DNA of 64,000 bases from Aneurinibacillus soli (GTDB lineage Bacteria; Bacillota; Bacilli; Aneurinibacillales; Aneurinibacillaceae), in assembly GCF_002355375.1 (NCBI RefSeq), contig NZ_AP017312.1, positions 3,055,001-3,119,000 on the forward strand, given 5' to 3'. The notes beneath the pieces were generated by a model. It was not told where the DNA came from. It was given only the letters and a program-made list of their open reading frames with translations, and did no database searches. The stretch's first letter is position 1; every line of letters starts with the position of its first letter. Below, one piece after another: positions 1-64,000 of this stretch. Made by a program: the position numbers and the translations under genes.

Positions 1-1600
1 TATGGCTCGCATCACGGGAAACAGTAATAATCCACCCGTTGCTCAATTTTTGCGGTCTTGCGTGTTCGTTTGTTGTATACCCGCTATTGGCAACGTTAAT
101 TGGCGTTGTATAGTCATACGTCATAGGCAATTTACCTAAATCCTGCGTCCATGACAGTTTTGTAGTTGCGGCCAGTTTTACAGACGTTAAATCATATGTT
201 TGCACCCGGTTCCCACTTGACGCGTATACGCCGCCAGTTTGTGCGAGTGAGAGAGACGTACCTGCTCCCGTTACGTTTATTAGCGCCCCGGTTGTCATGT
301 CCTCTGTACACACAATGTCCTGCCCGATTTTTATTACGGTTACTTCTTGTATCTGACCAACAATTTTAAGGTTTCCATCCCTGTATAGCCGCTTAACTAT
401 GTTCCCTGTCGTCTTGTCCCTAAAGTCTAAGGAGTCAGCTACAGCATTATAAGCTACGTCAAAATTACCAAACGTCTGTGCTGTAGCTACAATGTCAGTC
501 AGCGATTTTCCACCTACCGTTGCTGCATCACCAGTAATACTTCCCGGTACTTTCCCTACGGAATCACGTACAGGTATCGTGTTTGCCGTAGTACCCGTAT
601 TCGCATCGTATCCATCTACTTGATCTACGTTTAAATTGGTTACTTTCGTGGTGCTGGATACTACAAGAGGAGATGTCCCAGTTGTGGCTGTAGTCCATAG
701 TTGTTTGACTGTCAGCGACCCTGACGAATCGCGCAAGGCGATAGTGTTTCCGGTGCCAGATGAACTTGCATGGTATCCATCCAGCAAGTCAGCACAAAGG
801 TTCGTTACAACCGTTGTACTTAGGACAGAAAACGGTGCCGTCCCTGTAGTTGCCGTTGATTTGAATTGCCGCGTAGACATATCCCCATTTGCGTCTCGCT
901 GTGTGAGCGTGTTTGCGGTATCTGCTGACGTAGCCCCATGTACACCTGTTGTAGCGTTCATATGTGCATTTGCTGCTTCTAGGGTAGTAGAAGGTGTTTG
1001 CCACCATTTCGCCTTCCCGGTTATTTTTGTAATCATATTGGCAAACCAAGAGAGCCATTGTCGTAGTTTACCTGTCTGATCTGATGTCGGAAGCGCCATT
1101 GTCTGATCTGCTATTAGGGCATCGAAATTAAGCGTGTTACGCTGATCGATGGATGTAATGACTTGGCTTGCATCTGTAGCAAAGTACCACAATGGTAGGG
1201 CTGCATTGGCTGTAGCTTGTGTTGTGGTGTTTTTTACTACTCCATCTACGTCTAAGTAGATGTATTGTCCTTGTGTAGCGTTTAGCGGCATATTACCAGC
1301 TGTAACATCGAATCTTAGTCCACCTACATATGCAATACCAGATGTCCAGTTGGCAGTTAATCCGGAAGCAGAAAACTGCAATCCCGCCGTTCCACTAGGC
1401 GCAGCCACGAAATTTCCGCCCCATTCTTTTGCTAACGACTCAACCAGGCTATGAGCATCCGCGATCCCTTGCTCGAAATGGTTGGCACGTGTAGAAGTGA
1501 ACCGGGTTCCTTCCTGCACCACTTTCAGTTTTCCGGTTTCGGGGTCAATCTGAACCGGGTCAATAACACGGTCAATCCATTCCTGTTTTTGATACGCCAC
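1..1600 (-). CDS. Phage tail fibre protein, 3' end outside window
   Basis: An open frame of 533 codons runs from a GTG start to the window edge without a stop. The GTG overlaps the stop of the preceding gene by one base, the usual sign of translational coupling in this operon. Residues 1-60 resemble the N-terminal region of phage tail proteins. Between about residues 210 and 330 there are imperfect repeats built on LDGYHA and NTIxxRDSSG cores, a pattern known from tail fibres that bind the host surface. It is the last gene seen of the tail operon, after the baseplate genes, as expected for the receptor-binding fibre. The C-terminal tip is missing, so host specificity cannot be read. Confidence 0.8.
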   Translation of the reverse strand, partial: MAYQKQEWIDRVIDPVQIDPETGKLKVVQEGTRFTSTRANHFEQGIADAHSLVESLAKEWGGNFVAAPSGTAGLQFSASGLTANWTSGIAYVGGLRFDVTAGNMPLNATQGQYIYLDVDGVVKNTTTQATANAALPLWYFATDASQVITSIDQRNTLNFDALIADQTMALPTSDQTGKLRQWLSWFANMITKITGKAKWWQTPSTTLEAANAHMNATTGVHGATSADTANTLTQRDANGDMSTRQFKSTATTGTAPFSVLSTTVVTNLCADLLDGYHASSSGTGNTIALRDSSGSLTVKQLWTTATTGTSPLVVSSTTKVTNLNVDQVDGYDANTGTTANTIPVRDSVGKVPGSITGDAATVGGKSLTDIVATAQTFGNFDVAYNAVADSLDFRDKTTGNIVKRLYRDGNLKIVGQIQEVTVIKIGQDIVCTEDMTTGALINVTGAGTSLSLAQTGGVYASSGNRVQTYDLTSVKLAATTKLSWTQDLGKLPMTYDYTTPINVANSGYTTNEHARPQKLSNGWIITVSRDASH

Positions 1601-1911
1601 TACGCTTTCACCTCAACTTTCACTTCAAATTCAAAGGCAATAAGTAAGCCGGTCTCCACTTTAGTAACGGAAACCGGCTTGATTGCGAGTGTATTTCCTG
1701 TACTGTCCATGAGGGAGAAACTCTGAATGTTCCCCTGCACCGTATCATCCAAATAAATGTATATTGTCAGCCTCATCCCATTTACATCAGTTTTGAAAAT
1801 CGGGAATGTTTGTGGCTGGCCATTGATATTTACAAAGGCATGGTCGACATGCCTGCTTATGTCATCTCGCAATAGCTGCAGCAATAACGGTTGTACAATT
1901 GTAGCTGCCAC
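1600..1911 (-). CDS. Small tail-associated protein, unknown
   Basis: This is a 103-residue protein between the XkdU-like gene and the tail fibre, with its stop overlapping the fibre GTG. It is predicted to be mostly beta strand, with alternating hydrophobic residues in segments such as MRLTIYIYLDD and LLIAFEFEVKVEVKA. No catalytic motif or signal peptide is visible. Position suggests a baseplate-to-fibre linker or a small fibre accessory protein of the BppU-N kind. That assignment is inference from position and strand pattern only. Confidence 0.6.
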   Translation of the reverse strand: MAATIVQPLLLQLLRDDISRHVDHAFVNINGQPQTFPIFKTDVNGMRLTIYIYLDDTVQGNIQSFSLMDSTGNTLAIKPVSVTKVETGLLIAFEFEVKVEVKA

Positions 1912-1913
1912 GT

Positions 1914-2588
1914 TTATTCCTCCCCTGGATAAAAGTCATTACATTCTGGATACATGAAGGTGTGTTCCCGTTCTATAGTAGTTACCGGCAGGCTTTCTTC
2001 ATAGATTCGCCCTTCCAGATCATCTTCTGGGTAAAAATCGCCACAGAATAGATATTCATGGTCATGATAACGAGATAATGCTTCTACCTGCAGTGGAATC
2101 GCATCTGTTCCGGTAACCACAGCTTCCATTCCAAGCGCATGAGTTGGCCTGATTCCCTCGAAAATTTTACGAAGTCGCTCGATGTTAACTGTGTCCTCCA
2201 ATTGAAAAATAAATCGAATAATTTGCTGGTCAAAAATTTCTTCAGCCTTAGCGCCTTGCATGGTAGATACACTATTTGCGATAGATGTAAGCACATTAGG
2301 TGTAAAGGGGAGAGTGAAAAAGTGGGCTTCCAGGATTCCGTCACGTCGTTCCCCTATACTTCCAATAGGTTTCTCGACTTTGAACATGGATTCCCATACC
2401 ACGATCCCCCATGTTGCCTGTGAGCGGAAGAATTGGTTGCATATGTCCCGACCACGCCACTGGTGTAGCAGCAGTTCCTTATCCATCGCATCAAAAGAAT
2501 AGGCGAAGAACGGCTCTTCGTAGTAAAACGCTGGAATCTCTTTTCTGTATTTCAGAGGAACGATTACGCTCACGTCAGCCGCCTCCAC
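1914..2588 (-). CDS. XkdU/YmfQ-like phage tail protein
   Basis: This 224-residue protein follows the baseplate J gene with a 19-nt overlap, the position of XkdU in PBSX and of YmfQ in related phages. Residues 60-85 contain a VWESMF...GSIGERRDGI segment, resembling the Trp-Glu and Glu-Arg-Arg core of that family. The C-terminal third is rich in acidic and aromatic residues (EYLFCGDFYPEDD, MYPECNDFYPGEE), perhaps a fibre-docking tail. XkdU-type proteins connect the baseplate wedge to tail fibres. Family identity is by motif and synteny. Confidence 0.65.
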   Translation of the reverse strand: MEAADVSVIVPLKYRKEIPAFYYEEPFFAYSFDAMDKELLLHQWRGRDICNQFFRSQATWGIVVWESMFKVEKPIGSIGERRDGILEAHFFTLPFTPNVLTSIANSVSTMQGAKAEEIFDQQIIRFIFQLEDTVNIERLRKIFEGIRPTHALGMEAVVTGTDAIPLQVEALSRYHDHEYLFCGDFYPEDDLEGRIYEESLPVTTIEREHTFMYPECNDFYPGEE

Positions 2589-3415
2589 TTCACCACGTTT
2601 ACTGCTCCTTCTGGTGTTTGAATGTTGTCGGCGCCACCATTCACGGTGTAGGCTGTATAATCAATCGTCACACCTGGTATGAGAAACAAAGCCCCAATCG
2701 CATGATAGCGAAGGAATGTATTTTTTTCTGTATACTGCATGATCCGGTTCATAATCAATTGTTCCGCCTGTCGAATCTGTTCGTCTGTAATGTCAGGGGA
2801 GAAGAACAGTTTACTTTCGATGTTAACGGCATTGACGATAGCCGGATGGACCATGACATCATGGAGTGCCATGCGATCAGTCTCGATGGCTTCACGGATT
2901 CGCTGGCACAGCGATTCATCCGCTGGGTTCCCGTCTAGGTCGGTCACGTAAATATCGACACTCAGATCATTTCGCTGATATTCAACGGCCTTCGCATAGC
3001 CTGCGCCGGCATTCCGTGCGAGACGGGCGTAATCGACTTTCCGGCCCCAGCCTTCCCGTTCGCTGGCCGCTTGAATCAATCGATCACGATAGGAATCATC
3101 CGATTCACCAGGAATGCGTGGTAGCCTTAAGAATTCTTTTTGCCCGTGCCAATCCAGAAACTCACCATCTGCCCAAATAGGAAATCCCTGAATCCAGGCG
3201 TATTCAAAAATGATCTGTTGCTCGGCGATTTCCTCACACATGGGATAGTTGAACACATAGAAGTCCGATCCTTGTTCCGTCGGGATGACACCTTTTACCC
3301 GATTGGCCACCCGTTCATAAATCATGTCCGGCGTTTCTCTCAAAAGCAGCATCTGGTCACCCAGCTTCAGTTGAATCAGCTCAGGATCGGGTAAAGGTAC
3401 ATACTCATCCGCCAT
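2570..3415 (-). CDS. xkdT: Baseplate J-like protein (XkdT)
   Basis: This 281-residue protein is of the baseplate J/gp47 family, a wedge component of contractile tails. The conserved start of the family is visible at residues 60-110 (PMCEEIAEQQIIFEYAWIQG followed by LRLPRIPGESDDSYRDRL), as is the later SVDIYVTDLDGNPADE segment. It overlaps the XkdS-like gene upstream by 11 nt and the XkdU-like gene downstream by 19 nt, so the three are probably translationally coupled. It is somewhat shorter than typical XkdT (about 350 residues) but appears complete. Confidence 0.85.
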   Translation of the reverse strand: MADEYVPLPDPELIQLKLGDQMLLLRETPDMIYERVANRVKGVIPTEQGSDFYVFNYPMCEEIAEQQIIFEYAWIQGFPIWADGEFLDWHGQKEFLRLPRIPGESDDSYRDRLIQAASEREGWGRKVDYARLARNAGAGYAKAVEYQRNDLSVDIYVTDLDGNPADESLCQRIREAIETDRMALHDVMVHPAIVNAVNIESKLFFSPDITDEQIRQAEQLIMNRIMQYTEKNTFLRYHAIGALFLIPGVTIDYTAYTVNGGADNIQTPEGAVNVVKWRRLT

Positions 3416-3860
3416 TCAGATCCGCCTCCCATTCTACCGCTCCAGCTGCACCTGTGATCTTGATCGTTGCATATACGACACTTCCGCCTCGAGTAAGCTG
3501 CTTCACATCGGCTTTTTCAATCTCCATATGTGCTTCCAGTGCCTCTTCTATATCCCGCTTAATTTCGATATCGGACCATCCAGGCCATTCAGAACGTTCT
3601 ACTCCGATTTCCTCATCATAAATTCCATGCCGGAATCGCTCTGTATTTAAAATGCGCATGGCGACTTGGACCAGATACTCTTCATACGTCTTGGTACGTA
3701 GGAGCTGTCCATCCGTATCGCGCATCAGTTTTCGTTGCTCAAAATCCATCACATATGACCACTTCTCTTCCGATGGCATGCCATCGATTTCGTCCAAAGA
3801 CTCCAAGTCAGAAAGGTCGAATGTCGGAAACATTGGAATCGGATCATCCGCCATGTTCAC
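3405..3860 (-). CDS. xkdS: XkdS-like (DUF2634) baseplate protein
   Basis: This 151-residue acidic protein has an N-terminal PMFPTFDLSD segment and the central LLRTKTYEEYLVQVAMRILNTERFRHGIY motif region. That region is the hallmark of the DUF2634/XkdS family, the gp25-like wedge protein of PBSX-type tails. It sits between the XkdR-like and XkdT genes and overlaps both. Gp25-like proteins start sheath assembly at the baseplate; that role is family knowledge, not seen here. Confidence 0.75.
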   Translation of the reverse strand: MNMADDPIPMFPTFDLSDLESLDEIDGMPSEEKWSYVMDFEQRKLMRDTDGQLLRTKTYEEYLVQVAMRILNTERFRHGIYDEEIGVERSEWPGWSDIEIKRDIEEALEAHMEIEKADVKQLTRGGSVVYATIKITGAAGAVEWEADLNGG

Positions 3861-4272
3861 TCACTTCCTTCCCGTGAACGTAGTAGCGCTGTCCGGTTAG
3901 TCGGGACACGATCAGGCGATCCCCGACTTTAAGTGGACTCGGAATGACAATGGTGCCTTGGAGAGAGGATCGGGGAACCTTTTCGTATGGAGCACCACTT
4001 TCGTATTCCACACCATTTGCCAGTACACCCGTAACGGTGCCTTTCGCTTCTTCTCCCTCCATGTACTGTCCAATCTGAAAATAAGCTTCGACTTTTCGAT
4101 CCTGCAAGTATTCCGCAATGACGAGCTTGTCGCTTTCATAGGGAGCTGTCTCACCATCTACCTTGATTGATGAGTTATCGGGCCAACTGAGCAGCGTAGC
4201 CCGCTCGGTGTCCTTCGCATCGATGTGTCCGGTTATTTTCTCTTTCCAGAGATCGACCGCTTTTCTCAACAT
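3844..4272 (-). CDS. XkdR-like (DUF2577) tail protein
   Basis: This 142-residue protein has a C-terminal LKVGDRLIVSRLTGQRYYVHGK segment, which matches the GD-x-V-x-L-x-R-x-x-G-x-Q-Y pattern of DUF2577/XkdR. The N-terminal half is longer than in PBSX XkdR and contains a strand-rich part (residues 35-75). It lies between the hub gene and the XkdS-like gene, as in PBSX. It is likely to be part of the central spike or hub, but the family assignment rests on a short motif and position. Confidence 0.6.
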   Translation of the reverse strand: MLRKAVDLWKEKITGHIDAKDTERATLLSWPDNSSIKVDGETAPYESDKLVIAEYLQDRKVEAYFQIGQYMEGEEAKGTVTGVLANGVEYESGAPYEKVPRSSLQGTIVIPSPLKVGDRLIVSRLTGQRYYVHGKEVSEHGG

Positions 4273-4274
4273 GG

Positions 4275-5255
4275 TTACGTCCTCCCTTCCAGTTCCATTT
4301 GTACCGTATACGTTCCATTTTTAAAGGTGGTCTGTTCGCTAATAATCACCCACTTTGATTTGTAGGTGGATTCTTGAATTAGCACGAGCCAGCCGGCACG
4401 CATTCGAGAGAGCGAATGGTCTTCGTGACGGACCGTGATTTTCTTAGTTTGTTTTACGTTCGACAATTCCGTTAGCTTCTGCGTGGCAATCGTAGAGGGG
4501 TTCTCTTTCTCCTCAACCTCAATAATTTCTTCCATACGCCCTAGGTTGTTGAGTGCCCCGATATCGGTCTTGGTCACAGTGGCAATCGCTTTGTCATCCT
4601 TGTATTTGACCGCTGTGACTACCGTATACACATCCTCAATAGAGCTTCCTCGGCTGCTGGCTTCCATTTGGTCACGCACAAACACCGGCACCCGTGTATT
4701 CGTTCCTTCCCTTGCTACGACAATATAGTAGCTCTGATCGGTCCGTAGATATTCCAGGTAGAATCGATAGCCGGTATGCTCATAGGCTTTCTGAAGGACG
4801 TCCAAGATGATTTCAGAGTGAAACATCGTTCCGTATCGTTCGTCGATGGAGAAGCCGAGATCCGGGCATCGGAAGTCTACGCCTGTACTCCGAATGTACG
4901 TTTGAAGCTCTGTGCCTGCTTTACCTTTGAGATAGGGACGCATCCCTTTGTTCTTAGCCAGGTACCACCCGATTTCTCGCGCCTGCATCTCCCATTCATG
5001 GGTGAACTCGTTCTCCTCAAACGAAATGATGGGTCCATGAAAAAACTGATTGGTTGCATGAAAGAGGGAGTTTGCAGATTGCTTGGCAAAGCACATGAAC
5101 ATGCCCGCTGCTTGGATCGGTGGAATATCGCGTAGCCGCGCTGTCAGGGACCGGGTGATCTCCTCTCGATTCGATGACCAGGATAGTTCCGCTATGGCAT
5201 CGGTCAGGATATGACGTATATTTTGCTTGCCATAGACGACCGCGAAATTATCCAT
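4275..5255 (-). CDS. xkdQ: XkdQ/YqbQ-like baseplate hub protein
   Basis: This 326-residue protein corresponds to XkdQ/YqbQ, the gpD/gp27-like hub of the tail spike. Residues 10-60 (SWSSNREEITRSLTARLRD) and residues 195-260 (SSRGSSIEDVYTVVTAVKY) resemble the family. The C-terminal part has the KKITVRHEDHSLSRMRAGW stretch. It begins 9 nt after the XkdP-like gene and ends next to the XkdR-like gene, the standard PBSX order P-Q-R-S-T-U. Confidence 0.8.
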   Translation of the reverse strand: MDNFAVVYGKQNIRHILTDAIAELSWSSNREEITRSLTARLRDIPPIQAAGMFMCFAKQSANSLFHATNQFFHGPIISFEENEFTHEWEMQAREIGWYLAKNKGMRPYLKGKAGTELQTYIRSTGVDFRCPDLGFSIDERYGTMFHSEIILDVLQKAYEHTGYRFYLEYLRTDQSYYIVVAREGTNTRVPVFVRDQMEASSRGSSIEDVYTVVTAVKYKDDKAIATVTKTDIGALNNLGRMEEIIEVEEKENPSTIATQKLTELSNVKQTKKITVRHEDHSLSRMRAGWLVLIQESTYKSKWVIISEQTTFKNGTYTVQMELEGRT

Positions 5256-5264
5256 CTACTTTCA

Positions 5265-5912
5265 TCACCCTTTCACGCGCTTGATAGTAGAATCCATGCG
5301 TTTTTTCTGTTCCGGCGCTCCATAAGTAAAGGATCCAGTTACACCTTCTTTTTTCTTATCACTTTTCTTCTTGTCTCCTTTCTTTTTCTTGTCACCCTTT
5401 TTCTTTTTATCGCTTTTCTTCGATGTTTTCCCTGTAGTGTTCGGACGACTTTTAGAAGATTTAGTAATGATTAATCCTGGCTTAAGGATCTGTTTCGTAT
5501 TTGAATATGTGATAGTCTTAACAGGCTTGTATTCAACCAGAGTGAAGTTGAAATGCATATTACCCTGACCATCTTTATAGGTACGCTCAATGCTTTCAAG
5601 CAACATGGTTCGACTGAACAGTTCGTCAAAGATCAGTACAACGGGCTTTATTTTCCATTGAAGCAGCAGCCCCAATGCCTGTTCAGGTGACTGGTATTTG
5701 ATGTTTTCCGTCCCTGTCTCCCAGATTTCTTGCCAGTAACGTGGAAAAATAGCCAAAAAAGAAACCCGTTCCACTTTGGATACGGGTTTTCCAGTGCGCT
5801 CTTCTCCGGTTATGACGGTGAAAGTTTCAATTTCATTCCCAGACTGGATCTGAATCTCAGCTGGAGTAAGAGGGAAGGTGAATCGATTGTTACCTTGTGC
5901 GAATGCTAGCAT
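5265..5912 (-). CDS. XkdP-like tail protein with lysine-rich tail and no LysM
   Basis: Residues 1-135 match the first domain of XkdP/YqbP proteins (start MLAFAQGNNRFTFPLTP, then SFLAIFPRYWQE and the LLLQWKIKPVVLIFDELFS segment). In PBSX a peptidoglycan-binding LysM domain normally follows. Here residues 151-190 are instead an extreme lysine-rich repeat (KKGDKKKK, KKSDKKKEG), ending in a short basic tail. The DNA under the repeat is a purine-rich slippage-prone tract on the coding strand. XkdP joins the tape measure to the hub; how the missing LysM affects function is unknown. Confidence 0.75.
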   Translation of the reverse strand: MLAFAQGNNRFTFPLTPAEIQIQSGNEIETFTVITGEERTGKPVSKVERVSFLAIFPRYWQEIWETGTENIKYQSPEQALGLLLQWKIKPVVLIFDELFSRTMLLESIERTYKDGQGNMHFNFTLVEYKPVKTITYSNTKQILKPGLIITKSSKSRPNTTGKTSKKSDKKKKGDKKKKGDKKKSDKKKEGVTGSFTYGAPEQKKRMDSTIKRVKG

Positions 5913-5915
5913 TCA

Positions 5916-8900
5916 TTATCCTCCGTTCTCCAACGCATAGTAGAGTTCTTCTCCAAATACCTTGCGAATCAGTGCGCGTCCTTCTGGGCTGGTCATCATC
6001 TTAGCGAATTCCGCAAAGTTGGTGACTTGTTTCGCCATCTCGCCAAAATCAAGGTTAATACTTTGAATCGTAACGTTACCGCCTGAACGAGATGACTGAT
6101 TCAGCGTTTGCGCTACTGGAATGTGTCCACTTGTTGACATTGATTGTCTATGTGGGACGAAATTCAATGATGCACGACTATGCAAAGGTTGATTCATGGT
6201 ACCGGCGATCAGGTTCATTCGTTCTCGAACCGGGCGTGGATCTAGGCCGTCGGAAAACATAGAAATGAAGTTCGGTGCCCACTTATCTGAACGACTGGCA
6301 GGTCCTTCTTTTGTTGGCGACGAGAATCCTAAATACTTTTTAAGGACGCCTGCAGCAGACGATACGGTCGCAGTCAGATCAGGGAACTTACTTCTAATCC
6401 CTGATATCAGCATGGACATAAGATTACTTCCCCATGTACTTCCCTTGCTCGAAATGTTACTGAGAGAATCAAGCTTCTGTCTTACTTGGCTCACAACTCC
6501 TGATACGGTTGCGCTGATGCCTGTAAAGCTTTGCCCAGCCTTGTGAGCTCCTGCCGCCATATCACGGGTGCTTTTTGTTGAGACAATCCCCATTCGCTTC
6601 GCCTCGGATTCAGTCTTTTTCGCAGCAGTTCCCACAGCATGGACATCATGTTGCGCTTTTGTCGAATTCGTTCCTTTCCAAATACCTGTGACATTCTGCT
6701 TTATTTTTGAAAATGTATCCTTAACTTCTTGTCCAGTTTTCTTGAGGGGAGTTAAATCTAGCTCCATTCCCCGCTGTTTCATCGATGTTCGGAAAGAAGT
6801 AAACATGTCCTCCATCTTCTTCTTTGCTTCAGGGGTTAAAGTAGGAAGTCTCCAAGGTTGGGAAGGTGGCGCTTTTGGCGGACTCATATTCGCCTTTTCT
6901 TCCTCTGCTTTTTTGTCCTTTCCACTTATCCAGTTTGAGGCTTTGTCCTTCCAAGAGCTGAATGTATCTTTTAGGGAGGCAATCTTATCAACGGCCTTTG
7001 CGGTTAACCCACTGCTGTCAGCTAGGCTACCTAGTTTTTCTCCTACTACATTACCGAGATACGCACCGGCTGCCGTCCCGATTGGTCCCGCTACTGAACC
7101 GATGACACCACCAATCGCACCACCAGCAACGCCACCAGCCATAGCTCCACCACGGGTCGAGAGGGCTTGTTTCCATCCGTCTGTTTTGGCTGATTGATAG
7201 ATATCATATCCAGCTAGACCAGCGCTGGCTACTGTACCGATAATTCCTGCACCTTTAGCAAACTTTCCGAGTTTAGCGAGCTTTCCAGCTTGCTCTAGCC
7301 CTGTTTCTGGGATTGCTGGTTTCTTACCGAATATCGCATCCTTCGCACGGCTCCGCAGCCCTTTCTTTGGCTCTTGTTCAGGGCGTTGACTACGAATAAG
7401 GTCCAATCCTTTTTCACGTGATAGAGTGCGTTTGCGGCGTTTAGGCGCTATATCATCTCGATCATATCCCGTTCCTCTGCGTCTACTTCGGTCATTTCCG
7501 GGATTTCTTTCCCGTATTCCTCGATCTCCTCCACCAGATACAGAGCCATTTACGTAGACACGGCCTGCCTGTATCGTCATCGATGACAGGGAGGAACGAT
7601 GCCGAAACGGATCATCCTCTGTTTTTCTACCAGGGCGTGTGAATCGCTTTGGTTCCAATTCGGGTTCTTCTTTTTTACGAGAGAAAAAGTCTCGAACTTT
7701 ACCGGCCCCTCTCCCTACACGTGATTCACGTACCCACGTTCCAGCACGGCGAGTTTGCCTGCCTGCATACGTATCCGCAGCCCATTCATTCGTTCGACGA
7801 TATCCCCGTCCGATAAAAGATCGGCTTACTTTCTCTCTACCACCTACATAGAGTTCTTTTGTTTTTTTGGACGTTGATCCGATTACACCAGCTGTGCCTT
7901 TCGCAAGATTAACCCCGCCTTTTACGAGATCAACGGCTTTCTTGGCCACAAAAATACCAGCCAGTCCAGCAACTAGATAATTGATCGCCGTAAAATGCTC
8001 TTTATAAAATGCCATGGATTTTGTTGTCATACTTGCGATCGAGGTGCCGATTCCCTCGATACTGTCTCTGTTTTGTACAATCAAAGTGTTGAATTCTTTT
8101 AAAGCAGGTAGTGAAGCAACCGCAATATTGCCTCCGATTTCTTGCATAAGCAAATCACGTTCATGTTGTGCTTTGATTAATGGAAGCATCGGATTGGCAT
8201 CTTGTTGTGCTTGTACGAGTCGGTCTGTTGTGCCAGAAATTTCAGCAGGAGGCTTTTCAAACATCGTCTTCCATGTTTTTAGGATCGCATCCCCATTGTC
8301 TTCAGCTGTTGCCGAACCAAGCTGTACGAGAGATGCTTTCAGTTCATCCGGTTTTTGACTCGAAAGATCCCCTACGAGTGCCATAAGAGCGCCTCGCGCA
8401 CGTTGCACATCACTGGAATTGATGTCAGAAGTAAATTGTTCTGCTTGTTTTTTGGCCACATCTTTACTCGATCCACGAGAAACAAAGTACTTCTCCATAT
8501 CGCCTGCATCAAGCGCCTTAACCCCAAATGTTTCTTTGATAAAGTCGGCTGGTTTATCAAAGTTAAACGAACCTGCTTGAACGCTTTTCGTTAAGAAGTT
8601 AGACATTTGGCCTGATGTTGCGCCTGTCTTTTTAAAATAACCACTGTATTCCCAGAATGTATCCGCTAGGTCCTGCTGGCGATCTCCCACTTTTGAATAG
8701 GCGTACATCATGCTATCTGCGATCTGTTGTGGGGTTTCCTTGAATACATTCGTTGCTTGCGACAGTGCCCGATTAGATTCCTCTGGGCTTAAATCTGGCA
8801 TGATATATTGCATCTTGGCAGACGATGATATATAGTCGCCGATCTTAGACTTATTACTTACAAGTGGTGCAATATCCGCTACTTGTTGTGCACCTTCTGA

Positions 8901-9485
8901 ACGTGACTCAAAGTACCCTTGAGCATATAAACGGTCTGCTTCTTTCAATGCATGTTGTCGATCAGTAGCTGAGAGATACGATGCTGACCGAGACGCCGCA
9001 TCATTATATTCAGATACTCCTCCCATAAGAGAGTCACTGACATTTCCACCGATTACAATTCCACCAGCTGCCGCCGTGATTGCTGATATTTTAGCACCAA
9101 TTCCGTCTAATGCAGGACTGATATCGTCACGGGCACGTAATTGAACATGTGCATCAGGCAGGGCGTGAATCTCTGCTCCAGTCCGACCAACAGCTCTTCG
9201 AAGATCATCGGCTCCTCGACGTGCGGTACTAAAAAGATCATCTACCCGCTCTCTACCTAATCCTCGAACTTCATCTGCTGCCGATCCTGCCTGTCTCCCT
9301 AGATCATTTAGCGAATCCCCGGCTCTTCTTCCTCCTGAAATCAGACCGTCATACATGTCTCCTGCCACGCGTCGTAGACCGACAATATCCGCAGATGTTC
9401 GGTGGGCTATGTTACTAATTCCACGCAACACACCGGAAATTAAATCTTTTCCTTCAAAAGCAACGGTAACTGGGGTTGTTGCCAT
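5916..9485 (-). CDS. Tail tape measure protein
   Basis: At 1189 residues this is by far the longest late gene, located between the tail chaperone pair and the XkdP gene, the invariant tape-measure position. The N-terminal 110 residues form an amphipathic helix region with ADDL/ADEV repeats. Hydrophobic segments occur near residue 500 (NYLVAGLAGIFVAKKA) and in a glycine/alanine-rich stretch around residues 760-830 (GGVAGGAIGGVIGSVAG), typical of the parts that enter the membrane. Basic, arginine-rich spacers (residues 560-700) lie between. Its length sets tail length; no lysozyme or peptidase motif is evident. Confidence 0.9.
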   Translation of the reverse strand: MATTPVTVAFEGKDLISGVLRGISNIAHRTSADIVGLRRVAGDMYDGLISGGRRAGDSLNDLGRQAGSAADEVRGLGRERVDDLFSTARRGADDLRRAVGRTGAEIHALPDAHVQLRARDDISPALDGIGAKISAITAAAGGIVIGGNVSDSLMGGVSEYNDAASRSASYLSATDRQHALKEADRLYAQGYFESRSEGAQQVADIAPLVSNKSKIGDYISSSAKMQYIMPDLSPEESNRALSQATNVFKETPQQIADSMMYAYSKVGDRQQDLADTFWEYSGYFKKTGATSGQMSNFLTKSVQAGSFNFDKPADFIKETFGVKALDAGDMEKYFVSRGSSKDVAKKQAEQFTSDINSSDVQRARGALMALVGDLSSQKPDELKASLVQLGSATAEDNGDAILKTWKTMFEKPPAEISGTTDRLVQAQQDANPMLPLIKAQHERDLLMQEIGGNIAVASLPALKEFNTLIVQNRDSIEGIGTSIASMTTKSMAFYKEHFTAINYLVAGLAGIFVAKKAVDLVKGGVNLAKGTAGVIGSTSKKTKELYVGGREKVSRSFIGRGYRRTNEWAADTYAGRQTRRAGTWVRESRVGRGAGKVRDFFSRKKEEPELEPKRFTRPGRKTEDDPFRHRSSLSSMTIQAGRVYVNGSVSGGGDRGIRERNPGNDRSRRRGTGYDRDDIAPKRRKRTLSREKGLDLIRSQRPEQEPKKGLRSRAKDAIFGKKPAIPETGLEQAGKLAKLGKFAKGAGIIGTVASAGLAGYDIYQSAKTDGWKQALSTRGGAMAGGVAGGAIGGVIGSVAGPIGTAAGAYLGNVVGEKLGSLADSSGLTAKAVDKIASLKDTFSSWKDKASNWISGKDKKAEEEKANMSPPKAPPSQPWRLPTLTPEAKKKMEDMFTSFRTSMKQRGMELDLTPLKKTGQEVKDTFSKIKQNVTGIWKGTNSTKAQHDVHAVGTAAKKTESEAKRMGIVSTKSTRDMAAGAHKAGQSFTGISATVSGVVSQVRQKLDSLSNISSKGSTWGSNLMSMLISGIRSKFPDLTATVSSAAGVLKKYLGFSSPTKEGPASRSDKWAPNFISMFSDGLDPRPVRERMNLIAGTMNQPLHSRASLNFVPHRQSMSTSGHIPVAQTLNQSSRSGGNVTIQSINLDFGEMAKQVTNFAEFAKMMTSPEGRALIRKVFGEELYYALENGG

Positions 9486-9551
9486 GATTTTTCACCACTT
9501 TTCATAGTAGCTAAAGGAAGGGACGTAACTCATATTCCTTCCCACGCTACT

Positions 9552-10099
9552 TTACTTCCTCATCGCCCGTTTCTGCTCTTCTTCCGCAATCATACTAGCC
9601 GCGAGGCAGAAGTAATACTGGCGCTGTTTATCGACTTTGTACGGCAAGACTTCTTTTGGCAAGCGCTTCTGGTTGATCCAAAAGGATGCTACCCAGCTTG
9701 CTTCTCCGTCTCGCCGGATGAGTTTTTTGATTCTTCGACGAGAGCTTCTTTGGTATCTGTGAAGTTACGGACTGCTTTTGCAAGCTTTGCGTAATCTTCC
9801 GGGGTATCAAGTACTCGTGGTGGCAACTCCCATTTATAGATACACCCATACGCTAGTAACAGCTCTTTGTTGCTCCAGTCAAATTCATGTTCTGTGGCTT
9901 TTACAATCATTACATCAATGTCGTTATAAGAATCTAGCTGTTTTCCATCTTCATCTACAGCCAATTCATAGGAACGGCGTACCTCCATTGTAGTCAGTCG
10001 GCGCACAGACCACTTATCACCATCTGCGTCCACCGTAATAATATCGTCGCGTCGTCCTGCTTTTGCTTTCTCCAGGTATTTCTGTAATTTGTCGCTCAT
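9552..10099 (-). CDS. Tail assembly chaperone, -1 frameshift product (G-T)
   Basis: Reading from the chaperone start, a slip of -1 on the heptamer A-AAA-AAC (9722-9728) continues translation to a TAA at 9552-9554, giving about 182 residues instead of 136. The heptamer is in the canonical X-XXY-YYZ frame (tcA AAA AAC). The extension (LIRRDGEASW...EEEQKRAMRK) has no start of its own and fills the gap before the tape measure gene. This is the G/G-T chaperone arrangement known for lambda and many other long-tailed phages: the long form binds the tape measure protein and recruits tail tube subunits. The joined coordinates would be 10099-9722 and 9722-9552. Confidence 0.75.
9689..10099 (-). CDS. 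xkdN: Tail assembly chaperone, short form (XkdN-like)
   Basis: This 136-residue acidic helical protein is placed between the tail tube and tape measure genes like XkdN of PBSX. I chose the ATG at 10097-10099 because a GGAGG lies 8 nt upstream. An ATG 15 nt earlier contains that same GGAGG and has no site of its own. Central residues (VRRLTTMEVRRSYEL, WSNKELLLAYGCI) resemble XkdN/DUF family tail chaperones. It stops at 9689-9691; the same message is also decoded by frameshift into the longer form. Confidence 0.75.
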   Translation of the reverse strand: MSDKLQKYLEKAKAGRRDDIITVDADGDKWSVRRLTTMEVRRSYELAVDEDGKQLDSYNDIDVMIVKATEHEFDWSNKELLLAYGCIYKWELPPRVLDTPEDYAKLAKAVRNFTDTKEALVEESKNSSGETEKQAG

Positions 10100-10165
10100 T
10101 GTTTTTTCCTCCATAGGTTCGTTTATTTTTTTGCTAGGTAGTAAAAAAGAGGGCTATATGCCCTC

Positions 10166-10609
10166 CTATGCCATATACTCTGGGAACTTCTCTACAAAAT
10201 CGAAATCAGTGGCCGTTCCTTCCAGTGTAATGTCGATTCCTTTGTTTTCATCAATCTTGGCTACGATGATATCAATGTCACCATGAATGTGAATACCAGT
10301 AATGAGAACTCGTTCGGTGTTTCCAGTAATTCTATCTTCCAACGCCCCTGTAACACGAGGGAGATACATCGTTTTCCCTTGCTTGAACAGATCAAGCAGT
10401 CTGTAACGCAGACGTGATTCCAGTTTTGACATGACAATCTTTACTGGGATTTCATATCCGACAAGTTGCTTGGTTTTAGACATACGACGAGCCCGGACAA
10501 TATCCAAATTTTCCGGCTTTAGGATGACCTCAATCTCCTTGATTGTTTGAAGAGGATCTCCGTTATCATCCTGTACGGATAGATTACGGCCAATCAGTTC
10601 GCGTTCCAT
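10166..10609 (-). CDS. xkdM: Phage tail tube protein (XkdM-like)
   Basis: This 147-residue protein directly follows the sheath gene by 3 nt. It is beta-rich with the RMSKTKQLVGYEIPVKIVMSKLESR segment, resembling the XkdM/DUF2001 tail-core family. In that family a polymer of this protein forms the inner tube through which DNA passes. Size and order (sheath, tube, chaperone, tape measure) agree. Confidence 0.8.
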   Translation of the reverse strand: MERELIGRNLSVQDDNGDPLQTIKEIEVILKPENLDIVRARRMSKTKQLVGYEIPVKIVMSKLESRLRYRLLDLFKQGKTMYLPRVTGALEDRITGNTERVLITGIHIHGDIDIIVAKIDENKGIDITLEGTATDFDFVEKFPEYMA

Positions 10610-10612
10610 CTA

Positions 10613-11965
10613 CTACGCCACCTCCCAGTTAATAAAGAATGCTTCAATCGCATCGAGTGGTTGTGCATAAAGATCGAAGAAAGCAAAGTCGAAATCGCTC
10701 ACTTTAGTTGCGGACTCTGTGAACGTATACCCTTCCGCGATGGCCTTCTGTTTGGCGCGAATCTTCAAGTACTCCAGGCAAGCCGCGATAAAGAGTCCGC
10801 GTCCATCCTTGTCGTTATCCAGCCGCGCCTTCATTTTCTTGCCGACAGAGTAAATGTCATTCAGAATTTGGTCCATCGTCATGGATACACGGATTTTCCC
10901 GAAGTCCTCTCGCTCACCCGGTCCAAGTGAAGTCAACGTATTGACGGCTGACTCAATGATGTAGTCGTAACCATCGCGAGTCGCCATCAGCGTTCCTTCT
11001 GACAGACCCTTCATCACTTCGCTGTGGCTCCAGTCGATCTTCGCCAACTTCATCGGTACCCGGACACCTGTAAATGACTTGTTAGCTGGTGTTCCCGCCG
11101 CCAGCCCCGCCACCCATGCCGCCCATTGAACAGAATCATATACTTTCTCATTGTCATGCTGGCCCGCAATCGAGCAATTGATGATGAACCGGGCATTCAT
11201 AGCACGAGAACGAACGTTGTGTGCTTCGATATCGTCATCTTTGCTTGCTTCGCCTGCAACAACCAACTGCGCCAACCTACGCGCCTTTGTTCTGCGATCC
11301 AGTAGCCATTGCTTGCATGCAGCCTGGATAGCCGGGTCCGTAGAAGGTAGATAGAATACATCGAAATCAAGCCCATCTACTCGATTGAAAATGCCGCTCC
11401 ATTGTGCAGCTGTAATCGTGGCCGTACCGGATACAGCACCAGTAAGTGGTGTGTAATCCAGATTTGCCAGCGTTGCGCTTCCATTCGCTTTAAAGCGTAC
11501 CATAGCTGATTTCTTCAACTTTTCTTCCGCATCTGCTTGATCGGCCACCAGATATGTTTCCGTCTCATAAATCATTTTGGTGTCGCGTACAATGATTTCT
11601 TTCTTTGAGGCATCAACAAGACTTGTCCGGATAGCATATTCAAAATCCTCACCGCGTTTACCCGGATATCGCGCTTCGATGATGTGGCTATCCGCTACGG
11701 TATGGGAAGCCGCTTTCTCTGCTTCATTCGTAATACGGTACCCGACAACCGTAGCTCCGTTCTCGGCAGCCAACTCGACCTCATCCACCAGTTTCCCTGT
11801 TTCTTTCAAACGCTCTGCATCGTCTGCCATGTCTACCGCAAAATTTGGTTGTCCCCATTCCGCCTGGTACGGAATCAATACACGACCTGTAGTGGGAATG
11901 ACACGCGCCTTCGCTTTTGCCATTAACTCTACATATGCTCCTGCTCTATTCCGTTGAATCGACAT
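10613..11965 (-). CDS. xkdK: Phage tail sheath protein (XkdK-like)
   Basis: This 450-residue protein starts MSIQRNRAGAYVELMAKAKARV, resembling the XkdK-type sheath start, and it has a C-terminal segment with FDLYAQPLDAIEAFFINWEV. The length fits the sheath protein family for contractile tails. The start overlaps the small gene upstream by 20 nt. Presence of this gene shows the phage is a myovirus in morphology rather than a siphovirus, although the head genes are of HK97 type. Confidence 0.85.
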   Translation of the reverse strand: MSIQRNRAGAYVELMAKAKARVIPTTGRVLIPYQAEWGQPNFAVDMADDAERLKETGKLVDEVELAAENGATVVGYRITNEAEKAASHTVADSHIIEARYPGKRGEDFEYAIRTSLVDASKKEIIVRDTKMIYETETYLVADQADAEEKLKKSAMVRFKANGSATLANLDYTPLTGAVSGTATITAAQWSGIFNRVDGLDFDVFYLPSTDPAIQAACKQWLLDRRTKARRLAQLVVAGEASKDDDIEAHNVRSRAMNARFIINCSIAGQHDNEKVYDSVQWAAWVAGLAAGTPANKSFTGVRVPMKLAKIDWSHSEVMKGLSEGTLMATRDGYDYIIESAVNTLTSLGPGEREDFGKIRVSMTMDQILNDIYSVGKKMKARLDNDKDGRGLFIAACLEYLKIRAKQKAIAEGYTFTESATKVSDFDFAFFDLYAQPLDAIEAFFINWEVA

Positions 11966-12185
11966 TCGCTTCCTCCTTTACCGGATTCAAGTACGTATCC
12001 AGTTTCTTTTTCACTTCCTGCTCGGAAAGCAGGTCGGTATCCTTGCGATCAAAAAGAGCGCCGGCCATTTCAAAGCGTTCTTTCTTGAACACTGGCTCTG
12101 CGCTCTCAATCCATTCCTGTTTAGTTCGTTTGCTCAGCTCATCCTGCACAACTGCAGGTGGCTTACGTGCACGTTTATCATTCAT
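11946..12185 (-). CDS. Small hypothetical phage protein before sheath
   Basis: This 79-residue charged, helical protein (LSKRTKQEWIESAEPVFKKERFEMAGALFDRKDTD) overlaps the next gene upstream by 4 nt and the sheath gene downstream by 20 nt. Small genes of this type precede the sheath gene in other PBSX-like phages. No domain is recognised. The overlaps at both ends and a regular codon pattern support that it is translated. Confidence 0.65.
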   Translation of the reverse strand: MNDKRARKPPAVVQDELSKRTKQEWIESAEPVFKKERFEMAGALFDRKDTDLLSEQEVKKKLDTYLNPVKEEANVDSTE

Positions 12186-12676
12186 GCCTCGATCTCCTCT
12201 CCATCTGATTTCACATAAAAATGATTAATTTTTTCCGGCTTCTTTTCACCCGGAAGAGAAATATCTGCGCTGTCTGTATTCAACAAGTAGGAATACCGGC
12301 ACTCAAACTCAACGCGATCTTTGAACGTTTTAATGGTCGGCTCCTGCAGCACAAGTAACGTCTTATGAGCTTGCGAAGCGACTTGATACTTATGCTTACG
12401 TAGGTAGGCACGCAACAGCTCTACATCGATTTGGATATACGGCTGCTGTGCGCCTGGATCTTCGACTTTTTTGAAGCGAAAAATCAGCCCGACATCTTCA
12501 ATAATTCGAACCGCTTGGGGTGTATGTGTCTTTTCCGATACGATGTCGGTCTCTAATTGAATGATTGGTGGCTTCACATGCCCGTTCATCCACTGCTGGT
12601 CATCTGTTACCACATCAACATCTGGATACAGTCGGTACAGCAGCTCTGCCCACACCAGTGTCGTTATAGTGCTCAT
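12182..12676 (-). CDS. Probable neck/tail terminator protein
   Basis: This 164-residue protein lies between the HK97-gp10-like gene and the sheath operon, where XkdJ-type tail completion proteins are found. It starts with a helix (TTLVWAELLYRLYPDVDVV) and continues with alternating strands (KTLLVLQEPTIKTFKDRVEFECRYSYLL), resembling the fold of phage tail terminator proteins. The identification is from position and approximate secondary-structure pattern, so it is tentative. It overlaps both neighbours by 4 nt. Confidence 0.55.
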   Translation of the reverse strand: MSTITTLVWAELLYRLYPDVDVVTDDQQWMNGHVKPPIIQLETDIVSEKTHTPQAVRIIEDVGLIFRFKKVEDPGAQQPYIQIDVELLRAYLRKHKYQVASQAHKTLLVLQEPTIKTFKDRVEFECRYSYLLNTDSADISLPGEKKPEKINHFYVKSDGEEIEA

Positions 12677-13119
12677 AAGATATGGTTCAACTCCTTCTGC
12701 AGCTTCTGCATAATCAGCGCATTCATGCCGCCCTGGAAGTTGTCCAACGAGATATCCACGAAATGACGTCCGATAAAGGTACGGGGCTTGATTCGACGCC
12801 CACGCCGGTCTTTTGTTTTTTTGATTGTATATCCGTCATTGACGAATGTTGTATAGAACAGCTTAGAACCGACTTCCAATGTAACGGCATTCCGATCTGC
12901 ATCCCACCGCCAGACATTCTTATAGCCACCTTTTTGAAAGGATTCCTTCATCAATTCCGTGCGAACAAGTCCTTGACTTTGGATTTCAGCTACGATTTCA
13001 TTGAGCATCTTATCCCCTAATGAAGCAATCACATCTTGCATGATATGAGGAAGGCGATCACGCTGCAGCTGAGTAAGTTTTCGTGTGAACCCGTCAAAAT
13101 CAATAACGGTCATGACCAA
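12673..13119 (-). CDS. HK97 gp10-like head-tail connector protein
   Basis: This 148-residue protein has the family features of HK97 gp10/XkdI: a helical N-terminus (LTQLQRDRLPHIMQDVIASLGDKMLNEIVAEIQ), then VGSKLFYTTFVNDGYTIKKTK, and the basic RRIKPRTFIGRHFVDISL segment. Proteins of this family lie at the head-tail junction or help tail completion. It overlaps the preceding head-closure gene by 20 nt. Confidence 0.75.
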   Translation of the reverse strand: MVMTVIDFDGFTRKLTQLQRDRLPHIMQDVIASLGDKMLNEIVAEIQSQGLVRTELMKESFQKGGYKNVWRWDADRNAVTLEVGSKLFYTTFVNDGYTIKKTKDRRGRRIKPRTFIGRHFVDISLDNFQGGMNALIMQKLQKELNHIL

Positions 13120-13693
13120 TCACCTCGGATTCAAACAAGACTTCCAGCCAGTGTCGGCAAGACAGCACATCTTTCACGAGATATTGCCTGCCTCCCAGGT
13201 GAATCTCATCTCCCAGCCGGATATCCGTGTCTAACGGTACAATGATTTTCTTTGAAACTTTGAACTCTAGCGGTTTTCCATCTGCATCGGATTGGATCGG
13301 AACCTCGAATACTGGTTTGCAGAGGACCGTAGTAATCAGTTCTTTGCTGGCACTGACCAGATTGTATTGACCTTTTGTTCCAGTCACACGATATATGTGC
13401 ACTTCGGTGTCCATACGAAAGAGATCCACCTGTTTCACCGTAAGGTGTATCTCTTTCTGTCTCTCTTCAACGTCCTTCACATCTTCCACATCGAAGATTT
13501 TCTGACCATACAGAATGCGCATACCTGGTTCTACATCAGGTAGATACCGGAGTACAACACGAAGGGACTGAAGATTATCAAAATATGCCCATCGGGACGC
13601 GACTTCTTCCCATGTTTCCACCAGACGAGCGCCAGAAACGGTCGTGTGAAGGCGCTCAATGGTGATCCGCTTATTCATTTTTCCGATTCTCAT
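13100..13693 (-). CDS. Head closure protein with extra C-terminal domain
   Basis: The first 95 residues match phage head-tail joining proteins (MRIGKMNKRITIERLH, TWEEVASRWAYFDNLQS, VVLRYLPDVEPGMRILYGQKIFDVEDV, about the full length of such a protein). Family members are usually near 110 residues; this one has 197. Residues 105-197 form a second strand-rich region (VHIYRVTGTKGQYNLV, LGDEIHLGGRQYLVKDVL) that could be another connector or tail-completion domain fused in frame. It lies between the gp6-like connector and the gp10-like gene. Confidence 0.65.
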   Translation of the reverse strand: MRIGKMNKRITIERLHTTVSGARLVETWEEVASRWAYFDNLQSLRVVLRYLPDVEPGMRILYGQKIFDVEDVKDVEERQKEIHLTVKQVDLFRMDTEVHIYRVTGTKGQYNLVSASKELITTVLCKPVFEVPIQSDADGKPLEFKVSKKIIVPLDTDIRLGDEIHLGGRQYLVKDVLSCRHWLEVLFESEVIGHDRY

Positions 13694-14287
13694 CTAAAAC
13701 ACTCGATCCTGCCATAACAACGCCTCTACCGCAAATGGTACGGTCGTAGGGGTCTGTCCAATTGTGACAGCCTCTCGATTCTCATACCAGTGTCCGATCA
13801 GTAAGCGCATAGCTTGTTTTACCGCATCGGGTACCCGTGCAACATAGTCAATATGTTCTCCTCCATCATCGGTAGGAGTCGTAACCGGTGCATACCCGGC
13901 CACAAAACGAATTGTGACCGGAGATGCCGGGAAAAGGGCGACTGTTGGAGCCGTTTTAAAAAGAATTCGCCCTGGCTCGGGTGCTGTATCCACGATGTAC
14001 GCTTGCTGTTCGAGGGTATGCTGCATCCCTTCCGCATCCCGGTACAGAATCGCTTCCACAGATAAAAGCGGCGGCCTTGACGTTTCTATTTGCACCGGAA
14101 AGCGATCAAGATACAACTCCCAGACTTGCGAAACGTAGGCGCGCCGCTGAAAATTCTCACAGTATTCGCGTGCTGCTCGAATCAAGCCTTGAATCAAGCT
14201 ATCTTCCTCGTCATATTCCACACGCAAATGGGTCTTCGCTTCCGCAAGCGAAAGCGGTTCAGCAAGAGGCGAGCTGACCAGTCGCAT
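13694..14287 (-). CDS. Head-tail connector protein, gp6-like
   Basis: This 197-residue protein starts MRLVSSPLAEPLSLAEAKTHLRV and continues IQGLIRAAREYCENFQRRAYV, the signature of the gp6-like/YqbG connector family. It continues with ASPVTIRFVAGY and ends with the conserved helix VPDAVKQAMRLLIGHWYENREAV. The protein is expected to form a ring below the portal. It follows the capsid genes and abuts the head closure gene without a gap. Confidence 0.8.
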   Translation of the reverse strand: MRLVSSPLAEPLSLAEAKTHLRVEYDEEDSLIQGLIRAAREYCENFQRRAYVSQVWELYLDRFPVQIETSRPPLLSVEAILYRDAEGMQHTLEQQAYIVDTAPEPGRILFKTAPTVALFPASPVTIRFVAGYAPVTTPTDDGGEHIDYVARVPDAVKQAMRLLIGHWYENREAVTIGQTPTTVPFAVEALLWQDRVF

Positions 14288-14310
14288 CTTTCCTCACCTC
14301 GGCTTTCGTT

Positions 14311-14724
14311 TTACACCACATCTGGACTGACCAGAAGCTTGCCAATAATGCCATCTACCGCATCTGTAGCATTTACTTCTGGGCGACGGCGTCCGCTGTG
14401 CAAGATAGCATAAATATCGCCTACAGAGGTTGCCACGCCGCGATCTACAACGACACGTAGCTCCTTGCCTTGGATGGTTTGTGGAAGATGAACCTCCACA
14501 TATACGGCCTGTCCGTTATGCTGAGTTACGACTGTGGCATCCGCCAGGTCTTTTCCACCCTGCCGGACTTTCACAATGTTAGCCGGATCGGATACTTTAA
14601 TGCTGGTTAAAAACAAGCAGCCTTCATATCCCGTTGTATCAATCGGATTCGATTCAACTGTACCTGTTGTCGATGTAGTAGACGAGGACAGCTTTACGAT
14701 TTTAACTTCTGTAGAGAGATTCAA
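14311..14724 (-). CDS. Putative head-associated protein, unknown
   Basis: A Ser/Thr-rich, beta-rich protein of about 137 residues follows the capsid gene. I placed the start at a TTG (14722-14724) preceded by a GAGGTGGGAG site. An in-frame ATG at 14742 has no site and lies directly behind a terminator hairpin. The sequence (STTSTTGTVESNPIDTTGYEGCLFLTSIKV) resembles small beta-sandwich decoration or fibre-like proteins seen after capsid genes. The function as a capsid decoration protein is a guess from position. Confidence 0.6.
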   Translation of the reverse strand: MNLSTEVKIVKLSSSTTSTTGTVESNPIDTTGYEGCLFLTSIKVSDPANIVKVRQGGKDLADATVVTQHNGQAVYVEVHLPQTIQGKELRVVVDRGVATSVGDIYAILHSGRRRPEVNATDAVDGIIGKLLVSPDVV

Positions 14725-14745
14725 TACTCCCACCTCTTTCATAGA

Positions 14746-14790
14746 ATTTAAAAATGGGCGATCCGTTTAGTTGGATCAACCCATTTTCAG
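14746..14790 (-). terminator. Hairpin terminator after major capsid gene
   Basis: On the minus strand an AAATGGG-GATCC arm and a GGATC-CCCATTT arm form a long stem with an 8-nt loop, followed by a short T-rich stretch. It overlaps the last codons of the capsid gene. Such a partial terminator behind the capsid gene would reduce expression of later genes relative to capsid. Confidence 0.65.
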
Positions 14791-16014
14791 ACGTACAAAT
14801 GCTTCTTCCATGACCGGCATACCGTCACTTTCCATACGACCAAGGAAACCTGTTTGATTTGTCTTAGCAAACAGCTCAAGCAGGCGCTGCATTTGGAAAT
14901 CGAGGGCATCTGCAATCCAGTAGAATTGAAAATCACCCAAAATACCTACGTAGTTACCACTTGAAACATCATTTGGAGCATATTCGCTCATGACATATGG
15001 CAATTCGAGAATACGGTCCGGAGCACCGTTTGCAATACCAGCCTGCCAGATGTATTGCCCATTATTATCTTTCAATTTGCGAATTTCCTTAATCACGTCA
15101 CGGTGATAAATCCATTTGGCACGTGGAAGATATTGTGGTTTCAGGCTGTATTTCGCCTCAATCAGGCTATCTGGTTTAATCACTGTAGCCGTATTCCCAC
15201 CAGATACATCCCGTTTCGAACTAATTCCGTTTTCTGACTTCGTAAACAGTCCAAGTGGCTTTTTATCTCCATCACCTGTCATATAAGCTTTCTCCATCGT
15301 AACCGCAAACTTATAAGCTAGACGTCCGTTGATTAAGTCTTCCACGTTCATAGCGCCTGTTCGGAGAAGCTTGTTCGATACTTTTATCCATTTTGCTAAT
15401 GGATGTGGGGTAAGCTCCCGATTACCGAACTTGACCGTGCCTTCATTTCCGTAGGCGAGTTCGGATGTCCATTCGGCATCGTCGATATCTTCCTCTAAGG
15501 TCGGGACACCCAAACTCTTGGCTGTATCCAACGGGATCACTCGCGCCAGCTGACGAATGACAACGGCATCATCCACCTTTTTCAGCAGCTCATTCACAAA
15601 CTTTTTCGGTGCCACAATGTAGCCACCACTCGCATCATTACCTGCCATCAGTGATCTAAGCTCTTCGTTACTCATCGATTCACGACCGTTAAGCATGAAT
15701 CGCATAAACGTATCGCGATATTCCTGTGTTTCACGCGGATCATCGCGATGTTCCGGATCTGCTCCCGATCCTGCACCAGGATTGTTTCGTGTCGGGTCAT
15801 GTTGCCGCTGATTCAGCTCCATTTCAAGTTCAATCTGACGTTCTTCACGGTCAATGTCCTTTCTCAACTGGTCTACATCGGCCATGATCTTGTCAAACTG
15901 CTGCTCTTCATCAGCTGTCATGCCGCGTTTTTCCTGTTCGGCACGTTCGATCAGTTTACGACTTTCTTCCACCAATGACGCGCGTTTCTCACGCATCTCT
16001 CTAATCTTTTTCAT
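14776..16014 (-). CDS. HK97-type major capsid protein
   Basis: This 412-residue protein has the organisation of HK97 gp5: an N-terminal highly charged coiled coil (residues 1-75, the delta scaffold domain), a flexible GAGSGADPEHRDDPRE linker near the expected protease cleavage zone (about residues 80-110), and then the HK97 fold. ASGGYIVAPKKFVNELLKKVDDAVVIRQLARV marks the mature N-terminus region. It begins at the base next to the protease stop (TAG-ATG) with a GGAGG site, so protease and capsid are coupled. Confidence 0.9.
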   Translation of the reverse strand: MKKIREMREKRASLVEESRKLIERAEQEKRGMTADEEQQFDKIMADVDQLRKDIDREERQIELEMELNQRQHDPTRNNPGAGSGADPEHRDDPRETQEYRDTFMRFMLNGRESMSNEELRSLMAGNDASGGYIVAPKKFVNELLKKVDDAVVIRQLARVIPLDTAKSLGVPTLEEDIDDAEWTSELAYGNEGTVKFGNRELTPHPLAKWIKVSNKLLRTGAMNVEDLINGRLAYKFAVTMEKAYMTGDGDKKPLGLFTKSENGISSKRDVSGGNTATVIKPDSLIEAKYSLKPQYLPRAKWIYHRDVIKEIRKLKDNNGQYIWQAGIANGAPDRILELPYVMSEYAPNDVSSGNYVGILGDFQFYWIADALDFQMQRLLELFAKTNQTGFLGRMESDGMPVMEEAFVRLKMG

Positions 16015-16665
16015 CTACGCCTCCATTTCCGCCAGCGCAATTCGCTTGCGCATAGCATCAAACTTTTGTTTTCGTTGTTCCTGCTCTTCTTTTGCTGCTT
16101 CTTGGTTCTCCGCATCACGAGACGCTGTGAATCGTTCAAACGTTCGCTTTGCGCTGCGCATATCGACGGAACTGTCTGGATATGCCGGGAATGGTGTTGG
16201 AGAAATCTCATACAGATTGACTTCGATCAGTGTGCGAATCACATCGGATGGATCATCGTAATCCCATTCATCCTTCACAACTTCAAAACCGAAGCTCACA
16301 CCGTCTACATCCCCACGCCGGATCGATTCTGCTGCATCCTTGCCCCATGTTGTATTCGGAAGATCCAATTCAAAACGGAGTGCCATGTCATCTTCCCAGA
16401 GACGGAGTGTCCGGTTCTTTGTGCTTCCAAGTACCAGATCCGAATTATGGTTCCAGAGAGCCTTAATGATCGACTTACGTAGCGATTTATCAAACGCCCC
16501 TTTTCGAACCTTCTCTCGAAAACCCCAAAGTGGAACAGATAACTGTTCAAACATAACAACATCGCCGGAAACAGTCGGCGCTCCCGCTTCTCCTTCCATT
16601 CGCACTTCAATATTGGACAGCGTGAAGGTCCGCTGTTCGAACTTTTCGTTTTTCTCGTCATTCAT
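16015..16665 (-). CDS. HK97 family prohead protease
   Basis: This 216-residue serine protease of the U35/S78 family cleaves the capsid scaffold domain. The catalytic His is in IIKALWNHNSD (about residue 68) and the Ser in VDGVSFGFEV (about residue 117), with the FDKSLRKS and STKNRTLRLWEDDMALRFELDLP segments of the family. The ATG at 16663-16665 was chosen because an AGGAGGTGATACC site precedes it. The C-terminal 60 residues are a charged helix. It sits between portal and capsid genes, the standard order. Confidence 0.88.
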   Translation of the reverse strand: MNDEKNEKFEQRTFTLSNIEVRMEGEAGAPTVSGDVVMFEQLSVPLWGFREKVRKGAFDKSLRKSIIKALWNHNSDLVLGSTKNRTLRLWEDDMALRFELDLPNTTWGKDAAESIRRGDVDGVSFGFEVVKDEWDYDDPSDVIRTLIEVNLYEISPTPFPAYPDSSVDMRSAKRTFERFTASRDAENQEAAKEEQEQRKQKFDAMRKRIALAEMEA

Positions 16666-16684
16666 GGTATCACCTCCTCTCACG

Positions 16685-18718
16685 TTATCGATTAGCCGCT
16701 ATTCCACATTCGCAACCATTATGCAAAGGTGGATGTTTAATGTTCTTTTTCGGCTTCAATGGCATTTCATCCTCATTGCCTACCAGATCCTCACCTTCGG
16801 CAACAAAGGCTTGATCAATGCCAATTATTTTTCCGTCCAGGCGTTTACAGAAGTCGCATACTTCTCCGCTTGACGTTACCCAGACAAGTTCACGAACGCC
16901 GTGTTTTTTATACGCCGCTTTCGCAACCGCATTGGCCGTCCGCACTGACTGGCGTTTTGCTTCCTGCTCCGGTCGCTTTTCTTTCCACCTTGTTGTTTCT
17001 TTTTCAATCACTTCTACAAGGCCCACACTGTTCGAAACCCCATCATTTATGACCTTAGTGATTCGATTCTTTGACCTGGTAATATACCGGAGCGCCATAG
17101 AAGTCACAATGGCTGCAATAAATGGCTGTAGCGATATTTCTTCTTCGGCTTCCAGTTCATCCGCAACGCCTTGAATGATCGTATCGGCCAGCGAAAGAAT
17201 AACCGGCATCATTTCTTCTTCGAAGTACACCTGAAAATCATCGTAATAATCATCAAGCCACAGATTAAACAGGTCTATATTCCGCTGCTGGAACAATTCA
17301 TTCGCTTTCTGCAGCACATCGCCTGCTTCTTTTTCCGCGATCCGTGAGAAAGCTCGGTCCAACGTCTTCCGATAGTTTTTGGTTACACGACTGCGTAGTT
17401 CATAAACTCTTCGCTGGCGAATCCTACGCAGTTCGGCTACTTTCTGAGCTTGCAATGACCGTTCTTCCGAAGTAGTACCCGACTCATTTCCCTGTGTATC
17501 AGGACCATCAATCACATACTGTGCTGGCATCATATTGAGAGGAACCAGATAGACTTTGCCCTGTCCATCCGGAAGGGCATTCATGTCCTCCAGCTCTCGA
17601 ATATCGTCCGCACTCAGCCATCCGTTCTGTCGACCGATAGAATACGCTTCATACCGGCTTTTTATATCTCCACGTAGCAGGCCATCAATCACATGGCTAA
17701 TGGAAAATTTCTTTCTGTCCTCCTCTGACAGCAAATCCTTTTGCATCTGCTGTTCCCAACGGACCAACCAGGGACGAATCGTGTGCGTGACAAACTCAAT
17801 GGACTGGTGCTCGATGTTCCCAAACGTCGACCTATCCAAGTCAGCCAGCATATGAGGGGGAACACGAAAAAAACGCGCGATTTCAGATATCTGAAACTTG
17901 CGCGTTTCTAAAAATTGAGCGTCATTCGGAGGGATCATGTTCTTGGCAAACGTCATCCCCTCTTCCAGGAGCATCATTCGATGCGCCTTACCCAATCCCT
18001 CATATTTCTCCTGCAACGATTTTCGCAACCGTTCAAAAGATCCATCGTTCAACGTACCTGGATGAGTGACTACAGCACCTACATTGGTTCCATTTTTAAA
18101 GAAATCGCTCCCGAATCGTTCCGCATACATCCCAAGTTCAAATGATTTTCGTGCCATTTCCAGAGGGGCATATCCAATCAGTCCATCAAAACCAAGACCA
18201 GGTATATGCAGAACACGCTCTCGTGGCAAACTTATACGTTGTCCATCGATTGTGGTCTCATAGTATAGCTCTTTCTTTCCCTTAGCCCTCACCGGCTTTG
18301 TTCGATCTGGCAGTAGTGGCCAAAGCCCACGTATTCTCCCGGCCTTATCGTATTCAACCTCAGCATAACAATTGCCCCAAAGCGAAAGGTGAAGCTGTGC
18401 TGTCTCTCGAAACTTAAAAGCTGTCATTTCTTCATTGGCGACATTGTGCAGCACATCGTACAACGGATGATCTTTTGCTTTTTCTTTCCCACCGTCCATC
18501 TGCTGATATACATTGAGAGGTAAGGAGGCGATCGTTTCTGATAGAATCCGAACACATGCCCAAACAGCCGTGAGCTGAAGCGAATTATTTTCATTGGCGC
18601 TAATCTCCTCGACACTTTGCCCGCGCATCCAGCCAGAAAGACTGCCTCCAGCTGCTTCTTGTTCGCTTCTTTTCTCAAAAAATCGCCCGAACATTCGTGA
18701 TAGAACCGGCAGTTTCAA
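16685..18718 (-). CDS. Portal protein fused to MuF-like domain
   Basis: Residues 1-410 are an HK97-type portal (GGSLSGWMRG, NSLQLTAVWACVRILSETIASLPLNVY, FFKNGTNVGAVV, EIARFFRVPPHMLADLDRSTFGNIEHQ). Residues 425-677 continue without a stop as a helical region ending in a MuF/gp7-type minor head domain: VWVTSSGEVCDFCKRLDGKIIGI followed by KHPPLHNGCECG, with the paired cysteines of the family. These are normally two genes. The total of 677 residues equals a portal plus a MuF protein. The TTG start has a GGGGGTGAG site. Confidence 0.85.
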   Translation of the reverse strand: MKLPVLSRMFGRFFEKRSEQEAAGGSLSGWMRGQSVEEISANENNSLQLTAVWACVRILSETIASLPLNVYQQMDGGKEKAKDHPLYDVLHNVANEEMTAFKFRETAQLHLSLWGNCYAEVEYDKAGRIRGLWPLLPDRTKPVRAKGKKELYYETTIDGQRISLPRERVLHIPGLGFDGLIGYAPLEMARKSFELGMYAERFGSDFFKNGTNVGAVVTHPGTLNDGSFERLRKSLQEKYEGLGKAHRMMLLEEGMTFAKNMIPPNDAQFLETRKFQISEIARFFRVPPHMLADLDRSTFGNIEHQSIEFVTHTIRPWLVRWEQQMQKDLLSEEDRKKFSISHVIDGLLRGDIKSRYEAYSIGRQNGWLSADDIRELEDMNALPDGQGKVYLVPLNMMPAQYVIDGPDTQGNESGTTSEERSLQAQKVAELRRIRQRRVYELRSRVTKNYRKTLDRAFSRIAEKEAGDVLQKANELFQQRNIDLFNLWLDDYYDDFQVYFEEEMMPVILSLADTIIQGVADELEAEEEISLQPFIAAIVTSMALRYITRSKNRITKVINDGVSNSVGLVEVIEKETTRWKEKRPEQEAKRQSVRTANAVAKAAYKKHGVRELVWVTSSGEVCDFCKRLDGKIIGIDQAFVAEGEDLVGNEDEMPLKPKKNIKHPPLHNGCECGIAANR

Positions 18719-18733
18719 TTTTTCTCACCCCCT

Positions 18734-20428
18734 TTAAATCGTTCTGATGTCTTGTTTCTCGTAAATGGATGGTCGATTCTCGAATCCAATCCGCATAACA
18801 CGGACATGCGCCGTAATCAAAGAAGCAATCGGGTCAATTCGATCCGTTGATTTATCTTTATCTAACATGATGTTCTCTTGTGCATCTTGTTTCGTTACTG
18901 CATTTGATATGGCCCAGGATAAGACTGGGTTATTATTGTGTACAATCTTGTTTTGCAGAACTAATTCACGGAATTTCTTAGTCGGCTCTGAAAGCGTCTT
19001 GACACCCTGGCGGATTTCAAGCATTTCATATCCGTCCATTTGCATCTCTTGTGCAAAGTGAGTAGCATTGTACGGATCAAAGCCTATCTCTTTGAGCTTC
19101 CACTTATTTTGTTGAATCTGCTCTTTGATGTATGCCGCAATGAACTTGTAATCAACCACAGCGCCTGGAGTAGCTGTAATCCACCCTTGCTTCACCCATA
19201 GATCATACGGAACCTTATCGGTTTGTCGTTTGGCAGCAATCGTATCCTCCGGCATGAAAGAATGGCTGAGTACAGCAATCCTTCCGTCATCAAGAGGAAA
19301 CTCAAAACTTACACTGGTCAAGTCGATTGTTTTTGAAAGGTCAATACCACCATAGCCTTCACGACCTTGCAGATCCGGCATTGGCTCTTTTCCACACTCG
19401 TTCCATTTGTTCATAGGCATATAACCGTTTTCTTTCTGGTCAACCCATATGTTCATGTTTTTTGTGAGGAAGTTCCGCATCTTCTCTGGAACATCAAGCG
19501 CCGCTTTTAATTGACCTCTTAAATAGCTTACTCCTTCCTCATATGAACAAAGGATAGGATTTGCTTTCGCCCAATTATTTTCATCTTTAATATCATCATC
19601 CTTCTCTAATTCATTGATCATTACAAAGTATTCTTCATTTTCAATGGGGTTGTCAGGGTCTAATATTTTTGAAACATATAAATATTCAACAGAGTAGCAA
19701 GGATTTTGCAACTCAAATCCGGCAGTTGTAATTACCATCATTAACGGCTGCACCCTGGCACCCATGCCAGAATCTAAAACATCATAAATTTCAGAGGTTT
19801 TATGCGCATGGTACTCATCAATAATGCCACATTGCGGATTAAAGCCATCCCCAGACTTATTAGCATCCTTAGACAGTGCTTCAATAAATGAGCCGGATTT
19901 CAAATGCTCTATTTTTCCATAAGCAATTTTATATTTCCCCTTCAAAAATCTGCATCCTTTTATTTGAGCTGCAGTTTCCTTCCAAACAATTTTAGACTGC
20001 TCTGTTTTTGTAGCCCCTATATAGACTTCAGACATGTTTTCGCCTAATGCCATAGATTCATAGGAAGAAACACAAGCAAGGCTTTGTGACTTCGCATTTT
20101 TTCTTCCGACCTGCCAGTAAGATTTCTTAAAGCGTCTGTATCTATTTTTCTGTTGAACCCATCCATAAATATTTCCAAAAACGAATATCTGTATGAAATC
20201 AGGTTGAATATCCTGCCCCTGTAATTTACCTTTTGTATGTTTGAATAGTGTCATCCACTTTAAAAAACGCCATGCTTTTTCTTCGTCAAATATATAAGGG
20301 AAGTCATCAGATCCTTCTCTTTCTATATCACGTAAAAACCTTTCGCATGCCCATTTATGTTTCTGACAGGCGACAATTGCACCATTCAAGACATCATAAG
20401 AATAATCAATAAGCCATTCCTTAAGCAT
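18734..20428 (-). CDS. terL: Terminase large subunit
   Basis: This 564-residue DNA packaging motor has an N-terminal ATPase with the terminase-type Walker A variant QVGRKNAKS (about residue 107) and Walker B region CGIIDEYHAH (about residue 195). A C-terminal nuclease carries acidic residues in GYGGIDLSKTIDLTSV (about residue 370) and further downstream. It is of the Terminase_1 (PF03354) group. The ATG overlaps the TAA of the small subunit (TAATG). Confidence 0.92.
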   Translation of the reverse strand: MLKEWLIDYSYDVLNGAIVACQKHKWACERFLRDIEREGSDDFPYIFDEEKAWRFLKWMTLFKHTKGKLQGQDIQPDFIQIFVFGNIYGWVQQKNRYRRFKKSYWQVGRKNAKSQSLACVSSYESMALGENMSEVYIGATKTEQSKIVWKETAAQIKGCRFLKGKYKIAYGKIEHLKSGSFIEALSKDANKSGDGFNPQCGIIDEYHAHKTSEIYDVLDSGMGARVQPLMMVITTAGFELQNPCYSVEYLYVSKILDPDNPIENEEYFVMINELEKDDDIKDENNWAKANPILCSYEEGVSYLRGQLKAALDVPEKMRNFLTKNMNIWVDQKENGYMPMNKWNECGKEPMPDLQGREGYGGIDLSKTIDLTSVSFEFPLDDGRIAVLSHSFMPEDTIAAKRQTDKVPYDLWVKQGWITATPGAVVDYKFIAAYIKEQIQQNKWKLKEIGFDPYNATHFAQEMQMDGYEMLEIRQGVKTLSEPTKKFRELVLQNKIVHNNNPVLSWAISNAVTKQDAQENIMLDKDKSTDRIDPIASLITAHVRVMRIGFENRPSIYEKQDIRTI

Positions 20429-20955
20429 TAAACATCACCAAATGTTTTTTCTAACTCATCCGGTTCCTTCTCTTCTTTCTTAGGAATAACAAGGCGACAC
20501 CGCGAAGAAATTGTTAGCCCAAGGTCACCAGCTGCCTGTCTACATTGCTTGAAAAGTTTATCCTGGTTGAGCAATAGCTCTGAGTAGCTTTCATTTGCAA
20601 CCATCTTAGTCCCTTCTTCAATAACAGTTCCCTTCCGGTCTGTTTTTGTGTACTCAACCATTTCGGTAGGACTAATACTCAGCAAAGCTTCTGTGATATT
20701 AAGGTACATCTTTCTTGCTAATACGAAACGCGCCAGCGCATCGACATCGAGATTTGTCATGATCCCAATGCGCACCAACTCTTTTGCAATCTTGTTGAAC
20801 TCTTTTTTTAGGTCAGGAGAAAGATAAGCCGGAGGACGAACTTTATCCGATGGTGCCTTCACTTCTCTTTCCTTCCGTTCTTCAATCTCCTGTTTCGTTA
20901 GATGCTTCTTACCTTTAATTAGTAACAATTCAACGGGTTGTCGCTGCCCTGCCAT
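20428..20955 (-). CDS. Terminase small subunit, P27 family
   Basis: This 175-residue protein has the P27 family layout: a basic N-terminus with MAGQRQPVELLLIKGKKHLTK, PPAYLSPDLKKEFNKIAKELVRIGIMTNLDVDALARFVLA, and a C-terminal helix LLLNQDKLFKQCRQAAGDLGLTISSRCRL. It recognises the packaging start site and loads the large subunit. The gene is coupled to terL and preceded by the HNH gene, as in cos-type HK97-like phages. Confidence 0.88.
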   Translation of the reverse strand: MAGQRQPVELLLIKGKKHLTKQEIEERKEREVKAPSDKVRPPAYLSPDLKKEFNKIAKELVRIGIMTNLDVDALARFVLARKMYLNITEALLSISPTEMVEYTKTDRKGTVIEEGTKMVANESYSELLLNQDKLFKQCRQAAGDLGLTISSRCRLVIPKKEEKEPDELEKTFGDV

Positions 20956-21054
20956 CTTATCACCTCCCGTTTTTGAAATTTCTCGTGGGGAATTTTTTTC
21001 GCAGAAGACGGACGGCGCGGTCTCTAGAAATTGTTTTCTAGCTTTTTCACCCCC
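20956..21054. other. Gap between HNH and terminase, possible cos region
   Basis: About 100 nt separate the HNH gene from terS. They hold a short GC-rich block (21011-21023), a small hairpin CTAGAAA-TTG-TTTTCTAG, and the terS ribosome binding site. In cos phages that encode an HNH next to the terminase, the cohesive-end site usually lies near here, but no cos sequence can be read directly. The assignment is inference. Confidence 0.25.
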
Positions 21055-21462
21055 CTACCCCTTTCCGGCTCCACCTCCATCACTCTTATCCATCGATAAA
21101 GGGATATAATTACCGAATCCTCCATCTTCTTTAGCAGTTTTCGAATCATGGTGTCTTTTACAAAGTGGCTGCCAGTTCTTTTCGTCCCAAAACAATACAT
21201 GGTCACCTTTATGCGGAATAATATGGTCAACAACTTCCGCTACCACCGTATTCCCTTCTGCCTGGCACTCTTTACACAATGGATTCCTTGCCAGAAACAT
21301 TTTCCGCGCCCGCCTCCATCTTGCGTCATATCCTCGCTGGGAAGCTGATCCGCGATCTCTGTCGTATGTCCTTGCCTTCTTCCTATGTTCTGGACAGTAT
21401 CGTTCTTCTGTTATGTTTGGACACATAGGAAAAGAACAAGGTTTCTTCATTCTCTTAGCCAA
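21055..21462 (-). CDS. HNH endonuclease
   Basis: This 135-residue protein has an N-terminal zinc-knuckle-like cysteine set (CSFPMCPN...CPEH), and later CKEC, and the HNH core VVDHIIPHKGDHVLFWDEKNWQPLCKRHHDSK. In HK97-type phages an HNH protein encoded before terS helps the terminase cut at cos. The TTG start (AGAGGTG site, 7 nt spacing) gives MAKRMKKP. The C-terminus is a Gly-rich tail. Confidence 0.85.
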   Translation of the reverse strand: MAKRMKKPCSFPMCPNITEERYCPEHRKKARTYDRDRGSASQRGYDARWRRARKMFLARNPLCKECQAEGNTVVAEVVDHIIPHKGDHVLFWDEKNWQPLCKRHHDSKTAKEDGGFGNYIPLSMDKSDGGGAGKG

Positions 21463-21464
21463 GA

Positions 21465-21512
21465 TTCACACCTCTTTGCAATAAAAAAACTGCCCTTATT
21501 GAGCAGCAATTA
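21465..21512 (-). terminator. Terminator of the DUF5677 gene
   Basis: On the minus strand a GCTGC-type stem pairs with GGGCAG and is followed by seven T residues. It lies about 45 nt past the stop of the 345-residue gene and before the HNH gene. It makes the DUF5677 gene a separate transcription unit from the late operon. Confidence 0.5.
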
Positions 21513-21556
21513 TCACATATATCTGGTTTAACAAATATCGGTAATCAATAAAATAA

Positions 21557-22594
21557 CTAATACCTATTCGATAATGATTCTAATTCATCTTCTTTACTTT
21601 TAATCAAATCTTCCAGTGAATAATATTGATTGTTTTTTTTCTTATTAAAATCCTCCTTTTGTGTGTTAAAGTACTTTTTATCGTTAATGTCATCGAATTT
21701 AATGTCCTCTATCTCTTCTTCTGAGAATACCCGAATCATGCTATTTGCAAAATCATGATTTGTACTTAATCTCCCTGTGTAAGAATCATAATAGAAAAAC
21801 CAGTAATGTATCCTCATAAATTCTTTGAATGATGATTCGTCTAAATCCAACAAATTAATCATCCTTTTTAGGAACGAGCAAACACAATAATTTACTGTTT
21901 GTAATACTCGCAAGTACATTTGATCTCCTATTGCATCACTATCTTTTTCAAAGCAATAAAGAACTTGACCATTATTAGAATCTTTTAATACTGATTCTAT
22001 CAGTGAACTTCCATGAACTGAATTAGACCATAATCCATAACTTATTTTATATAAGAAAGTTAGATTTGTTCTGTGTGCCATTTCATCAATTTTTGGAAAC
22101 TCACCTTTTTCATTAAAACCATACTGTCGATATTTCTCACGTGATAATTCATTCTTTACTTCTTTATTTCGCTTAACAATTTCACGTCTGTTACTCCACC
22201 AATCACTTTCCGAAGCAATTTCAACTGAATATGCCTCGAGCATAGCTCTAAACATAGAGGCTGCTTCTACGTGCTTATATTTATCATACTCCTTGTAAAG
22301 ATCATATTTTGCGATGTATTCAAACCGTATGAAAAGCTCGATTATTCTTCTTGCTATTACTGTTGAGTCTATATATGTTTTTTCTTCGAAAAGCAACGTC
22401 TGAAATGATCTATATCCTTTATATAAATTAACAAAAAATCTTAAAATAACATCCTCTTTTAAAGAGTATTTATCCTTTATAATTTTCTTTTGTAGCTTAA
22501 TGCACTCTTTATTTATACTTCTTGTTAATTGCATATTACCGTGATAGTTTTGATTCTTTCTTATTATATCTTGCGCTGTCACTTCGTTTCTCAT
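21557..22594 (-). CDS. DUF5677-like protein, accessory gene
   Basis: This AT-rich gene for about 345 residues uses the ATG at 22592-22594, chosen because of a GGGGAGAGG site. Residues 50-110 (FFVNLYKGYRSFQTLLFE, TVIARRIIELFIRFEYIAKYD) and residues 175-205 (TNLTFLYKISYGLWSNSVHGSS) are alpha-helical and resemble DUF5677 proteins, including the Arg-x-x-x-Glu helix and an SxxVHG/H motif. The gene has its own terminator and a base composition unlike the phage late genes, so it looks like a later insertion. Function is unknown; a superinfection or defence role is a guess. Confidence 0.65.
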   Translation of the reverse strand: MRNEVTAQDIIRKNQNYHGNMQLTRSINKECIKLQKKIIKDKYSLKEDVILRFFVNLYKGYRSFQTLLFEEKTYIDSTVIARRIIELFIRFEYIAKYDLYKEYDKYKHVEAASMFRAMLEAYSVEIASESDWWSNRREIVKRNKEVKNELSREKYRQYGFNEKGEFPKIDEMAHRTNLTFLYKISYGLWSNSVHGSSLIESVLKDSNNGQVLYCFEKDSDAIGDQMYLRVLQTVNYCVCSFLKRMINLLDLDESSFKEFMRIHYWFFYYDSYTGRLSTNHDFANSMIRVFSEEEIEDIKFDDINDKKYFNTQKEDFNKKKNNQYYSLEDLIKSKEDELESLSNRY

Positions 22595-22754
22595 TTCCCT
22601 CTCCCCAATCCTAAGTATTATTGTGATAAAAAAATCGTACAATTAAAAGCACAATAATAAAATTAATATTTTTTATGAAAAGAATCAAAATTTACCCAAC
22701 TTGATTGAGGATCTGGAAGAGTGATATATACCAGCAAAGCAGGCTTTTAATCTA

Positions 22755-22795
22755 AGTAAAAGGGCACAGCGTTCTGCTACGCCCCTTTATTTACT
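22755..22795 (-). terminator. Terminator after phage spoVS
   Basis: On the minus strand an AAAGGGGC-TAGC arm and a GCTG-TGCCCTTTT arm form a stem with a short loop, overlapping the end of the spoVS-like gene and running into T residues. Confidence 0.6.
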
Positions 22796-23044
22796 AACCC
22801 GCTTCACAATCATTTTTACAGCTGACATTTTCTCATTCAACTGGAAGAAGTCCGGTGCTCCAGTCAGATCGAAGCCAGTGCGAGCAAGAATGTGTCTGCT
22901 AGAAGCAATCGACTTCACCATTTGGTTTACAGCTGTTGCACCTACAGCTTGTACATCCGCTTCTCCGTGTTCCCGTAATGCTTGTGCAATTGCTCTTGCT
23001 GTATTGTTAACGCTGGCAGTAGCTGTAACTTTGATTACTTTCAT
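22787..23044 (-). CDS. spoVS: Phage-encoded SpoVS-like protein
   Basis: This 85-residue protein begins MKVIKVTATASVNNTARAIAQALREHGEADVQAVGATAVNQMVKSIASSR, an unmistakable match in pattern to stage V sporulation protein S (about 86 residues, Alba-like fold). The conserved AxG-A-xNQ-x-VK-A-A motif is seen as AVGATAVNQMVKSIA. The second in-frame ATG was chosen because AAAGGA lies at proper distance. In Bacillus SpoVS affects sporulation and septum formation; here it lies in a prophage next to a tRNA gene, so it could change host sporulation during infection. Confidence 0.85.
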   Translation of the reverse strand: MKVIKVTATASVNNTARAIAQALREHGEADVQAVGATAVNQMVKSIASSRHILARTGFDLTGAPDFFQLNEKMSAVKMIVKRVSK

Positions 23045-23080
23045 ATCTATCATCCTTTCTCTAATAGTTTTAGTTGTGTA

Positions 23081-23150
23081 AGCAGGCAGCAGGAGTCGAA
23101 CCTGCGTAACAGATTAAAAGGCTGCCGTTCTACCGTTGAACTATACCTGC
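23081..23150 (-). tRNA. tRNA-Lys (UUU), phage-borne
   Basis: A full cloverleaf folds on the minus strand. The acceptor arm GCAGGTA/TGCCTGC has one G-T pair, the D stem is GTTC/GAAC and the anticodon loop CTTTTAA has anticodon UUU. The T arm is GCAGG-TTCGACT-CCTGC. Weak points are a C-U mismatch closing the anticodon stem, a three-base variable loop, and a T at the discriminator position with no encoded CCA. These suggest a phage tRNA that has drifted, possibly still functional. Confidence 0.7.
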
Positions 23151-23654
23151 ATAATAAAAGCATTTCGTCTCTATCAATCACCCGGGAGGAATGGCTGGGA
23201 TTGTAGAGGCGACAGATCCACGCTTATCACGTCGATACAAGCCTTTTGATGGAATGTCTTATTTCCATCGCTCCCCGCAGCTGTGTTACTGGCTGACTCT
23301 GACCGCTCCTCCCGTTTTTACTGCTTTCCGATCTTGATCGGCCGCACGGTCTTCACTGTCACCCAGCACCTAATGCCCGAGTACGCCATTGATATGGGAA
23401 AGGCGCTGTCTCCCGTTATATGTGAAGTTGTGAGTTGAAACTGCATAGCCTCCTGCTCACGCCGAATTTTTATTAAAAGAGCGGTAAAAATCTCTTAAAC
23501 AAATCGTATAACGTCCAAAAAATTCTCGAAGTGCCCAAAAAGGTACCCAATTTGTTTGATTTTTCTCCGATTTTTGTTTGAAATGACCTAAAAAATGATA
23601 AAAATCAGCTTATTTTTGATGTTTTTTATTCGAAAAACGGGGTTTTTCTTTCAC
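23151..23654. other. Intergenic region, no confident gene
   Basis: About 500 nt between the tRNA and the recombinase remnant. The right-hand part is more GC-rich than its surroundings and contains short hairpins, for example GATGGAA/TTCCATC and CCGATC/GATCGG on the minus strand. A 42-codon minus-strand frame (23318-23446) and a 48-codon plus-strand frame begin too close to their purine-rich sites to be convincing. It could be leader RNA for the tRNA/spoVS transcript; nothing stronger can be supported. Confidence 0.3.
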
Positions 23655-23884
23655 ATGATGGCAAGTATTGCGGAGCTGAAGCGCGATATTATAGTGGAAC
23701 GATCACGCGCTGGATTAGAGGTTGCCCGTGTTCGAGGCAGAGTCGGAGGACGCCCACGTAAACAGGCCAAAAATGTTCAACTGGCACTCAAAATGTACAC
23801 AGCATTGATGAGATCGTGAAGACATCTGGTATAGGCCGGACGACTTTATACCGATATATAAACGAACGTATTGATAAGAAATAG
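23655..23884 (+). pseudogene. Serine recombinase (invertase/resolvase) remnant
   Basis: The plus strand encodes MMASIAELKRDIIVERSRAGLEVARVRGRVGGRPRK, the E-helix and hinge of Tn3-type resolvases and DNA invertases. After a frameshift near 23800 it continues SIDEIVKTSGIGRTTLYRYI, the C-terminal HTH. The catalytic serine domain of about 100 residues is missing upstream, and the two parts are in different frames. It is therefore a broken end of a once larger recombinase gene, and a mark of an earlier insertion or excision here. Confidence 0.8.
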
Positions 23885-23892
23885 AATCAACC

Positions 23893-23940
23893 AAACAAAA
23901 AAGCCAATAATCCCCATAAAAGAAGTCATCGGCTTTTGTA
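23893..23940. terminator. Bidirectional terminator-like hairpin
   Basis: Arms AAAAAGCC-AATAA and CATCGGCTTTT form an imperfect stem with AT-rich flanks on both sides. It separates the recombinase remnant from the convergent HEPN-like gene. Confidence 0.4.
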
Positions 23941-23962
23941 TGTCTTTTAGCTGTGATTAAAA

Positions 23963-24982
23963 TTAAGAACCTTGATACTCAGAATGTATATTTTGTAACT
24001 CCTTACTAACTATCTTTTTTCTTTTTTCTCGCTCCTCTTTTTCCAGCTTTTCCTCAAGTATTAATATAATCGCTGCTCTCACTGTATCAAAGTGAGCCAA
24101 ACATTCTTTGTCAGTTAGTTCGTGAACCCCTTTACTTAGAATGCTGTATAGTACCGGATTGTTAACCAAAAATTCTGGTAGGTGATCTTTAAGTTTTTCG
24201 ATTTTTTCCTTCATCCTCAAGCTAACGAAATCATCCTCTTTTATGGACGAATCTGCTTGTGTTACCTCTTTGATCTTATCAAAGATTAATTTCTCGAAAA
24301 TCCTACGCAAGTAAACGAACGAGCCAACTCCTACACCATTTGCTTTTAATCCAACAGCAGTATGAAATTCTTTAGCAAGTTTTTTGTCACCCAAAGCTTT
24401 TCTATACCTTTTAGCTGTGTTATCAAAGTCAGCAATGGACGGATATTGACCTATCTTAACAATGTATCCATCATCTGTAAGATGAAAGATTACATAGGAC
24501 TTATGCTTTTCCTTTGCAGTACACTCAAAATTTATTTGGAAAGTTCTGCTGCTTCCAAACACTTTTTTTGTTAATTCATTGTACATCTCATTAAATTTAC
24601 TTTTTGCTTTATCATGGCAAAAATCATAGTGTTCGTCACAACTTATGTCCGCTTCCGATACAAGTACGTTGTCTTCATATTTGTCTTCCAGTTTAAATCC
24701 TTTATACGAAATATGCACTTCTCTGTCGCAAGACGGACAGTAATTAAGAAATATTTGACTTTCAGTAAAGAATAATGTCTTAAAATAACTAAAGTCCTTG
24801 TTCTCTAGAAATTCAATGTAATCAATTACATCAGGATAGTCATCATCATCTCCATGATACGTTACGTCCTGACCATGTTTCGTCTCAATTGATGTATTAA
24901 TCTTTATCTTTTTGTATAAGGGAAAACTAAATAATAGTTGGCTTCCTTTTCCTATAAAATCACTTAATCTTACTTCTGACAT
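23963..24982 (-). CDS. Zn-ribbon protein with HEPN-like C-terminus, unknown
   Basis: This AT-rich gene of 339 codons starts at the ATG 24980-24982 behind GGAGGG. The N-terminal half has cysteines in CPSC (about residue 82) and CDEHYDFC (about residue 115), consistent with a zinc-binding fold. The C-terminal half (YLRRIFEKLIFDKIKEV, LPEFLVNNPVLYSILSKGVHELTDKECLAHF, then a long helix) has the look of DUF4145/HEPN-type helical domains. Such architectures are common among accessory phage and defence genes. It lies beside a recombinase remnant and is transcribed alone. No function can be assigned safely. Confidence 0.6.
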   Translation of the reverse strand: MSEVRLSDFIGKGSQLLFSFPLYKKIKINTSIETKHGQDVTYHGDDDDYPDVIDYIEFLENKDFSYFKTLFFTESQIFLNYCPSCDREVHISYKGFKLEDKYEDNVLVSEADISCDEHYDFCHDKAKSKFNEMYNELTKKVFGSSRTFQINFECTAKEKHKSYVIFHLTDDGYIVKIGQYPSIADFDNTAKRYRKALGDKKLAKEFHTAVGLKANGVGVGSFVYLRRIFEKLIFDKIKEVTQADSSIKEDDFVSLRMKEKIEKLKDHLPEFLVNNPVLYSILSKGVHELTDKECLAHFDTVRAAIILILEEKLEKEEREKRKKIVSKELQNIHSEYQGS

Positions 24983-25043
24983 TACAACCCTCCTTATATT
25001 AAAGCTAGTATGAAACATCTAAGTAAATGATAGTGGTATCAAT

Positions 25044-25080
25044 TGCTAAAATCAAATAAAAAACGCTCAGATAATCCCGA
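25044..25080 (-). terminator. Terminator after ArpU-like gene
   Basis: On the minus strand CGCTC and GAGCG arms are followed by six T residues, starting within the last codons of the ArpU-like gene. It would end the early transcript before the HEPN-like gene. Confidence 0.6.
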
Positions 25081-25444
25081 GCGCTTTTGCAATGTTTGTA
25101 ATAGCAGCGTTTTTCTTTTTGTAGTACTTCCACCGCTTAATCCCTAATCCTATGAAAATATCGATGTCATTCGTCTCTACCGAACTGAGATACTTCTCTT
25201 CAATGATCTTTCGCTCTATGGTGTCCAGACCTTCCTGTAGTGCGCGCTCGATCTGCCGGAACTTTAACTCACTCCGCTTCTCGCTTTCTTCATCCTGGCT
25301 TAATGTCGGGAACAGATCGATGACGCCAGCCACCTCCCGCTCCGTTTTATTCTTCTGCTGTACCTTCAGTACCCGATACTCATTAAGTAACTCGATAACC
25401 TCATCTTGTACACATTTTCCGAGTTGCTCTGCCGCCATGTTCAT
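25067..25444 (-). CDS. ArpU-like phage transcriptional regulator
   Basis: This 125-residue helical protein matches the ArpU/YqaQ type of late-gene regulators. Near its middle it has QIERALQEGLDTIERKIIEEKYL, resembling a sigma-like region, and it ends in IGLGIKRWKYYKKKNAAITNIAKALGII, a helix-turn-helix. In related phages such proteins control late transcription. It is the last gene of the early minus-strand operon, consistent with a middle-to-late switch role. Confidence 0.7.
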   Translation of the reverse strand: MNMAAEQLGKCVQDEVIELLNEYRVLKVQQKNKTEREVAGVIDLFPTLSQDEESEKRSELKFRQIERALQEGLDTIERKIIEEKYLSSVETNDIDIFIGLGIKRWKYYKKKNAAITNIAKALGII

Positions 25445-25455
25445 CCGCTCCCCTT

Positions 25456-25707
25456 TTAATCGTTGTAGTTGTGCCTTGTCTGTCTGATCGCTCCGTTTAC
25501 CCTCTGCCAGCTTCCACCGCCGCGCATTATTCGCTCAATCTCCATCAGTTCGCGTTCCCGAGCGCTTATCCGGATCGGTGCTGGCAGATTATCTTTTTTA
25601 GGTACCTGTGTAACTGCAACTGGATTTCTCCTCCGGCGTCTCCGCTTCACTTTTTGTGCCAGCAGCTTCTTTTTTTCATCACTTAGATAGTCACTGAACT
25701 TTGGCAT
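25456..25707 (-). CDS. Small basic phage protein behind attenuator-like leader
   Basis: This 83-residue protein has start ATG 25705-25707 with AGGAGG upstream. Residues 18-27 are a strongly basic run (VKRRRRRRNP) and the C-terminus is ERELMEIERIMRGGGSWQRVNGAIRQTR. The basic cluster could bind nucleic acid. It lies directly behind the predicted tandem-hairpin and terminator leader, so expression may depend on antitermination. No family is recognised. Confidence 0.6.
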   Translation of the reverse strand: MPKFSDYLSDEKKKLLAQKVKRRRRRRNPVAVTQVPKKDNLPAPIRISARERELMEIERIMRGGGSWQRVNGAIRQTRHNYND

Positions 25708-25734
25708 CAGCCTCGCCTCCTTGAAATAAAAAAA

Positions 25735-25886
25735 GGACATCAACTGATAAGCGCTATAGCAGCTCAAATAAAGCTGGCAAGCAACTTACAAGTTGATGTC
25801 CCCTGGTTGTTCCAGTGAAACAGCAACGGCTATTTACACGCTTTTCTGTGGTATCTCCCGGTTGTTCCGGTGAGTACTGCTACCAC
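25735..25886 (-). promoter_or_regulatory. Tandem hairpin leader with competing terminator
   Basis: On the minus strand two similar structures follow each other. Unit 1 (25848-25886) has outer arms GTGGTA/TACCAC and an inner hairpin CCGG-AACAA-CCGG. Unit 2 (25792-25827) has outer arms GTTGCTG/CATCAAC with one mismatch and an inner hairpin CTGG-AACAA-CCAG. The inner stems differ but both keep pairing, while the AACAA loop is identical. An 11-bp terminator stem (25735-25745 with 25791-25801) followed by seven T residues uses the same bases as the 3' arm of unit 2. The two folds exclude each other, as in attenuators and riboswitches. Gene start and site follow directly. Confidence 0.6.
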
Positions 25887-26080
25887 TTATGCGATTCGAT
25901 ACAATGATGGGTAGTGATTTCGTTGTTATGCGTGTTAATTTCGTATTTCCCAAACGAGGGAAGGTCATAAATTTCAGCCTTGTCTGCACCGATGATGATG
26001 ACCTGTGGTTTGCCTGTGATCAAATCCTGTAGCTGTTTTTTCAAATCCGGCATACGACTTTTTTCTTTGTTGTTTGCCAT
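25880..26080 (-). CDS. Small phage protein, possibly XtrA/YqaO-like
   Basis: This 66-residue protein with a GGGGGAG site has a charged N-terminal helix (KSRMPDLKKQLQDLITGKP) followed by strands (QVIIIGADKAEIYDLPSFGKYEINTHNNEI). The NTHNNEIT ending resembles the small XtrA/YqaO proteins of PBSX-like phages, whose role is unknown. The similarity is weak. Confidence 0.55.
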   Translation of the reverse strand: MANNKEKSRMPDLKKQLQDLITGKPQVIIIGADKAEIYDLPSFGKYEINTHNNEITTHHCIESHKW

Positions 26081-26173
26081 TTCACTACTCCCCCGTTCAT
26101 GGTAAAATTATAGTGTACATACGAACGAGGTTTCCCCTACTGGTTGCCGCCAGCAGGGGATTTTTCATATTTG

Positions 26174-26425
26174 CTAGACTTCGTCAGACTCTTCAAAGAC
26201 ATAATCATCGGCAACTGGTGCAACAGAAACGATACGCCCATCTTCTGATTTGACAGAAAGTCCTCTTAATCCAGTTATATCAATTTCAAAAGCACGGTTT
26301 TGCGCTACAATCCATACTTTATGATCATCCGGTTCTACTGTGACAGATTGTCCTCCCTCATCTGCTGGCAATTCTCGCATCGTAAGCTTGTCTGAGAAAA
26401 TTTCACTAATTGGCTTTTTATTCAT
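26174..26425 (-). CDS. Hypothetical phage protein, 83 aa
   Basis: This 83-residue acidic protein has a clear GGGGGGAAG site. It is predicted to be mostly beta (QSVTVEPDDHKVWIVAQNRAFEIDITGLRGLSV). It belongs to the early minus-strand gene series and has no recognised domain. Confidence 0.6.
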   Translation of the reverse strand: MNKKPISEIFSDKLTMRELPADEGGQSVTVEPDDHKVWIVAQNRAFEIDITGLRGLSVKSEDGRIVSVAPVADDYVFEESDEV

Positions 26426-26444
26426 CTCTTCTTCCCCCCTTTGG

Positions 26445-27149
26445 TTATTTCACAGCGATAAATACACTATATTGCGGCCATTCGTTATCTTTAGTAGCCT
26501 GGTTTCCATAAATCATTTTTTTGTCCTCGTTGTCGACTGTAAATACAAACTCTCGTTCTTTAAGGCCAATCAGTGAACTGTCTATCCTTACGGTAAGCTC
26601 CATATCTCCGTGAAGCTCTTCTTTTTCAAACTCTACTGATTCAACTTTACCGCTCGTCAAAATGATCGGAACCTCTTCGTATGGACCACTCAGAAACAAG
26701 TCAACGTTAGCGTCAGCTCCCCTGTCCTTTGCATCCTTGAATAATTCATGCAGTTCCTGTAGCGAGATCGGTCTATCCTCGCCATTTTCCGATTCTGACT
26801 CATCTTCACTACTACGTTCAAAAATATCCCCATCTACCGCATCCTCTGGCAAACCCGCTTCCTTTGCTACCAGACGCGCATATTCCCATGCTTCTGGCAC
26901 ATCCTCAAACAGTACTTTGTCGATATCTTCTGCCCCGCGTCCGCAAATGACAGCCACATAATTTGATTCCTCACGATCACCAAAGTTGAACGTAATCGGT
27001 CCTTCTTTTGCCTTTTCTGTAGTGACAAACACACCGTCTATCCCGAATGGAACGATCGTGCAATCTGTTACCCAATCTCTTTTAAGTGCCGCACCACGAA
27101 GCCACTGCGCACGTTTTGTTTCCTCATCGCTATTTGTCTTAATAATCAT
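26445..27149 (-). CDS. Hypothetical phage protein, 234 aa
   Basis: The start was set at the ATG 27147-27149, preceded by AGGAGG. The N-terminal two thirds are alpha-beta (DWVTDCTIVPFGIDGVFVTTEKAKEGPITFNF); a central acidic segment (SSEDESESENGED) links to a strand-rich C-terminus (GDMELTVRIDSSLIGLKEREFVFTVDNED). It follows the sigma-factor gene. No family is recognised and no catalytic motif is visible. Confidence 0.6.
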   Translation of the reverse strand: MIIKTNSDEETKRAQWLRGAALKRDWVTDCTIVPFGIDGVFVTTEKAKEGPITFNFGDREESNYVAVICGRGAEDIDKVLFEDVPEAWEYARLVAKEAGLPEDAVDGDIFERSSEDESESENGEDRPISLQELHELFKDAKDRGADANVDLFLSGPYEEVPIILTSGKVESVEFEKEELHGDMELTVRIDSSLIGLKEREFVFTVDNEDKKMIYGNQATKDNEWPQYSVFIAVK

Positions 27150-27242
27150 CGTTTCGTTCCTCCTATTGGTTATTAAGTGCCCCGAGCACTTTTTGTAGTG
27201 CATATACACTCTTGTGTTCCGTGTGATTTAGCACTACACATC

Positions 27243-28580
27243 TTACAAAGCTTCTTTCAGTGCAGCTGCAAATACCTGATTCTTACGCAGGGCCACATCC
27301 AGCTCACTACGTATCCCTTGGCACCGCTCCTTCTCTTCTGCTAGCTGCTTTTTCAATCCAGCCAACTCCTCTTCCATTTCTAAAAGCTTTCTCCTGAGTT
27401 GTTCAAGCTCTGACGCCTGCTTTTCTTCCCTTACTGCGTTGAACCATTCGTCAGAAACTTTTCTTTCACCATTCAAAATTTGTGGTTGGATACAGCTATC
27501 TTGTTGGATATAGCCATTTCCCCACTTTTGTCGCATATCATAGAGAGTAGCGACCGATATGCCATGCTTGGCTGCTATTTCTTTGTTTGTCATTCCTTGT
27601 TGGCGATAACGGCCATATTGCTCTTCCGATAGTGGCAGCACTACTCCCTGTTCTCTTTTCCAGGCATACAGTTTTGAAAATGGCGTGCCATACTTCCTTG
27701 CGATATCGTGGTCCTTATACCCATTCTCTACCAAGTTTTGATAGTCATCCACGGTAAGATCATTGAGTGTGAGAGTATGTTGGTCCTTACGTAGTGGAGG
27801 CACTACTGACACATGAGCACGTTCTTGCGCCACGTCTGTCTCCCTCCCTTTCTCACCACGTGTATAGCGCTCGAATTTCCTTTGAATCGTGGTAATCCTC
27901 TCTTGTACTTCTTTGTGTTTCATCCCCATTCTTTTCGCGATTACCCGCTCCTTCAATCCGTACATCAAGCTATTTGCAATGCTCTTTTCCGTTTCATCCA
28001 GTAAGTCCATGAATTCTTCTACCGCTACGGTGCTATAATCCCCCTCACGTCCAACCGTATCCGAAAGGATATATCCGTCTTCTACTTGTCCCTGTTTGAC
28101 TGGAGCATCCATGGAGAGAACCTTACCTGACTTTATGATCGATAGCGCTTCTTCTACGTATGTCTGCTTTAGTCCGATTTTCTCTACAACCTCATCTACA
28201 GAACAATCTTGTAAGTCCTGTTTGTATATGCGAATCACAGCCTGCTTGGTTTCCCACCGGTATCTAAAATCAACGTTTGTTTGTGTCATGCCAGTCTTGA
28301 TCGCACCCGAGATACACCGATATGCGTAGGCTTCAAAATTCTGAGTCTCTGTTTTGTTTGAATCGAAGCGATCATATGCCTTGATCAGACCTTCGTAAGC
28401 AAAGCTTACAATGTCGTCCAAGTCCATTCCTTTGGTTTTAGCTGCTGCCAAATACTTGCGACCGATCTTCTCGGCTAGTGGTAACGACTTTTCGATGAAT
28501 TGATCCCGTGTCCCGAATTGGGCAAGGTGTGGATTGTCCATTCGGGCTACTAACTGTTCAGTTGCACTCATTTTCAACAC
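27243..28580 (-). CDS. Phage sigma-70-like factor with two extra HTH domains
   Basis: Residues 25-110 match sigma region 2 (LAEKIGRKYLAAAKTKGMDLDDIVSFAYEGLIKAYDRFDSNK, then FEAYAYRCISGAIK) and residues 190-245 look like region 4 (LLDETEKSIANSLMYGLKERVIAKRMGMKHKEVQERI). Two further HTH-like units follow: NLVENGYKDHDIARKYGTPFSKLYAW and YRQQGMTNKEIAAKHGISVATLYDM. The end is a coiled coil (residues 395-435). At 445 residues it is much longer than ordinary phage sigma factors. It probably directs host RNA polymerase to phage promoters. GTG at 28580 and ATG nine nt later are both possible starts. Confidence 0.75.
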   Translation of the reverse strand: MLKMSATEQLVARMDNPHLAQFGTRDQFIEKSLPLAEKIGRKYLAAAKTKGMDLDDIVSFAYEGLIKAYDRFDSNKTETQNFEAYAYRCISGAIKTGMTQTNVDFRYRWETKQAVIRIYKQDLQDCSVDEVVEKIGLKQTYVEEALSIIKSGKVLSMDAPVKQGQVEDGYILSDTVGREGDYSTVAVEEFMDLLDETEKSIANSLMYGLKERVIAKRMGMKHKEVQERITTIQRKFERYTRGEKGRETDVAQERAHVSVVPPLRKDQHTLTLNDLTVDDYQNLVENGYKDHDIARKYGTPFSKLYAWKREQGVVLPLSEEQYGRYRQQGMTNKEIAAKHGISVATLYDMRQKWGNGYIQQDSCIQPQILNGERKVSDEWFNAVREEKQASELEQLRRKLLEMEEELAGLKKQLAEEKERCQGIRSELDVALRKNQVFAAALKEAL

Positions 28581-28641
28581 CCCTTACTCCATTTCGATTC
28601 TCGGGATACTGGCGCTTTACATAGCTCCCGCTTGCCTATAA

Positions 28642-29517
28642 TTAAAAGTCTTCGCCTCGTTCGATCAGCTTTTGAAGTCGCTTCTCAGCAGCTTCCTGTC
28701 GGTAACTCAGTGCTTTGTTCTCAATAGCGATTGTCACTTCCGTAATCCGGTCATACATTCGTTTTCCAATGCGTCCAAGAAGATCTTCGTCCTGTTTTTG
28801 AGGATTAGGATTCAAGTTCGTAGTGATGAGCATGGGTTTCTCTCGGTTGTATCGACCATCAATGATTTTGTACATGGCTTCCTCCACCCAATCATTCATT
28901 CGCTCTGCTCCCATATCATCCAGGATGAGCAAATCGCATGTTAGCAGGGCATCCATGATGCTCAAAGACGAGATTTTCGATTCTCGATTGTAGCTGCCAC
29001 GTATTTGATCCAGTAGATCCGGCACACTTTGGAATACCGCCGTAAATCCTTTTTCTTTCAGTTCGTGTGCAACGGAAGCTGCCAAATGTGTTTTCCCGTT
29101 TCCCGGTTCGCCCCAGAGCAACAACCCGATCTTGTTAGCCGGACTGAACTTAAGCGCAAACTTCCGACAAAACGAATACATTCTTTCGTTTCCATCACGC
29201 GCTTCGTATTCGGCAAATGTACAGCGTTTGAATCTCTTTCCTGCGTTGTCGATGTCAAACATGCGCAACGCCTCTTTTGCGTCGATCAACCCTTGCGCTT
29301 TTCGTACGGGTTGGTAAATATCCCGTTCGATTTCGCATTCACAAACAGGAAGAACAAAGCGACCTGTTGGTGTTTTCAGGATGGGGTGAATTAACTCTAA
29401 CGCCTTAATGATTCGCCCACATACCGTACATTCTCGGCTATCAAAGGCTGATGTTGCCCGCTGCTTCTCGATACTTTGCGTCACCACTTCTGCGATTGCC
29501 TGCCCTGCCATTTTCAT
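28642..29517 (-). CDS. DnaC/IstB-like helicase loader ATPase
   Basis: This 291-residue AAA+ protein has Walker A GEPGNGKTH and Walker B LLILDDMGAE, with a DnaC-type C-terminus (RYNREKPMLITTNLNP, LGRIGKRMYDRITE). The N-terminal part carries cysteines in CTVCG and CECE, suggesting a zinc site. It loads the replicative helicase at the phage origin. The start at 29515-29517 has AGGAGG. It overlaps the 3' end of the replisome organizer gene by 77 nt. Confidence 0.85.
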   Translation of the reverse strand: MKMAGQAIAEVVTQSIEKQRATSAFDSRECTVCGRIIKALELIHPILKTPTGRFVLPVCECEIERDIYQPVRKAQGLIDAKEALRMFDIDNAGKRFKRCTFAEYEARDGNERMYSFCRKFALKFSPANKIGLLLWGEPGNGKTHLAASVAHELKEKGFTAVFQSVPDLLDQIRGSYNRESKISSLSIMDALLTCDLLILDDMGAERMNDWVEEAMYKIIDGRYNREKPMLITTNLNPNPQKQDEDLLGRIGKRMYDRITEVTIAIENKALSYRQEAAEKRLQKLIERGEDF

Positions 29518-30319
29518 GATTAATGCCTCCTGACTTACTTTCTTGAGCATCAAGCGTGTCGAATTTTTCACGTAGTTTTTTAGCTGACAAGATGTTTGGT
29601 TGCCAGAATGGATTTGAAGTAGCGAAGGTAATCACACGGTGAATATCTTCTTTGCTTCGCTTATCCAGTTCGCTTAGCTTTCGGAACTCATCTGCCCAGG
29701 TATTTAGATCATCTGGGATTCTCGCATTCTCTTTCCATGCAAGAATTCGATCTCGTAGATAAACAGCCATTTTCATGTACAAGGAATCGTCGTCGTAAAT
29801 CCGTTTGTGACGATTATTATTAGGTTTTATATCTTTATCTTTATCTAATTCTTTATCTATATCTGTTGCGTTACTTCCCGTTACATCATCTGTTACTGTA
29901 ACGTTACATGCACCGTTACCATCCGGTAGTAGTTTTTGCTTCTCTCGATGCCGGGCCACACGTTGTCTGGTCTGCTCTTTAATCTTTGTCATAGCATCGA
30001 TATTCTGATGTTTTTCCCAGTTGTTAATGTAGATTGGGCTACCATCTTCCATCGAGATCATGCCGAGTCTAACGAATGTTTCAAGCGCCATCTTCACCGT
30101 ATTAAGAGGTCGTTTAAACTTGTGAGCTAGCATATCCGGCGTGTACGGTATAGCCTCTGTCAGCATAATGTGACCACCCGTGTTCGCCTTACCTGCTAGT
30201 GTAAGCAGCTTAATCCAGCAGATCAGAACGGTATCTGCTTCTGGAAGACTCTCTATGAAATCTATCTTTTCGTCGTCAAACATGGATGTGGTGATCTTGA
30301 TCCATTTGATATCTGCCAT
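29441..30319 (-). CDS. Phage replisome organizer protein
   Basis: Residues 1-120 match the phage replisome organizer N-terminal domain: MADIKWIKITTSMFDDEKIDFIESLPEADTVLICWIKLLTLAGK, PDMLAHKFKRPLNTVKMALETF and IYINNWEKHQNID. A middle linker rich in Asp and Lys (DIDKELDKDKDIK) leads to a C-terminal region like DnaD/DnaB loaders. The protein binds the phage origin and brings in the helicase loader encoded next to it. Confidence 0.85.
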   Translation of the reverse strand: MADIKWIKITTSMFDDEKIDFIESLPEADTVLICWIKLLTLAGKANTGGHIMLTEAIPYTPDMLAHKFKRPLNTVKMALETFVRLGMISMEDGSPIYINNWEKHQNIDAMTKIKEQTRQRVARHREKQKLLPDGNGACNVTVTDDVTGSNATDIDKELDKDKDIKPNNNRHKRIYDDDSLYMKMAVYLRDRILAWKENARIPDDLNTWADEFRKLSELDKRSKEDIHRVITFATSNPFWQPNILSAKKLREKFDTLDAQESKSGGINHENGRAGNRRSGDAKYREAAGNISL

Positions 30320-30379
30320 ATCATTCCCCCCTATGTAGTTGCTTCTTGATGCTTATACCAGCACGCCTCTTCGATTTAT

Positions 30380-30408
30380 TTGTACATAGCGTACCCTTGT
30401 GCTATATT
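30380..30408 (+). promoter_or_regulatory. Plus-strand promoter of small RNA
   Basis: A TTGTAC -35 (30380-30385) and TATATT -10 (30403-30408) are spaced by exactly 17 nt. This is on the strand opposite to the surrounding operon. Confidence 0.55.
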
Positions 30409-30414
30409 GAATGT

Positions 30415-30472
30415 ACGTTTTTTCGCAAACAACCCTACGAAATAGTCCACCTGGCTGTGGGCTATTTTTTTA
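30415..30472 (+). ncRNA. Predicted ~58-nt antisense-strand small RNA
   Basis: A consensus-like promoter (30380-30408) is followed after about 50 nt by a strong terminator. Its arms AAATAGTCCAC (30440-30450) and GTGGGCTATTT (30457-30467) pair over 11 bp with one G-T, followed by seven T. The transcript would be about 58 nt, has no open frame, and lies between the replisome organizer gene and the next upstream gene, on the opposite strand. The set-up resembles the OOP RNA of lambda, which lies next to replication genes; that comparison is by analogy only. Confidence 0.55.
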
Positions 30473-30727
30473 CCCTGTCCACCTCCCACCACAACGTACA
30501 ACTGGCTTATCAAGATCAAACGTCATAGCTGCCACTTCCAACGTGTCCTGAATCACTGGCCGCGCCCAGATACGGTCGTACAGCTCGTCTACCCGATCGG
30601 CACCGACTTCATCGGTTAAGATGCGTTCCAAGGCTTCTTCGTTCACTGGTAGGCCCAAGTCTTGGCGTTGCATCAGAAAATCAGCTACCTTCTCGGTGAC
30701 AGCATCGATGTCGATAGTTTGGTACAT
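30470..30727 (-). CDS. Hypothetical early phage protein, 85 aa
   Basis: This 85-residue acidic, helical protein (VTEKVADFLMQRQDLGLPVNEEALERILTDEVGADRVDELYDRIW) has a good GAGGTGAAC site. It lies between the structured intergenic region and the plus-strand small RNA. There is no recognised family. Confidence 0.6.
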   Translation of the reverse strand: MYQTIDIDAVTEKVADFLMQRQDLGLPVNEEALERILTDEVGADRVDELYDRIWARPVIQDTLEVAAMTFDLDKPVVRCGGRWTG

Positions 30728-30819
30728 TACATGTTCACCTCGCTTGTCTTTGTAGGTGCCAGCGCCCCTGCCCCTACGCTAGCGTTACAGCCCTTTAGCT
30801 GCGCCTATATAATTCTGGT

Positions 30820-30951
30820 TGTGTAGCACTCGGAAGTGCTGACAGAGCTACGAGCGCCTGAGGTGGTAGGCAGCCCGCAACTCTGTCAGCAAGCCCGAGG
30901 AGCTTGCTGCCGTACCTCTGATGTGGTACGATTTTATTAACCTAGTTAATC
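30820..30951 (-). ncRNA. Highly structured intergenic RNA or origin candidate
   Basis: A 225-nt gap between two early genes holds a dense set of perfect inverted repeats: AGCACT/AGTGCT (30825-30840), a 10-bp stem GCTGACAGAG/CTCTGTCAGC (30838-30847 with 30881-30890) enclosing GCCT/AGGC (30856-30871), GCAAGC/GCTTGC (30889-30907), GTACC/GGTAC (30912-30929) and ATTAAC/GTTAAT (30936-30950). Some share bases and so exclude each other. No long frame is present. It may be a leader RNA, a phage non-coding RNA, or a replication origin, since replication genes lie downstream. Confidence 0.5.
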
Positions 30952-30952
30952 A

Positions 30953-31228
30953 CTAAGCTGTCGCTGTGTTCCCGCACAGGGCAGCTTTTTTCATGTTCAA
31001 CCGTAAGCGTCGAATCCGAACACGCTCTGCAAATACCTCTGCCTCTTCTTCTGGCATCCAGCTCATTTCGCGCTCCAGCGTACCCTCCCATACCTGCTGC
31101 ATCTTCTCATCAATGTCAGACACTTGCACTGGGCATCCTGTCTGGCGCTGTTGCTCTGCTACCTGCTCCAAAATCAGCACCCGATCTGCCATCGTCAATT
31201 CGAGCCAGTCTTTCACGCACACGTTCAT
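30953..31228 (-). CDS. Hypothetical early phage protein, 91 aa
   Basis: This 91-residue charged helical protein (WLELTMADRVLILEQVAEQQRQTGCPVQVSDIDEKMQQVWEG) has an AAAGGATG site 8 nt before the ATG. Its first 113 nt overlap the end of the 79-residue frame in a different phase. One of the two may be shortened in reality. No domain is recognised. Confidence 0.55.
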   Translation of the reverse strand: MNVCVKDWLELTMADRVLILEQVAEQQRQTGCPVQVSDIDEKMQQVWEGTLEREMSWMPEEEAEVFAERVRIRRLRLNMKKAALCGNTATA

Positions 31229-31355
31229 ACGGCTTCATCCTTTCCTCATATCGTTTTTGTAGATCCGCCACCGTCAGCACTCGCCGTCCAGTATGCTGAT
31301 CACCGTCACACACCAACGCAATGGCACCCGGTATCATCCAATCCAACAGCCACAT
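31116..31355 (-). CDS. Hypothetical early phage protein, 79 aa
   Basis: This 79-residue frame starts on the TAATG overlap with the stop of the XRE-type gene, so it is translationally coupled. The first 45 residues (MWLLDWMIPGAIALVCDGDQHTGRRVLTVADLQKRYEERMKPYERV) look like a real protein. The last 35, which overlap the next gene, are of lower complexity and could be a chance extension. Confidence 0.5.
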   Translation of the reverse strand: MWLLDWMIPGAIALVCDGDQHTGRRVLTVADLQKRYEERMKPYERVRERLARIDDGRSGADFGAGSRATAPDRMPSASV

Positions 31356-31852
31356 TAGCGCAGCCCCTGCTTCATCTGTGATTTATAGCGTTCTAGCAAA
31401 TCCAGTCGATTGAACTGAAAACGTTCCTCCATCAACCCGCACATCACAATGCCGCGGATCACCACATCCAGCGTTTCAAACCAGCACTGTTCCCCTTCAT
31501 TCGCCTGTTCGGATACATTCAGATGCGAAGCAAACATAATCTGTCCGAGCTTTTCTGCCGCCTGTCCCAAGTCTCTCATCAGCAATTCCTTAATCGCCGA
31601 TGGATGCCGATCATGGTTTTCAATCAGATTCAACACATTGAAGAGTAATTCACCAGTTCTCTCCTCGACGATAATCATCATCGCTTCCCAATCTAGTGCG
31701 GCAAAACGTGCATCATGGTGTGGTGTCCAATTTCGGACTCCATTCTCGATCTTAGTGACCAGCGAACCTTCCACATTCATCTTGGTTGCAAAATCTTGTC
31801 GGCTCCAATTACGCACGATTCGGTAATGTTTGATTTTGTCCTGAATCACCAC
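31355..31852 (-). CDS. XRE-type HTH regulatory protein
   Basis: This 165-residue protein has an N-terminal XRE/Cro-type HTH (KIKHYRIVRNWSRQDFATKMNVEGSLVTKIENG, residues 5-40) and a helical C-terminal part of unknown role. It is the first gene of a three-gene early series, with its stop overlapping the next start. It could act as an antirepressor or middle regulator. Confidence 0.65.
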   Translation of the reverse strand: MVIQDKIKHYRIVRNWSRQDFATKMNVEGSLVTKIENGVRNWTPHHDARFAALDWEAMMIIVEERTGELLFNVLNLIENHDRHPSAIKELLMRDLGQAAEKLGQIMFASHLNVSEQANEGEQCWFETLDVVIRGIVMCGLMEERFQFNRLDLLERYKSQMKQGLR

Positions 31853-31995
31853 TTGATTTTTCCCCCTTTGTCTTTTTCCACCCGTTCTTTCTTACGGGCC
31901 CCTTATGATACATTGGAATGGGACGCTTTTCCGGTTCATAAGAAACCAGATACTAAGCGTACTCCCCCTTTCCCATGTATGAAGTTAGCAAAGAA

Positions 31996-32211
31996 CTAGG
32001 CGCTGGCTCCTTCCTGCTGTTTGAGCCAGGTAAAGAATGCATCACGCTGTACCCATTTCCGCTTGCCAATACGAATAATCGGGAAGCTTTTCAGCTCCAT
32101 CACTTCGTAGGCGCGGCGTTTGGACATGTGGAGGATTTCGCTGATATGGTCAGCGGTGAGCATCAGTGGATAGTCCTCCATGTTTTTGATGGTGTTGGTT
32201 GTCTGTTGCAT
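31996..32211 (-). CDS. Excisionase-like HTH_17 DNA-binding protein
   Basis: This 71-residue protein has the excisionase/MerR-type helix-turn-helix (MLTADHISEILHMSKRRAYEVMELKSFPIIRIGKRKWVQRDAFFTWLKQQ). The wing residue pattern RIGKRKWV is typical. A perfect GGAGGTGATCAC site precedes the ATG. It may bend DNA for excision with the integrase 17 kb away or act as an early regulator. Confidence 0.75.
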   Translation of the reverse strand: MQQTTNTIKNMEDYPLMLTADHISEILHMSKRRAYEVMELKSFPIIRIGKRKWVQRDAFFTWLKQQEGASA

Positions 32212-32225
32212 GTGATCACCTCCGG

Positions 32226-32486
32226 TTAAACTAAATTCGTTTTGTGTATGCCGCTACACATTTCATCTAAAAAAAATAGGTCATAAAAACCCTTATCAGG
32301 AAATGCCTTTAGTGCTCCGGCAATCAAACTTTCACCTGGTGAACAATATTCAACATGATCGACTGGTAGTTTCGCACGCCATAACCTACTTCGGGATATT
32401 CCCATTTGTTTTGCTAGCTCGGTATCAGTCCATTTTTCTTGTTTTTGCAAACCTTCCAATACTTCAACACGTAGTCTAATTTTCAA
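32226..32486 (-). CDS. Cro-like HTH protein
   Basis: This protein of about 86 residues has a central HTH (EKWTDTELAKQMGISRSRLWRAKLP), facing the repressor gene across the switch region. The TTG at 32484-32486 was chosen because GGTGGGGGG precedes it; a GTG 39 nt upstream is an alternative. As the first leftward gene after the operator region it has the place of cro. Confidence 0.6.
   Translation of the reverse strand: MKIRLRVEVLEGLQKQEKWTDTELAKQMGISRSRLWRAKLPVDHVEYCSPGESLIAGALKAFPDKGFYDLFFLDEMCSGIHKTNLV
32243..32260. promoter_or_regulatory. Operator-like palindrome near excisionase gene
   Basis: A perfect TGTGTA-N6-TACACA palindrome lies at the end of the cro-like gene, about 30 nt before the excisionase-like gene. 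The same geometry appears in the switch region (32574-32591), which suggests one repressor binds both. Confidence 0.5.
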
Positions 32487-32517
32487 TTTCTTCCCCCCAC
32501 CTTTTTCGTTTCGCCCT

Positions 32518-32556
32518 CTACACACTCAATATATCACGATTGTGTAGTAAGCGCAA
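32518..32556 (-). promoter_or_regulatory. Leftward early promoter with operator half-sites
   Basis: The minus strand shows TTGCGC (32551-32556) and TATATT (32528-32533) with a 17-nt spacer. The repeat CTACACA (32541-32547 read on minus) lies in the spacer and TGTGTAG (32518-32524 read on minus) lies just past the -10. A bound repressor would block this promoter, which would drive the cro-like gene and the early operon. Confidence 0.6.
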
Positions 32557-32573
32557 CGATATTTGTTAGAAAA

Positions 32574-32591
32574 TTTGTAGAGGGGTACACA
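32574..32591. promoter_or_regulatory. Operator-like palindrome in switch region
   Basis: The sequence TTTGTA-N6-TACACA matches the site at 32243 in arm sequence and spacing. It lies between the leftward promoter and the repressor gene. Confidence 0.5.
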
Positions 32592-32661
32592 GTTGTTTTG
32601 TTTCATGTTCGAAACACTTTTGATAAAATTAAACTTATACTATGAACTAGGTGGTTTACTG

Positions 32662-33309
32662 ATGGACTCAAAAGATTTTGGGATTTTCTTTGCTGAAATT
32701 CGAGAAAAAAGCGGATATAAAAGTCAACGTCAGCTTGCCCTTGCTAGTAATGTTAGTAATGGAACAATCGCAAGAATTGAAGCAGGGACACAAAAGCCAC
32801 AGCCCGAGACACTTAAAATTCTTTCTCATTTTCTGAAAAACGTTACATATGAAGAACTTCTAGAAAAATCAGGATATCTAACTTCCGACAACCACTTAAA
32901 TGAAAACAACTTTGCAAATCATAACGTTGATAAAGCATCGCTAGTTCAATTCGGGGAACGGATCGCCATCCTACGTACAGAAAAAGGGTTTTCTCTTCAG
33001 AAACTAGCGGATGAACTAGGGATTGAAAAAAATGCACTGGTTCAGTATGAATCTGGGGAATTGAATCCAAATATCGAGGATATTAGAAAACTGGCCGAGT
33101 TCTTTGATGTCTCAACGGATCATCTTCTTGGAAAGGACAAGCTACTAACTAAAGAGGATATCTCTAAAGAGTTACAGGAAAACGGTATTAGCATGGCTTT
33201 TTACGATGGCTTGGAAGGATTCGACCAGCTCGAACCTGAGCAACAGCAGTTTATTTTGCAACAGGTCAAGCAATCAATTGAAATGTTTAAGAAGATGAGA
33301 GAACACTAA
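32662..33309 (+). CDS. Phage repressor with two XRE HTH domains
   Basis: This 215-residue protein has start ATG 32662 with AGGTGG upstream. It contains two complete XRE helix-turn-helix domains: residues 5-65 (FAEIREKSGYKSQRQLALASNVSNGTIARIEAGTQKPQPETL) and residues 98-155 (ERIAILRTEKGFSLQKLADELGIEKNALVQYESGELNPNIEDI). The C-terminus is acidic with FDQLEPEQQQFILQQVKQSIEM, a dimerisation-like helix. It is divergent from the cro-like gene and is therefore the lysogeny repressor. No autocleavage peptidase domain is present, so induction may need the ImmA/IrrE protease encoded before the integrase. Confidence 0.85.
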   Translation: MDSKDFGIFFAEIREKSGYKSQRQLALASNVSNGTIARIEAGTQKPQPETLKILSHFLKNVTYEELLEKSGYLTSDNHLNENNFANHNVDKASLVQFGERIAILRTEKGFSLQKLADELGIEKNALVQYESGELNPNIEDIRKLAEFFDVSTDHLLGKDKLLTKEDISKELQENGISMAFYDGLEGFDQLEPEQQQFILQQVKQSIEMFKKMREH

Positions 33310-33360
33310 TACTTAATTATAATTCCTCACAAACAACTATTTAGAAAATTACACTCCAAG

Positions 33361-33397
33361 AAAAGCATCCTAGAATAGAGTTTTCAGGATGCTTTTT
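33361..33397 (+). terminator. Repressor terminator
   Basis: Arms AAAAGCATCCT and AGGATGCTTTT form an 11-bp stem with a 14-nt loop, followed by T residues. Confidence 0.8.
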
Positions 33398-33622
33398 GTT
33401 GATTTTTATGATTTTTTTTAGAAAATATATATTTTTAACACTTGTTGAATAATGGTCGTTAGCACATCTCTTGAATTGGAATTTTATCACTCTAAATTGT
33501 TTATTAAGTTCTAACTAATTTATATAACTCAAAAACATATAAGATCCAAAAACTAATTACACAATACCTAATATAAAAAATTACTTGATTTTATATTAAG
33601 AATTAAGGAAGGAAGGAAACCT
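33398..33622. other. AT-rich leader of the NACHT module
   Basis: About 225 nt of very AT-rich sequence with several TATA-like stretches but no single promoter I can single out. It must contain the promoter of the two-gene NACHT operon, because a terminator precedes it. No frame of useful length is present. Confidence 0.4.
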
Positions 33623-33835
33623 ATGATCGAATGGCTTCTAAATAATAAAGAATGGTTTTTTAGCGGAATTGGAGTATTTGCAATTGGAATTATCATCTCT
33701 CTTTTCAAGCGGAAAGAAAAAAAATCAATAAACCAGAGTCAAACATCAGGGAATAACTCGCATAATTTCCAATCAGCAGGAAATCTTAATGTAACTTTAC
33801 CTAATCAAAATACCGGAGATAAAAAAGATGTTTAG
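33623..33835 (+). CDS. Small membrane protein of NACHT module
   Basis: This 70-residue protein has a GGAAGGAAGG site. Residues 11-28 form one transmembrane helix (WFFSGIGVFAIGIIISLF) followed by a basic stop-transfer (KRKEKK), so the C-terminus faces the cytoplasm. Residues 36-62 carry a Gln/Asn-rich motif (NQSQTSGNNSHNFQSAGNLN) that closely resembles the first 25 residues of the NTPase encoded next, whose start lies 8 nt inside this gene. The shared motif suggests direct contact, with this protein as a membrane anchor or pore-forming effector. Function is inferred. Confidence 0.8.
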   Translation: MIEWLLNNKEWFFSGIGVFAIGIIISLFKRKEKKSINQSQTSGNNSHNFQSAGNLNVTLPNQNTGDKKDV

Positions 33836-36800
33836 AAAAAATCAAACACAACAAAACGGAGATCAATCAATAAATCTTCAAGCCCAAAATATAACATTAG
33901 TCCAGAATAATAATTATAGTCAAGCAGATACAATGCAAGAATCTAAAAGTAAAATACCTGATAAATATATTTTAGATTTAAAAGACAAATACTTAAAAAT
34001 GCTTGAAACTGAATGTGAATATATGGACTTGGGTGGAATTTCGCCCCGTATTGGTAACAAAATCCTAAAAATAAAAATGGAGGATTTATTTATTAATTTA
34101 AGATTCATAGAAAAAGAAGTACTGCATGACTCCTTTCATGATTATCTAGAGGAAAATAGTACACAACTTCAACTTGAATTTGAACTCCTAGCAAGTACTG
34201 CTGATGATCATAATTTAGTAGCTTTAGAACATGAAGATACCCCTTCACCTTCGGAAATAGAGATTGAAGAAGATGATTATTTCCATAATTATAATTCTTA
34301 CTTTTATAATACGATTAGCTTAATCAACGCCTTAAAGTCCTCCCGCGTAGTTATCCTTGGACACCCAGGCTATGGAAAAACAACTATCGGTAAATATATA
34401 GCTCACTCTATTTGCCAAGAAAAATTACATTTAGTAGGAACTCATTTGGCAAATCATATACCTATAATTGTAAAAGCTGCAGAATATGCTATGTCCTTAA
34501 AAGAACACAGCTCCTATTCTTTTTATGAACACATTACTAAAAAACATACCGTACATTATGGACCTTTATTTGAATGGGCTTTAGAAAGAGGGCTTGGCTT
34601 AATAATTATTGATGGCTTAGATGAAATACCTGATGTAACCCATAGAATTTTAACTTCAAAAAGAATTGAAAAATTTGTTAGTGAATTTTCAAATAATAAA
34701 TTCATAATAACTAGTCGAATCGTAGGTTACAGACAAAACAAATTAACAGGGAACTTTAAACATCTTACTTTAACTGAGCTTAGTCCCCCTCAAATTTTCG
34801 AGTTTCTTAAACAATGGTACTCAGCAATTGAAAACGAAACAGATGAAATTGGAAAAAAAGGCGATCTGCAAAATTCTCAAGAAAAAATCAAGTCTCAAGC
34901 TAAAGAGTTACTCCAAGCTATTCAGTCTAATCCAGGAGTATCAAAATTGGCTAACAATCCTTTATTACTGACTATCATAGCTATAGCTAACTGGAATGGG
35001 AGAAAACTTCCAAATAAAAGGGTTGATCTTTATCAAATAGCAACAGAAACTTTAATCGAGAATTGGCCATTAAAACAGAGGGGCCAAGAACTTGACTATG
35101 AAGAAAACCTATCTTTATTAGAACCTGTAGCTCATTATATTCTCTCTTCGGGGAAAAACAATTTGATAACTGAGATTGAACTTCAACCGCTCTTTATGAC
35201 CCTCGTTTCTGAGATAAGAGGAGCTTCGAAAAGAGAGGCAAAACATTTAAGTAAAGAAATTCTCCACGTAATAGAGGAAGAAACTGGATTTTTCCTGCAA
35301 AAAGGATTTGATGCTCAAGGAAAAAAAGTTCATGGTTTTTTACACCAAACTTTTGCAGAATACCTCTCTGCTAGGCATCTAGCTGAGATTTGGTCTGAAG
35401 GAGAATTTGATTTTTCTCAATATATTCATAATCCAAATTGGCATGAAGTTCTACTTCTTATGGCTGGACATATAGGTACTTGGGCTACAGGACAATCAAC
35501 TCGTCTAGTCAATGACATATTAAATATAGATTCTGATTACGAAAACTACCTTTGCAGAGATCTTTTGTTTGCTGCTGAGGTTCTTGCCGATAATGTAAGA
35601 GTCAAGAGAGATCTGCAGTACAAAATTACTTATAGAATGATCAATATCGCCCTTCAAACTCCTCACATAAGATTATTTCACACCTTGACCAAGAGTTTGA
35701 GTAACATTTCAAAAGTTTTCCCTTTCAACGAACAAATTTACGCACATTTAGAGATAAAACAAAAAGAACCTATGGAGTTACAGATAAGAAAAGCTATTAT
35801 TTCTAAAATGGTCGGGTTTGATTCTGATGGAGTAAGTAGCATTATTTACTTCGGGCTAACATGTGCTGAAAAGATAGTTAACTTAATAACACCTTTCTTA
35901 TTTCAATGGGCAGACGAAACAGGAGATAGCCCTTGCACTCTGCTCTGGATATCTAAAAATACGGTTATTTTATACAAAATTTCAAAGTCACTAGGGAACT
36001 TGTTAATAAAGGAAGGAAAGGCTAGTAACCTAACTGAGCTACCTATAAAGTCTTGTAAGGTGGAATATGGTCAATTATTTACTTACGATGAAAGAGATTT
36101 ATCTTTAGATTTTATAATCAATCTTTACTCATCATGCACAAACGAATCATTGATACAAGAAATCCTAGGTAACTTATTTCTTACTAATGAAGAATATTAT
36201 ATCAGGCTTTCAAATGAACTATTAGGCAGACTTATGGAGAGTATTACGACTGAAGAAAAAGTAATTTTTCTAGAATTACTAAAAATAATGTTAAGTGAAG
36301 AAGAACAAATAATACCCGACATAGAAATACAAAATTTTTTAAATCCTTATATTGATAATATATTAGAAAAAAGCCAAGATAAAACTCTAAGGAAGGCAGC
36401 TCTTCATTTAAAATGGTTATTAGTAACGGAGGATGAAGAAATTGAAGAGTTATTTTTATTAGTTATTAAGGAACCTGATGAAGAAATTAGATTGATTTTT
36501 ATTGATTTAATGCTTCGTTACCTAGCGCCTCTCACGGAAAGATACTTAGATATTATATTATCAACCTTACCTGAAATATCTAATCACTCTATTCGCCTTG
36601 TTATTTTAAGAGTGTTAATGGAGCATGATGAAATAAATAATAAAGACTTCCATACCTTATTAAAAAATGAAATAGAATACATACGTACCTGCAAAAATAC
36701 TGATGACATTTACAATGGTTTAAAGATTCTTTTCTTAACATTTCATTTTACTAACAGTGAGGATGATATTCTAAAACTTTTAAATGAAATTTGTAGTTTG

Positions 36801-37310
36801 ATTCAAGAGAGAATCGAGCTAAACGAGGAATCACTTAATCTATTAATGAATCTAAGATACTTTCTTCCCTCTAGAGCAATAGCAGAATATTTTCTTTCTA
36901 GGGAATTTATTATGGAGTATCTATCCCATACCAATTTAGAAACTCGCTTAATCATGACAATTTTATTTTCATTCAACTATGAAATAACATTGGTAGAAGA
37001 GAATATTCGTTACTTCATACAAAATTCAAACAATAAGGATGCTATATTAACCTGTATAAAAATTTTAAAATACAGAGATTATCATAATATAGAATTGCTA
37101 GATATACTACTCTCTCTCATGTTTGATGATGAGGAAACTAGTAATGTTATCTATGAAGTACTATCTAGTATAAGAAACGAAGAATACAGACAATATATTT
37201 TAGCTCAACTCCCTAGTTATATTGAAAAAAAGCCCGATAATAAAAATGCTTTTAATATTCTTTGGGAGTTTGTTTTAACGCCAGATATTATGGATGATCT
37301 ACCTTTCTAA
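33828..37310 (+). CDS. NACHT-domain NTPase, probable antiphage STAND protein
   Basis: This is a 1160-residue AT-rich gene. Residues 1-30 hold an Asn/Gln-rich strand motif (QSINLQAQNITLVQNNN). Residues 40-130 are helical. A NACHT NTPase domain follows, with Walker A GHPGYGKTT (178-186), Walker B LIIIDGLDEI (258-267) and a SRIVGY sensor element near 296. A helical winged region with SKLANNPLLLTIIAIA and FLHQTFAEYLSARHL motifs extends to about 530. The rest (530-1160) is a solenoid of HEAT/ARM-like helical repeats, the usual sensor part. Bacterial NACHT proteins (bNACHT) are known antiphage immune receptors. No nuclease or TIR domain is present, so the effector may be the coupled membrane protein. 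Confidence 0.9.
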   Translation: MFRKNQTQQNGDQSINLQAQNITLVQNNNYSQADTMQESKSKIPDKYILDLKDKYLKMLETECEYMDLGGISPRIGNKILKIKMEDLFINLRFIEKEVLHDSFHDYLEENSTQLQLEFELLASTADDHNLVALEHEDTPSPSEIEIEEDDYFHNYNSYFYNTISLINALKSSRVVILGHPGYGKTTIGKYIAHSICQEKLHLVGTHLANHIPIIVKAAEYAMSLKEHSSYSFYEHITKKHTVHYGPLFEWALERGLGLIIIDGLDEIPDVTHRILTSKRIEKFVSEFSNNKFIITSRIVGYRQNKLTGNFKHLTLTELSPPQIFEFLKQWYSAIENETDEIGKKGDLQNSQEKIKSQAKELLQAIQSNPGVSKLANNPLLLTIIAIANWNGRKLPNKRVDLYQIATETLIENWPLKQRGQELDYEENLSLLEPVAHYILSSGKNNLITEIELQPLFMTLVSEIRGASKREAKHLSKEILHVIEEETGFFLQKGFDAQGKKVHGFLHQTFAEYLSARHLAEIWSEGEFDFSQYIHNPNWHEVLLLMAGHIGTWATGQSTRLVNDILNIDSDYENYLCRDLLFAAEVLADNVRVKRDLQYKITYRMINIALQTPHIRLFHTLTKSLSNISKVFPFNEQIYAHLEIKQKEPMELQIRKAIISKMVGFDSDGVSSIIYFGLTCAEKIVNLITPFLFQWADETGDSPCTLLWISKNTVILYKISKSLGNLLIKEGKASNLTELPIKSCKVEYGQLFTYDERDLSLDFIINLYSSCTNESLIQEILGNLFLTNEEYYIRLSNELLGRLMESITTEEKVIFLELLKIMLSEEEQIIPDIEIQNFLNPYIDNILEKSQDKTLRKAALHLKWLLVTEDEEIEELFLLVIKEPDEEIRLIFIDLMLRYLAPLTERYLDIILSTLPEISNHSIRLVILRVLMEHDEINNKDFHTLLKNEIEYIRTCKNTDDIYNGLKILFLTFHFTNSEDDILKLLNEICSLIQERIELNEESLNLLMNLRYFLPSRAIAEYFLSREFIMEYLSHTNLETRLIMTILFSFNYEITLVEENIRYFIQNSNNKDAILTCIKILKYRDYHNIELLDILLSLMFDDEETSNVIYEVLSSIRNEEYRQYILAQLPSYIEKKPDNKNAFNILWEFVLTPDIMDDLPF

Positions 37311-37407
37311 AATTATAATAAAAACAACCCAAATAAAAACCTAAAAATTAATAAAGAGATTGCAACTATTCAGCGTACTGATAGTTATAATCTCTCTATC
37401 TCTTTTT

Positions 37408-37442
37408 AAATATAGGCTTGTCATTAAGATAAGCCTATATTT
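37408..37442. terminator. Terminator after NACHT gene
   Basis: Perfect 12-bp arms AAATATAGGCTT and AAGCCTATATTT with an 11-nt loop. A second imperfect hairpin (AGAGATT...AATCTCT) lies just upstream and precedes a T run. It can act in both directions. Confidence 0.75.
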
Positions 37443-37570
37443 AAAATTGCGATATAAGCTATTATCCAAAAATCGAATAAAAAAACTAAAAGTCACCTCG
37501 CCTTGCATGAGTTAGCTACAGAAATCCGCAACACTTCCGATAGTCTAAATATATAAAGAAAATAACTCTA

Positions 37571-37617
37571 AATCAAAACATCCACCTGCGCTTTATCTTA
37601 GGTGGATGTTTTGATTT
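37571..37617. terminator. Bidirectional terminator before membrane protein gene
   Basis: Perfect 17-bp arms (AATCAAAACATCCACCT and its complement) with a 12-nt loop. It lies between the convergent NACHT and membrane protein genes and has AT-rich tails on both sides. The remaining sequence between 37443 and 37664 shows no gene. Confidence 0.8.
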
Positions 37618-37664
37618 GTCTGACCTATTGTCGTTTTTTCTCTTTCTTTATTCTCGGTTTCTTT

Positions 37665-38594
37665 TTACTTCCTATATCGAATCCTATCAGCAATTATCGT
37701 AGCAATTAAAGAAATAACTGTTAAATCTATGATTTTTGATATTACCACATGGAGAACTTGAACAACTTTAAATAATGTATCTTGATTAATAAACTCCTGA
37801 AAATCCGAATATGGTTCTGACAAAGGTAAGGAATAATGAATGCCAAAAGAAAAGTAAAACATCTCAGCTAGTGAAAGCTCCTTATCAGAAAGATCCTTTA
37901 TGTTATACAAATATATTTCAGGATTAAAATAAACCATCTGAAATTCCATATAATACAAAAAACTAAACATAATATCCGGTATAGCAATGGCAATTAAAAG
38001 ATTAAAAATTGCTGTACCCAGATTGACCTTATACATTTTTACATCCGTTTCGAAATCTATCTTTTCTATTTCTTTCATAAAACTGTGTAAAAATATGTAT
38101 AAGTACCAAATAAAAAAGTAAATGATTATACCTGCTAATATATAGGAACCAAAGCTTATAATAGGTAAATAATGCTGAACGACACTAAAGTAAAGCTTAT
38201 AATAAGCTGCTACAAATAAACCTAACGATATAAGCTGAACAACAAATCGAATATAGGCAGTTTCAAATTTTTCATACGTAAGTTGTCTGGATACTAACCA
38301 AAGTAACATTCCGGACAAAAGAAGCAGACTATATTTTTGTGGCAGAAACAACGCTACAAATATGAATACCTGAAGCTTATGATCTCTCCCTATACGTTTT
38401 ATGCCAGCTTCCTGTATTAACTTAAATAAAAATACTCCTTGTATAATACTAAATATGTATAGTGGGATATTTAACGTTATACACAAAATAATCCCCACAA
38501 TAATTGGATTACCCAAACAATTTATAAGAAATGAAATCTGCTTTTTCCACACTGTTAACCTAACCCCATCTTTAAAATATTTACCCTCTGACAC
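37665..38594 (-). CDS. Polytopic membrane protein, unknown
   Basis: This 309-residue protein has about seven to eight hydrophobic segments: residues 28-60, 77-105, 118-138, 145-172, 195-220 and 285-305. There are no recognisable transport or enzyme motifs. It begins at a GTG with a weak site, directly after a five-codon leader (MRECW) whose stop overlaps the region (TAAGGTG), so it may be translated by reinitiation. The AT-rich gene belongs to the accessory cargo. Confidence 0.65.
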   Translation of the reverse strand: MSEGKYFKDGVRLTVWKKQISFLINCLGNPIIVGIILCITLNIPLYIFSIIQGVFLFKLIQEAGIKRIGRDHKLQVFIFVALFLPQKYSLLLLSGMLLWLVSRQLTYEKFETAYIRFVVQLISLGLFVAAYYKLYFSVVQHYLPIISFGSYILAGIIIYFFIWYLYIFLHSFMKEIEKIDFETDVKMYKVNLGTAIFNLLIAIAIPDIMFSFLYYMEFQMVYFNPEIYLYNIKDLSDKELSLAEMFYFSFGIHYSLPLSEPYSDFQEFINQDTLFKVVQVLHVVISKIIDLTVISLIATIIADRIRYRK

Positions 38595-38786
38595 CTTACC
38601 AGCATTCTCTCATTACTTTACTCCCTCCGCATCTTTTTTCCTAGACTTTTACTTTATATTTTTTGGTAATTCAGTATAATCAAGAGTAAAATAATTTATT
38701 TTCTATTCTTTTAGTGCGATATTTAAACTAGGCACAGACAACTAGAACCAGCATCCTGTCATCATGTTTCTAAAGGGGATGGGACG

Positions 38787-39229
38787 ATGAAGCAGACCAC
38801 ATTAATCATTGATGCTGGCCAGGTACGTGACCTAGTGATCTGTCTTGCAAAGAATGCGGTACGCGATCTGACCCGGAACCAGAAGGAAAAGAACTTGGAC
38901 AAAAGCGAATTTCATACAGCACTACAGTCGCTCCTTCTGGAACAAGCTAGAGACTTTTGCTGCTACGGGGGAAAAGAACATCCTCTCCCGAACCTGGAGG
39001 GCAATGGTCGGAAGGGACGGGCTTGGTGGACACTTACGGATCGTCAGTTGGCCGCTGTCTTTGAATTTGACTCCACTATTCGGATGAGATCATTGCGAAA
39101 ACTGCTGGCAGTCGACTGTCTCTACCGCTTCAATTCCATGGAATACATCATTTTCTTTTGGAGATTCCTACTGTTCTTGAATGGCTTCAGGTGCAGCTAT
39201 ATACCCATCGAACTGAGAATAAAAGATAG
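38787..39229 (+). pseudogene. Frameshifted gene of unknown function
   Basis: Frame 1 encodes MKQTTLIIDAGQVRDLVICLAKNAVRDLTRNQ and continues to about FEFDSTIR at 39090. After that the sensible continuation is in the -1 frame: DEIIAKTAGSRLSLPLQF and IPTVLEWLQVQLYTHRTENKR, ending with TAG at 39227-39229. The frame-1 tail (to 39275) is hydrophobic and of poor character. A one-base deletion near 39085 explains the break; a real frameshift signal or a sequence error cannot be excluded. It has the GGGGATGGGACG site of a once expressed gene. The family is not recognised. Confidence 0.65.
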
Positions 39230-39334
39230 ATTATACAAAAGAGCTACTTTTAACATAATAGAGGCTATCGAATAGAACAATCCTTTTATGTTAAGACAAG
39301 GAAATTGAATAAAATAACAGAGGAGAAATTCATA

Positions 39335-39826
39335 ATGAAAAAAATCATATGCTTAGTCATTGCATACGGTCTAGTATTCACACCTTTATCAATCCTTTTT
39401 TCATGCACAGTTGAAGCAAAAATTGTATCCGCTTCTTCAGTGTTAAGTCGTCAACAAGCAATTGATTTTGTAAAGAAAGCTCAGAAAAATCAGTGGACAC
39501 TTACTGAGAAAGATTATTTTTCATTGAGTAAAGTTAAATCTACTATGAATCCTTACTTTACGTCAGCATATATAAATGAATTTGTAAATGTCGGTGGAAA
39601 AAACACTAAGAGTGGATGGATTTCAAATTTAAGAGATACAGATGATGTGACTGGGTACTTACCATACGATACACCTGGTAAAGAGATGACCGTTTCTTAT
39701 TCGAAAGATAAGAAAAAAATATATGTAACAGGCTATGCGAATTCAGAGGGAGACATTTATAAAGTAACAACTACGCTTGTCAAAACCAAAGTTGGCTGGA
39801 GAATCGAAGCTATAAAATGGCTATAG
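39335..39826 (+). CDS. Secreted protein, unknown
   Basis: This 163-residue protein has start ATG 39335 with GAGGAG upstream. Residues 1-28 are a signal peptide (MKKIICLVIAYGLVFTPLSILF...VEA). The mature part has helices (SRQQAIDFVKKAQKNQWTL) and strands ending in VKTKVGWRIEAIKWL, resembling small secreted immunity or DUF-type proteins of spore formers. Its function is unknown. It lies in the exported-protein part of the cargo. Confidence 0.7.
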   Translation: MKKIICLVIAYGLVFTPLSILFSCTVEAKIVSASSVLSRQQAIDFVKKAQKNQWTLTEKDYFSLSKVKSTMNPYFTSAYINEFVNVGGKNTKSGWISNLRDTDDVTGYLPYDTPGKEMTVSYSKDKKKIYVTGYANSEGDIYKVTTTLVKTKVGWRIEAIKWL

Positions 39827-39985
39827 ATAATATACTTGAATAGCTTAGAGATTTATAAAGACCACTCGAAACATTGAACTTAACCGGAATTTTTTTGATT
39901 ACGACGATGGCACTTTTATCCCGATGAGTTAGCGAAAATAAGATATACTTTTCCTCTCTAGAAAGTTCTCATTTCACAATAAAAG

Positions 39986-40028
39986 CCTGACACACTATCC
40001 TATAAGGGAGTATGTCAGGTATTTTTTT
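39986..40028 (+). terminator. Cargo repeat terminator, copy 1
   Basis: Arms CCTGACA and TGTCAGG with a conserved loop around CTATCCTATAAGGG, then seven T residues on the plus strand. Two more copies lie at 44175 and 45316. Confidence 0.75.
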
Positions 40029-40144
40029 ATGCTTGTATAATTTTGATTGTTATCGAACATAGATGGTTAAATCTGTGTTTTATTGAACTATCGATCCTCG
40101 GTAGCTCGATATTTTTTTGATAGCACTCAGATTACTTGATCAAC

Positions 40145-41698
40145 CTAATTCACTTCAATTCCTACAATGTGTTTACTCTCATCCCAAGATACTTTGGCTC
40201 CGATAGACTCGCTGATAAAGCGAAGTGGTATGAAGGTTGAGCCGTTTCGGATGAATGGAACTTGGGTTAACGTCATCGATTTACCGTTGACATAAGCATT
40301 CTTACTACCGATGGTTACTTCGACTTTGGTTTTGCCTTTCGTGACAATGACGGAACGTGTAATAGCTTCCCATTCTACCTTTGCGTTTAATTTTTCAAAT
40401 ACCCCACGTAAAGGAATGAAGGTGGTCCCATTTACAATAATCGGCGCAGGGGACATAGATACTGTTGTACCGTTAATCGATACTCCAATGTCGTTTATTA
40501 CTGGGATACCCATTTCATCAGCAGACTTTAGGTCGTCAACCGAACCACCACCTGACTGTGATGCTGGGACTGGCTGTTGAGTTGGATTTGAACCTTTCTT
40601 CTTTTCTTCAGCCCACATTTCTTGATTTTGAAGAAGGTCCATTTGAATTTGAATGTCAATTACTTCTTGGGATACTCCAATCAACGAGTAGAAATATTTT
40701 CCTTGTAAAATAACCTCTTCATCGGTTTGAGACTTCTTATCCTGTAAAGCACTACTATATTTTTTAAGCTCCTTTTGTTCTTGGTCATTGACTTCGTTAA
40801 TCCCCATCATCATTAGAACACTATAGATATAACTCTCATAATCCATTTCTTGAAAAACATCATAATTAGCTTGTTTCTCTGCAAAACTCTCACCAAATCC
40901 AAGATTTTGATAGAATGACTTCCCTTCTAAAAAGACATTACCTGGTTTATCTTGGTTATTGGTCAACTTTGTAGCATAATTTTCAAATTTTTCATGTTGG
41001 TAAGAATTAAGGTTTTTACCTTCGACAACCGTATTTAAATACAATCTCGTCTTGTCTAAGGGTAAAAGGGTAGATAGTCCCAGGTAACTTAAGTTATCAG
41101 TTAGTACAGAATTAGAATATGTTCTATAATGCGGTCTGACATAAGTACCATCTTCCCGATAATATCCTTTTACTTTAACCAATTCATTCGCATTTTTTGT
41201 TCCCGCATATTGCTTGCCCCTATATAAATTAACTACCTTCGATTTATAAGTGATTGTATCGATCTTAGGTGTAGATAACGAGAATGGCAAATTGTACGAA
41301 GGAGTTCTGTTAACTTGTTTTTCTAACTCCCGTTTTTCTTCTTCTCTACGCTGTTGCTCTCGTTTCTCCCTATCTTTCCTGATTTCTTCTTCAATTTTTT
41401 TATGTTGTTGCTCTTGTTCCTCCTCATATTTCCTCATGGCTTCTTTAATTTCTTGGCGGTCCTTCTCAATCTGTTGTTGGACTTGTTCGTCGAACTTCCT
41501 TTTTTCTTCTTCTACATGTTTTTGGAATTCTTCATCAGATTCTCCGCATCCTCTGAAATACCCACTAACGCGTGTTCCATCTTTTCTGGAGTACGAATCG
41601 ACATATGTACATGCACTTACATTATCAACAAAACCTGTTGGTAATAATGTTAAAAATGTTAAAACCCCTAATAAACTACTAATTATTTTTCTTTTCAC
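40145..41698 (-). CDS. Secreted coiled-coil protein with copper amine oxidase-like domain
   Basis: This 517-residue protein has a signal peptide (residues 1-29, MKRKIISSLLGVLTFLTLLPTGF...VSA). Residues 50-135 form a strong charged coiled coil rich in Glu, Lys and Gln. The middle is helical. Residues 400-517 match the copper amine oxidase N-terminal domain family (VNGTTFIPLRGVFEKLNAKVEWE and NGSTFIPLRFISESIGAKVSWD), which is common in surface proteins of Paenibacillaceae and is not itself an oxidase. A role at the cell surface is likely. Confidence 0.8.
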   Translation of the reverse strand: MKRKIISSLLGVLTFLTLLPTGFVDNVSACTYVDSYSRKDGTRVSGYFRGCGESDEEFQKHVEEEKRKFDEQVQQQIEKDRQEIKEAMRKYEEEQEQQHKKIEEEIRKDREKREQQRREEEKRELEKQVNRTPSYNLPFSLSTPKIDTITYKSKVVNLYRGKQYAGTKNANELVKVKGYYREDGTYVRPHYRTYSNSVLTDNLSYLGLSTLLPLDKTRLYLNTVVEGKNLNSYQHEKFENYATKLTNNQDKPGNVFLEGKSFYQNLGFGESFAEKQANYDVFQEMDYESYIYSVLMMMGINEVNDQEQKELKKYSSALQDKKSQTDEEVILQGKYFYSLIGVSQEVIDIQIQMDLLQNQEMWAEEKKKGSNPTQQPVPASQSGGGSVDDLKSADEMGIPVINDIGVSINGTTVSMSPAPIIVNGTTFIPLRGVFEKLNAKVEWEAITRSVIVTKGKTKVEVTIGSKNAYVNGKSMTLTQVPFIRNGSTFIPLRFISESIGAKVSWDESKHIVGIEVN

Positions 41699-41794
41699 TA
41701 TTTCACCATACCTTCATTGACAAATTTATTTTTAGATTTCGACGAGTCAATAATGTTTTCTTTAGGAATGTGTAGATTATTAATTTAGTGATAT

Positions 41795-42499
41795 CTAATA
41801 TTTACCAGACCCTCTCTGACTCTTTAAGATTTCTGCTTTTAGCACATCATAGTCAAACGTATCGTCAGTCGAAAGTTGCTTTCCGTTAATAAAAAGTGTC
41901 GGAGTGCTATGTAGCCCTAACTTTCTTACGATGGCTTTATCGCTTTTGACATCCTCAGAAAATTTATTGCTATCAATATCTTGCTTTAGTTTTTGATAAT
42001 CCACATCTACTTTTGATTCTTTAGCGATTTTCACAAGAAAATCAGACGTAGCCCAATTGGCTTGTTCATCGCCTTGCCGAGCATAAACTTCTTTGTAAAA
42101 CTTCCAAAATTCCTTAGGGTTCTGTTGGTAGACAGCTTCACTAGCCATGGCAGCTGTTTTTGAGTCTGCGTCCGGACTTACGATTGTATAATTGATGTAA
42201 TATAGCTGGACGATTCCCTTATCGATAAAGTCTTTATACAGTTGTGGAAAAATACCTTCTGAAAACTGCTTACACGCCGGGCATTTAAAATCAGCAAATT
42301 CCACAATTTTTACTGGAGCAGTATCCGATCCTATAGATGGCTGTTTTTTATACTGAAATTCTTTATCATTACTTGGTAAAGTTACAGAAGTTTTTTGTGA
42401 TTTATTCATACCGACAAATCCTACTATCACAAAAATCGTAGCCACTACCGTCCAAACTACTAACTTTCTCATCTTTGGAACATGCTGTTCCGCACTCAT
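41795..42499 (-). CDS. DsbA-like thiol-disulfide oxidoreductase
   Basis: This 234-residue protein has an N-terminal membrane anchor (residues 13-30, VWTVVATIFVIVGFVGM). The thioredoxin fold carries the active site CPAC in VEFADFKCPACKQFSEG, an inserted helical domain, and the cis-proline strand LHSTPTLFINGK. It resembles BdbD-type extracellular oxidases, which put disulfides into exported proteins. No BdbC partner is encoded nearby. The neighbouring Excalibur proteins each have paired cysteines and could be its substrates. Confidence 0.88.
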   Translation of the reverse strand: MSAEQHVPKMRKLVVWTVVATIFVIVGFVGMNKSQKTSVTLPSNDKEFQYKKQPSIGSDTAPVKIVEFADFKCPACKQFSEGIFPQLYKDFIDKGIVQLYYINYTIVSPDADSKTAAMASEAVYQQNPKEFWKFYKEVYARQGDEQANWATSDFLVKIAKESKVDVDYQKLKQDIDSNKFSEDVKSDKAIVRKLGLHSTPTLFINGKQLSTDDTFDYDVLKAEILKSQRGSGKY

Positions 42500-42664
42500 G
42501 TTGTTTATTCCCCCATTTCTTTGTATATCTAAAACCTCATTTTACCAAAAATTAATCCTTTAGTACTAACAAAATCACTGTCGAAATTTGTCTATCTTTT
42601 ATATCTAGTTCTACAAAACCATTACCTATATAATAGAAGGTATACATATTTTAGGAGGGATACT

Positions 42665-42883
42665 ATGTTTAAGAAAGTTTCTGCTGTTCTTTTGACAACT
42701 GCTGTATTGAGTACAACATTTGCAGTTGGTCAATCTGATGCAGCAAGTAAAAAACCAGCTAAGAAAGTGTATTACAAGAACTGTACAGAAGCTCGTAAAG
42801 CCGGAGTAACTCCGATCTACAGAGGGCAACCAGGATACGCACCTAAGCTAGATCGGGACCATGACGGTATTGCTTGCGAATAA
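42665..42883 (+). CDS. Secreted Excalibur-domain protein
   Basis: This 72-residue protein has a signal peptide (residues 1-26, ending SDAAS). The rest is one Excalibur calcium-binding domain with YYKNCTEARKAG and DRDHDGIACE, the DxDxDG loop and two cysteines. It is nearly identical in that domain to the C-terminus of the nuclease encoded next, so one is probably a duplication of the other. The TATAAT-like box at 42630 and AGGAGGG site precede it. Confidence 0.85.
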   Translation: MFKKVSAVLLTTAVLSTTFAVGQSDAASKKPAKKVYYKNCTEARKAGVTPIYRGQPGYAPKLDRDHDGIACE

Positions 42884-42887
42884 TCAA

Positions 42888-42918
42888 AACCCCACCTACT
42901 AATCAGGTGGGGTTTTAC
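42888..42918 (+). terminator. Terminator between Excalibur gene and nuclease
   Basis: Arms AACCCCACCT and AGGTGGGGTT separated by a short loop, then TTTA. It overlaps the gap of about 50 nt between the two genes and may be an attenuator for the nuclease gene. Confidence 0.7.
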
Positions 42919-42935
42919 TCTAGAAAGGTGAGAAC

Positions 42936-43790
42936 ATGAAAACAAAAACAATTCCACTTATAGCTTTATTATCTTTATCCTTGGCTGCCTGCTCTTCTCA
43001 ACCAGCACAACCTAAAGAACAGACAGGTACACAACAGGCTCCTACACCTGCTGTACAGAGCTCTACAGCTACGACAGCAGCAAATCAGCCTACTGCTCAG
43101 CAAACAACGCCAACGCCGCAAAAGAGCGTTAAAACCAATCGTATCCCAGCTACAGTCGTATCTGTAACGGATGGCGATACTCTAAAGGTAAAAATGAACG
43201 GCAAAGAAGAGACAATCCGTTTATTACTGGTTGATACCCCTGAGACAAAGCACCCAAGCAAACCTGTGCAGCCATTCGGTCCCGAAGCCTCCTCTTTCGC
43301 TCATCAGACTCTTGATGGTAAATCTATCGAAGTTGAAATTGACGTGTCTGAGAGGGACAAATACGGCCGTCTATTAGCGTACATATGGATAGATGGGAAA
43401 ATGTTTAACGAAAGGTTGCTTGAGAAGGGATTGGCCCGGGTTGCTTATGTGTACCCACCGAATATTAAGTACGTAGATCAGTTCCGAGAGATCCAAAAGA
43501 AAGCGCAAAAAACCGGCGTGGGGATCTGGAGTATAGAAAATTATGCTCAGGAAGATGGGTTCCATTCTGAGACGGCTAAAAATACAACTACCTCTACTCC
43601 AACTCCTAAAGTTCAACCGAAATCTGAACCGGTAAAAGTAGAAGTCTCCCCTACTCCGTCTGGATCAGGAGAGGTTTATTACAAAAATTGCACGGAGGCC
43701 CGTGCTGCTGGTGCAGCTCCTATTCATGAAGATGAACCAGGTTATCGCCCAGCATTAGATCGCGATCATGATGGTGTAGCCTGCGAATAG
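42936..43790 (+). CDS. Thermonuclease lipoprotein with Excalibur domain
   Basis: This 284-residue protein has a lipoprotein signal with lipobox LAAC (Cys at about 19). A Gln/Thr/Pro-rich linker (residues 20-65) leads to a staphylococcal nuclease domain (residues 70-200): VVSVTDGDTLKV, the Arg of TIRLLLVDTPET with its Glu, and Arg in DKYGRLLAYI, so all catalytic residues are present. A second linker is followed by an Excalibur domain (residues 248-284). It is a surface-anchored, calcium-dependent nuclease. In a prophage it could degrade incoming or external DNA. Confidence 0.9.
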   Translation: MKTKTIPLIALLSLSLAACSSQPAQPKEQTGTQQAPTPAVQSSTATTAANQPTAQQTTPTPQKSVKTNRIPATVVSVTDGDTLKVKMNGKEETIRLLLVDTPETKHPSKPVQPFGPEASSFAHQTLDGKSIEVEIDVSERDKYGRLLAYIWIDGKMFNERLLEKGLARVAYVYPPNIKYVDQFREIQKKAQKTGVGIWSIENYAQEDGFHSETAKNTTTSTPTPKVQPKSEPVKVEVSPTPSGSGEVYYKNCTEARAAGAAPIHEDEPGYRPALDRDHDGVACE

Positions 43791-43814
43791 TTCGATGTAA
43801 AAGGAGAAATACTT

Positions 43815-44120
43815 ATGGCCAATAATCACTTTTGGATAAAAGAGGATTCGGACGGAAAAATCACAGAAATTGTTAACCACTATCGTTCTGTTAAAAATAA
43901 GGAACTTCTTTTAGATCGAATCACACTGTATATCGGAGGAACTTATATTGTACAACCGGACAATAAACTCAAATTGAAACATAGACATCGGTTATGCACT
44001 ATACAAGGGTTTATTGGAAATGAATTTTCTTGGGAAGGTATAAAAGCAAAGGTTAAATTCCTTGATACTAAGCGTCCTGGCCGAGTCGATATCGGTGATC
44101 TTCGTAATATTGAGTCATAA
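43815..44120 (+). CDS. Hypothetical protein, 101 aa
   Basis: This 101-residue protein with AAAGGAGAAA site is placed 24 nt after the nuclease gene and is probably co-transcribed. It is basic and strand-rich (LYIGGTYIVQPDNKLKLKHRHRLCTIQGFIGN, AKVKFLDTKRPGRVDIGDL), with an SH3-like look, and has no signal peptide. The family is not recognised. Confidence 0.65.
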   Translation: MANNHFWIKEDSDGKITEIVNHYRSVKNKELLLDRITLYIGGTYIVQPDNKLKLKHRHRLCTIQGFIGNEFSWEGIKAKVKFLDTKRPGRVDIGDLRNIES

Positions 44121-44174
44121 CTTATCCATTTCACTAGTACATACTAGGGAGTATATAAAGACCATAAATAAGAG

Positions 44175-44217
44175 AGCCTGACATACTACCCTATAAGGAA
44201 ATATGTCAGGCTTTTTA
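44175..44217 (+). terminator. Cargo repeat terminator, copy 2
   Basis: Arms AGCCTGACATA and TATGTCAGGCT (11 bp) with a loop around CTACCCTATAAGG and a TTTTT tail. It is close to the copies at 39986 and 45316. Confidence 0.75.
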
Positions 44218-44230
44218 TATGTGAAATGAT

Positions 44231-44644
44231 CTATTCCATTATTTTCACAGGTGCATCTGAAATACGATGTACATTTCCATCCTCATCAAGATATTGATAA
44301 TTTGCTACCCCTGATTTCCAGTCTCCTTCTAAAACAATTCTGAACGTTAAAGTAGGAGAATCTGAGCTGTTGTCTACACCAGGAAGAATACTTTCTCTCG
44401 TTCCGTTGCCTACCACCAAAATATGTGTATCATTTGGCATAACGGTCATATACGTAAAGTTTCCTTGTACATGATACGTGTAGTCAATTGGTGGATTTAC
44501 TGCTTGGGTAATGTGTCCAAGCCCACTCACCAATTCTTTTGGGGTACTTACGGCCAAATCGAGATGAAATGAAGGCGCGCCTGGCTTATCCCCTCCGATT
44601 TGATAACGAGCAAGAAACAATCCTACTTGTACATTTGCACTCAT
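44231..44644 (-). CDS. DUF1842-like protein
   Basis: This 137-residue cytoplasmic protein has a sequence such as VGLFLARYQIGGDKPGAPSFHLDLAVSTPKELVSGLGHITQAVNPP and FTYMTVMPNDTHILVV, which resembles the DUF1842 family of small proteins with no known function. It has no signal peptide. AAGAAGGGAAAAG forms its binding site. It is convergent with the 101-residue gene across the repeat terminator. Confidence 0.6.
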   Translation of the reverse strand: MSANVQVGLFLARYQIGGDKPGAPSFHLDLAVSTPKELVSGLGHITQAVNPPIDYTYHVQGNFTYMTVMPNDTHILVVGNGTRESILPGVDNSSDSPTLTFRIVLEGDWKSGVANYQYLDEDGNVHRISDAPVKIME

Positions 44645-44783
44645 TACTTTTCCCTTCTTTCTTCGATTAATTATAAAATCACAAAAAAAGAAACGTGCAG
44701 TAATATACGTATGTATGACTAATGGTGCATTATTCCACTAAAAAATATCTAATAAAAGGATACTTCACTTCCTAAATAAAAAT

Positions 44784-44829
44784 AACGTAGCCCTGTGTTC
44801 TCGATTCACGGAGAGCACAGGGCTACGTT
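44784..44829. terminator. Strong inverted repeat, terminator-like
   Basis: Perfect 14-bp arms AACGTAGCCCTGTG and CACAGGGCTACGTT, extended inside by TCTC/GAGA, with T-rich tail on the plus strand and A-rich flank for the minus strand. No intact gene borders it, so it may be left from a lost gene. Confidence 0.75.
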
Positions 44830-45315
44830 TGTATTTCCTCGCTATTCAACTTTTCACGTTCTCCTTTCTTACTTTAGTTTATATACCTGTACACCCCTAA
44901 CGATCTCAGGAAGTGTCACACCTTCCTTCTTTCGTTATTCGACTGCTGTGTACATCGCCTTTCCCTATTTACCTGGAGCAAGCATCCATTGAATTTTACC
45001 CTCTGCAATCATCGTCATCACATCCATTCAGGTGTAGTGGGTTGAGTAGAAGGTTGTCCAACTGTTGTTGGTGTAAAATAAATATAACAAAGATTCTAAA
45101 TAATTAAAACAACGGAATAGACTGTTTATCTCTTTATATCTCCATATATCATCTTATTAATTTGTTTATCATCCATTTTCTCTTTTTTATTTATTTTTAC
45201 GCTAGCAAAATTGTTTAATCCTTATAATTAGAGTCCTATTACATGCCTATTAACAGAATAATTTTCAGATCCCTAAAATAATAGTAAGCAACATAAATAG
45301 ATTTAATGGAACTAA

Positions 45316-45360
45316 AAAACCCTGACATACTACCCTATAGGGGGATGTGTCAGGGTTTTA
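45316..45360. terminator. Cargo repeat terminator, copy 3
   Basis: Arms AAAACCCTGACA and TGTCAGGGTTTT (12 bp) with a loop around CTACCCTATAGGGG. It is the third member of the 39986/44175 family. Confidence 0.75.
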
Positions 45361-45512
45361 TCATTCCTTTTACGCTATATTAATACATTCCGGTTCGTGA
45401 TTTCTATTTAAAATAGAGAAAGATATCTATCTAATATAGAATATTCCTCTCTTATTTTACGTCAAGAATCTAAACACTTTATATATTTGTAGCCTTTATA
45501 ATAAAACTCTTG

Positions 45513-47999
45513 TTAATCAATTATATTTTCACCAACTTTAATAAGATTAATCTGCGCCCCTACACCTGGTGCCAAGTTTAAAATAAATGGTACAGGCGAG
45601 TCATTTCGTAACGTAACAACATCTCCAGCAGTTAGGGACAGAAGAGCACTTCCTGAAACTTCTCCTGTAGGAGCAAGTGCTGAAACGCGTGTCGATGGAT
45701 CTACCGCTCCATTCACTGCAAGGGCTAGCTGAGAGCCAATACCTGCCGTGGTGTTGACACTATAATCAATTTTATAAACACCTGATTGGGTCACAGTTAC
45801 AGCTGTTGTTCCTTCTGTATGATTCACATTATCCAACGGACCATTATTACTAAACGGTACATCAGCCCCACCAAATACTATGGCATCAGCTATAGTGGCA
45901 ATTTGATGAACACTTCCGGCAGGAGCCTGTTCTACCTTAACGAGATTCAGCTGCGCCCCTACACCTGGTGCCAAGTTTAAAGTAAATGGTACAGGCGAGT
46001 CATTTCGTAACGTAACAACATCTCCAGCAGTTAGGGACAGAAGAGCACTTCCTGAAACTTCTCCTGTAGGAGCAAGTGCTGAAACGCGTGTCGATGGATC
46101 TACCGCTCCATTCACTGCAAGGGCTAGCTGAGAGCCAATACCTGCCATGGTGTTGACACTATAATCAATTTTATAAACACCTGATTGGGTCACAGTTACA
46201 GCTGTTGTTCCTGCTGTATGATTCACATTATCCAACGGACCATTATTACTAAACGGTACATCAGCCCCACCAATTACTGTGGCATCAGCTATAGTGGCAA
46301 GTTGATGAACACTTCCGGCAGGAGCCTGGTCTACCTTAACGAGATTCAGCTGTGCTCCGACTGCAGGTGCCAAGTTTAAATTGAGCGGTATTAGTGCAAG
46401 CGAGTCATTTCGTAACGTAACAACATCTCCAGCAGTTAGGGACAGAAGAGCACTTCCTGAAACTTCTCCTGTAGGAGCAAGTGCTGAAACGCGTGTCGAT
46501 GGATCCACCACTCCGTTCACCGCTACTGCCAGTTGAGGAGTCATACCAGGTGCGATGATAGCAGCTGCGATGTTAGCACTATAATCGATTTTATATACGC
46601 CTGTCTCACTAACGGTCAAAATCGTCGTTCCTGCCATATGAGCTATATTATTCAATGGACCATTATTATTAAACGGTACATCATCTCCACCCATTACCGC
46701 GGCCTCAGCTATAGTGGCAAGTAGATGAACACTTCCAAATGGTGAAGATGCTTGAGCATAGGTATATCCCTCTGTTTTACTCCCTGTTCCATTTGGTGTC
46801 ACCACAGATACATTTACTGCTCCTGCAGTTCCAGCTGGTACCACAGCTGTTATCTGCGTATCAGAATCCACCGTAAAGGACGTAGCATTCACTGTACCAA
46901 ATTTTACTGCCGTTGCACCGGTAAACCTTGTACCCGTAATTATTACAGTGTTGCCACCGGCTAGAAGCCCCGATGTCACATTAAGAGATGTAACGGTCGG
47001 CCCATCAGCATAGGTATATCCCCCTGCTTTACTCCCTGTTCCATTTGGTGTCGCCACAGATACATTTACTGCTCCTGCAGTTCCAGCTGGTACCACAGCT
47101 GTAATTTGTGTGCTGGACACAATACTAAAAGAAGTCGCCGGCGTTGCACCGAATTTTACTGCCGTTGCATTGGTAAATCCTGTACCTGTAATCGTTATGA
47201 TATTACCACCGGCTGTAGAACCAGACGATGGCGTAATAGAGGTAATCGTTGGCGCGACTACCGGTGTACTTCCGCCACCTCCGCCACCTCCACTTGTATT
47301 ATTATTTGTAGTTGGTGTTGTTGGTGTTGTTGGTTGACTTGGTTTAAGGGGACTTGGTTCTGGATTCTGACTTTTATTCGTCTCCGCTACTTTGAGAAAT
47401 TTACTTGCTACCTGGGCCACTGCCTGCCTTTCAGCGTTCCCTGTCGGATTAAAAGTACCTTCCGTGTTTCCACTGATTAACCCTAGCTCTACAGCCGCAC
47501 CAACGGCATCTTTTGCATAATCTGAAATCGAGGAGGCATCACTAAATTTTAGATCAGCCGCTTTCCCCTTAGCATCTACTCCTAAAGCTCGTACAAAAAT
47601 AACCGCCATATCTTGTCTGGATAAACTTTGTCCATTCCCAAATGTTCCGTCTCCATTCCCTTTGATAAGACCAGCTTTTACAGCTGCTTCTACATATTTG
47701 AATGCATAATGATCTGAAGGAATATCGGAGAAGGTAAAAGTTGCAGGAGCCTGTGTTGTGTCTAAATTTAATGCTTTTGCGAGAACGATAGCAAAATCCT
47801 GACGCGTAATGGTACCCGTAGGAGAGAATTTGCCCTCTCCTATCCCATTTAGAATCCCTTCATTCGCCAGCTTTTGAATGGCATCTTTTGCATATGAATT
47901 GTTAATGTCAGAAAAAGAAGTAGCTGCCTGTACAGGAAGAGCCAAAGAACTCAACAACGTAACGGTTGTTATTACTTTAATTACATTTTTTTTAACCAA
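45513..47999 (-). CDS. SLH surface protein with TIG and BclA-C repeats
   Basis: This 828-residue protein has a signal peptide (1-25) and three SLH domains (about 27-200, e.g. FSDINNSYAKDAIQKLANEGI with GxFxPxGxxTR), which bind pyruvylated cell wall polymer. A Thr/Pro/Gly linker is followed by two TIG domains (about 250-412, SITPSSGSTAGGNIITITGTGF) and three 133-residue repeats (about 418-825) resembling the BclA C-terminal trimer domain (VPFNNNGPL, YKIDYS, GEVSGSALLSL, VTLRND). A TTG start follows AAAGGGGAT. It is an S-layer-attached filament-like surface protein. Prophage location suggests that it alters the host surface. Confidence 0.9.
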   Translation of the reverse strand: MVKKNVIKVITTVTLLSSLALPVQAATSFSDINNSYAKDAIQKLANEGILNGIGEGKFSPTGTITRQDFAIVLAKALNLDTTQAPATFTFSDIPSDHYAFKYVEAAVKAGLIKGNGDGTFGNGQSLSRQDMAVIFVRALGVDAKGKAADLKFSDASSISDYAKDAVGAAVELGLISGNTEGTFNPTGNAERQAVAQVASKFLKVAETNKSQNPEPSPLKPSQPTTPTTPTTNNNTSGGGGGGGSTPVVAPTITSITPSSGSTAGGNIITITGTGFTNATAVKFGATPATSFSIVSSTQITAVVPAGTAGAVNVSVATPNGTGSKAGGYTYADGPTVTSLNVTSGLLAGGNTVIITGTRFTGATAVKFGTVNATSFTVDSDTQITAVVPAGTAGAVNVSVVTPNGTGSKTEGYTYAQASSPFGSVHLLATIAEAAVMGGDDVPFNNNGPLNNIAHMAGTTILTVSETGVYKIDYSANIAAAIIAPGMTPQLAVAVNGVVDPSTRVSALAPTGEVSGSALLSLTAGDVVTLRNDSLALIPLNLNLAPAVGAQLNLVKVDQAPAGSVHQLATIADATVIGGADVPFSNNGPLDNVNHTAGTTAVTVTQSGVYKIDYSVNTMAGIGSQLALAVNGAVDPSTRVSALAPTGEVSGSALLSLTAGDVVTLRNDSPVPFTLNLAPGVGAQLNLVKVEQAPAGSVHQIATIADAIVFGGADVPFSNNGPLDNVNHTEGTTAVTVTQSGVYKIDYSVNTTAGIGSQLALAVNGAVDPSTRVSALAPTGEVSGSALLSLTAGDVVTLRNDSPVPFILNLAPGVGAQINLIKVGENIID
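45531..46727 (-). repeat. Three tandem 399-bp coding repeats
   Basis: Matching points recur at 45569, 45968 and 46367, exactly 399 bp apart. The first two copies are nearly identical. The third differs more and has a small insertion, but a block of about 100 bp starting at GAGTCATTTCG is the same in all three. This points to recent duplication with local gene conversion. Confidence 0.9.
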
Positions 48000-48452
48000 A
48001 ATTCTATCCCCTTTAAAGTCTAAATATTAAAATTACTATATAATTATATCATCATACCCAAATAAAAGTAGGAAAAAAGTATGATGGATATCATTAAGTT
48101 TTTACATCTTTAATAAACTTAATTTTCTTAATATAAAAGAGGGGCTCTATCCCTTACTCACTACATGCTATATAGTTGAATCGAAAGTTGAATTCTACTT
48201 GTACATTTATACCCAATAAAAGGATACTCCTACTCCGTAACATACAATAAATGTAATATAGTCAAAAACGTGGGTGAAGGGTGTGCAAGTGTACCCGCAA
48301 TCCTTTCTCTTCTTTTCCTCTCTTATCCAAATATATTGTAAAAACACGATATATTTGGTATATAATAGACACATACATCATCGCCGATTTCATCGGCCTT
48401 CTTTTTTACCCTTAAACCGAACATAAGTTCTCAAAAAGGAGGTCTCGCAGAA
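48000..48452. other. Intergenic region with ImmA promoter
   Basis: About 450 nt between divergent genes. The left part carries the SLH protein promoter region and AT-rich sequence, without a frame. The right part (48327-48366) holds a palindrome and promoter for the ImmA gene. A hairpin-like CGCCGA/TCGGCC pair near 48380 lies in the 5' leader. There is no gene. Confidence 0.5.
48327..48366 (+). promoter_or_regulatory. Promoter with palindromic operator upstream of ImmA
   Basis: A perfect 10-bp inverted repeat, CCAAATATAT (48327-48336) and ATATATTTGG (48349-48358) with a 12-nt spacer, covers a TTGTAA -35-like box (48336-48341) and ends next to TATAAT (48361-48366). The spacing of 19 nt is long. 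A regulator bound there would control the ImmA-integrase pair. Confidence 0.55.
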
Positions 48453-48989
48453 ATGTGGGAGTATTACCGACCAAACATGATCGAGGGGACAGTCGAGGAC
48501 ATATACAGAAGCCACGGTATTCTCCACCCCTGGGATTTACGCATCGAGAACCTTATGCGTACCTTTTCCATCGACCTACGTTATTGGTTCCTTGAACCAA
48601 AATGTATGTGGAGTGAAAACAAACGAGTTATTTTTCTAACAAAAGGGCTAACGGGCTTTGCGTATAAGCAAACATTCTTTCATGAATTCGGGCATGTCTT
48701 AGTCCATGAAGGCGATCAGCTTGCCATGTCAGATGCGCAGCGCCAGCTTATGGAGCGAGATATCCGTCGCTTCTTACGCTTCGCCATGATGCCTGCCTTT
48801 ATGCTGCGTCAGCTTGAGCCATATCTCCTATCGTCTCCCTGGGACTTGGTAGAGTTGTTTGAAGTTCCATACCAGTATGTCATAAATCGCCTAAAGGACA
48901 TCCGCCGACGAATCTGGAATCGATACTGGCTGGAGCAGGAAGCAAAATGGCGATGCCAACAGAATCGCTCATACGTCTATTCGGGCTAG
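48453..48989 (+). CDS. ImmA/IrrE-type metallopeptidase
   Basis: This 178-residue protein has the zinc-peptidase motif HEFGH in YKQTFFHEFGHVLVHEGD (about residue 80). The rest is helical, with a C-terminal basic helix (NRLKDIRRRIWNRYW). ImmA proteases of ICEs and prophages cleave the repressor upon DNA damage. The repressor here has no peptidase domain, which fits. It lies 163 nt before the integrase. AGGAGGT lies 10 nt upstream of the ATG. Confidence 0.85.
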   Translation: MWEYYRPNMIEGTVEDIYRSHGILHPWDLRIENLMRTFSIDLRYWFLEPKCMWSENKRVIFLTKGLTGFAYKQTFFHEFGHVLVHEGDQLAMSDAQRQLMERDIRRFLRFAMMPAFMLRQLEPYLLSSPWDLVELFEVPYQYVINRLKDIRRRIWNRYWLEQEAKWRCQQNRSYVYSG

Positions 48990-49152
48990 AGTCGTCCTAT
49001 CTGACACTTTGAAAGCTACGTATTGCCCAAGCTATACGCTACAGAATGGGACAAATTACGAAAGAAACAGGATGGATCGGGACATGCTTCCCATCTCCAC
49101 TATTTCTGAGCATGCTTTTGCTATGATAACGACAAGGAAGGGGGCTACCTGA

Positions 49153-50283
49153 ATGAAAGGATATTTTCGTAAACGGGGAGAAAAGTGGTCATTCACACTG
49201 GATATTGGTCGCGATCATGAGACCGGGAAACGTAAGCAAAAAACCATGTCGGGATTCAAGACTAAAAAAGAAGCAGAGAAAGCATGTGCTGAACTCATCT
49301 TAAAAATCGAAAATGGAAGCTACCAAGCATACTCAAAAGATAGCTTTGCCGAATTCATGAAACAGTTCATGGAGATGCAAAAACAAAGCGTACGAGCTAC
49401 CACACTCGAAACACAAACCTTTATGCTAGAAAAGCATTTATTACCTGCATTCGGGCCGATACTTCTTCGCGATATCAAACCCCATCATATTCAGAAGTTC
49501 TATACAGATAAACTGGAAGCTGGGCTTTCCGGAAGTTATGTGCATACGATTCATTGTCTTTTAAACAAGGCACTACGAATTGCATACGAATGGGGGCTAA
49601 TCGAAAAGAATGTCGCCACCCTGGTAAAGCCCCCGCGCAAGTCATCCAAAGAAATGAAAGTGTGGAACATCGACCAAATACAACACTTTCTGGAGGTTAC
49701 TAAAGAGTGCAGATTTCATCTTGCCTATCTACTGGGAATTTGGACTGGCATGCGGCGTGGTGAGATTTTAGGATTACGCTGGCAGGATGTAGACATCGAA
49801 AACGGTATTCTGAGCGTGAGACAAACAATTTACCGTGGGGCTCACAAACTGATTATCCAGGAACCCAAAACGAAAGGCTCCCGCCGCACCATTACGTTTC
49901 CGACATCCGTCTCTACGGCCCTGCGCCGTCATAAGCTACGCCAGCAGGAAGTAAAGTTGCGAATGGGAACTCGACATCAAGAACATGATTTGGTTATTGC
50001 ACACGATATCGGTACACCTGTTGATCCGTCTGAGCTTACTCGCTGGTTTAAGCACTGGACAAAAAAAGCAGAGTTACCGTCCATCCGCTTTCATGACCTG
50101 CGCCATACACACGCTACCATTTTGATGCAGCTTGGGGAAAATCCAAAAATTATATCCGAACGCTTGGGACATAACAATATTAGCATTACCCTGGACACCT
50201 ACTCGCACGTATTGCCTAACATGCAACGCGATCTAGCCAATAAACTGGAGGCCACGTTACAGAAACGCCCTTCTTCTTCCTAA
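49153..50283 (+). CDS. int: Tyrosine integrase
   Basis: This 376-residue phage integrase has an N-terminal arm-binding domain (GYFRKRGEKWSFTLDIGRDHETGKRKQKTMSGFKTKKEAEKA), a core-binding SAM-like domain (residues 60-155), and a catalytic domain with Arg in WTGMRRGEILGLRW, HxxR in HDLRHTHATIL and Tyr in DTYSHVLP. All catalytic residues are present. It is the last phage gene; direct repeats TGTGGTCAAA follow the stop directly. It inserts the phage into the host site and removes it. Confidence 0.93.
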   Translation: MKGYFRKRGEKWSFTLDIGRDHETGKRKQKTMSGFKTKKEAEKACAELILKIENGSYQAYSKDSFAEFMKQFMEMQKQSVRATTLETQTFMLEKHLLPAFGPILLRDIKPHHIQKFYTDKLEAGLSGSYVHTIHCLLNKALRIAYEWGLIEKNVATLVKPPRKSSKEMKVWNIDQIQHFLEVTKECRFHLAYLLGIWTGMRRGEILGLRWQDVDIENGILSVRQTIYRGAHKLIIQEPKTKGSRRTITFPTSVSTALRRHKLRQQEVKLRMGTRHQEHDLVIAHDIGTPVDPSELTRWFKHWTKKAELPSIRFHDLRHTHATILMQLGENPKIISERLGHNNISITLDTYSHVLPNMQRDLANKLEATLQKRPSSS

Positions 50284-50290
50284 TTTTTAA

Positions 50291-50313
50291 ATGTGGTCAA
50301 AATGTGGTCAAAC
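50291..50313 (+). repeat. Tandem 11-bp direct repeat after integrase
   Basis: ATGTGGTCAAA is repeated twice head to tail starting 8 nt after the int stop. Repeats of this kind next to tyrosine integrase genes are typical arm-type binding sites of the integrase near the attachment site. Confidence 0.6.
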
Positions 50314-50430
50314 CGAGTTGTAGAGAGTAAAAAAGCCTTGATTTATAAGGGTTTTCACGGTTTGCGTACTATTGTAGAAGAATAGAATTCTGCTATAACG
50401 GAAGTGCGTTTACAGTAACGAAAACGCGAA

Positions 50431-50470
50431 AAAAGAGCCTGTTCGATTCCTTTCGGACTGGCTCTTTTTG
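50431..50470. terminator. Terminator near int
   Basis: AAAAGAGCC (50431-50439) pairs with GGCTCTTTT (50460-50468), followed by another T. It has A-rich sequence on the other side so may work both ways. Confidence 0.7.
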
Positions 50471-50860
50471 TATTCTTTTCTTTCCATCCTCTTACCATCC
50501 TACCGATCCCTAGTTTCTCGGAAATCTCATCAAACAAATCTCCACTACCCTAACTAGGCAGTGAGGTGGTCTTATTTCCTTTTTATCACATCTAGCCTCC
50601 CACTATCCGGGAGGCTTTTGACTGTATACCCCTCATAGGATTCATTGTGCGTTTGGATACTAGACATTTGCGGGTGTTTTCATGACTAAAAATACTAGCT
50701 CCCCCTCCAATAATCAATCATTTCTTAAATTGTAATCCTTTAGACATATTTATGCCCTTGAACTCATAGATCAATGTGACTAATATCACTTAAAATATGG
50801 GTGAAATATACTAATAATATCTATAAGGTAATTAATAACATTAAAAAGGGTTGGGTATTG

Positions 50861-51067
50861 ATGGATACTAGAAAGTGTACAAATTGCTGGTGGAGTAACG
50901 GGGGGAATAATTGTTTATTCCTTGAAGAATTAAAGATGCTTGAAGAAAAACCAAGTCATGGGATGTGTTGGGGATGGCGTCCTAATGAAAAGAAGGAGAA
51001 GATGAATTATCTAGAGAAATACGGCCACGAAGTAGATAGGATCGGTAAATTACCCATCCTAAATTAA
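50861..51067 (+). CDS. Small Cys/Trp-rich protein, unknown
   Basis: This 68-residue protein starts at ATG 50861. Its motif CTNCWWSNGGNNCLFLEELKMLEEKPSHGMCWGW has four cysteines that could bind metal. An in-frame ATG 60 nt upstream is possible but neither start has a strong site. It is placed between two copies of a small repeated element. The family is not recognised. Confidence 0.5.
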   Translation: MDTRKCTNCWWSNGGNNCLFLEELKMLEEKPSHGMCWGWRPNEKKEKMNYLEKYGHEVDRIGKLPILN

Positions 51068-51177
51068 TAAGAAATCTCTACCACCCAAACGGGCAGCGCG
51101 ATTGTCTTATTTCTTAATCATACATCTGAAACCACACCACTACAGAATGATAAAAATTAAAGCAAACCTCCCGCTCA

Positions 51178-51291
51178 TCTGGGAGGTTTTTGACTGTATC
51201 CTGTATAGTCTATCGTATGTTTGTGTTCCTGGTGTGCTTGTGGTGCAACCAGGTTGTTATTATTTCTGTTTTGACTTTGTTGTTGTGGCAT
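51178..51291 (-). CDS. Tiny Gln/Asn-rich protein, 38 aa (approximate 3' end)
   Basis: On the minus strand TAGGAGGAA is followed 7 nt later by an ATG (51289-51291) opening a 38-codon frame: MPQQQSQNRNNNNLVAPQ, then HTIDYTGYSQKPPR, with stop at 51175-51177. A hairpin AACCTCCC/GGGAGGTT overlaps the end as a terminator. A related frame without a good start lies at 50572-50667 (THNESYEGYTVKSLPD). The strong site argues that this small gene is expressed. Function is unknown. Confidence 0.55.
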
Positions 51292-51379
51292 AGATAAATT
51301 CCTCCTATGTGGTTATTCTTGGTGATTTGTAGTCTTAAATCCCCACATAGAAAGGCATTTATACGTAGACTCCCACTAG

Positions 51380-51550
51380 TTATTTAACATTCACTTTCAT
51401 TTGTTCTGCCCATACATTAGCAGCATTTGCTCTTGCTTCATAGAGATTAATATGTTTTTGCTCTGGTGATTTTTCTATTGATGGTGTCATGATTTCCGCT
51501 TTATGTGCTAATGTGAGTACACTCCATAAAACAGAAATAAAGAGTAGTGT
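51380..51550 (-). pseudogene. C-terminal remnant of small secreted-type protein
   Basis: The minus strand reads [22 protein letters not shown] and then [29 protein letters not shown] before a stop, which looks like the signal/anchor helix and tail of a small protein. Its start is lost where IS66 sequence begins on the opposite strand near 51550. It is probably a gene cut by an insertion. Confidence 0.5.
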
Positions 51551-51785
51551 GTTGGCTTTTCTGACAAATCCTCTGGTTCCGTTTGACAACAATCAGGCAG
51601 AACGAGATGTGCGCATGGCCAAAATCAAACAAAAGATTTCGGGAACATTCCGAAGTGAGCACGGTCCACAAACGTTTTGTCGTCTTCGTGGATTGATTTC
51701 GACCGCCCGGAAGCAAGGACGCAACGTATTACAGACTCTGGAGCGTGCCGTTACCGGACAATCCCTTTCCTTTTTCCCAGAATAA
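51551..51785 (+). pseudogene. IS66-family transposase, C-terminal fragment
   Basis: The plus strand encodes [59 protein letters not shown], the well conserved end of IS66 transposases (NNxAERDxRxxKxxQKISGxFRS with catalytic Glu). About 80% of the transposase is missing, so the element is dead. Confidence 0.85.
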
Positions 51786-51973
51786 TACCGGAGGTAGTTC
51801 CGTAAGGAATTATCTCTATTTGTGCTGTCTAGCAAACAAGGTCGTAACAGGCTGAACAGTTACAATAAAGAAAGATCATCATACACTATAAGATTTATCA
51901 AAACAATTCATCCCTTTTAATTATTATTGGTTCAACCATAATGGTGATATTTCCACGATTTCTTTAACAAGTG

Positions 51974-52360
51974 TTACTTCGTGTCCTGAATCATACGGTC
52001 TCTTTTTAACAGAGAATGCATTTCCAGATCAATAAACTTACCCTTTACAAACTGATAGTCCCTCAACAACCCTTCCTTTTGGAATCCGATTCTCTTCAGC
52101 ATCTTGATCGATGCTATATTCTCTGGCTCCACCAAGGCTTCTACACGGTTTAACTTCATCTCCGTAAAACCATAGTCCAGCATAGCTTCCAAAACCTCTG
52201 CCGCGATTCCTTGACCCCAGTATTCTTTTCCTAGGTCATATCCGATTTCTCCCCGGTGTCCTTCCTCTTTGATCCAGTTATTGTAGCCGCAGCTACCAAC
52301 AAGCTCACTCGTTTCTTTCAACACGATTCCCCACCGGATTGCTTCTTTCTGAACCGCTAA
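51974..52360 (-). pseudogene. Truncated GNAT acetyltransferase
   Basis: The readable frame (KEAIRWGIVLKETSELVGSCGYNNWIKEEGHRGEIGYDLGKEYWGQGIAAEVLEAMLDYGF) has the RimJ-type acetyl-CoA site GQGIAAEV and the C-terminal half of the fold. The first 40-50 residues are missing; upstream remnants (RGFVDYSLVKRFFYQALSD) are separated by a deletion and a frame change. A GTG at 52322-52324 could start a 116-residue protein, but the fold would be incomplete. Confidence 0.7.
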
Positions 52361-52420
52361 TCGCAGTGATCCCGGTTATCGCTCAGCGCTTGATAGAAAA
52401 ATCGTTTGACAAGCGAATAG

Positions 52421-53506
52421 TCAACAAACCCTCTGACCATTGATACGTGTTTCAATGGCAACCTCTGAAGGAATAGCAGGAAGTATGTTTTCTAATCTAA
52501 ATAACTGATCAATATGATATACGCCATGTGATAATTCCGAGCGGTAAACCGTATCTGCCACAGATACGGCAACCTTTGCGGTAATGTCGGCTTCGTTTGT
52601 TCCCTGTACTAAGCACTCGACCACAACATCCTGTCGACTCCTTTTCCCCAGCGCTTCGATTTTTACCACGTAAATTTCTTTTCCAAATTGAATCTTACCG
52701 AACAAATAAGTGACAGCATTACGAATCGGCTTTAACTTCAATAAACGAAATATTCCCGATGTTTTTAGCATCGCCAGCGAACCGGTCACCAAAGCCGAAT
52801 CAAAACAGAGACGCGTTGAAACCAATGGTACACCAAGCGTTCGCGTAAGTGTATGCTGATCCGAAAAATTGAACCGATATGCCTTTCTATGCCCCAGTTC
52901 TGATCCAAAATCCGTTTTTTTTCCGTCCTTGAAGCTCGTTACTACAACCCTGCTTCCATCTTTTATAGATACGAAATCCGTGCTCAGATTATCGACTGTC
53001 CATTCGATAGCGGCTTTTCCATGCTTATCACCCAATCCCAGCATAATGAATATGTCTATCTTATCCGTCTGATCCATCAGATTTTTAGCTCGAAGAGCCA
53101 GCAGGTTTGTCAGCCCCGGAGCAAGTCCAACACTCAGTACTGCTGTTGCATGATTCGCAGCGGCTTCCTCATGAAATCCTTCCAATTGTGAAAGAAACGA
53201 ACCGTTCGCAGAAACATCCACGTAATGTATTCCGCTTTTGAAACAAGTTCGAGCAAATGCAGGATCGGTCTGATCCAGACACATCACGACGAGCTTGACG
53301 TCTTTCAAAATATCCGGATCGACTGTCTCATTGATATTCAGCTGTAAAGGCCTTATCTTCCCGTTGGTTGTGCGACTGAATTGCTCAGCACGACTAAAGT
53401 TTCTTCCCGCCGCAAACACTTTACCCGGGTATAACTCCCCCAAATCTCTGCAAATCATTCTTCCCACATGACCGTATCCGCCTACTACCACGATATGATT
53501 CTTCAT
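52421..53506 (-). CDS. Saccharopine dehydrogenase-like NAD(P)-binding protein
   Basis: This 361-residue protein has an N-terminal Rossmann fold (MKNHIVVVGGYGHVGRMICRDL, GxGxxG-type) with an Arg in AAGRNFSRAEQ that suggests NADP. It continues in the saccharopine dehydrogenase pattern (LVVMCLDQTDPAFARTCFKSGIHYVDVSA, SVGLAPGLTNLLALRA). The substrate is unknown. GGGGAGGG precedes the ATG. It stands in a degraded neighbourhood beside a transporter operon. Opine-type metabolite synthesis is possible but not shown. Confidence 0.8.
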   Translation of the reverse strand: MKNHIVVVGGYGHVGRMICRDLGELYPGKVFAAGRNFSRAEQFSRTTNGKIRPLQLNINETVDPDILKDVKLVVMCLDQTDPAFARTCFKSGIHYVDVSANGSFLSQLEGFHEEAAANHATAVLSVGLAPGLTNLLALRAKNLMDQTDKIDIFIMLGLGDKHGKAAIEWTVDNLSTDFVSIKDGSRVVVTSFKDGKKTDFGSELGHRKAYRFNFSDQHTLTRTLGVPLVSTRLCFDSALVTGSLAMLKTSGIFRLLKLKPIRNAVTYLFGKIQFGKEIYVVKIEALGKRSRQDVVVECLVQGTNEADITAKVAVSVADTVYRSELSHGVYHIDQLFRLENILPAIPSEVAIETRINGQRVC

Positions 53507-53553
53507 AGCGTTTCCCTCCCCGTTTATATAAATTGTTTTCCTGTTTTTCCTGG

Positions 53554-53655
53554 TCAGATATTAAGTCCGAGCACCACAAGCCCCAGCCCGGCCCCTAAAA
53601 CCATGCCTGCGTTACGTGTTAAAACTTCCTTCAATCGATCCAACATGCTCTTCAT
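53554..53655 (-). CDS. Possible 33-aa membrane peptide
   Basis: The minus-strand frame MKSMLDRLKEVLTRNAGMV continues into one hydrophobic helix (LGAGLGLVVLGLNI) and stops before the dehydrogenase gene. There is no clear ribosome binding site, so this is either a small peptide or the end of a lost gene. Confidence 0.3.
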   Translation of the reverse strand: MKSMLDRLKEVLTRNAGMVLGAGLGLVVLGLNI

Positions 53656-53682
53656 AATAAATCTGTTAGCTAAGTCCCTATT

Positions 53683-53716
53683 CTACGGACTGTCGTCGTA
53701 TCCGACAGTCCGTAGC
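53683..53716. terminator. Perfect 13-bp inverted repeat
   Basis: CTACGGACTGTCG and CGACAGTCCGTAG with a 7-nt loop. There is no T run, so it may be an RNA processing or attenuation structure, or a leftover of a lost gene border. Confidence 0.5.
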
Positions 53717-53729
53717 CGAGCGGATCAGT

Positions 53730-53853
53730 TCAGGCATCGACGAGAATGGTTCCTTTGGCGATAGTGCTGTCAATATACACAACGGCAGCTTCGGCGTTAT
53801 CCTCCAGAACAATTTCGGCATGCCCTGGGGTATCGAAATACCTGCGGGAGAAG
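53730..53853 (-). pseudogene. Protein remnant, unidentified
   Basis: The minus strand reads RYFDTPGHAEIVLEDNAEAA then VVYIDSTIAKGTILVDA and stops at 53730-53732. It looks like the end of an enzyme domain, but there is no start and the frame is cut upstream. The family is not identified. Confidence 0.4.
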
Positions 53854-53863
53854 AATCATCTTA

Positions 53864-54046
53864 CTAAGTCTGCATCAATTCAGTTATAACAATGCCCACT
53901 TCCAACTGCTTCAGCCTGTCTGCTCCCGTAACTCCGTCATAATCCGTCATCCAGGCGACAGCAAAAATAACCTGGAACATCACAGCCGTCACGATTCCGA
54001 CAATCGTAGATCGCCGCTTCAAATAATCCTACAATACGCGAACCAT
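53864..54046 (-). pseudogene. YhgE/Pip N-terminal remnant
   Basis: After a GGAGTGATATAG site the frame reads MVRVL, a stop, DYLKRRSTIVGIVTAVMFQV, then FAVAWMTDYDGVTGADRLKQLEVGIV. This is the membrane-anchor start of YhgE/Pip (ABC-2-like) proteins. The stop at codon 6 and the loss of everything after about residue 58 show that it is broken. Confidence 0.65.
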
Positions 54047-54053
54047 TTCTATA

Positions 54054-54776
54054 TCACTCCTTTATCCGGATTGCCACCCAGGCGTCAATGAGATAAGAAC
54101 CAAAGTAAGAAGCGGATTGTTCAAACCCCGCCTCTTTCAGCAGTTCCAGAACCTGCGCCGCGGGAACCGGATCGTACACGGAGCCAAAAGAGGCCATAAA
54201 TCTGTCGGTCTCCTCCGGGGATACGCCGTTATCTTGCATATGCCTCACCCAGGTCCGCATTTGCAGGTCAAAAGCGGACGTACCCGGCTCCCCGTTGATT
54301 GAGGAGAGGAACAGCGGTGCTCCTGGCTTCAGTCGTTCTGCAATCTGATGCAGTATATTCCGCTTGGCAGGCAACCCCTGTATGAAATGCAACACAAGCA
54401 TGCAAGTCGCCGCATCATAAAGTCGGTCGGACGGAAGGCATTCGACCGACCCTTGAATCAACGTCACCCGATCCTTCATGCCAGCTTTCTCCGCCCGTAG
54501 CTCGGCAATCTCCAGCATACGCGCAGAAGGATCAACCCCCGTAAATCTCCTCTCGCCATGTGCTGCGCCGAGCGCTACGCACTCCTGACCACCACCTGCG
54601 CCGACGATCAGAATATCCGCTGCTGCACTCTTGCTCTCTCTGTGTATGTTCAGCAATCGATTTGTTAACTCATAAAGGTACTCATAGCCTGGGATTTTCA
54701 GCGGAATCGTTTTTTCATATTGGTACACGTCCGGATGCTCCCAATTGCGGGGCCCATGTTCGTTTATGTCTGTCAT
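54054..54776 (-). CDS. Class I SAM-dependent methyltransferase
   Basis: This 240-residue protein has a Rossmann-like fold with motif I ADILIVGAGGGQECVALG (about 57-74), the acidic TGVDPSARML and the motif IV region YDAATCMLVLHFI. The C-terminus is helical. The ATG overlaps the stop of the ABC ATPase (ATGA), so it is part of the transporter operon. Methylation of the transported compound or a chelator is conceivable. The substrate is unknown. Confidence 0.8.
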   Translation of the reverse strand: MTDINEHGPRNWEHPDVYQYEKTIPLKIPGYEYLYELTNRLLNIHRESKSAAADILIVGAGGGQECVALGAAHGERRFTGVDPSARMLEIAELRAEKAGMKDRVTLIQGSVECLPSDRLYDAATCMLVLHFIQGLPAKRNILHQIAERLKPGAPLFLSSINGEPGTSAFDLQMRTWVRHMQDNGVSPEETDRFMASFGSVYDPVPAAQVLELLKEAGFEQSASYFGSYLIDAWVAIRIKE

Positions 54777-55498
54777 CTTATCGTCTCCTCCTTGTGACGA
54801 ACAGTCTGTCCGTCAATATGTTGTTTTAATTGCACGAGCTCGGATGCGGCATATTTCGGTCCGCAAGCACTGTCCACCGTCTCCAATTCGAATTCGATAC
54901 GAGCAGGCGTCCCAGCAAGCAGAACGATGCGGGAACCGAGCGTCGTCGCTTCTTCGCAATCGTGCGTGGCTAGCAAAACAGTCGGTCTATCTCTGCGCCA
55001 CAAGTTCAACAGCAGATCGTGCATACTCCTTCTTGCAGCGGCGTCCAGACTCTGAAACGGTTCATCCATCAGCAAAAGCGTCGGCCGAAAAGCAAACGCC
55101 CTGACCAGTGCGACTCGCTGCCTCATGCCGCCGCTTAGCTGCCCCGGATAGAAGTGAAGCGCATCGCCCAGTCCCGCCTCCTCCAGCATGGATTGCGCGT
55201 CACGGGTCGTATCCGCTGTTGCGATCAGTTCGGTTGTCCAGAGCACATTTTCTAAAGCGGTCTTGTGAGGCAGTAGACGTGGTTCCTGAAACACCATGCC
55301 GATGCGCTCTGATTCGTTGCGGTCGATGCGCCCGACTATCGGCTGCTCCAGCCCTGCGACCAAGCGCAAAAGCGTTGTCTTACCGGTGCCGGAAGCCCCC
55401 ATGATACACGTGATTCGGCCTGCTTTCAGTTCTAACGAGAAGTTTTCAAATATGCGCCGACCACTGTTATACATCATGCTGATTCGTTCGAAGCGCAT
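54773..55498 (-). CDS. ABC transporter ATP-binding protein, NitT/TauT type
   Basis: This 241-residue ATPase has Walker A GASGTGKTT, Q-loop FQEPRLLP, signature LSGGMRQRVALVRAF, Walker B TLLLMDEPFQSLD and the switch His in LLATHDCEEA. The start at 55496-55498 is set by GGAGGGGG. It overlaps the permease gene by 32 nt. It pairs with the permease and the lipoprotein encoded upstream. Confidence 0.9.
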   Translation of the reverse strand: MRFERISMMYNSGRRIFENFSLELKAGRITCIMGASGTGKTTLLRLVAGLEQPIVGRIDRNESERIGMVFQEPRLLPHKTALENVLWTTELIATADTTRDAQSMLEEAGLGDALHFYPGQLSGGMRQRVALVRAFAFRPTLLLMDEPFQSLDAAARRSMHDLLLNLWRRDRPTVLLATHDCEEATTLGSRIVLLAGTPARIEFELETVDSACGPKYAASELVQLKQHIDGQTVRHKEETIR

Positions 55499-56249
55499 GT
55501 GGTTTCCCCCTCCTTCCCGATGCAGATGCACGCACCAGTCCTTCCAACCCCATCCCGAGCAACGCCACAAGCAGCGTCCAACCCATGACTTCCTCCGTCT
55601 TCAAATAGACTCTGGCCGTGTTCATGGCCGCGCCAATCCCGGTCTGGCTGCTGATCAACTCGGACATGACGACTGTCTTCCAGCCCGTGCCGATATTGAT
55701 AGCGAACGCAGCGGACCAGAAAGGCAGCAGCGCGGGCCAGATAATATCTCTGACCTGTCTTGCACGCCCAATATGGAATACCGTTGCCATCTCCAACAGA
55801 TCCCGCGGCACCCGTCGGATACCCTGTACCGAATTAAAAAAGAAGACCGGGAAGAGCGCAATGGATACGACGAACACTTGCGTGCCGCCGTTTGTCCCCA
55901 GCCACAGGATAGCCAGCAGCATCCAGGAGACAGGCGGCACTGCTTGTAGTAAGGACACAGCCGGTTGAATCAGCTTGTATACATACTGCTGCGATCCCGC
56001 CCACACTCCCAGACCGGCACCCAGCAAAAAAGCAACAGCAAACCCCGCAGCAAAACGAAGAAAGGTAAGCGCGAGCGGCGCCCACAGTTGCCCTGCTACA
56101 GCAAGATTGAACAGCGCACATAGCGATTCAAACGGGCCTGGGACTAGAACGAGCGGATAGACGGCGGCGATCCCTATCCAGAGAGTGATCAACATCAGAT
56201 ACGAATAGCAACCCGGCCATTTTTTATAAATGGTAGTAAAAATCTTCAT
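55467..56249 (-). CDS. ABC transporter permease, NitT/TauT type
   Basis: This permease of about 260 residues has six hydrophobic segments. The binding-protein-dependent transport motif is readable as ELISSQTGIGAAMNTARVYLKTEEVMGW near residue 200, with a preceding GTGWKTVVMSE. It overlaps both the lipoprotein gene and the ATPase gene. The ATG at 56247-56249 lies 11 nt from GGAGG; a TTG slightly upstream is possible. Confidence 0.88.
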   Translation of the reverse strand: MKIFTTIYKKWPGCYSYLMLITLWIGIAAVYPLVLVPGPFESLCALFNLAVAGQLWAPLALTFLRFAAGFAVAFLLGAGLGVWAGSQQYVYKLIQPAVSLLQAVPPVSWMLLAILWLGTNGGTQVFVVSIALFPVFFFNSVQGIRRVPRDLLEMATVFHIGRARQVRDIIWPALLPFWSAAFAINIGTGWKTVVMSELISSQTGIGAAMNTARVYLKTEEVMGWTLLVALLGMGLEGLVRASASGRRGKPHALRTNQHDV

Positions 56250-57237
56250 CTGGCAGCTTGCCTCCAATCGAATCCGGGTTCATCTTGAGCAGAATATTAA
56301 AGTACCGCTCCACTTCGGACCGGGCTTCTGTCGCGTCCTTACCATTCAAGGTGATCTTCGGCAGCGCCAACCGCAGTGCCTCCTCGGACAGGCCGAGCTT
56401 CTCAGCAGCCGGCTTCAATACCTCATCCGAACCATCCTTGGTACGAGCCAACGCTTCTCGGTACAATTTACGGAATTGCGCAACTTCTTTCTTGTGACTC
56501 TTTGCCCAGCCACTGTGAACGAAAATGCCCGACTGGGGCAGATCCTCGCTGAAAATGCCTCGCCAAACCTGCTGATAGTCGACCACTTCATGCAGCGTTT
56601 CTCCCAGCTTTGCGCGCAATCCGCCAATGACTGGCTCAGGCAGGACGGCATGGCGGATCTTGCCTGCCGCCAACTGCTGCATAATGTCTGGCACTGTCCC
56701 GGCAACTAGCTTCACGCGCTGCTCCAATCCCTCCTGTCTCAGCAGGAATCTTGTCAATATTTCGGCTGGCCCTCCCTGTCCAGGAACATACACCGTCTCG
56801 TCCTGTAAATCGGCCAGCTTGCGGACTTTTGAATCGACCGAGACTAGGTACATCGAGCCCCATGTATCGACCTCCAGCAGCTGAAGCGGCAGACCCTTGG
56901 CGTGCATATTGGCACCGACGCTCAGGGAGGCGACTACAAACGGTGCATCGCCCTGCTGAACGTGGGAGAGCAACTGCTCGAACGTATCCCACATTTCTAT
57001 CTTGATCTTCACTTGCGCATTAGACTGCTGTGAGACGAACATGGCCGGTATGATCGCAGGTACGCGCGGACTTAGCAGCACGACGCTCCCCTGCTCCGCC
57101 GCACCTCCAATTGCGGCTTTCTCTCCTGACCGGGCTATGCTGCTATTGGAGCAACCCGCGACCATCATGCACACCGCCAAACCTATGATCCATCCAATCC
57201 GAGCACGTTGATAGAAATCCAATAAACCTATCATCAT
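56224..57237 (-). CDS. ABC transporter substrate-binding lipoprotein
   Basis: This 337-residue lipoprotein has a signal ending in the lipobox VAGC (Cys at about 29). The mature part resembles NMT1/SsuA-type binding proteins (MFVSQQSNAQVKIKIEMWDTFEQLLSHVQQGDAPFVVASL, then DLQDETVYVPGQGGPAEILTRFLLRQEGL). The ligand cannot be named. It is the first gene of the operon, with a Fur-box-like palindrome 30 nt upstream of its start. Confidence 0.85.
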   Translation of the reverse strand: MMIGLLDFYQRARIGWIIGLAVCMMVAGCSNSSIARSGEKAAIGGAAEQGSVVLLSPRVPAIIPAMFVSQQSNAQVKIKIEMWDTFEQLLSHVQQGDAPFVVASLSVGANMHAKGLPLQLLEVDTWGSMYLVSVDSKVRKLADLQDETVYVPGQGGPAEILTRFLLRQEGLEQRVKLVAGTVPDIMQQLAAGKIRHAVLPEPVIGGLRAKLGETLHEVVDYQQVWRGIFSEDLPQSGIFVHSGWAKSHKKEVAQFRKLYREALARTKDGSDEVLKPAAEKLGLSEEALRLALPKITLNGKDATEARSEVERYFNILLKMNPDSIGGKLPDEDFYYHL

Positions 57238-57262
57238 CTTTCCAACTCCATATTTATTATTT

Positions 57263-57290
57263 ATAATGATAATCACTATTATCAATTATA
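57263..57290. promoter_or_regulatory. Fur-box-like palindrome
   Basis: TGATAAT (57267-57273) and ATTATCA (57278-57284) form a perfect palindrome with a 4-nt centre, in an ATAATGATAAT context. The classical Fur box has a one-base centre, so this is a variant. It lies between the binding-protein gene and the LuxR-type gene and could make one or both iron-responsive. Confidence 0.5.
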
Positions 57291-57373
57291 AAAAAAACCA
57301 GCATGGGCGCCATCCCTTAAATCTGGGATTTGTTGATACAGCCCGTGATACTGAAGACGCGAGGAGGCTGAAT

Positions 57374-58438
57374 ATGCATACAAAAATGGAAACCGTCAGA
57401 ACTACACTGTTGAAGCTTTCCAAGGGAAAAGGTTGTTCATATACATACAGAAGGACACTTGTAAAGCTGCTTCGTCAGGCTGTCCCATTCGATGCCGCAT
57501 GCTGCACTACCGTCGATCCCGAATCGTTACTTTCCACGGGTGCTCTGACTGATGAGGAAGTTGAAAGCATCCACGATAGCCTGTTTGAATACGATTACTT
57601 TAGGGAAGATTACATTCCTTATCACCAATTGGTGAAGGCAGTCGATCCGACCGCAACATTAAGCGGAGCGACAGAAGGCCAGCTGACGAGAAGCGCACGT
57701 TACAGGAATGTGCTCTCCCCTGCTGGTTTTAGCGATGAATTGAGGGCTGCACTGATGTACAAAGGGGTATGCTGGGGATATTTGACGTTGTTCCGCCGCT
57801 TCGGACGCCCGTTATTCACTGAAGAAGAGCGTGTTTTCATCGCTTCTCTCGTGCCAGTCATTGCTTTACGTTTACGCAGATCCAGCTTCGCAATTCCTGC
57901 TGAAATCGAAGCGGAATCAGAGGTGGAGCTCGGTATTCTGGTGCTAGACGAAAGACTCGGCACCCTATCAGCCAACGAGGTCGCAGACCGCTGGCTATCC
58001 CGGCTGCGCAAATGGGAACGCATCGGCGGAGCCGTACTCCCAAGACCTGTAAGGACAGCCTGCTTCCGAGCATTGTCGGTGTCTACGACGACGTCACCAG
58101 CGAAATCTTGCGTCCATCTTCCCGGATATCCCTATTTGACGATTCGCGCGAGCAAATTACACGGATTAGAACACGCTCCGCGGCTTGCCGTATCATTTGA
58201 GACGGCCGGGCCGGCAGATACGCTGCGCCTCCTAGCTGAAGCCTGCGAGCTCAGCGAACGCGAAAAACAGATACTTGATGCACTCATCAAGGGCATGTCC
58301 ACCAAGGAGCTCGCGCTTTCGCTTCATATTTCCGCCTATACTGTGCAGGATCATATTAAATCCATTTTTGTCAAAACGGGAGTAACAAGCCGCAGGGAGC
58401 TCGTCTGGCGATTGTTTTCACGCTTCGGTGTTGTATAA
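57374..58438 (+). CDS. LuxR-type transcriptional regulator
   Basis: This 354-residue protein has start ATG 57374 with AGGAGG. The N-terminal part (residues 25-180) has a GAF-like look (FDAACCTTVDPES, GVCWGYLTLFRRFGRPLFTEEERVFIASLVPVIALRL). The C-terminal LuxR HTH (ELSEREKQILDALIKGMSTKELALSLHISAYTVQDHIKSIFVKTGVTSRREL) is complete. It is divergent from the transporter operon and probably controls it. Confidence 0.85.
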   Translation: MHTKMETVRTTLLKLSKGKGCSYTYRRTLVKLLRQAVPFDAACCTTVDPESLLSTGALTDEEVESIHDSLFEYDYFREDYIPYHQLVKAVDPTATLSGATEGQLTRSARYRNVLSPAGFSDELRAALMYKGVCWGYLTLFRRFGRPLFTEEERVFIASLVPVIALRLRRSSFAIPAEIEAESEVELGILVLDERLGTLSANEVADRWLSRLRKWERIGGAVLPRPVRTACFRALSVSTTTSPAKSCVHLPGYPYLTIRASKLHGLEHAPRLAVSFETAGPADTLRLLAEACELSEREKQILDALIKGMSTKELALSLHISAYTVQDHIKSIFVKTGVTSRRELVWRLFSRFGVV

Positions 58439-59332
58439 CGGACAAAAAAATGCGCCTTTTATAAATACCATCTATATTCAAACATAATCGATATCATAAT
58501 TTGTCACTTTGTTCACTTGTGCAACAGACGGAATGCATATTTTGTTATCAGTCACTTTAACTGACGGTGAATTCGGAACCATCGAAACAGTGGCTTTTTG
58601 TTTTCGTCACCACCACTGTTTTGTGATCTGGATTCGCCTAATGTCATGGTGATATAAAGAAAATGGACTCACAAAAGCAGGTCATTGTATAAATAGCACC
58701 CGGAATTTTTTCCTGCTGCAACTCCGAATGCCGTTCTCCAAATAACGAAGGTGCTCTATATGGTGTTTGATTATTCGTCGGTGTTGCAAAGGAACCCATC
58801 CATGTAAGGCCTCGATATGAAGAGTCACAGCTCCACGCCTGCTCAAATAATCTGTTGCTCAATTCTAGACATAGCAAAGAGCCTCCTTTAGCGTGGGAGA
58901 CTCTTCGATTCTAGCTGCATATCAAGATTCAAAAATGCTCCATTCAGCAAATCACTTACAATGATTTGAAGAAGATTGCACCAACTAGGAGGGTCTGGAG
59001 ATTTTTATCACTTTCAGTTCGCCTAAGCAAACGTCTCGCCGGAAATCAAAGGTCGTTTCATCGTTACACAGCAAAAACATAAACGGTTTGCTGGCAAGCA
59101 AAAAACAGATGTTTCCCATGTAAGGTGGAGGCGTAAAGCGGGCAGCCTTAAAACTGTGTCGAAAGACTGTCTATATAAATGTTTTAGTAAGTCTTCTTGA
59201 TTCTCTGAGTATGTATTTTCTTCTGCCATTACTTTTGTAATTATATTTAATTTTTACAACAATTATATTATATTTATTTTAATATCTGAAATATAATCGT
59301 TGCAGTGAATATAAGAGATGAGAGGGGCATAT
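58439..59332. other. Intergenic region with probable decayed genes
   Basis: About 890 nt. Two minus-strand frames (58644-58877, 77 codons; 59023-59229, 68 codons) read as protein-like but match no family I know. The first lies next to a strong AAAGGAGG whose own ATG (58870-58872) opens only nine codons before a stop, so it looks frameshifted. The rest is AT-rich and includes the promoter region of the kinase gene. Confidence 0.35.
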
Positions 59333-60613
59333 ATGATTGGAATCCACGCATTATTATTAAACACACTTATTATTATTGCCTCTATTCTTTTATATCAAGT
59401 AAGTTGGTCTGATAAGAGGGAGACGGAAGTACACAATACATTATTCATTTCGTTACTGGCTGCAATAGCTGTTGTTTTATGTATGACGTTTCCTTTTCAT
59501 TTTTTTGAAGGATATATTTATGATTTGCGATTTATTCCAATCTTTTTAAGTCTTTTTTACGGTGGATATAGAAGCTTGTTTTTTGTTAGTATCGTCTATA
59601 TTGGTTATCGGTATTATTTAGGAGGGGACGGGTTTTACGCTTCGGTCACTGTATATTTTATATTCATTCCTCTATTAATTTTCTTGAAAGCGTTTTATGT
59701 GGCATATTTCAGAAGAGGAAAAATTATTTTTGGGGTTCTCTTGTCTTTCAGCTATTCTGTTACTTTTTCTGCATTTGCAATATGGGATCAAATACATAAA
59801 GCCAATACAGTTACAAATGCTCTTCTTGAATTTTTTTTCATCTACATTATTATCAACATGCTGACAATGTGGATATCCATTTATTTAATAGAAGAAATGA
59901 TTAAAAATAAAAGAATAAGACAAGAAATTCAACGAGCGGAAAAAATGTATATCGTCGGTGAACTTGCGGCTGCTATGGCGCATGAGATCCGCAATCCTAT
60001 TACGGTTATACAAGGGTTCACCCAGCTATTTATCAAAAATCAGATTCCCGAAAATAAAAGAGAAGAGTATTTGCAGCTCGTGGCTGAAGAGTTAAGCAGA
60101 GTAGAATCGATTATTACGGAATATTTGTCGCTTGCTAAACCAGAAGAAGAGGCAAAGACACAAATCGAAATGGGAGAACTTGTTCGTGAAGTCATTATGA
60201 TTATTGAACCTTTTGGGTTATTGAAAAACGTAGAAATACAGAGTGCAGTCCCATCCCCTCTCTATTTGTCTGCTGATCCGGTCAAAATAAAGCAATGTCT
60301 AATTAATATCATGAAAAATGGGATTGAAGCGATAGAGGGGAATGGGGTATTACGGATTCATGTGGAGAGAAAAAACAACGATCTTGTAATTGAAATTCGT
60401 GATACAGGGATAGGGATGACCCCCGAAGAAACCAGTCAACTGGGCATGCCATTTTATTCAACAAAAAAGAAAGGGACTGGGCTGGGTACCATGATCTCTT
60501 ATCGAATTGTCGAGGGATTAAACGGAAGAATAAGCGTAACAAGTGAAAAAGGAAAAGGGACGTGTTTTTCTATTATCCTTCCCGCAAGTAATAAAGACGA
60601 GCTACTATGCTAG
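59333..60613 (+). CDS. KinB-like sensor histidine kinase
   Basis: This 426-residue kinase has five to six membrane helices (residues 5-25, 36-58, 65-78, 82-96, 105-126, 137-185) of the 5TM-5TMR_LYT type. The HisKA domain has the phospho-acceptor His in AAAMAHEIRNPITVIQGF (His 217), N-box NIMKNGIEAI, and the ATP lid DTGIGM and GTGLGTM. The layout matches sporulation kinase B. AGAGGGG precedes the ATG. No response regulator is adjacent, as is usual for phosphorelay kinases. Confidence 0.88.
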   Translation: MIGIHALLLNTLIIIASILLYQVSWSDKRETEVHNTLFISLLAAIAVVLCMTFPFHFFEGYIYDLRFIPIFLSLFYGGYRSLFFVSIVYIGYRYYLGGDGFYASVTVYFIFIPLLIFLKAFYVAYFRRGKIIFGVLLSFSYSVTFSAFAIWDQIHKANTVTNALLEFFFIYIIINMLTMWISIYLIEEMIKNKRIRQEIQRAEKMYIVGELAAAMAHEIRNPITVIQGFTQLFIKNQIPENKREEYLQLVAEELSRVESIITEYLSLAKPEEEAKTQIEMGELVREVIMIIEPFGLLKNVEIQSAVPSPLYLSADPVKIKQCLINIMKNGIEAIEGNGVLRIHVERKNNDLVIEIRDTGIGMTPEETSQLGMPFYSTKKKGTGLGTMISYRIVEGLNGRISVTSEKGKGTCFSIILPASNKDELLC

Positions 60614-60634
60614 GTAGCTCGTCTTTATTTTTAC
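60590..60634 (+). terminator. Kinase gene terminator
   Basis: Perfect 16-bp arms starting AATAAAGACGAGCTAC with an 8-nt loop and five T. It overlaps the stop codon. Confidence 0.85.
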
Positions 60635-60963
60635 GATGAACGAATGTCGAAATATCAAGTACGATTTAATTTGGTGATATTTTCTAATTAATTTACTTTA
60701 CGGTACGAGGCGGATGGTGGCAGAGGCCCCCCTACCTACAGAACCGTTCTGACGAGAGATTGTACCTGGTCCGAGCTACACGCCGAGCTCAGCTGCAATC
60801 TCATACTTCATCACATCTAGGGATGCGTGTGCTTATGGGGCTACCAGGTTGTTTGTTTAGTATGTGTAGACAAGCCCATTTCCCCTTTAAATGTAAACAC
60901 ATTAATAAGAAAGATCATACTATGGCATAGTCAAATAACTATATAATTAATGGAGGAGAGTAC
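60635..60963. other. Intergenic, nothing recognised
   Basis: About 330 nt. A part around 60700-60840 is more GC-rich than the rest and may be a remnant of an older element. A TATAAT box near 60944 and the GGAGGAG site at 60953 belong to the next gene. Confidence 0.35.
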
Positions 60964-61272
60964 ATGGAACGACAATTTGGGCATCACTTTGGATTTGGGC
61001 ATGGATTCGGATTTGGCGGTCCCTTTGGATTTGGGCACGGATTTGGAAGACCTCCTTTTTTCAGTCCTTTCTTTTTCAGTCCGTTTTTCTTCAGCCCCTT
61101 TTTCAGTCCGTTTTTCCCTTTTCGAGAAGATTCGCCAGGTGGCATGTACCCAACGCAGCAAATGGCGCCTTACACTAATGCATCTTCACAGATGTACCCA
61201 TATCAACAAATGACAGCTTATCCACAAACGCCTCAACTTCCAGAATACTCTCAGCAATACGGAGCATCTTAA
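60964..61272 (+). CDS. Phe/Gly-rich small protein, spore-coat-like
   Basis: This 102-residue protein has a perfect GGAGGAG site. Residues 5-28 repeat GFGHGFGFGG, residues 29-52 are repeats of FFSPFF, and residues 58-102 are rich in Tyr, Gln and Pro (MYPYQQMTAYPQTPQLPEY). The composition resembles small coat or exosporium proteins of spore formers and phase-separating sequences. The function is inferred from composition. Confidence 0.7.
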   Translation: MERQFGHHFGFGHGFGFGGPFGFGHGFGRPPFFSPFFFSPFFFSPFFSPFFPFREDSPGGMYPTQQMAPYTNASSQMYPYQQMTAYPQTPQLPEYSQQYGAS

Positions 61273-61276
61273 CAAA

Positions 61277-61312
61277 AAAACCTACCTCCCAATAAAAATG
61301 GGGGTAGGGATT
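61277..61312 (+). terminator. Terminator after Phe/Gly-rich gene
   Basis: CCTACC-CCC and GGGG-GTAGG arms with an AAT-rich loop, followed by T-rich sequence. Confidence 0.6.
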
Positions 61313-61486
61313 TCTTATTTTGTCTAATAAATGCACCGTTATGTCAAATATGTCAAGGACATCGAAAGCGAATAGATGTTCTTCCGACACTTAGTAAACA
61401 GCCTGTAAATGTGTTAAACAGCGTTCTTACCACAACAATATTATTGATTAAAGAGGGTGCATTTCTTCTACCGCTTTTGCCAAAAT

Positions 61487-62827
61487 CTATCTCGCTTTTC
61501 TGAATTTAAAAACAGAGAACACTACTAAAAAAGCTACTACACTTATACAGCCAATCACACTCACTCGATTTTCCTCACTGAATACAAAGGACAAACAAAT
61601 AATACTGAGTGAAATAACCGTAAATATTGTTACATACGGGAATCCCCATACTTTAAAACCAGGAACTTTTGGATACGTATTTCGAAGCTTTAACTGTGCC
61701 AGGCAAATACTAATCCATACTAGCGATACAACAAAACCAGGAACCGCCATTAATAAACCAAATACTTTCTCCTGTGCCACATAGGCGATCATCGAGCCAC
61801 CGATTAATATAACGGCGCTAAATAGTAAACTATACAGCGGCACACCTTTTTTAGATACATAAGCAAAAGCCTTCGGTGCTTCTCCCCCTGCTGCTAAAGA
61901 ATGCAGCATTCGTGTACAACCGTATATCCCCGAGTTAGCTGCGGATAAGACGGCGGTAATTAAAATAAAATTCATAAAATGAGCGGAACCCTGCATACCT
62001 GCAGTTGACAATACTTGAACAAACGGGCTTGTCTGATCACTAAGCTTATCCCATGGAATCAATCCGCAGATTATCATAATAGGAAGGGTATAAAAAAGTA
62101 CAATTCGTAACACTAGCCCCTTGATAACAGAAGGCAAAACACGTTCTGCATCTTCTGTTTCCGTTATCGTTAGCCCAATGAGTTCAGAACCACCATACGA
62201 AAACATAACAATAAGCAGGGCTGAAAATATTCCCATCCATCCATTCGGAAAGAAGCCACCGTTTGCTACATAATTCCCCATATAATGCGACTCAGCACTC
62301 GGGATAACCCCGAATAAAATCGATATTCCTAATATTATAAAAACAATAATCATAGCAATCTTAATTCCGGAAAGCCAAAACTCAAATTCTCCATACTTCT
62401 TTACATTCATTGTATTGATTACAATGATCAAAGCTGCACAGCTTAAGCTTAGCACCCAAAGCGGAATGAACGGAAACCAGTATTGCAAGAAACTCCCTGC
62501 CACAATGACCTCAATAATACAGACAGCCAGCCACATGAAGCAGTACAACCAGCCAATCACAAACGATACCCGCTTGCCGAATGCTTGATAAATAAAGTCC
62601 TTCATGTTCATGTTCGGATATACCATTGTCATTTCTGCAATGGCTCCCATCACAACGAGAAGTAATAGTCCTGCAAATATATAGGAAACGACCACGCCTG
62701 GTCCCGCTAACGAAACTGTCTCAGCGCTCCCCTTAAAAATACCAGTCCCTATTGCTCCTCCCATTGCCATTAAACGTATATGCCGTGGCAACAATTTCTT
62801 CTGCAGTGTTTCATGATTTGATTCCAT
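61487..62827 (-). CDS. Amino acid permease (APC family), T-box controlled
   Basis: This 446-residue transporter has twelve hydrophobic segments. The APC consensus is visible in the first helix region (RHIRLMAMGGAIGTGIFKGSAETV), PGVVVSYIFAGLLLLVVMGAIAEM and FSYGGSELIGLTITETEDAERVLP. It belongs to the amino acid/proton symporters related to ProY, AroP and LysP. A T-box leader upstream whose specifier codons read as Phe suggests a role in aromatic amino acid uptake. Confidence 0.88.
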   Translation of the reverse strand: MESNHETLQKKLLPRHIRLMAMGGAIGTGIFKGSAETVSLAGPGVVVSYIFAGLLLLVVMGAIAEMTMVYPNMNMKDFIYQAFGKRVSFVIGWLYCFMWLAVCIIEVIVAGSFLQYWFPFIPLWVLSLSCAALIIVINTMNVKKYGEFEFWLSGIKIAMIIVFIILGISILFGVIPSAESHYMGNYVANGGFFPNGWMGIFSALLIVMFSYGGSELIGLTITETEDAERVLPSVIKGLVLRIVLFYTLPIMIICGLIPWDKLSDQTSPFVQVLSTAGMQGSAHFMNFILITAVLSAANSGIYGCTRMLHSLAAGGEAPKAFAYVSKKGVPLYSLLFSAVILIGGSMIAYVAQEKVFGLLMAVPGFVVSLVWISICLAQLKLRNTYPKVPGFKVWGFPYVTIFTVISLSIICLSFVFSEENRVSVIGCISVVAFLVVFSVFKFRKAR

Positions 62828-62888
62828 TATTCGCTCCTTTGTTTTGAAATAATATATGTAAGTAAGTTAGAGGGCAAGTTCTTTTTAA

Positions 62889-63195
62889 AATAAAAAGATC
62901 GCCCCTATCACATTCACGATAGGGGCGATCTTTACCGCGGTACCACCCTAATTACAGACAAACATCGTCTACTTCTTTGTTTTGATAACGATCATATGAC
63001 CGTCTTTCCCTTCATAAAAGAATGTTCCTTTACTACGAAAAAGATGCTCCGGGATCGAAATTCATGTTTACCTGTGTACTGATTTTCACCATCCATCAGC
63101 TCTCTAAAACAGGGAGATAAACACTACTAAAAACCCTTCCTAGCTTATTTATCTTGAGTTGTATATAAAACTAATTATTATATCCATAAACTATA
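62889..63195 (-). promoter_or_regulatory. T-box riboswitch, Phe specifier
   Basis: The minus strand carries the complete T-box: the stem I hallmark AGAGAGCTGATGG, the specifier loop ATGAATTTCGATCCCGG, the T-box sequence AGGGTGGTACCGCGG (62935-62949), and a terminator with perfect 16-bp arms (62894-62909 with 62918-62933) and a T run. The bases at the specifier position are TTT or TTC (63057-63060), both Phe. The T of TGGT would pair with a tRNA discriminator A. Uncharged tRNA-Phe would turn on the permease. Confidence 0.85.
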
Positions 63196-63201
63196 AAGCG
63201 T

Positions 63202-63231
63202 ATTATAGAACGTTTTTCGAGATCCTGTCAA
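63202..63231 (-). promoter_or_regulatory. Promoter of the T-box leader
   Basis: On the minus strand TTGACA (63226-63231) and TATAAT (63202-63207) are both consensus with an 18-nt spacer, ending just before the T-box leader. Confidence 0.8.
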
Positions 63232-63292
63232 CACTTTAAAACTTATTCACATCGCCCTGTTTTTCAATTTATTTTTATCGACGACTTGTTTA

Positions 63293-63610
63293 TCAAATCT
63301 TCTGGGCTAGCAGATTTTCTAATAGTTCTTTAAGATGAGGATGACGGTACCCTACCTGATATTCCAGACGATACATCTGACTCCAAAGGGAGTTATAAAT
63401 ATCTCGATATTCTTGAGGAATACATGAACCAAAGCAACTTTGAATATGAAGGAGGCGAAACTTCGCTTCATTACGCTCATCTATGCCATTTGGCAGTTCT
63501 CCTATATCAATGCGAATGATTTGTTCATTTGCTTCGTGAAGAAGTGTAAAGATCATCTCTGTTTTATTAGTAAATTCTCGACCCTCGTACAGTTGGTGAA
63601 ACCTTTGCAT
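63293..63610 (-). CDS. Hypothetical protein, 105 aa
   Basis: This 105-residue helical protein (MQRFHQLYEGREFTNKTEMIFTLLHEANEQIIRIDIGELPNG, then YRDIYNSLWSQMYRLEYQVGYRHPHLKELLENLLA) has a GGGGGGAG site 6 nt before the ATG. It has no signal peptide or known motif. Confidence 0.65.
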   Translation of the reverse strand: MQRFHQLYEGREFTNKTEMIFTLLHEANEQIIRIDIGELPNGIDERNEAKFRLLHIQSCFGSCIPQEYRDIYNSLWSQMYRLEYQVGYRHPHLKELLENLLAQKI

Positions 63611-63893
63611 CCTTACTCCCCCCTGTTTAATTGGTAGAAAAAACTACAAACTGGTGAATATGGCTATATATTTTTCTATTACACCTTTATTATCTCATAT
63701 AATAAGTAAAATTTTACTTGTTAGTGAAAATATTCACATATTATTCTAAATTCCACTCTTACTTACGATAAAAATAATGTTTCCATTGTCTACAAATACA
63801 ATATATGTATTTTGTGAATTTTTCATTAACTCCCTTTTTATTGAAGAAAAAAATGTATAATTAATACAAATAAAAAGCGAGTGTGAATAGATA

Positions 63894-64000
63894 ATGATAA
63901 AAAGAACAGAGGAAAACGATACCATCTTTTTTGAGATACAAAAAGACATGGTTTTTACTACGGTACAATCTTATAGAGATTTATTTACACCAAAAAATAT
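63894..64000 (+). CDS. Partial gene at window end
   Basis: An open frame starts at ATG 63894 (MIKRTEENDTIFFEIQKDMV, then TTVQSYRDLFTPKN) and runs off the window after 35 codons. The site is weak but the residues look like a real N-terminus. The product is unknown. Confidence 0.5.
   Translation, partial: MIKRTEENDTIFFEIQKDMVFTTVQSYRDLFTPKN

Follow-up and report, generated by a model that had tools for sequence, protein, structure and literature searches.

Among the described antitermination systems, those closest to the RNA element presented here act through small hairpins. The antiterminators LicT, SacY and GlcT use RAT hairpins, while the ANTAR proteins EutV, NasR and AmiR have as targets dual hairpins with six-base loops that bear A1 and G4. 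Among phages, HK022 possesses put, which consists of two adjacent hairpins near an early promoter and is not known to need a phage protein, and lambda uses nut, with a boxA next to a boxB hairpin, for processive antitermination with the N protein. At the locus described here, the second of two hairpin units shares an arm with a strong terminator, and we think, with somewhat more confidence than doubt, that this unit makes up, together with the terminator, a protein-dependent antiterminator/terminator switch which gates the gene of a late activator and which the small phage protein XtrA probably operates.

XtrA was named from PBSX, and according to sections of two papers the PBSX repressor Xre has XkdB-XkdC-XkdD-XtrA as its regulon (PMC4374763) and Xpf controls late genes (PMC8347963). 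Both fit the late-gene gating proposed here; within these sections an RNA element is not mentioned, and the word "terminator" occurs in neither. A term search of PMC13123087 gave no occurrences, and a literature search with subscription papers and preprints outside its range found no description of the element.

The element and its surroundings in the prophage

The window (the whole stretch of DNA that was analysed, 64 kb) contains a prophage, and the genes near the element as well as the element itself are read on the minus strand (Table 1). In this direction, a DnaC-like loader, a sigma-like factor, two small ORFs and the XtrA-like gene precede the element, which is followed on its 3' side by the genes for a small basic protein and an ArpU-family regulator and, further on, by HNH and the small and large terminase genes, the large terminase being assigned by eye from its ORF only. 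The XtrA-like protein scores 21.5 bits against PF17356 (PBSX_XtrA), which is under the cut-off of 29.7, and a canonical relative reaches 89.5 bits. The basic protein gave no family match in profile scans, but it resembles the product of the first gene behind the element in a second locus of the same genome (L342, C1:2653500-2663000; 37% identity, E 1e-5) and in a related locus, L164 (41%, E 2e-6). The next start codon lies 20 nt past the U-tract, no promoter-like site is listed on the minus strand from 25900 to 25700, and the ArpU-family gene is presumed to be the one under the control of the element. A phage gene at 27243-28580 (445 aa) has matches to sigma-70 region 2 and additional helix-turn-helix matches, and a tRNA gene (23081-23150, minus strand, 60.1 bits in Rfam) lies inside the prophage, with the late-regulator region on one side and the HNH and terminase genes on the other.

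Table 1. Features of the element and its neighbouring genes in the window
Feature	Position	Strand	Description or basis
XtrA-like gene, 66 aa	25880..26080	-	phrog_1551 E 3.3e-10; candidate antiterminator protein
Unit 1 hairpin	25848..25886	-	GUGGUA..CUC-A-CCGG-AACAA-CCGG-GAG..UACCAC
Unit 2, antiterminator-type hairpin	25792..25827	-	GUUG-C-UGUUUC-A-CUGG-AACAA-CCAG-GGGACA-U-CAAC
Intrinsic terminator stem-loop	25735..25801	-	base GGACAUCAACU/AGUUGAUGUCC, irregular upper stem
Terminator U-tract, seven U	25728..25734	-	sequence; just beyond the range of the earlier note
Small basic protein, 83 aa, first gene past the terminator	25456..25707	-	similarity to L342 and L164 proteins
ArpU-family late transcription regulator	25067..25444	-	TIGR01637 56.9 bits (cut-off 43.1); phrog_248 E 1.7e-17

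An earlier note on this DNA had proposed two units with equal AACAA loops and inner stems that differ in sequence and yet pair, and this is indeed what is found on the minus strand. The outer stem that was thought to enclose both units is not seen; each unit has an outer stem of its own. In both units an A is bulged directly 5' of the inner stem, and CCGG/CCGG in unit 1 versus CUGG/CCAG in unit 2 represents a compensatory difference between the copies. Sites that match CYGGAACAACCRG with at most one mismatch occur only twice in the 64 kb, namely in units 1 and 2 (expected 0.16; none of 100 shuffles reached two), and the motif common to both units is not due to chance.

Unit 1 overlaps the stop codon of the XtrA-like gene and has no terminator of its own, while unit 2 starts 52 nt past that stop codon. 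As the earlier note had stated, a terminator followed by seven T uses bases of the 3' arm of unit 2: positions 25801-25792 serve both as this arm of the outer stem and as the 5' arm of the terminator, which renders the antiterminator hairpin and the terminator mutually exclusive. The base stem of the terminator has 11 bp, and the stable stem followed by the U-tract is that of an intrinsic terminator, which a simple terminator scan missed because of its long loop. Relative to dinucleotide shuffles, the folding z-scores are -3.31 for unit 1, -2.54 for unit 2 and -7.00 for the terminator (25728-25800). With two extra bases on each side, the terminator folds with -35.9 kcal/mol, and upon co-folding in the window it prevails over the outer stem of unit 2.

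A riboswitch had been considered as well. Rfam matches in the whole window are limited to a T-box leader (62918-63150, minus strand, 141.3 bits) and the tRNA, both elsewhere than the element; in the element region itself only sub-threshold miRNA and snoRNA matches appear, the best being mir-6 with 23.2 bits against a required 58, and in 39 related loci, most of which contain the element, no family was found at any element. A metabolite riboswitch was rejected for want of support: the element has no Rfam match, and its constant partner is a small phage protein gene. The element belongs to an RNA family that appears to be undescribed.

Relatives and conservation of the structure

The DNA of the region did not resemble any phage record, tblastn of the window XtrA-like and 83-aa proteins against phages gave no match, and a protein-based viral scan with the window XtrA gave two matches, of which L151 looked unrelated. 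The two-unit query GGAACAACC-gap-GGAACAACC matched at least 119 viral stretches and 16 of 299 genomes and revealed no further recognisable case of the motif. Many of the matches listed were repeats of the coding-sequence kind, and the 60 best stem extensions over 150 loci included none resembling the window. As the DNA and two-unit searches gave nothing useful, relatives were reached through the neighbouring XtrA gene instead. The corresponding family phrog_1551 occurs in 43 of the 299 genomes of the class, and a phrog_1551 search, which addresses the gene family only, also found it in Bacillus subtilis 168. Behind many phrog_1551 loci a common design is found, namely a small hairpin with a bulge on the 5' side, a short GC-rich inner stem and a usually A-rich small loop, and in such loci the outer 3' arm of the hairpin is at the same time the 5' arm of a strong terminator. 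In locus L185 of a related genome, a c-di-GMP-I riboswitch (1542-1627, 72.4 bits) lies near a phrog_1551 match.

From 14 relatives, with the window excluded and only the inner stem and the terminator set as paired, the covariance model R1 was built. It matches the element of the window at 25729-25824 with 34.3 bits (E 3e-9), it does not match unit 1, and it finds matches in 62 of the 299 class genomes, including two more copies in the window's own genome. In L342, one of these, the element lies between an XtrA-like ORF (recognised by eye; profile E 0.011) and the small basic protein that resembles the 83-aa protein of the window and is followed by an ArpU-like ORF, so that the layout is that of the window. 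The other copy (L341, C1:2617000-2626000) is accompanied by a weak XtrA-like ORF (E 0.0016), and apart from this no obvious phage genes are found among the listed ORFs. Two named phages, Aeribacillus phage AP45 and Bacillus phage PBP180, carry the element behind XtrA and directly before a 'positive control' factor. Additional R1 matches lie just upstream of the XtrA by which a locus was fetched (L499 5917, L500 5641, L506 5641, L516 5715, L556 5899); the one in L516 lies downstream of another XtrA, its own at 1461-1658.

The two-unit, put-like motif suggested earlier finds no support as the conserved feature, since the relatives bear one hairpin fused to the terminator. The attenuator layout, in which an antiterminator hairpin stands against a terminator, is in turn backed by the related phages, and the conservation that had been asked of the loop and the pairing is found: relatives retain the A-rich loop, the A beside the inner stem and the inner pairing. 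What is conserved is hairpin 2 plus the terminator, and hairpin 1 looks like an additional local copy, which is probably a second, putative binding hairpin peculiar to the phage of the window.

The inner stem covaries strongly. In two alignments of R1 matches, A2 and A4, which retain some wrong-strand or cut matches, it is paired in 94% and 99% of the cells, with changes on both sides in four of four and three of four pairs, respectively. Its types include CCAG/CUGG, CUGG/CCAG, UCAG/CUGA, CCUG/CAGG, CCGG/CCGG, CCAA/UUGG and CUAG/CUAG, and the loops in the relatives are mostly four- or five-base and A-rich. The outer stem is paired in 78% (A2) and 91% (A4) of the cells. In the main group, the common arm AGGAC is nearly invariant, and 122 of 2000 arm shuffles (plus strand, gap-free rows) matched the observed outer-stem pairing, so covariation of this stem within the canonical group is not significant. 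As AGGAC hardly varies, the case for the outer stem rests on the comparison between diverged lineages, across which the stem is retained and its arms differ jointly (GUCC/GGAC, GCCU/GGGC and UGCU/GGCA). The terminator structure is kept while its upper part varies.

The nested-hairpin layout is present in 55 of 68 element terminators; of the remaining terminators in these loci, 13 of 506 show it. The 68 are the distinct element terminators that were recognised by the script for terminators and include a few weak R1 matches. Among 45 diverse elements, which are the distinct ones from 48 hits taken in, 34 show the layout, compared with a mean of 3.4 and a maximum of 7 in 100 shuffles; 11 of the 45 fall outside this grammar, and among the 34 that fit, L341 does so in the wrong place. 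If the 5' 20 nt are swapped between loci, on average still 26.9 of the 45 fit (maximum 32 in 200 swaps) compared to the 34 observed, which means that conservation explains much of the fit and true co-variation a smaller share. In terms of energy, 87 elements have median values of -8.7 kcal/mol for the hairpin and -24.2 kcal/mol for the terminator, and a rough energy sum favours the terminator state by a median of about 5.5 kcal/mol, a difference that protein binding could make up for.

Association with XtrA, operon position and cargo genes

The element is tightly linked to XtrA. Viral contigs were searched with an XtrA protein profile, and of the best 80 of 197 relatives (L479-L558), 79 have an R1 element on the XtrA strand at 113-5050 nt downstream (median 1052); in the sole locus without an element, only 1.7 kb are available on that side. 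Most of the loci behind the profile had been fetched by the element pattern, and for this reason, and because the best 80 of 197 were taken, the 79/80 is valid for canonical XtrA. As a check of independence, 53 of the 80 XtrA come from outside the source loci of the profile, and 52 of these have the element; moreover, 40 of the 79 elements fail the pattern that was used for fetching loci. In the reverse direction, 64 unfiltered pattern matches in viruses have 3 kb or more of upstream sequence; 60 of these have XtrA upstream on the same strand, and the remaining four, which have no terminator, are chance matches; a terminator filter, which dropped 24 loci, gives 49 of 49 with the same upstream requirement. 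For named genomes with at least 2.5 kb upstream, XtrA was found, among the matches listed, for 34 of 37 with a terminator and for 4 of 49 without one.

In the genomes, 56 phrog_1551 places chosen without regard to the element have a downstream R1 match on the same strand at 38 and none at 18, where the 38 comprise 29 listed R1 hits within 8 kb downstream and nine weaker matches beside XtrA (E <= 0.01; L175, L176, L178, L180, L181, L187, L188, L189 and L190). Conversely, no phrog_1551 match is nearby for 24 of 58 R1 hits, which were taken from 103 R1 places (all those of at least 28.7 bits except a 29.6-bit place in G024, together with three lower-scoring places beside XtrA); some of the 24 have weak or by-eye XtrA-like ORFs, and others are apparently non-phage.

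In the viral loci, the last ORF ahead of the element is co-directional in 76 of 79, and its stop codon precedes the element start by a median of 1 nt (between -34 and +27 nt in 75 of 77 loci). This proximity would suit a translation-coupled attenuator, in which the hairpin has its 5' arm covered by a ribosome at the stop codon, so that the terminator is favoured, and in which the hairpin forms and transcription goes on if the ribosome is missing. Such a coupling leaves the tight XtrA link, the loop preference and the conserved A unexplained and fits poorly with the 52 nt between the XtrA stop codon and unit 2 in the window, and we regard it as very improbable.

Past the terminator, the next start codon was found in 77 of 79 loci at a median of 25 nt, in 57 of the 79 within 35 nt. 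A stricter ribosome-site rule gives a start in 72 of 79 (median 29.5 nt, 39 within 40 nt and 19 beyond 100 nt), the longer distances being partly explained by this rule skipping earlier starts. In 65 of 79 loci, the next three ORFs include a late regulator from one of three families; such a regulator is of the ArpU family in the window and Ltr- or Xpf-like elsewhere. Given the short gap between terminator and start, the lack of a listed promoter and the late regulator among the next ORFs, expression of the late activator probably comes from read-through of the element's terminator. It is conceivable that an ordinary intrinsic terminator merely ends the early operon here and that the hairpin is incidental or only stabilises the 3' end of the RNA, as the strong stem with its U-tract, which in the viral loci comes right behind a stop codon, could suggest. 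However, this would not account for a conserved hairpin with compensatory changes, for a layout that other terminators of the same loci rarely have, for the XtrA link, or for a next gene that begins so close behind, and we think that it is quite unlikely.

At least one ORF lies between XtrA and the element in 77 of 79 viral loci, which amounts to 132 proteins in 81 clusters. These cargo ORFs were chosen mechanically, and 71 of them, one per BLAST cluster and at least 70 aa long, were scanned. The cargo is highly diverse; some of the 71 representatives match the defence models RmrA/RmrT, PDC-M11A, PDC-S25 and PDC-S36, and domains seen among them are SIR2_2, putAbiC, DndB, Mrr, RelA_SpoT and Panacea, whereby the best families are listed with one or two members each and do not constitute a count of defence proteins. 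The interval between XtrA and the element in L479-L558 is a candidate place for new defence systems in Bacillota prophages. The diversity of the cargo, and arrays of several cassettes that may each end in a copy of the element, could also be explained by a cassette boundary at the DNA level, the conserved sequence then being a recombination site for cargo exchange with RNA folding as a secondary matter. This explanation seems highly improbable to us in view of the co-directional gene ahead of nearly every element, the compensatory changes in the stem, and a terminator that keeps its structure and varies in its upper part.

An array of this kind is found in L340 (G098, C1:384500-395500), where five R1-matched elements lie in about 6.5 kb between XtrA and an ArpU-like ORF, every element closing one or two cargo ORFs in a cassette-like manner. 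The array is relevant for another alternative, in which antitermination is processive, of the lambda N at nut or HK022 put kind, with the hairpin as its loading site, and the modified polymerase ignores both this terminator and later ones in the late operon. The place ahead of the late operon and a hairpin with bulge and A-rich loop beside a terminator would agree with it. Yet hairpin and terminator have bases in common, and the individual copies that the five R1-matched terminators in L340 each carry would be needless if the action were processive; one copy per terminator fits better with local action than with a single loading event, which makes processive loading unlikely in our opinion.

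The proposed switch and its comparison with known systems

The protein that works the proposed terminator switch is most likely XtrA. Its candidacy follows from its being the constant partner of the element while the cargo and the late regulator vary. In Pfam, XtrA proteins match PF17356 PBSX_XtrA only and no RNA-binding antiterminator (CAT) domain. The AlphaFold model is confidently all-beta (pLDDT 91.3); a fold search in the PDB gave no match, and the best one in predicted viral structures was a 50-residue protein without a name (E 0.19). In the window XtrA, the conserved basic C-terminal stretch is missing. The anatomy of the element, its conservation, the covariation of the inner stem, the link to XtrA and the place in the operon follow from the computation. 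Regulated read-through and binding by XtrA, both of which we infer, would combine to an RNA switch with two states where the early/middle operon of the phage ends. When the polymerase leaves xtrA, the small hairpin with outer stem, bulged A, inner stem and A-rich loop would form first. An unbound hairpin would lose to the terminator, which is more stable and uses the outer 3' arm of the hairpin as its own 5' arm, and transcription would stop ahead of the late activator gene. If the hairpin is held by a phage protein, likeliest the small all-beta XtrA from the gene upstream on the same strand, the terminator would be unable to form its base, and read-through into the late activator gene would lead to late expression.

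Such a role would give a function to XtrA and would explain late-gene gating in a large group of Bacillota phages that uses three kinds of late activator. As a more tentative extension, which we would not yet wager on, XtrA could be the first of a new family of RNA-binding antiterminators from phages, with a 'permissive terminator' as its target that caps the cargo, often defence genes, inserted ahead of the late activator and behind xtrA. Expression of the cargo would then be possible in the lysogen while the terminators shield the late activator, and upon induction XtrA would open the terminators one by one and the phage would enter its late stage. If true, this would explain how the lytic operon of PBSX-type phages can contain a slot for the insertion of defence genes without loss of late control. 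The covariance model and a one-protein, one-RNA hypothesis are provided herewith, and a compact protein-controlled terminator may be useful as a genetic part.

With respect to the known systems, the proposed switch shares with the RAT hairpins of LicT, SacY and GlcT a small imperfect hairpin that overlaps the 5' arm of a terminator, so that a hairpin-holding protein would block the terminator. It differs in its protein, as XtrA matches PF17356 and not the CAT domain, in the single 5'-side bulge and the A-rich loop, and in that it serves phage late-gene control instead of sugar use. The ANTAR targets resemble the window in its two hairpins with equal loops, the second of which competes with the terminator. 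The loops of the window are however five-base AACAA and not of the six-base form with A1 and G4, the R1 unit is one hairpin, and no ANTAR domain was found among ten neighbouring proteins scanned. With the phage antitermination hairpins of HK022 put and lambda N/nut, the element has a bulge and a small loop in common, but its hairpin lies inside a terminator, behind XtrA or cargo and ahead of a late regulator, and in contrast to put its conserved unit is one hairpin plus terminator. A likeness in gene order exists to the xtrA-xpf region of PBSX, as PBP180 shows the order xtrA, element, late sigma-like activator and terminase. While it carries the full defining features of none of the tested families, the element most likely acts like the known overlapping antiterminators.
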